From positions 1 to 16,758 of the forward strand of contig JAHFMA010000006.1 in the NCBI GenBank assembly GCA_023264475.1: a stretch of DNA of 16,758 nt. Direction: 5' to 3'. The stretch is from Candidatus Parcubacteria bacterium (GTDB lineage Bacteria; Patescibacteriota; Minisyncoccia; Phycocordibacterales; PALSA-1337). Positions 1 through 16,758 of this stretch are shown one piece after another (position 1 is the first letter of the stretch; each line of letters starts with the position of its first letter). The position numbers and the translations under genes were made by a program. The notes beneath the pieces were generated by a model, which ran no database searches, had not been told where the DNA came from, and saw nothing but the letters and a program-made list of their open reading frames with translations.

Positions 1-441
1 GATCATACCGAGGACCCGAATACCTTCTACGGCATCATCGGGGCGAGCGATGTGATCGGAGTGCCTGGCCCCTCATTCGAGGTCTGGACCCCTGATAACG
101 GATATGTCGAGGTTGGCGGTGCGATGACCGTGGGCTGGCATGACATCAGTATGTCGCTTGATTCCGGCACCATCGACTATTTCATCGACGGGACGCAGGT
201 ATATGCTGACCATGGCGGCTACACGAGCAATGCAGTCTTCACGAATGCCTACATCCAAGGCGCCAATCTGCCGCCGCCGACGAACCCCTCGTCTAATCAC
301 AGTGAATTCTATTATTATGATAATGCTTTCACTTCAGTATCGGTCCCGGTCCCCGAGCCATCGACGTATGGTCTCATCGGTGCCGTCGGCCTTCTCGGCA
401 TCGTAGCGATCCGCCGCAAACAACGGCGAGCCGCTTCATAG
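1..441 (+). CDS. PEP-CTERM-type surface protein, 5'-truncated
   Basis: The reading frame is open from base 1, so only the C-terminal 146 residues are present; a GTG at 52 is internal rather than a convincing start. Its body contains a stretch of the type seen in concanavalin/LamG-like beta-sandwich proteins (WHDISMSLDSG then DYFIDG, later YYYDNAF), suggesting an extracellular binding domain. The end is a classic tripartite sorting tail: PEPSTYG motif, a hydrophobic helix of about 16 residues, then a basic tail (RRKQRR). In known systems such tails are processed by exosortase or a related enzyme, anchoring or releasing the protein at the cell surface; no exosortase gene lies in this window. 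It is a paralogue of the next gene in its tail. A strong intrinsic terminator follows 41 nt after the stop. Function beyond surface export is unknown. Confidence 0.8.
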   Translation, partial: DHTEDPNTFYGIIGASDVIGVPGPSFEVWTPDNGYVEVGGAMTVGWHDISMSLDSGTIDYFIDGTQVYADHGGYTSNAVFTNAYIQGANLPPPTNPSSNHSEFYYYDNAFTSVSVPVPEPSTYGLIGAVGLLGIVAIRRKQRRAAS

Positions 442-482
442 TCCATAAGCTAGTCGCATAGTTCTTTACCCCAGGTCTCCAC

Positions 483-513
483 AGCCGCATCTATCACTAG
501 ATGCGGCTTTTTA
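483..513 (+). terminator. Intrinsic terminator after first PEP-CTERM gene
   Basis: A perfect 10-bp stem (arms 483-492 and 499-508, 6-nt loop) runs directly into a five-T tract at 508-512. Its arm sequence AGCCGCATCT is almost the same as that of the terminator at 1303-1331. Confidence 0.9.
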
Positions 514-539
514 TATGCCTGGCCGCGCTGATCCTGCCA

Positions 540-567
540 TTGACCATTTTGATAGATGTGTTAGAAT
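540..567 (+). promoter_or_regulatory. Sigma-70-type promoter for second PEP-CTERM gene
   Basis: TTGACC at 540-545, a 16-nt spacer and TAGAAT at 562-567. It begins just after the previous terminator and predicts a start near 574, giving a leader of about 48 nt. That leader contains a perfect 7-bp hairpin with a 3-nt loop (578-594) and no Shine-Dalgarno sequence. Confidence 0.65.
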
Positions 568-621
568 CCAAAGCAGAAAAGGGAATCTCCCTTTATAACC
601 TAGTTCAACACAATACACTGC

Positions 622-1284
622 ATGAGAATCATATCAGTCGCCATCATCGCATTGGCAGTCGCTTCATCCGCGTCTGCGCAATTGATCGTCACTTCGCAAG
701 GTCCGACTCCGCTCGCCCTAGCTATCCAAGCTGGAGGAGGGTTCAATTACACCCCCTCCACGATACCTGTATCGTTCGTGTCTGCCGGACGGACGTTCAC
801 TACCGTCGCAAATCTCGCTGATTTCGTCGTTGGGAACGGCGTGACCATCGATATGTCCTACATCTCGAAGGAGTCCGGCCATACCAACTGGGTCGGCGTG
901 ACTAGCGGGTCGTTCGATGATCCGCTATACGCTCCGTACTCAGCCTCCTCCGCATCTGTCGGCTACCACTTCGACGCTCCAGTGCCCACGACATTGTCGA
1001 TGGCGCTCTGGCATAGCGACAGGAGCGATAATCCGGCAAAGGTCTGGCAATCGGATCCTTCCGTAGCTAGATTCTGGGAATACACTGAGTCCGACGGGAC
1101 CAAGGATTATATCCTCGGCTGGGACGACCGTTATCCTGATCTCGACAAGGACGATGGGACATTCCTGATCCAAGTCAGACAATCAGCGGCTGTTCCGGAG
1201 GCTTCGACATATGGCCTCGTAGGCGCAGTCGCGTTGCTAGGCATCGTAGCTCTTCGCAGGAAGAAAGCGATCCTCTCAACCTGA
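622..1284 (+). CDS. Exported PEP-CTERM-type surface protein
   Basis: A complete 220-residue secreted protein. The N-terminus is a signal peptide (MRIISVAIIALAVASSASA, likely cut after Ala19 before Gln20). The mature part is rich in Ser, Thr, Gly and aromatic residues with few Lys, typical of an extracellular beta-rich domain, but I recognise no family. The last ~31 residues form a PEP-CTERM-like sorting tail: VPEASTYG, a hydrophobic helix, then RRKK. The canonical Pro-Glu-Pro is Pro-Glu-Ala here. The tail closely matches that of the upstream gene, so the two are probably paralogues sharing a processing route. It has its own promoter (540-567) and terminator (1303-1331), so it is a single-gene transcript. 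Start chosen because the signal peptide begins exactly there; no ribosome-binding sequence is visible. Confidence 0.85.
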   Translation: MRIISVAIIALAVASSASAQLIVTSQGPTPLALAIQAGGGFNYTPSTIPVSFVSAGRTFTTVANLADFVVGNGVTIDMSYISKESGHTNWVGVTSGSFDDPLYAPYSASSASVGYHFDAPVPTTLSMALWHSDRSDNPAKVWQSDPSVARFWEYTESDGTKDYILGWDDRYPDLDKDDGTFLIQVRQSAAVPEASTYGLVGAVALLGIVALRRKKAILST

Positions 1285-1302
1285 AGATACATTCAGTCAC
1301 AC

Positions 1303-1331
1303 AGCCGCACATACAGATGTGCGGCTTTTTA
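1303..1331 (+). terminator. Intrinsic terminator after second PEP-CTERM gene
   Basis: Perfect 10-bp stem (1303-1312 with 1317-1326, 4-nt loop) followed by a five-T tract at 1326-1330. Shares the AGCCGCA arm and GCGGCTTTTTA end with the terminator at 483-513. Confidence 0.9.
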
Positions 1332-1345
1332 TTGCCTGTGAAGGC

Positions 1346-2212
1346 TTATCTGGTCAGGAATATCACCAGAGCGACAGATCCGATGACCAAACAATAGCTA
1401 GCGAAGGTCTTGAGGGTCCTGGTCTCGAAATATCGGGTCAAAAATGCCACAGAGAGGTATGCTCCTATCGCTGCCGCGAGAGATCCAGCGATGATCTGTC
1501 CAGTCGGGAATGAGCCCCATTCCGTGAATAGCTGAGGCAGTTTCAAGACCGCAGCGGCCATGATGATCGGCGTGGCCATGAGGAAGGAGAGCCGTGCAGC
1601 ATTGCGATGATCGAGGCCGACGAGCAGGCCGCCACCTAGGGTCGCACCGGTCCGGGAGAAGCCCGGCAAGAGCGCCAAGGTCTGAGCGCAACCGATCTTC
1701 AAAGCATTCATCCAGGAGAGCCCAGATATCTCAGCGTCAGAATGATCGGCAGGTGCATCGCCGGACGCAGACTTCCTGCTGAGCGACTCAGCGGCAAAGA
1801 GCATGAGGCCGTTCAATACCAAGAAGCCGGCGACGATCAAGGGCGAGGCGAACAGCATCTTCAATTTGTGCTCGAAGACCAGGCCCAGCAATCCAGCCGG
1901 TATGGTCGCTACCACGATGAGCCAACCGAGACGGGCATAGGGATCGTTCGACGTCGATGATCCGCGCGCGAAGATCGATCTCGCCATGCCGGAGATTATC
2001 TTGAGCCAATCCTTCCAGTAGAAGCCCAAGAGGACGAGAGATGTCGCCAGATGGGTCGCGACCAGGAAGATCAGGAAGAAGTCCGCATTCTGGTCTAGTT
2101 TCCAATCGAGAAGTTGTGGGACGATGATGCTATGGCCTAGGCTCGAGACAGGGAAGAGCTCGGTCGCGCCCTGGATCGCTCCGAGGATGATAGCTTGGAT
2201 GTATGTGATCAT
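1346..2212 (-). CDS. uppP: Undecaprenyl-diphosphatase (BacA/UppP family)
   Basis: A polytopic membrane enzyme that dephosphorylates undecaprenyl diphosphate, recycling the lipid carrier for peptidoglycan and surface glycans. Both family signatures are present: GATELFPVSSLGH (residues 15-27, with Glu18, Ser23/Ser24 and His27) and LPGFSRTGATLGGG (about 182-195, with Arg187), corresponding to the catalytic Glu, Ser, His and Arg of the family. Length, 288 residues, is typical. The frame is open 20 codons further upstream, but the start at 2212 fits the family N-terminus and lies 9 nt after a TATACT box, so the extension is probably untranslated. A hydrophilic loop at about residues 144-163 separates the two halves. 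It faces the plus-strand terminator at 1303-1331. Together with the DedA and glycosyltransferase genes downstream it suggests an envelope-biogenesis neighbourhood. Confidence 0.93.
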   Translation of the reverse strand: MITYIQAIILGAIQGATELFPVSSLGHSIIVPQLLDWKLDQNADFFLIFLVATHLATSLVLLGFYWKDWLKIISGMARSIFARGSSTSNDPYARLGWLIVVATIPAGLLGLVFEHKLKMLFASPLIVAGFLVLNGLMLFAAESLSRKSASGDAPADHSDAEISGLSWMNALKIGCAQTLALLPGFSRTGATLGGGLLVGLDHRNAARLSFLMATPIIMAAAVLKLPQLFTEWGSFPTGQIIAGSLAAAIGAYLSVAFLTRYFETRTLKTFASYCLVIGSVALVIFLTR

Positions 2213-2221
2213 ATGCGCCCT

Positions 2222-2227
2222 AGTATA
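2222..2227 (-). promoter_or_regulatory. Probable -10 box of uppP (near-leaderless)
   Basis: On the minus strand TATACT ends 9 nt before the chosen uppP ATG, placing transcription start within about 3 nt of it. No convincing -35 is seen. A second TATACT lies further upstream on the same strand, so use of this one is not certain. Confidence 0.45.
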
Positions 2228-2266
2228 CACGAGACGGTAGAGCCCGTGCTTTCCACAGTATAGCCC

Positions 2267-2295
2267 TTGCATTAGTCTGATAATTAATGCATAAT
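2267..2295 (+). promoter_or_regulatory. Promoter for small membrane protein gene
   Basis: TTGCAT at 2267-2272, 17-nt spacer, CATAAT at 2290-2295. The -10 overlaps the upstream in-frame ATG at 2294, which argues that translation really begins at 2339. Predicted leader about 37 nt. Confidence 0.5.
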
Positions 2296-2338
2296 GTTGT
2301 CCAGTTACCGCAAAAGCACATCAACAAAAGGAGCGAAT

Positions 2339-2635
2339 ATGATCTCTCTATTCAATGCCATCCTGGTATTTCTCGTCATTGTGACGATTTACGTGTGGCG
2401 TTTGTTCCTCTCGGGCATGTCCATCGAGGACAGGAATAATGTCTACATCAAACGGCGGCTCGATGTCTGGTTCTATGTCGGGGTCGGCACAGTAGCGATG
2501 ATCATGCTATCAGGCAATCTGATAAGCATCGACGCCGCGCGGCCCTACATCCTAGGGCTAGGCGTCCTGTTCTATCTGGCCTTCCATATAATCATATACC
2601 TGAACAAGGTCATCAAAAAGATCTGCAATCTCTGA
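2339..2635 (+). CDS. Small three-helix membrane protein, unknown function
   Basis: 98 residues with three hydrophobic segments at about residues 4-24, 42-61 and 66-89, separated by a charged loop (SIEDRNNVYIKRRLD) and ending in a short basic tail (KVIKKICNL). No family recognised. Start chosen because AAGGAG lies 5 nt before the ATG at 2339, one of the very few clear Shine-Dalgarno sequences in the window; the alternative in-frame ATG at 2294 overlaps the predicted -10 box and would add a hydrophilic 15-residue extension. Divergent from uppP and convergent with the glycosyltransferase operon. It is a single-gene unit with its own promoter and terminator. Possibly an envelope accessory protein, but that is only from context. 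Confidence 0.75.
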   Translation: MISLFNAILVFLVIVTIYVWRLFLSGMSIEDRNNVYIKRRLDVWFYVGVGTVAMIMLSGNLISIDAARPYILGLGVLFYLAFHIIIYLNKVIKKICNL

Positions 2636-2647
2636 TTGAGCTTGGCC

Positions 2648-2677
2648 AAGGCCCACATCCACCTGTGGGCCTTTTTA
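2648..2677 (+). terminator. Intrinsic terminator, overlapping the convergent gene's stop
   Basis: Stem AAGGCCCACA (2648-2657) with its complement at 2664-2673, 6-nt loop, then five Ts at 2672-2676. The last T's and following A form the stop codon (TAA on the minus strand, 2675-2677) of the convergent glycosyltransferase. Confidence 0.88.
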
Positions 2678-3388
2678 TTTGGCAGATTTCGCCTTCTTGC
2701 CTCTAGAGAAGATGACCTTAAGGAAATGGAAGGTGTATTTTGCCTGAAGGAACAAGATGCCTTCTTTGGCGAAACGGCGCGCCGAGGTCTTGATGACGAG
2801 CGACGGATCATATAGGCACTTGCCGTATCTCGAGAGCCGCTTGGGCACATCAGTGTCGTCTCCGTAGAATGTGATATCCGTGTTGAATCCATCGGCGTCA
2901 GCCAGAGCGCTAGCGCGGATGAAGGTGTTGCCGCCCATGGTGATGCCGCCAAGCTTCAAAGCCTGGAAGAGCTTGTGGATGCCGGAGAAGCCGCGCTTCT
3001 GGATGTAGAGAGCCAGGTTGCGGAACCTTCCTGGGTGATCATAGTAATCATATGGCCCTGAGACGACGACGACCTGCTTGTCCTCGAAATGCTTGAGGCC
3101 TCGGGCGAGCCAATCCGGATCTGGCAGGCAGTCCGCATCCATGCGCACGATCACGGCGCCGGCGGCTTCCAGCCGCCCGCGCTCGCAGGCCCACATCGTG
3201 CCCTTGTGCTCTTCTTGCAGAACCGTGACGCCGGGGAAAGAGCGTGCGACCTCGGCTGTGCGATCGGTCGAGGCATTGTCTATGACTATCACTTCCAAGT
3301 CGCGGTGGGTCTGCGCCAGAGCCGCTTGGATGGCCTGGGCGATCGTCGCTTCTTCGTTGAATGCCGGGATGATGATGGATGCTCTCAT
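2675..3388 (-). CDS. Family 2 glycosyltransferase (GT-A fold)
   Basis: 237 residues. The N-terminus has the nucleotide-sugar binding pattern SIIIPAFNEEATI (residues 4-16) and VIDNASTDRT (35-44). The metal-binding DxD is MDADCLPD (83-90), and GDD at 176-178 is a plausible catalytic acidic site. The C-terminus is basic (FSRGKKAKSAK) with a hydrophobic/aromatic stretch at 211-227, consistent with peripheral membrane attachment. It would transfer a sugar from a nucleotide donor to a lipid or polysaccharide acceptor at the inner face of the membrane; donor and acceptor cannot be told from sequence. It is the last gene of the dedA-GT-GT operon, 16 nt after the preceding gene, and ends inside the T-tract of the opposing terminator. 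It is similar to the upstream glycosyltransferase, possibly an old duplication. Confidence 0.88.
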   Translation of the reverse strand: MRASIIIPAFNEEATIAQAIQAALAQTHRDLEVIVIDNASTDRTAEVARSFPGVTVLQEEHKGTMWACERGRLEAAGAVIVRMDADCLPDPDWLARGLKHFEDKQVVVVSGPYDYYDHPGRFRNLALYIQKRGFSGIHKLFQALKLGGITMGGNTFIRASALADADGFNTDITFYGDDTDVPKRLSRYGKCLYDPSLVIKTSARRFAKEGILFLQAKYTFHFLKVIFSRGKKAKSAK

Positions 3389-3404
3389 AGGAGTCTCGCT
3401 ATTG

Positions 3405-4133
3405 TTAGCGGATAGGCTTCCATTCGCCGGTCCATGCGTGGCCGAAGAGCTTCATGTATATCGTATTCATGTTCCACTGCAAGAGGAGCTTGGGCCAGCC
3501 GACCTTGTGGACGCGACGGCCGGTGTGATAGACCTTGAGGCCTTTCTCGTATCTGACCTTACCGATCTTGGAGATGCGCCCGAAGAGGTCGATGTCCTCG
3601 GCAGCGACCAGAGCCGGATTGTAGCCGCCGACCTGGTCGAAGGCTCGTCGGCGGATCATCTGGAACTCTCCGGCTCCCATGCCGATATGCAGGACGTCAT
3701 TCACAAACCACAGATAATCATTGAAGAGGTTATATATCACCCAGTCCCAGAATGTCTCGGCGCCCGGGAGGACCCGGATGGCCACATTGACGGCAGTGAG
3801 ACCGGGATCGCGCTCGAAGTGCTTGAGGATCTTGTCGAAGAAGAAATCCGGGCCGGGGATCGAACAATCGGCGTCCATGAAGATCAGGAAGTCGCCGGTC
3901 GCCACAGCTGCGCCGGCATTCCTGCCCTCGGCGATGGTCTGGCGATGCGACCCGTCGTGCACGATCACTTTGTCCGCTCCTGCTTCTCGGGCGAGCTCAG
4001 CGGTCCGGTCCTTGGACAGGCCGTCAGTGACGACGATCTCATAAGGGTAGGCTGTCAGGGCGGCTTTCAGGGACTTCACGGTCTGGCTGATGAATTTCTC
4101 TTCGTTCAGGGTCGGGATGATGATGGATATCAT
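3405..4133 (-). CDS. Family 2 glycosyltransferase (GT-A fold)
   Basis: 242 residues. It begins with ISIIIPTLNEEKFI (2-15) and has TDGLSKDRT (36-44), DxD as FMDADCSIPG (85-94) and the acceptor-side motif AAEDIDLFGRI (177-187), the ED-containing motif expected of the general base. Two aromatic stretches (about 128-148 and 215-230) may contact membrane. It probably glycosylates a lipid carrier or an envelope polysaccharide. The start lies 9 nt beyond the dedA stop and the next glycosyltransferase follows after 16 nt, so the three genes are almost surely co-transcribed. No Shine-Dalgarno sequence precedes it, implying translation coupled to, or re-initiating after, dedA. Confidence 0.9.
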   Translation of the reverse strand: MISIIIPTLNEEKFISQTVKSLKAALTAYPYEIVVTDGLSKDRTAELAREAGADKVIVHDGSHRQTIAEGRNAGAAVATGDFLIFMDADCSIPGPDFFFDKILKHFERDPGLTAVNVAIRVLPGAETFWDWVIYNLFNDYLWFVNDVLHIGMGAGEFQMIRRRAFDQVGGYNPALVAAEDIDLFGRISKIGKVRYEKGLKVYHTGRRVHKVGWPKLLLQWNMNTIYMKLFGHAWTGEWKPIR

Positions 4134-4142
4134 GATGGCGTA

Positions 4143-4742
4143 TTAAGCGTCGAGGCGGGAGGCTTTTGCACGGAAGTATAGCCAATAGCGATAGAGGATG
4201 AAAGCCAAGATGGCCAAGCCCACGGCGAGCGTGATGCGTCCATTCCAATTATCGACGAGGATGAAGGCGTTGCTGAAATAATATCCGGCGGCGAGCATCA
4301 CGCCGGTCCAGATGAATTGTCCGAGCAGGTTCACGAAGAGATACCTGCCGAAGGGGATCTTGACCATGCCGGCCGTGACCAAGGTCAGGATGGCGAAGCC
4401 GAAGCCGTTGGTGATCTTGGAGATGAAGAGCACGTAGTTGCGATAGCGATGGAAAAGGCGCCTCATCCTGGCAACGCTAGCCGTGGTCACGCCGACATAG
4501 CGTCCCCAGCGCGCCAAGAACGCTTCTCCGTATGCGCGGCCGACATGATACCAGATGGTGTCTCCGATCAAGTCGCCGACCATGAGCGCGGCGTAGATCG
4601 GCAAGACGTGGAGATAACCAAAGCTCAAGAGGATACCGAAGGTCACTGCCAAGAGCGGCCCCTGGAAAAAAGCCACCACGATGATGAGCAGGTAGATCAG
4701 GATATCGTGGTTGAGCGCGAACGCTACGATCCAGTTGAGCAT
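4143..4742 (-). CDS. DedA family (SNARE-associated/VTT) membrane protein
   Basis: 199 residues with hydrophobic segments at about 14-34, 37-56, 112-128, 135-157 and 168-190. The family signature GDLIGDTIWYHVGRAYG (56-72) is present, followed by the amphipathic region and re-entrant-type segment. DedA/VTT proteins act as lipid flippases or scramblases; bacterial members recycle undecaprenyl phosphate or phosphatidylethanolamine, which fits nearby uppP and glycosyltransferases. The usual RxxPGxR motif is represented only by a divergent KITNGFG (109-115). The frame is open up to 5030 but that extension runs antisense through pyrD; the start at 4742 follows a TAGAAT box by 10 nt and fits the family N-terminus. 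First gene of the operon. Confidence 0.87.
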   Translation of the reverse strand: MLNWIVAFALNHDILIYLLIIVVAFFQGPLLAVTFGILLSFGYLHVLPIYAALMVGDLIGDTIWYHVGRAYGEAFLARWGRYVGVTTASVARMRRLFHRYRNYVLFISKITNGFGFAILTLVTAGMVKIPFGRYLFVNLLGQFIWTGVMLAAGYYFSNAFILVDNWNGRITLAVGLAILAFILYRYWLYFRAKASRLDA

Positions 4743-4752
4743 TACGCGGTCT

Positions 4753-4758
4753 ATTCTA
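4753..4758 (-). promoter_or_regulatory. -10 box of the dedA operon
   Basis: TAGAAT on the minus strand, 10 nt before the dedA ATG, predicting a leader of only about 3 nt. It shares the 42-nt divergent region with the pyrD -10, so the two RNA polymerase footprints must overlap. Confidence 0.5.
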
Positions 4759-4772
4759 GCGCATTTTTGTGA

Positions 4773-4778
4773 TATATT
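4773..4778 (+). promoter_or_regulatory. -10 box of pyrD (leaderless)
   Basis: TATATT ends 6 nt before the pyrD ATG, so transcription would begin at or next to the A of the start codon. No -35 consensus is visible. Confidence 0.5.
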
Positions 4779-4784
4779 GTCGCC

Positions 4785-5846
4785 ATGCTTTATAAACATG
4801 TGCTCAAGCCTATCCTCTTCAAGTTCGACCCTGAAGCCGTCCACGACTTCTTCACGGATACCGGGGAATTGCTCGGCACCACGCATTTGAGCCGTACCGC
4901 GATCGATCTCGCATACGGATATCATGGCCCGGACATCTCCAGAACTGTCGATGGGATCCGATATCGCACTCCATTCCTGCTCTCGGCTGGCTTCGACTAC
5001 GACGGCCATCTGACGCGCATCTTGCCGCATATCGGCCTAGGCGGCGAGGAGATAGGCTCGGTCACAGCCCGTCCATGCGAAGGCAATGCCAAGCCGCGCC
5101 TCACTCGCCTCAAGGAGTCGGAGAGCATCCTAGTCAACAAGGGCCTCCGCAACGAAGGCGTCGACGCTGTCATCGCCCGCCTCAAGTCCGTGCCGATGGA
5201 ATCGATCGGAGGCATAGGCTTCGTGGCCGGCATCTCCATTGCGCGCACCAATGACGCTGCTTCTGTGCCTATTCAGGCCGGGATAGAGGACTACGTCTAT
5301 TCATTCAAGCGCTTGAATGAGGAGAGCGTCGGCGACTATTACACCATCAACATCTCTTGCCCCAATTCTTTCGGCGGGGAAGCCTTCACTACGCCGGAAT
5401 TGCTCGAACGGCTCCTCACCGCTATCAAGGCCATCCCGTGCACTCGGCCGGTCTATGTGAAGATGCCCATCAACCTGCCGTGGGAGCAGTTCAACGCCTT
5501 ACTCCGGATCATCGACGCCAAGGGCCTGAATGGCGTGGTCATCGGCAATCTCAACAAGGACTATGATTCCTTGGACGTGCGAGCTGAGGCACCGGCCTCG
5601 TATCGCGGCGGCCTCTCGGGCAAGCCCTGCACTCATCCGTCCACAGACCTCATATACAAGACGCGCGAAGTCTACGGCAAGCGCTTCACGATCATTGGCG
5701 TCGGGGGCGTGATGTCGCCGGCGACCGCCATGGAGAAGTTCGACGCCGGCGCAGATCTCGTCCAACTCATCACCGGACTCATCTTCGAAGGCCCAGGCTT
5801 GATCAAGCAGATCTGCAAAGCAGAAGCTGCTCGCAAGAACAAATAA
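4785..5846 (+). CDS. pyrD: Dihydroorotate dehydrogenase, class 2-like
   Basis: 353 residues, flavoprotein oxidising dihydroorotate to orotate in pyrimidine synthesis. The N-terminal helix region (FDPEAVHDFF, 14-23) is that of the membrane-associated, quinone-reducing class 2. Further motifs: LSAGFDYDG (66-74), GSVTARPCEGNAKPRLTRL (91-109), YRGGLSGKP (273-281), IIGVGGV (303-309) and DAGADLVQLITGLIFEGP (320-337), which bind FMN. The catalytic-base loop reads INISCPNS (189-196): Cys192 is where class 2 enzymes normally have Ser and class 1 enzymes have Cys, so the residue is class 1-like on a class 2 scaffold. Divergent from dedA, leaderless, and followed by a minus-strand terminator, so probably a monocistronic message. 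No other pyrimidine genes are nearby. Confidence 0.93.
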   Translation: MLYKHVLKPILFKFDPEAVHDFFTDTGELLGTTHLSRTAIDLAYGYHGPDISRTVDGIRYRTPFLLSAGFDYDGHLTRILPHIGLGGEEIGSVTARPCEGNAKPRLTRLKESESILVNKGLRNEGVDAVIARLKSVPMESIGGIGFVAGISIARTNDAASVPIQAGIEDYVYSFKRLNEESVGDYYTINISCPNSFGGEAFTTPELLERLLTAIKAIPCTRPVYVKMPINLPWEQFNALLRIIDAKGLNGVVIGNLNKDYDSLDVRAEAPASYRGGLSGKPCTHPSTDLIYKTREVYGKRFTIIGVGGVMSPATAMEKFDAGADLVQLITGLIFEGPGLIKQICKAEAARKNK

Positions 5847-5864
5847 AAAGGGAATGGCAGGGAA

Positions 5865-5893
5865 TAAAAAGCGGCTTACTTACGTAAGCCGCT
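5865..5893 (-). terminator. Intrinsic terminator for minus-strand nuclease-like gene
   Basis: Perfect 10-bp stem (5870-5879 with 5884-5893, 4-nt loop). Plus-strand As at 5865-5870 become a T-tract on the minus strand, so it terminates leftward transcription. There is no T-run on the plus side for pyrD. Confidence 0.85.
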
Positions 5894-5938
5894 GGCTCTT
5901 TCATGAAAATAACAACATGTCTGTCCTAACGATGCGAC

Positions 5939-6472
5939 CTAATGGCACATCTGCGCTGCTCCAGACCGCGGACACCATTGCTCGGCGCGGCGGCTGTGCC
6001 GTTCCGACCAGGATAGCTTCCAAGAAGCATTGCTCTCGCGATTGTGCCACAACATACGACTGATCTCGGTGCGCAGGATGTTAAAGCCTTTCTCCAGAGC
6101 TTTGACCACCTTCGCAAGGACGTCGACCAATGTGTCGCTTGCATTGACGATAACCACTTGGATCGGACCCCATCGGAACTTTTTGCGCCGGTGCTCGAAA
6201 CGGTGAGCCCCAAGCTCAGAGCTCTTTGTCTGGATAGGCACGGGCACCTTGCCGCCGACATCGCTCTCCACGAAGACTAGGAAGTCGATGTGATTGCGGT
6301 CGAGCTCGTCATTCGGCTTGGCATGGATGAATTCGATGACTCGGCGATACAATGATGGCGATTTGCTCTTCTTCTTGAGCGGCTGTCCAAGGAGCATCTT
6401 CAAGGCTTCCTGCACGGCGGCCTCACTGGCACGCCCACGTTCGATTGCTTCGATTGAACTTTGCATGTTCAT
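5939..6472 (-). CDS. Hypothetical protein, possible PD-(D/E)XK nuclease core
   Basis: 177 residues, family not recognised. Residues 10-30 are helical (RASEAAVQEALKMLLG). The centre holds an acidic residue on a predicted strand (HIDFLVF, Asp63), followed after a glycine turn by VPVPIQTKSS (76-85), with Gln81 and Lys83: this D...QxK pattern on consecutive strands is what many PD-(D/E)XK-fold nucleases and Vsr-like proteins show. A further strand-helix unit follows (WGPIQVVIVNASDTLVDVLAKVVKALEKGF, in two halves). The last ~38 residues are rich in Trp, Ser, Arg and His and look unlike the rest, so the C-terminus may be frameshifted or degenerate. A second Met lies two codons in. It has a likely promoter (6515-6520) and its own terminator (5865-5893). 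Nuclease activity is inference. Confidence 0.65.
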   Translation of the reverse strand: MNMQSSIEAIERGRASEAAVQEALKMLLGQPLKKKSKSPSLYRRVIEFIHAKPNDELDRNHIDFLVFVESDVGGKVPVPIQTKSSELGAHRFEHRRKKFRWGPIQVVIVNASDTLVDVLAKVVKALEKGFNILRTEISRMLWHNRESNASWKLSWSERHSRRAEQWCPRSGAAQMCH

Positions 6473-6514
6473 ATTCAGTTGTTAAGGTTCTCTGAGACGC
6501 TGTTCCTGAAATCT

Positions 6515-6520
6515 ATTCTA
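6515..6520 (-). promoter_or_regulatory. -10 box for nuclease-like gene
   Basis: TAGAAT on the minus strand within GCTAGAATAGA, nearly identical to the context of the dedA -10. Predicted leader about 36 nt. The remainder of 6473-6621 holds only this and the gap promoter. Confidence 0.4.
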
Positions 6521-6569
6521 GCTTATATCACATAGCATCCGCTGTGGATAGCGCCTTTGTGCGACAAGG

Positions 6570-6575
6570 TATAAT
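6570..6575 (+). promoter_or_regulatory. -10 box of gap
   Basis: Perfect TATAAT, 46 nt before the gap start codon, giving a leader near 40 nt without a Shine-Dalgarno sequence. -35 is weak. Confidence 0.55.
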
Positions 6576-6621
6576 GCAACTACTATCCGCAGAGTCGCTC
6601 AATTAAATCTCAAATAATCAC

Positions 6622-7653
6622 ATGAAGAAAATCCGCGTAGCGATAAATGGTTTCGGCAGGATCGGGCGCGCGTTCGTCAAGATCGCCAAAGACCGTCCGG
6701 AGATCGAGCTCGTCGCCGTGAACGATCTCGGCAACATCCAGAACTTCGCCTATCTCCTCAAGTACGACACCGCCTATGGAGTGAGCCCGTTCGAGGTCTC
6801 CGTCAGCTCCAAGGGCGATGCGCTCGTCGTCGACGGCCAGGAGATCCAGTTCGTGAGCGAGAAGGATCCGACGATGTTGCCCTGGAAGAAGCTCGGTATC
6901 GACGTGGTCGTCGAGTCGACAGGCCTCTTTACGTCTGCTGAGAAGGCCAACGCCCATATCGTCGCCGGCGCCAAGCGCGTGGTCATCTCCGCGCCGATCA
7001 AGGACGCGCCGGATGCCGCGGTGAAGGGCAAGACTATCCTCATGGCCATGAATGAGACTCAGATGGAGTCATGTCCGATCACTTCCAACGCTTCCTGCAC
7101 GACCAACGCCGGCTCGCCGCTCATCGCCATCCTCGACGAGGCCATCGGCATCGAGAAGGCCCTCCTCAATACCATTCATGCCTATACCGCCAGCCAGTCG
7201 CTCGTCGACGGTCCGGCCAAGAAGGACCTGCGCGAAGGCCGAGCCGCCGCTCAGAATATCGTGCCTTCATCGACTGGCGCCGCCATCGCCGTGACCGAGG
7301 TCGCGACTCAGCTCAAGGGAAAGTTCGACGGCATCTCCATCCGCGTGCCGGTCGTGACAGGCTCGATCGTGGACGTCACCTTCCTAGCCAAGCGCCAGAC
7401 GACGGCCGAAGAGGTCAACAACATCCTCAAGAAGGCCGCCACGGCCGCTCGCTGGAACGGCATCTTCGACGTGACCGAGGAGCCCTTGGTTTCGCATGAC
7501 ATCATCGGCAACCGCCACGCTTCGATCGCCGATCTCGCTATGACTCGCGTGGTCGGCGGCGACCTCGTCAAAGTCCTCGCTTGGTATGACAACGAGATGG
7601 GGTACACCTATACGCTAGTAGACCACGTGATCAAAGCAGGCAGGCTCATATAA
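6622..7653 (+). CDS. gap: Glyceraldehyde-3-phosphate dehydrogenase, type I
   Basis: 343 residues; oxidises and phosphorylates glyceraldehyde 3-phosphate to 1,3-bisphosphoglycerate with NAD(P). The Rossmann fingerprint INGFGRIGR is at 8-16 and Asp35 (AVNDLG) suggests preference for NAD. Catalytic loop SNASCTTNAGSP has Cys159; the second Cys usual in CTTNC is Ala here. His186 in NTIHAYTASQ activates the Cys. The substrate-binding stretch REGRAAAQNIVPSSTGAA (204-221) and C-terminal WYDNEMGYT are intact. Length is normal. It has its own promoter and its stop codon overlaps the A-tract of the opposing terminator. The adjacent pentose-phosphate genes would supply its substrate, giving a compact route from pentoses to lower glycolysis. 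Confidence 0.97.
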   Translation: MKKIRVAINGFGRIGRAFVKIAKDRPEIELVAVNDLGNIQNFAYLLKYDTAYGVSPFEVSVSSKGDALVVDGQEIQFVSEKDPTMLPWKKLGIDVVVESTGLFTSAEKANAHIVAGAKRVVISAPIKDAPDAAVKGKTILMAMNETQMESCPITSNASCTTNAGSPLIAILDEAIGIEKALLNTIHAYTASQSLVDGPAKKDLREGRAAAQNIVPSSTGAAIAVTEVATQLKGKFDGISIRVPVVTGSIVDVTFLAKRQTTAEEVNNILKKAATAARWNGIFDVTEEPLVSHDIIGNRHASIADLAMTRVVGGDLVKVLAWYDNEMGYTYTLVDHVIKAGRLI

Positions 7654-7686
7654 AAAGAATCCCCGCCTGCCAATAGGCAAGCGGGG
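7652..7686 (-). terminator. Intrinsic terminator for small minus-strand gene
   Basis: Stem 7661-7671 with 7676-7686 (11 positions, one C/A mismatch, 4-nt loop). The plus-strand A-run 7652-7656, which begins inside the gap stop codon, is the minus-strand T-tract. Confidence 0.8.
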
Positions 7687-7697
7687 AAACGAGTAGA

Positions 7698-8012
7698 TCA
7701 GACCGGGAAGGGTATCAGAGTCTGCCGGGACGCTTCGTTCTTGACGAGGCGCTTCTCGGCGAGGACCTGAGCTCCTTCTTTGCCTAGACACTGAGTGACT
7801 AACGAGATCAGGGTAGTCCGGTCGTTGTAGACCAGGCCCTCGACATCGATCGTCAGGTTCCGCGTCACGCCCCATTGCTGGAAATGACGGAAGCCGAACT
7901 TGTTCAAAGCAGTGCCGGCGGCCAAAGCGTAGGACGCTTCCTTGTCTGATCGTGAGATTTGAAGCCTTTTGTTTATGATCTTGGCTTCTGAGACGATATT
8001 TGAGAGGTGCAT
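7698..8012 (-). CDS. Small hypothetical protein
   Basis: 104 residues, no family recognised. Predicted mixed alpha/beta soluble protein: helix around 5-30 (SEAKIINKRLQISRSDKEAS), an Ala-rich helix, an alternating strand region (RNLTIDVEGLVYND), and a C-terminal helix (GAQVLAEKRLVKNEAS). No signal peptide or membrane segment. The frame is open 13 codons further, to 8051, but a near-consensus promoter (TTGACA, 17 nt, TACAAT) lies inside that extension and would start transcription at about 8022, so the ATG at 8012, 10 nt downstream, is preferred. Terminated by the hairpin at 7652-7686. The presence of both promoter and terminator argues it is a real expressed gene. Confidence 0.68.
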   Translation of the reverse strand: MHLSNIVSEAKIINKRLQISRSDKEASYALAAGTALNKFGFRHFQQWGVTRNLTIDVEGLVYNDRTTLISLVTQCLGKEGAQVLAEKRLVKNEASRQTLIPFPV

Positions 8013-8029
8013 AAGCGAATCTGCCCAGT

Positions 8030-8058
8030 ATTGTACTCCTAAAAATGTCATCTGTCAA
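8030..8058 (-). promoter_or_regulatory. Near-consensus promoter that fixes the start of the small gene
   Basis: On the minus strand: TTGACA (8053-8058), exactly 17 nt, TACAAT (8030-8035). It is the best -35/-10 pair in the window. Predicted transcription start is about 8022-8023. Confidence 0.75.
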
Positions 8059-8105
8059 TATGCCGTCATGCCCATATTCCGCTAGGGTTTTGGCCGCAGA
8101 TTGTC

Positions 8106-8111
8106 TATAAT
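8106..8111 (+). promoter_or_regulatory. -10 box of rpiB (near-leaderless)
   Basis: Perfect TATAAT ending 9 nt before the rpiB ATG, giving a leader of at most about 3 nt. No clear -35. Confidence 0.55.
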
Positions 8112-8120
8112 TACTCACAT

Positions 8121-8573
8121 ATGCAAATTATCCTCGCCGCTGACCATGCCGGCTACGAGCTCAAAGAAGAGCTCAAATCATTTCTGACATCAAAGGGCAT
8201 GAATGTGCTGGACGTCGGCGCTCATGAGCTCAAAGACGGCGACGATTACCCGGTCTATATGGCCGCCGCGGCCCTCAAGGTGGCCGAGGACCTAACCGGC
8301 GAGACACGCGCCATCATTGTCGGCGGCTCCGGCCAAGGCGAAGCTATGGTCGCCAATCGCTTCCCGGGCGTGCGCGCCGCTGTCTGGTACGGCGGCTCCG
8401 ACGAGATCATCCGCCTTTCGCGCCAGCACAATGACGCCAATATCCTCTCGATCGGCGCGCGCTTCACTGATGTTGCCACCGCCAAGCAGGCGGTCGAGCT
8501 CTGGCTGACCACGCCATTCTCCGGAGACGAGCGTCACGCCCGTCGCAATGCCTTGATCGATGCTATCGAGTGA
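8121..8573 (+). CDS. rpiB: Ribose-5-phosphate isomerase B (RpiB/LacAB family)
   Basis: 150 residues; interconverts ribose 5-phosphate and ribulose 5-phosphate. Family landmarks: ADHAGYELK (7-15), the anion loop GGSGQGEAMVANR (68-80), FPGVRAAVWYG (81-91) and the RQHNDANIL region (101-109, His103 for ring opening). Many RpiB enzymes use a Cys in CGTGIG as the base; here that position is Gly and Glu74 occupies the GSGxGE position, as in the mycobacterial-type enzyme, so Glu74 is the likely base. First of a run of four pentose-phosphate genes; rpe begins 22 nt after its stop. Translation appears leaderless. Confidence 0.92.
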   Translation: MQIILAADHAGYELKEELKSFLTSKGMNVLDVGAHELKDGDDYPVYMAAAALKVAEDLTGETRAIIVGGSGQGEAMVANRFPGVRAAVWYGGSDEIIRLSRQHNDANILSIGARFTDVATAKQAVELWLTTPFSGDERHARRNALIDAIE

Positions 8574-8595
8574 TAAGGATCGCCTTTCATATCAT

Positions 8596-9273
8596 ATGAG
8601 CAAAGCAGAGATCATCCCGGCCATCCTCCCCATGGACTTCATGGAGATTGAGGATGCGCTCGCGACCGTGAAGGGAGCGGTCAAGACCGTGCAGATCGAC
8701 GTCTGCGACGGCCAGTTCGCGCCCAACCCCACTTGGCCTTATCGCAAGCACGATGACAGCTTCGAGAAGATCCTGCACGAGCAGGAAGGTCTGCCCGGCT
8801 GGCAGGACCTCGACTTCGAGATCGACCTCATGTGCAATCGTCCCGAAGGATATGTCGATGAATGGGTCTCCGCCGGTGCGACCCGTGTGATCATCCATGC
8901 CGAAGCGACCGGCGACGTCACACGCGCCATCGGCATCCTCGAGGGACGCGTCGAGGTAGGCCTCGCCCTCGGCATAGACACGCCGCTCGACGCCATCGCT
9001 GCGCACCGCGAACATATCCAGTTCATCCAGCTCATGGGCATAGACACGGTCGGATTCCAACATCAGCCTTTCGACGAGAAGGTCCTCGGCCGCATCAAAG
9101 AAGCGCGCATCATGTATCCCGGCCTGCCGATCTCCGTGGACGGCGGCGTCTCGCTCGAGACCGCGCCGGAGCTCATCGCCGCCGGTGCAGACCGACTGGT
9201 GGTCGGCTCGGCCATTTTTGCGGCGGACAATCCATACGAGGCGATCGAAAGGTTCAAAGAGCTGGCTCGATAA
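8596..9273 (+). CDS. rpe: Ribulose-phosphate 3-epimerase-like TIM barrel
   Basis: 225 residues; expected to interconvert ribulose 5-phosphate and xylulose 5-phosphate, which transketolase next door needs. Barrel strands carry IIPAILPMDF (6-15), VQIDVCDGQFAPN (32-44), FEIDLMC (74-80), VIIHAEA (98-104), ISVDGGVS (179-186) and VVGSAIF (202-208, phosphate binding). The two catalytic Asp equivalents (Asp35, Asp182) are present, but two of the usual four metal ligands are changed: His to Gln33 and His to Asp77; the usual Ser after the first strand is Ala9. So the call to an epimerase is by fold and context, with a possibly altered metal site. The frame is open to an ATG at 8560 inside rpiB; the ATG at 8596 fits the family N-terminus. 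Confidence 0.83.
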   Translation: MSKAEIIPAILPMDFMEIEDALATVKGAVKTVQIDVCDGQFAPNPTWPYRKHDDSFEKILHEQEGLPGWQDLDFEIDLMCNRPEGYVDEWVSAGATRVIIHAEATGDVTRAIGILEGRVEVGLALGIDTPLDAIAAHREHIQFIQLMGIDTVGFQHQPFDEKVLGRIKEARIMYPGLPISVDGGVSLETAPELIAAGADRLVVGSAIFAADNPYEAIERFKELAR

Positions 9274-9293
9274 CAGAAAACCTCTTTCAAAGG

Positions 9294-9302
9294 TGTTATA
9301 AT
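9294..9302 (+). promoter_or_regulatory. Extended -10 promoter of split transketolase
   Basis: Perfect TGN-TATAAT (TG at 9294-9295, TATAAT at 9297-9302), 8 nt before the ATG. An extended -10 explains the missing -35 and predicts a near-leaderless message for both transketolase halves. Confidence 0.7.
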
Positions 9303-9310
9303 CCCTGTAA

Positions 9311-10147
9311 ATGTCCCTCACTGACGACAAAGTCAAATCTCTAGAAGGGAAAGCGCGCGACATCCGCCGCTCCATCATCGAGGCGCTCATCGAGGCCAAG
9401 TCTGGTCACACCGCCGGCCCGCTCGATATGGCCGATATCTTCACATATCTATATTTCCACGCCTTGAAGCACGACCCCAAGAAGCCTGATTGGGAATATC
9501 GCGACCGCCTCGTCCTTTCCAACGGCCACATCTGTCCTGTCCTCTACGCCACCATGGCGCACGCCGGCTATTTTCCCGTATCCGAATTGCAGACTCTGCG
9601 CAAGCTCGGCTCGCGCCTCCAGGGCCATCCGCACCGCGAATGGCTGCCGATGCTCGAGACTTCTTCCGGCCCATTGGGCTGCGGCTTGTCACAGACCGTA
9701 GGCATGGCCATCGCCGATCGTATCGATAGCGGACGCTCTTCCAGCAAGCAGTTCTATTGCCTCACGGGAGACGGCGAGCTCGACGAGGGCATGAATTGGG
9801 AGGCGATCATGATGGCCGGCAAGGAGAAGCTCCAGAATCTCACTGTCATCGTCGACCGCAACAATATCCAGATCGACGGCTTCACAGAGGACATCATGCC
9901 GCTCAACCCACTGGCTGATAAATGGCGTTCGTTCAATTGGCACGTCCAAGAGATCGACGGCCACAATTTCCGCGATATCGACAAGGCCGTCGGCGAGGCT
10001 CATGCCGTATTCGACAAGCCGTCGGTCATCATCGCCTACACGATTGCCTCCAAGGGCATCCCAGCCTTCGAACGCCAGTTCGAGTGGCATGGCAAGCCGC
10101 CGACCACGCCGGAAGAGATCGAGACAGCCAGGAACGCGCTCAAATAA
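9311..10147 (+). CDS. Transketolase, N-terminal (TPP-binding) subunit
   Basis: 278 residues, corresponding to the first domain of full-length transketolase. Contains SGHTAGPL (31-38, His33) and SNGH (70-73, His73), which contact substrate and cofactor, and the complete thiamine-diphosphate/metal motif from GDGELDEG (153-160) to VDRNN (181-185). Transfers two-carbon ketol units between sugar phosphates in the non-oxidative pentose phosphate pathway, but needs the second subunit for the pyrimidine-binding half. Ends with a stop immediately abutting the ATG of the C-terminal gene. Two-gene transketolases are known in archaea and some bacteria, so the split is a real arrangement rather than a sequencing frameshift: the downstream product has its own natural N-terminus. 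Confidence 0.94.
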   Translation: MSLTDDKVKSLEGKARDIRRSIIEALIEAKSGHTAGPLDMADIFTYLYFHALKHDPKKPDWEYRDRLVLSNGHICPVLYATMAHAGYFPVSELQTLRKLGSRLQGHPHREWLPMLETSSGPLGCGLSQTVGMAIADRIDSGRSSSKQFYCLTGDGELDEGMNWEAIMMAGKEKLQNLTVIVDRNNIQIDGFTEDIMPLNPLADKWRSFNWHVQEIDGHNFRDIDKAVGEAHAVFDKPSVIIAYTIASKGIPAFERQFEWHGKPPTTPEEIETARNALK

Positions 10148-11170
10148 ATGCTCAACCCAGAATTCAAACTCAATCCGAACCTCTTCCATGACGACGTGGA
10201 GCAATTGCCTATCCGCAAAGGCTTTGGCGAAGGCCTGCTCAAGGCCGCCGAAATAGACAAAAGGGTAGTCGGTCTCTGCGCGGACCTCACCGAGTCCACG
10301 CACATGCTCCCGTTCAAACAGAAATTCCCTGAGCGCTTCATCGAGATCGGCATTGCGGAGCAGAATCTCGCCGGCATCGCCTCCGGTATGGCCGCTATGG
10401 GCAAGATCCCGTTCATTACCTCATATGCCATGTTCTCGCCAGGCAGGAATTGGGAGCAGATCCGCACGACCATCGCCTATAATGACCGACCTGTGAAGAT
10501 CGCCGGCTCGCACGCCGGAGTATCTGTTGGCCCAGACGGCGGCACGCACCAAGCCATCGAGGATATCGCTATCACCCGCGTCATCCCACGCATGGTCGTG
10601 ATCTCGCCCTGTGACGCCATCGAAGCTCGCAAGGCCACCATGGCCGCCGCCAAGACCGACCAGCCGACCTACATCCGCCTCGCTCGCGAGAAGACACCGG
10701 TCATCACTACGGAGGACACACCATTCGAGATCGGCCGTGCTCAACTCGTCTATATGCCTGAGGCCAAGAAGCATCCCAAAGGCACCAATGGCCATCTCTA
10801 CGATGCCGCGATCATCGCGACTGGCGCCTTGCTCCACAAGGCCATCAAAGCCGCTCACGCCCTCTCTTCTTCAGGCAAGAAGGTGGCGGTGCTCAATCTA
10901 GCCACGGTGAAACCGCTCGACGAGCAGGCCGTCATCCGCCTGGCCACCGAGGCCGGTGCTATCGTGACCGTCGAGGAGCATCAGATCGCCGGCGGCATGG
11001 GCTCAGCCGTAGCTGAATGCCTAGCCGCTCATCGCCCGGTGCCCATCGAATTCATCGGCGTCAGAGACCAGTTCGGCCAATCCGGCAAGCCTGATGAGCT
11101 CATCGAGCTCTATAGCATGGGCGAATCACACATCAAGGAGGCTTTGCAGAGGGTCATGACCAGGAAATAG
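10148..11170 (+). CDS. Transketolase, C-terminal (pyrimidine-binding) subunit
   Basis: 340 residues, covering the pyrimidine-binding and C-terminal domains of transketolase. The TPP-activating glutamate is Glu71 in EIGIAEQN (66-73); SHAGVSVGPDGGTHQAIED (121-139, with His134) is the substrate region; the C-terminal domain has IATGALLHKA and the VEEHQIAGGMGSAV stretch. Start codon follows the previous stop with zero gap (TAAATG), with no Shine-Dalgarno sequence, so translation is presumably coupled and gives equal subunit amounts. Active sites would form at the interface of the two products, as in the fused enzyme. No terminator hairpin is evident just after the stop; the next promoter starts 28 nt later. 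Confidence 0.94.
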   Translation: MLNPEFKLNPNLFHDDVEQLPIRKGFGEGLLKAAEIDKRVVGLCADLTESTHMLPFKQKFPERFIEIGIAEQNLAGIASGMAAMGKIPFITSYAMFSPGRNWEQIRTTIAYNDRPVKIAGSHAGVSVGPDGGTHQAIEDIAITRVIPRMVVISPCDAIEARKATMAAAKTDQPTYIRLAREKTPVITTEDTPFEIGRAQLVYMPEAKKHPKGTNGHLYDAAIIATGALLHKAIKAAHALSSSGKKVAVLNLATVKPLDEQAVIRLATEAGAIVTVEEHQIAGGMGSAVAECLAAHRPVPIEFIGVRDQFGQSGKPDELIELYSMGESHIKEALQRVMTRK

Positions 11171-11197
11171 GCCGCGGCTCGTTTATCCACAAACCCA

Positions 11198-11226
11198 TTG
11201 CGCCAAGAAAGGCCCAGTGCTACGCT
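11198..11226 (+). promoter_or_regulatory. Promoter of leader ORF/attenuator unit
   Basis: TTGCGC (11198-11203), 17-nt spacer, TACGCT (11221-11226) with an extended-10 TG at 11218-11219. Transcription would begin at about the A of the ATG at 11233. Confidence 0.5.
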
Positions 11227-11232
11227 TGTCAT

Positions 11233-11313
11233 ATGAACGCAGTGATTACGAAGGTCTCAGTCTCGATGTCCGTCTCCGATATCCGGGGACGGGTCGGGAT
11301 CCAGTCTTTGTAA
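11233..11313 (+). CDS. Putative 26-residue leader peptide
   Basis: ATG to TAA reading MNAVITKVSVSMSVSDIRGR then VGIQSL. It begins 6 nt after a -10 box, so it would be translated from the first base of the message. It is rich in Val (5) and Ser (6), in a VSVSMSVS run. Codons 20-23 lie in GGGTCGGGA (11291-11299), which is complementary to part of the downstream hairpin. Whether it is translated is unproven; the evidence is position and the attenuator geometry only. Confidence 0.35.
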   Translation: MNAVITKVSVSMSVSDIRGRVGIQSL

Positions 11314-11341
11314 CGAATCTCCTAGATTAGGTACAAGAACA

Positions 11342-11366
11342 GGCTCCCGACCCAGGGAGCCTTTCG
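11342..11366 (+). terminator. Weak terminator hairpin, possible attenuator
   Basis: Perfect 8-bp stem AGGCTCCC (11342-11349) with 11356-11363, 6-nt loop, followed by only TTT then CGCTT. Bases 11346-11354 (TCCCGACCC) can alternatively pair perfectly with 11291-11299, which would prevent this hairpin. Confidence 0.5.
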
Positions 11367-11442
11367 CTTATCCTCCGCGCGACAGCGGCAGGAACGAAGG
11401 CGGACAGCACATTGCATAGCCAACATATAGGAGCAAGATCGC

Positions 11443-11652
11443 ATGAGCGGCACAAAGACAGCGACAACGGACAAGGTCGGATCGGCGCCAAGCGCAGGAT
11501 CCTCGATTGTGAGTGAGAGCCATGGCTTCACAGGCATCCCGTGGTGCTCGGATAACTCTTCTTCGCCTCCCGGCCTTATGCCGAGAGCCGGAGAGATGGA
11601 GCAGCCAATGGAACATCTGAATGATCCCGAAGTCCGCCTAGCCTCGGACTGA
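11443..11652 (+). CDS. Small Ser/Pro-rich hypothetical protein
   Basis: 69 residues, no family recognised; rich in Ser, Thr, Gly, Pro and Glu, with little predicted hydrophobic core, so probably disordered. No signal peptide, membrane segment or Cys pattern (single Cys in PWCSDN). TAGGAG lies 9 nt before the ATG, one of the few Shine-Dalgarno sequences here. A strong terminator begins 6 nt after the stop (11659-11690). The gene sits downstream of the leader/attenuator and has no better promoter of its own, so it is the natural target of that control. It might instead be a non-coding RNA with a chance ORF. Confidence 0.5.
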   Translation: MSGTKTATTDKVGSAPSAGSSIVSESHGFTGIPWCSDNSSSPPGLMPRAGEMEQPMEHLNDPEVRLASD

Positions 11653-11658
11653 TAGCCC

Positions 11659-11690
11659 AGCCGTCATCCCATAGTGGATGACGGCTTTTT
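11659..11690 (+). terminator. Strong intrinsic terminator
   Basis: Perfect 11-bp stem (11659-11669 with 11676-11686), 6-nt loop, five-T tract at 11686-11690. Ends the 11233-11652 unit just before the inverted-repeat element. Confidence 0.92.
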
Positions 11691-11746
11691 GCTTATTGTA
11701 AGACTCTACTCTTAAGGGGTGGTAGTTGTGGCTAGGTTTTTGCGAG

Positions 11747-11784
11747 CGTTCAAACTTCACGAAAATTTTCGTGATATTTGAACG
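11747..11784. repeat. 38-bp palindrome
   Basis: CGTTCAAA (11747-11754), 3 unpaired bases, CACGAAAA joined to TTTTCGTG (11758-11773), 3 unpaired bases, TTTGAACG (11777-11784). The arms are perfect apart from the symmetric 3/3 mismatch. It lacks a real loop, which favours a protein-binding site or cruciform over an RNA hairpin. GTTCAAAC recurs in direct orientation at 11955-11962. Confidence 0.8.
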
Positions 11785-11797
11785 TTGGCGGAGAAGT

Positions 11798-11977
11798 ATG
11801 ACTAATTCTCGCCAAAAACCTCATGTACACAATTCAAAAAGCATTGCCTCATTACCCTTGTGGCATATGACTCGTTTGGGACGACAAAATATTGTGCGAC
11901 ACAAAACAGGCCTTCAGGATTTTTGCAGGAATGAGGTGTTCCATTTGTGTCAGAGTTCAAACAAAATCTCGCGCTAG
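11798..11977 (+). CDS. Doubtful small ORF inside the palindromic element
   Basis: 59 codons from an ATG at 11798 to TAG at 11975-11977, ending exactly at the right inner inverted repeat. GGAG at 11790-11793 precedes the ATG by 4 nt. The product is basic and His/Cys-containing (MTNSRQKPHVHNSKS start) with no recognisable motif or regular hydrophobic pattern. The palindrome 11747-11784 would lie just upstream as a possible operator. Could equally be chance in a non-coding element. Confidence 0.2.
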   Translation: MTNSRQKPHVHNSKSIASLPLWHMTRLGRQNIVRHKTGLQDFCRNEVFHLCQSSNKISR

Positions 11978-12007
11978 CCACCCCAAAAGGAAAAGTCTTA
12001 CCACATA

Positions 12008-12016
12008 TGTTATAGT
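12008..12016 (+). promoter_or_regulatory. Extended -10 promoter of uvrB
   Basis: TG at 12008-12009 and TATAGT at 12011-12016, 30 nt before the uvrB ATG, directly abutting the right end of the inverted-repeat element. Its complement reads TATAAC on the minus strand, so leftward transcription into the element is also conceivable. No LexA-type operator was noticed. Confidence 0.5.
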
Positions 12017-12046
12017 CGGGTTCTCAATCAACCACCACTCACTACC

Positions 12047-14086
12047 ATGAGCATTTTTAAGCTTTCTACCAAGTTCGCGCCTGCCGGAGATCAGCCCAAA
12101 GCCATCGAAGGGCTCATTTCTGGACTCAAGAAAGGCCTCTCGCGCCAGACTCTCCTCGGCGTGACCGGATCCGGCAAGACATTCACGGCAGCCAATGTCA
12201 TCACTCAGATCGGCAAGCCGACCCTCGTCATCGCCCACAACAAGACCCTCGCCGCCCAGCTCGCCCAGGAGTACCGCGAATTCTTCCCGGACAATGCCGT
12301 GCATTATTTCGTCTCTTACTACGATTACTACCAGCCTGAGGCATATATCCCTTCTAGCGATACCTATATCGAGAAGGAAGCCATGATCAACGAAGAGATT
12401 GAGCGCCTCCGCCATGCTTCTACTCAGGCCCTCCTCACCAGGAAGGACGTCATCATCGTGGCGTCCGTCTCGTGCATATACGGCCTCGGCAGTCCCGAGC
12501 AGTACCAGAAGGTCAATCTCAAGCTCGCCGTCGGCATGGAGCTCTCCCGCGCCGAGCTCATCCGCAGGCTCATCGACATCCATTTCGAACGCACCAATGC
12601 CGACCTCAATTCCGGCCAATTCCGTGCGACAGGCAATACCCTAGAGGTCATGCCCGTCAACGAGCGCACGGTCTATCGTTTCGAATACGATGGTCCCAAG
12701 GTGAGCGCCATCATCGAGATCGACCCGGTGAGCCGCAGCTTGCGTGGCAACCATGACACTATATTCATTTTCCCGGCAAAGCACTTCATCGCAAGCGACG
12801 AACAGAATGCCGCGGCCCTAGGCACCATCAAGGCCGAGCTCGAAAGCCGCCTCAAGGAGCTAGAGAAAGCCGGCAAGGTCCTCGAAGCCGAGCGCCTCAA
12901 GCGCCGCGTCAAATATGACCTCGCTATGATCCGCGAGATCGGCTACACCAACGGCATCGAGAACTATTCCCGACATTTCAGCGGCCATATGCCTGGTCAG
13001 CCGCCGGACACCTTGCTGTCATATTTCCCGCACAAGGCCGACGGCTCGCCTGACTTCCTGACTGTCATCGACGAATCCCACGTCACCGTGCCTCAGCTCA
13101 ACGGCATGTTCGCCGGCGATCAGAGCCGCAAAGAGACCCTGGTCGAGCACGGCTTCCGCCTGCCCAGCGCCAAGGACAACCGTCCGCTCAAATTCGACGA
13201 GTTCATCGAGCGCGTCGGGGCCATCATATTCACATCCGCTACTCCTGGCCCGTACGAGAAGAAGGTGAGCGACAGGACTGTCGAGCAGGTCATCCGCCCG
13301 ACTGGCCTCGTAGACCCGCAGGTGGAAATCCGTCCGATCATCGAGAAGGGCAAATACAAAGGCCAGATCTTCGACTTCATCGAGGAAGCAGAGAAGACGA
13401 TTAAGAAGGGCGATCGCATCCTAGCCACCACTCTCACCAAGAAGATGGCCGAGGACCTGTCCGAATTCCTCAAGGAGAAGAAGATCAAGGCCGCTTATCT
13501 CCATAGCGACGTGAAGACCATCGAGCGCATCACCATCCTCACCGATTTCCGCAAAGGGAAGTACGACATCCTTGTGGGCGTCAACCTCCTCCGTGAGGGC
13601 CTCGACCTGCCAGAAGTCTCGCTCATCGGCATTCTCGACGCCGACAAGGAGGGCTTCCTACGCTCCGAGACCGCCCTCATCCAGACCATCGGCCGTGCCG
13701 CTCGCAATGCCGCCGGTCGTGTCATCCTCTATGCCGACAATCTGACCGGATCCATGGACAATGCCATCCGCGAGACTGACCGCCGCCGCAAGATCCAGGT
13801 GGCCTATAACAAGGAGCATGGCATCACTCCCACAACTATCCTCAAGGCTATCCACGACATCACCGACCAGCTCCGTAGCGAGCATGACAAGGCGGTCTAT
13901 GAGATGGTCCGGATCGACGAGAAAATGGCTGAATCAGACCCCAAGAAGCTCTTGCGCATGAAGGAAGAGGCGATGGCTGAGGCCGTGAAGGCGCTGGATT
14001 TCGAGACGGCGGCTCTGATACGAGATGAGATGTTCAAGTTGCAGGAGAAGATGGGGTGGGGAGTAAAAGTTCCAAAATCAAGATAA
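12047..14086 (+). CDS. uvrB: UvrABC excinuclease subunit B
   Basis: 679 residues, full length for UvrB, the damage-verifying helicase of nucleotide excision repair. Order of motifs: Walker A GVTGSGKT (38-45, Lys44); the DNA-inserting beta-hairpin YYDYYQPEAYIP (91-102); UvrA-interaction domain to about 250; Walker B IDESH (341-345); SAT motif FTSATPGPYE; motif V VNLLREGLDLPEVSLIGILD; motif VI QTIGRAARN; and the C-terminal UVR domain (KLLRMKEEAMAEAVKALDFE and onward), which contacts UvrC. All key residues seem intact. It stands alone here, without uvrA or uvrC. Its GC-rich codon use matches the metabolic genes and contrasts with the ParA gene that follows 94 nt later. No terminator hairpin was found after it. 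Confidence 0.98.
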   Translation: MSIFKLSTKFAPAGDQPKAIEGLISGLKKGLSRQTLLGVTGSGKTFTAANVITQIGKPTLVIAHNKTLAAQLAQEYREFFPDNAVHYFVSYYDYYQPEAYIPSSDTYIEKEAMINEEIERLRHASTQALLTRKDVIIVASVSCIYGLGSPEQYQKVNLKLAVGMELSRAELIRRLIDIHFERTNADLNSGQFRATGNTLEVMPVNERTVYRFEYDGPKVSAIIEIDPVSRSLRGNHDTIFIFPAKHFIASDEQNAAALGTIKAELESRLKELEKAGKVLEAERLKRRVKYDLAMIREIGYTNGIENYSRHFSGHMPGQPPDTLLSYFPHKADGSPDFLTVIDESHVTVPQLNGMFAGDQSRKETLVEHGFRLPSAKDNRPLKFDEFIERVGAIIFTSATPGPYEKKVSDRTVEQVIRPTGLVDPQVEIRPIIEKGKYKGQIFDFIEEAEKTIKKGDRILATTLTKKMAEDLSEFLKEKKIKAAYLHSDVKTIERITILTDFRKGKYDILVGVNLLREGLDLPEVSLIGILDADKEGFLRSETALIQTIGRAARNAAGRVILYADNLTGSMDNAIRETDRRRKIQVAYNKEHGITPTTILKAIHDITDQLRSEHDKAVYEMVRIDEKMAESDPKKLLRMKEEAMAEAVKALDFETAALIRDEMFKLQEKMGWGVKVPKSR

Positions 14087-14141
14087 AACAAGGAAGATGA
14101 CTGCAATTTACTATCTGATAAATTTACAAATAGATGCTAAT

Positions 14142-14159
14142 ATTAAGTGCAATCTTAAT
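14142..14159. promoter_or_regulatory. Inverted repeat upstream of parA-like gene
   Basis: ATTAAG (14142-14147) and CTTAAT (14154-14159) with a 6-nt centre, 22 nt before the start codon, in AT-rich DNA. A possible operator or autoregulatory site; the low-complexity context makes chance plausible. Confidence 0.25.
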
Positions 14160-14180
14160 TATTAAACATTAAATACACTA

Positions 14181-15200
14181 ATGAAATTTCCACGATCAAA
14201 AAAACTGGTTTTTTGCAACAATAAGGGTGGCGTGGGCAAAACAACTCTTGCATTTAATGTTGGTATTGAATTGGCTAAAAAAGGCTATAAAACTGCCCTT
14301 ATTGATCTTGACCCGCAAGGAAATCTTACACTGCAATCCTTAGGTCTTGATTTTTACCAGGACAATCTTTTTTCTCATAAGGAAAAGACCATATACGATG
14401 TTTTAAAACCAAAATTATCTGGTAGTGGAGATATTGATTTATCCGTTCCCCTTGTAAAAATAAGGGACAATTTGTTTATATTGCCTGGAGATATTCAGTT
14501 GTCCTTACATGAAGACCTATTGCTTACAGGATTTCCTCAGGCAGCAGCTGGCACATTAAGAGGTTATTCTGATACAAGCGCAATTGATAGATATATTGCG
14601 GAAATTGGCGCACAAGAAGGCATTGATGTATTTATAATTGACACATCTCCGAGTCTCGGTGTTCTTAACAGGGTTGTATTTCTAGGGGCTGACTACTTTG
14701 TAGTTCCGATCACAGCTGATAGCTATAGCGTACAGGGTGTAAGAAATCTTGGAGAGGTTTTTGATGGATGGAAAAAACATTGGAAAAATACAGCCAAGGC
14801 TACTATCGTAGCTGGCCAAACTCCTGCTAATCATGTCCTCGGTGGAGATGCTTTATTCATAGGTTATATTATGAATTCATTTAATGTATATGCTAATAGA
14901 ACCTTGAGAAGGCAAGGGGATTGGTTTAAAAAAATACCTGATGAAGTAAGGGTCGCACTTTCTGAGAAACATTGCAGAAATGGCCTCGTCGAAAAGAGTT
15001 GGTCTAAACCAATTGGCGAGATTCAGGACCTTGGCCAACTTACTGCAATATGCATGGAGCAGAATATGGGTGTACAGGAGCTTGAAAGGGGTAAAATAAA
15101 GGAACTTAATCTTGCCGGTACTAAAGAACTTCAAGAAAAGGCTATTGAAGGCTTGGATAAGCTCAGTAACAATATAATTGATGTTTTAACAAAATATTAG
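14181..15200 (+). CDS. ParA-like P-loop ATPase (orphan, AT-rich)
   Basis: 339 residues. Deviant Walker A NKGGVGKTTL (14-23, with signature Lys15 and Lys20), Walker A' ALIDLDPQGN (39-48), Walker B VFIIDTSPSLG (150-160, Asp154), and the VVPITADSYSVQGV switch region (174-187). These mark the ParA/Soj/MinD superfamily, of dimerising ATPases that position DNA or protein cargo. The C-terminal third is longer than in chromosomal ParA and not recognised. No ParB-type gene or parS site is adjacent, so it need not segregate chromosomes; such orphan AAA_31-type ParA proteins often sit in plasmid or phage-like contexts. Codons end mostly in A or T, opposite to uvrB and the slipin gene on either side, which strongly suggests recent acquisition. 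Only 8 nt separate its stop from the next start. Confidence 0.88.
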   Translation: MKFPRSKKLVFCNNKGGVGKTTLAFNVGIELAKKGYKTALIDLDPQGNLTLQSLGLDFYQDNLFSHKEKTIYDVLKPKLSGSGDIDLSVPLVKIRDNLFILPGDIQLSLHEDLLLTGFPQAAAGTLRGYSDTSAIDRYIAEIGAQEGIDVFIIDTSPSLGVLNRVVFLGADYFVVPITADSYSVQGVRNLGEVFDGWKKHWKNTAKATIVAGQTPANHVLGGDALFIGYIMNSFNVYANRTLRRQGDWFKKIPDEVRVALSEKHCRNGLVEKSWSKPIGEIQDLGQLTAICMEQNMGVQELERGKIKELNLAGTKELQEKAIEGLDKLSNNIIDVLTKY

Positions 15201-15208
15201 ACATCATC

Positions 15209-15964
15209 ATGCTCACCACCATAGTCATCATCGTCGCCCTATTATTCGCCTCTCTCCGCGTTGTCAAAGAATACGACCGTGGCGTGATCTTCTTCCTGGG
15301 CAAATGCACCGGTGTGCGCGGCCCGGGCCTCATCATCCTCGTCCCGATCTTCGAGCGCATGACCAAGGTCACCTTGCGCACGATCACTATGAATATCCCG
15401 TCGCAGAAGATCATCACCAAGGACAACGTCTCCATCGACATCGCTGCCGTCGCCTATTACCACATCGTAGATCCGAAGAAGTCGGTCATCGCCATCGAGA
15501 ATGTCTATGACGCCGTCAATCAGATCAGCCAGACGACCGTCAGGAATATCGTCGGCAAATTCTCGCTCGACCAGCTCTTGTCGCAGACGGGGGACATTAA
15601 TGTGCAGATCAAGGATGTCATCGACGCTCATACCGAACCTTGGGGCGCACAGGTCACCGCCGTCGAGATCAAAGACATCACCTTGCCCGAGAATATGCAG
15701 CGCGCCATGGCCAAAGAAGCCGAAGCCGAGCGCGAGCGCCGCGCCAAGATTGTAGCCGCAGAGGGCGAATTCCAGGCCTCAGTGAAGCTCGGCCAGGCCG
15801 CGGATATCATCGCTCAGCACCCTGTCGCCCTCCAGCTCCGTACCCTCCAGACCATGTCTGAGATTGCCACAGAGAAGAACTCCACCATCATATTCCCGGC
15901 CCAATTCATGACGACTGTGCAAGAAGCTATTGCCACCATCAGGGGAGACTCCAAAAGCAAATAA
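15209..15964 (+). CDS. Slipin (stomatin-like SPFH/band 7 membrane protein)
   Basis: 251 residues. A single N-terminal membrane segment (2-17) is followed by the SPFH domain: EYDRGVIFFLG (21-31), GVRGPGLIILVP (35-46), TKDNVSIDIAAVAYYHIVDP (70-89), TTVRNIVGKFSLDQLLS (109-125) and WGAQVTAVEIKDITLP (145-160). A charged coiled coil, AKEAEAERERRAKIVAAEGE (168-187), and a LQLRTLQTMSEI helix with STIIFP end it, all standard for slipins. These form large ring or cage assemblies that organise membrane microdomains. The usual partner, an NfeD-type protease/OB protein, is not in view. Base composition matches the genome, so the ParA gene may have been inserted upstream of it; a TATAAT at 15173-15178 inside the parA 3' end, or TATTAG at 15195-15200, could supply a promoter. 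Confidence 0.93.
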   Translation: MLTTIVIIVALLFASLRVVKEYDRGVIFFLGKCTGVRGPGLIILVPIFERMTKVTLRTITMNIPSQKIITKDNVSIDIAAVAYYHIVDPKKSVIAIENVYDAVNQISQTTVRNIVGKFSLDQLLSQTGDINVQIKDVIDAHTEPWGAQVTAVEIKDITLPENMQRAMAKEAEAERERRAKIVAAEGEFQASVKLGQAADIIAQHPVALQLRTLQTMSEIATEKNSTIIFPAQFMTTVQEAIATIRGDSKSK

Positions 15965-15969
15965 TAGGG

Positions 15970-15975
15970 TATAAT
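15970..15975 (+). promoter_or_regulatory. -10 box of response regulator gene (near-leaderless)
   Basis: Perfect TATAAT in the 20-nt gap after the slipin stop, ending 9 nt before the ATG at 15985, the same spacing as for rpiB and uppP. No clear -35. Confidence 0.55.
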
Positions 15976-15984
15976 ACCTCCCAT

Positions 15985-16758
15985 ATGCAGCCGGCCGCTG
16001 TCACCCCAAAAAAGGAGAAGATCCTCATCATCGAGAGCGACACGACCTTCGGCGCCCAAGTCGCCGAGGCCCTCAAGGCCGCCGGCTACGAACAGCTCTT
16101 CCTCATGAAGTCGGCCGCAGACGGCATGAAGGCTATATACGACTATCTCCCGCACCTGGTCATCCTCGACGCCACTCTTTCCGATGGGGACGGCTACGGC
16201 ATCCTCGCCAAGAAGCAGGCCGAACCACTCATCTCCAAGATCCCGCTCTTCCTCATGTCCACCCAGGGTTCACCGATCGACATGAGCAAGGTGCCCGCCA
16301 ACAGCGTCAAGGAATTCCTTATCTCTACTCACGTGAGCCCGCTGGATATCGTGAGCAAGATCGACCATCAGTTCGGCCATGACCAGAAGCCCGCGGCCAC
16401 CGACGCCTCGGACGAGGCTCTTTCCAAGAAGATCCTCTGGGTCGAGGATGACCGCCTCATCGGCAGCATCCTCGCCAAGAAGCTCGTCGCGACGGGTTTC
16501 GACCTATTCCATGCCAAGAGCGGCCAAGAGGCCCTCGAGGCCATGAAGCAGGTCGTGCCAGACGCCATCGTCCTAGACCTCGTGCTCCCCGGCATGAGCG
16601 GCTTCGACATCCTGCAGGCCGCTCGTCGAGATCCGCGCCTCAAGAGCGTGCCGGCCATGATCCTCTCCAACCTGAGCAAACAGAGCGATATCGAGCGCGC
16701 CAAAGCGCTTGGCGCGCAGAAATTCCTGGTCAAAGCGTCCGTTTCTCTCGATCAGATC
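15985..16758 (+). CDS. Tandem-receiver response regulator, 3'-truncated
   Basis: 258 residues visible; the frame stays open to the window edge. Two CheY-like receiver domains: REC1 about 11-128 and REC2 about 148-258, joined by a polar linker (GHDQKPAATDASDE). REC2 has the full phosphorylation set: Glu154-Asp155-Asp156, phospho-acceptor Asp198 (IVLDLVLPGMSG), Ser228 and Lys250 (KFLVKAS). REC1 keeps Asp62 (VILDATLSDGDGYG) and Glu17/Asp19, but the conserved Lys is missing (KEFLIST), so it may be a degenerate or pseudo-receiver. No output domain is seen before the cut; it could follow beyond the window or be absent. No histidine kinase is in view. Promoter TATAAT 9 nt upstream. Confidence 0.9.
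   Translation, partial: MQPAAVTPKKEKILIIESDTTFGAQVAEALKAAGYEQLFLMKSAADGMKAIYDYLPHLVILDATLSDGDGYGILAKKQAEPLISKIPLFLMSTQGSPIDMSKVPANSVKEFLISTHVSPLDIVSKIDHQFGHDQKPAATDASDEALSKKILWVEDDRLIGSILAKKLVATGFDLFHAKSGQEALEAMKQVVPDAIVLDLVLPGMSGFDILQAARRDPRLKSVPAMILSNLSKQSDIERAKALGAQKFLVKASVSLDQI

Follow-up and report, generated by a model that had tools for sequence, protein, structure and literature searches.

The window, a 16,758-nt stretch of a Candidatus Parcubacteria contig, contains between the transketolase and uvrB genes an element of about 307 nt. It is probably the worn remnant of a small transposable element, non-autonomous and of the MITE/foldback kind, and is called MITE-like here rather than a proven MITE. 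An earlier note on this DNA had offered two readings of the element, a non-autonomous mobile element or a large structured RNA. The mobile reading is supported by three further intergenic copies beside unrelated genes, by related terminal repeats, and by congeners in which transketolase and uvrB adjoin with almost no spacer. The large-RNA reading is not supported as stated, since the fold of the window copy is weakly kept in the other copies and the closing stem beats shuffled sequence in the window copy only.

The element and its surroundings in the window

The features of the window copy and its neighbors are collected in Table 1. The earlier note had placed the element at 11698..12001; it is bounded by matching repeats as described, but its right end reaches 12004, with GTGGTAAGACTTTTCC, read on the minus strand, occupying 11989-12004. 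All of the arms named in that note are present, and the pairs are nested. From the outside inwards they are GTAAGACT (11698) with AGTCTTAC (11994), GGGGTGG (11716) with CCACCCC (11978), the 8-bp pair GTGGCTAG (11728) with CTAGCCAC (11974), of which the CTAG pair of the note is a part, GCGAG (11742) with CTCGC (11968), ACACAA (11827) with TTGTGT (11945), and CCTCATT (11847) with AATGAGG (11930). The judgment that chance would hardly produce such an arrangement is borne out, as a collinear long-range 8-bp pair plus 7-bp pair appears in 7 of 1000 dinucleotide shuffles of 11653-12046, and the gapped match between the left and right terminal repeats is equaled by none of 500 mononucleotide shuffles. 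The element is also lower in GC than its surroundings, as had been remarked (42%, against 55% for the window).

Table 1 Features of the window copy and its neighbors (window coordinates).
Feature	Position	Strand	Basis or remark
Whole element	11698..12004	- (core orientation)	BLAST to three other places in the genome, terminal pattern and alignments; left boundary within a few bases
Left terminal inverted repeat, GTAAGACT...GGGGTGG	11698..11722	+	3' end of the element in core orientation; arms located
Right terminal inverted repeat, GTGGTAAGACTTTTCC...GGGGTGG	11978..12004	-	19 of 20 bases in common with the C69 3' end
Inner arm GTGGCTAG	11728..11735		Partner at 11974-11981
Inner arm CTAGCCAC	11974..11981		Partner at 11728-11735
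Long near-perfect hairpin	11747..11784		Also in C69 and C2, absent from C74
138-nt non-coding core	11786..11923	-	Common to all four copies; alignment A3, stop and codon-position test, model R1
Small hairpin at core end	11788..11812	-	C74 stem built of partly other bases
Intrinsic-terminator-like hairpin	11659..11686	+	Just upstream of the element and outside it; the single one found
Transketolase C-terminal part gene, upstream	10148..11170	+	Pfam Transket_pyr, Transketolase_C
uvrB, downstream gene	12047..14086	+	Pfam UvrB

The element had further been described as lying between a strong terminator and the uvrB promoter. A terminator-like hairpin does precede it, ending 11 nt before the element starts, but no sigma-70-like promoter was found in 11600-12060; the right end lies about 40 nt from uvrB, and no promoter-like or terminator-like site was found inside the element. 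Between the transketolase gene and the terminator, at 11443-11652, lies an open frame of 69 aa for which Pfam gives no match at E ≤ 1e-5. Elsewhere in the window, two proteins (52-441 and 622-1284) have C-terminal tails, VPEPSTYGLIGAVGLLGIVAIRRK and VPEASTYGLVGAVALLGIVALRRK, which we take to be PEP-CTERM-like; such tails are, to our knowledge, unusual for so small a genome.

Three further copies and the terminal repeats

The assembly comprises 463,317 bases in 75 contigs and is about 70% complete. The BLASTN search of the own genome that the earlier note had proposed, run with 11690-12010 as query, found three further, diverged copies of the window element (C29), so that the contrary outcome, no copies elsewhere, did not hold. 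They lie at C69:3743-3968, C2:3944-4164, and C74:6988-7101, matching at 88%, 86%, and 85% over the aligned parts, with E-values of 1.9e-77, 1.0e-68, and 1.7e-30. The remaining matches in the assembly are reversed hairpins or end repeats of these copies, together with one 17-nt match (E 0.84). Queries with the C74 and C2 copies returned the same places and, beyond them, only 14-17-nt matches (E 0.76 and 1.4), and a profile of the 138-nt core (R1) found exactly four copies both at E ≤ 0.1 and at E ≤ 0.0003, in searches run with stricter filters.

All four copies are intergenic and sit among unrelated genes: transketolase-uvrB (C29), rnc-smc (C69), murJ-lepA (C2), and dprA-topA (C74). By position, the core is sense to its neighbors in C69 and antisense in C29, C2, and C74. 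The presumed ends of C69, C2, and C74 coincide with the stop codon of rnc, murJ, and dprA, their respective upstream genes, or lie next to it, and the window copy follows a terminator; all four therefore seem to be placed just after a transcription unit ends, a pattern that with four copies and worn ends is only suggestive.

The core is gap-free in the four copies, with 73-87% pairwise identity. Outside it the copies share less: sequence 5' of the core is common to C29 and C2, the long hairpin on the 3' side to C29, C69, and C2, and the 3' part to C29 and C69, and C74 has little in common with the others. A protein-coding origin of the core was rejected, as none of the six frames stays free of stops in more than two of the copies and the variable columns are spread evenly over codon positions (14/18/17). 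Along the core, the variable columns are clustered beyond chance (variance test, 0.0014; 0.024 when the end hairpin is left out), a hint that the core has been under some constraint and not only drifting.

The terminal inverted repeats start with GTGGTA-N2-ACTTTTCC, which is recognizable at several ends. By BLAST, the window 5' (right) end agrees with the C69 3' end at 19 of 20 bases, and it pairs with that end at -59.4 kcal/mol, against -51.9 kcal/mol with its own 3' end; better pairing across copies is expected of terminal repeats with one origin. Additionally, the C2 5' end aligns with the C69 3' end in inverted order (73% over 33 nt), and the C74 and C69 3' ends align at 67% over 67 nt (E 5e-4). 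Among the seven ends other than the window right end, similarity to the latter is weak at C69 5' (21 of 500 shuffles as good) and C2 5' (18 of 500), and is significant at neither C2 3' (147), C74 5' (299), nor C74 3' (88). The end pattern GTGGTANNACTTTTCC, allowing up to two mismatches, is found three times in the assembly, at ends of C29, C69, and C2; as a reversed control also gives three matches, the number of matches is uninformative and only their places are informative. In our reading, these are decaying terminal repeats that had one origin, with a conserved middle between them.

No further place with the end pattern (≤ 2 mismatches), as a parent transposon would show, was found in the 70%-complete assembly. 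The one transposase family searched, Y1 (PF01797), likewise has no match in it. Inspection by eye showed no target-site duplication at the boundaries of C29, C2, and C74, which are partly uncertain in copies of this age; only at C69 and C74 does a TA lie beside the 3' end, also by eye, and it is not duplicated.

Relatives, corresponding spacers in congeners, and a foldback family in the same order

By BLAST at E ≤ 0.001, none of 99 relatives (33 of them of the genus) matches the element, the own assembly aside. The core profile matches in 36 of 146 other relatives' genomes at E ≤ 0.1 and in 2 of 382 other genomes of the class at E ≤ 0.0003, the latter two (L074 and L075) lying within long reading frames. 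Nineteen loci with weak matches (L022-L040) were inspected for perfect inverted repeats: in L022 a 22-bp pair closes around the match and two 19-bp hairpins lie inside, and the other inspected loci have pairs of at most 14 bp. As L023 and L024 score as strongly as L022 yet lack such a build, E-values near 0.002 are unreliable here, and the profile matches in relatives other than L022 are taken for chance. The core pattern is absent from the genome-contig and viral-contig collections scanned, from which the nearest records were possibly left out, and phage and plasmid collections give no match at E ≤ 0.01. These searches thus give no convincing copy outside the own assembly.

Two of the four sites were compared with those of congeners. 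In three of 14 congener loci inspected (G022, G006, and G033), uvrB starts about 0-50 nt after transketolase; the other uvrB loci have different genes or frames upstream. For the C74 site, 26 of 29 fetched loci were examined, one of them our own, and in 15 congeners the upstream frame was judged by eye from its end to be dprA. With lengths taken up to a motif that lies 6 nt within topA, the dprA-topA spacer is 47-107 nt in 11 of these 15, against 334 nt here, and 189, 334, 367, and 368 nt in the remaining four, so a long spacer at this site is not peculiar to this genome. Two of these four spacers contain foldback sequences (L105 1176-1509 in G008, with a 14-bp stem, and L108 1321-1509 in G026, with a 13-bp stem) that by local alignment resemble neither each other nor the window element; the G008 foldback is single-copy, and its local alignment to the element is equaled by 110 to 290 of 300 shuffles. 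Another stretch of the G026 locus, L108 304-420, matches unrelated Rfam models, miRNAs among them, on both strands, always short of the gathering score, and is probably another long hairpin.

Compared as whole spacers by global alignment, C74 and G008 are matched by 2 and 0 of 300 shuffles under two scorings when the promoter end is left out, and by 9 and 15 of 300 when it is included (0 of 300 with a rougher shuffle); by local alignment, the figures are 203 and 57 of 300 without the promoter end, and 0 and 0 with it. The G017 and G011 spacers score like that of G008 (1 and 0 of 100), and the other copies of the element are equaled by 12 to 98 of 100. On these alignments, C74 might also be an old shared spacer that has drifted.

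The best profile match outside the own assembly at E ≤ 0.1 is L022 in the order-mate G063, at 17.5 bits and an E-value of 0.0017 for one genome, which translates to about 0.25 expected in 147. The element at this locus (1296-1583) looks intergenic by its surroundings, is closed by a perfect repeat of 22 bp, folds with a z of -16.4, and is enlarged by two GC-rich perfect 19-bp hairpins. A BLAST search with it in G063 (E ≤ 0.001) returned 73 matching stretches including itself, at about 20 further places. These define a foldback family (L022, L083-L101) of about 130 nt, or about 135 nt in nine aligned copies, with the form CCCCCACRCC...GGYGTGGGGG and a covarying closing stem of 20 bp. In the alignment (A4), which holds nine of 11 extracted copies, L022 and L094 being left out as enlarged or cut, 98% of cells are paired and 22 cells are doubly changed, against 8.9 in shuffles, a number that none of 500 shuffles reaches; further pair types are not raised (252 of 500). 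Covarying foldback elements therefore exist in this order. Near two Y1-family transposase genes of the same genome (L102 and L103) lie perfect palindromes, TATCGAGGTTCAACCTCGATA and TTGGAAGCCGAGCTTCCAAGT, which we take to be reminiscent of REP-RAYT systems.

The G063 family is like our own in being folded, in many copies, and, in L022, intergenic by its surroundings, and in both families TATTTTGTCG is followed by a T run after about 40-42 nt; it is unlike our own in closing stem, length, and ends. When 10 G063 copies were compared with our four, no more than 10 of 200 shuffles scored as well in 24 of the 40 pairs, the comparisons being non-independent, and the three alignments looked at have one common register. 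Of the 12 G063 loci given, however, the profile R1 matches L022 only, and the structured model of the G063 family finds no match in our copies and gives 0 bits at the matching register. Kinship between the two families, as judged from these comparisons, is unproven. It is conceivable, at quite low probability, that both branched from a single mobile structured nucleic acid that has long been in the order, encodes no protein, and has kept a core of TATTTTGTCG and the T run some 40 nt on while exchanging its arms freely.

Alternative readings and origin of the family

Both strands of the window copy fold better than 100 of 100 shuffles (z of -4.4 and -5.5), and C69 and C2 fold better than most of theirs (0 of 100 and 5 of 200 as good). 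These figures speak for a dispersed family of structured small RNAs with a common core, a hairpin on the 3' side, and variable arms, acting alone or in cis on the gene behind, which we regard as possible but rather unlikely. If one folded RNA had been selected, the own ends of each copy should pair, and this is true beyond shuffles of the window copy only: its end-to-end closing stem is equaled by 1 of 300 mononucleotide shuffles, against 111, 191, and 91 of 300 in C69, C2, and C74, and the C74 stretch as a whole folds no better than shuffled sequence (48 of 100). When the window fold is laid over the four copies, 76% of cells are paired, and its true register beats all six slid ones, the fold having been derived from one of the rows; 14 pairs are changed on both sides, slightly above the 9.7 of shuffles (reached by 30 of 500). 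The partly rebuilt small hairpin in C74 and the clustering of conserved core columns also favor an RNA. The inner pair CCTCATT/AATGAGG (helix 9) is poorly kept in the other copies (57% of cells paired). The covariation for one large RNA is weak. Against a small-RNA family stand, in addition, the missing promoter-like and terminator-like sites and the core strand, sense to the neighbors in one copy and antisense in three. A known structured RNA was rejected as well: Rfam 15 gives no match at gathering score in the window, and on the contigs of the other copies the matches that reach it are tRNAs and RNase P, none of them at a copy. A permissive search of 11600-12060 returned one match over the terminator and the left end, at 23.5 bits against a gathering score of 55. 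A retron-like or group II element, brought to mind by the long hairpin and closing stem, was set aside, as the other copies do not retain that stem.

Of the mobile readings, the one that we favor is the MITE-like one. Bacterial MITEs are short and non-coding, have terminal inverted repeats, occur in several intergenic copies, and are lower in GC than their surroundings. The element resembles them in all of these respects, its copies being dispersed; it differs in that the copies are few and strongly diverged and, as far as the three inspected copies and the 70%-complete assembly go, in that neither a target-site duplication nor a parent transposon was seen. An element of the REPIN/ERIC type, a single-stranded-DNA foldback that a single-strand transposase would copy by way of the hairpin and without cut-and-paste, would agree with the palindromic build, the intergenic places, and the lack of a visible target-site duplication, and with the order-mate G063, which has both two Y1 genes with nearby palindromes and many foldback elements. 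Terminal repeats of more than 20 bases are unlike short REP sequences, and the assembled part of this genome has no Y1 match, so we consider this origin unlikely. REPINs are described (PMC3116915) as REP doublets tied to REP-associated tyrosine transposases, extragenic and with predicted single-strand folds; our element shares the inverted arrangement, the extragenic position, and the predicted one-strand fold, and differs from the REPIN/RAYT pairing described there in that the assembly has no Y1 gene. The RU-1, RU-2, and RU-3 repeats of enterobacteria are described (PMC2759123) as small intergenic units of 103-168 bp with inverted repeats, stable stem-loops, TA ends, and TA duplications, and are called MITE-like. 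The element is similarly small and intergenic, with inverted repeats and stem-loops, and is unlike them in that no TA target duplication was seen here. Finally, the arrangement in the window could be chance and the four similar stretches old duplications without mobility, as a core only 73-87% alike and the little that C74 shares beyond it would allow; the BLAST E-values of the three copies, the terminal repeats in inverted order between copies, and the rarity of the nested pairs among shuffles make this highly improbable.

For the favored MITE-like element, a transposase acting in trans would have recognized the ends and spread it, and insertions behind gene ends would have been tolerated. 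The copies would then have diverged through point changes and through loss or replacement of arms. The mobilizing enzyme may have been lost, or may be encoded in the missing 30% of the genome. Strand folding would follow from the mirrored ends, and use as an RNA is not required.

The family is of note for its lineage but of an already familiar, MITE-like kind; the literature matches listed include none on such elements in this group, which is no proof of absence. Genomes this small and streamlined would be expected to lose parasitic DNA. Worn foldback elements in the spacers of such a genome, together with a commoner family in an order-mate, would mean that miniature mobile DNA nevertheless persists in them, and the four-copy family is a marker for finding the enzyme that mobilizes it.
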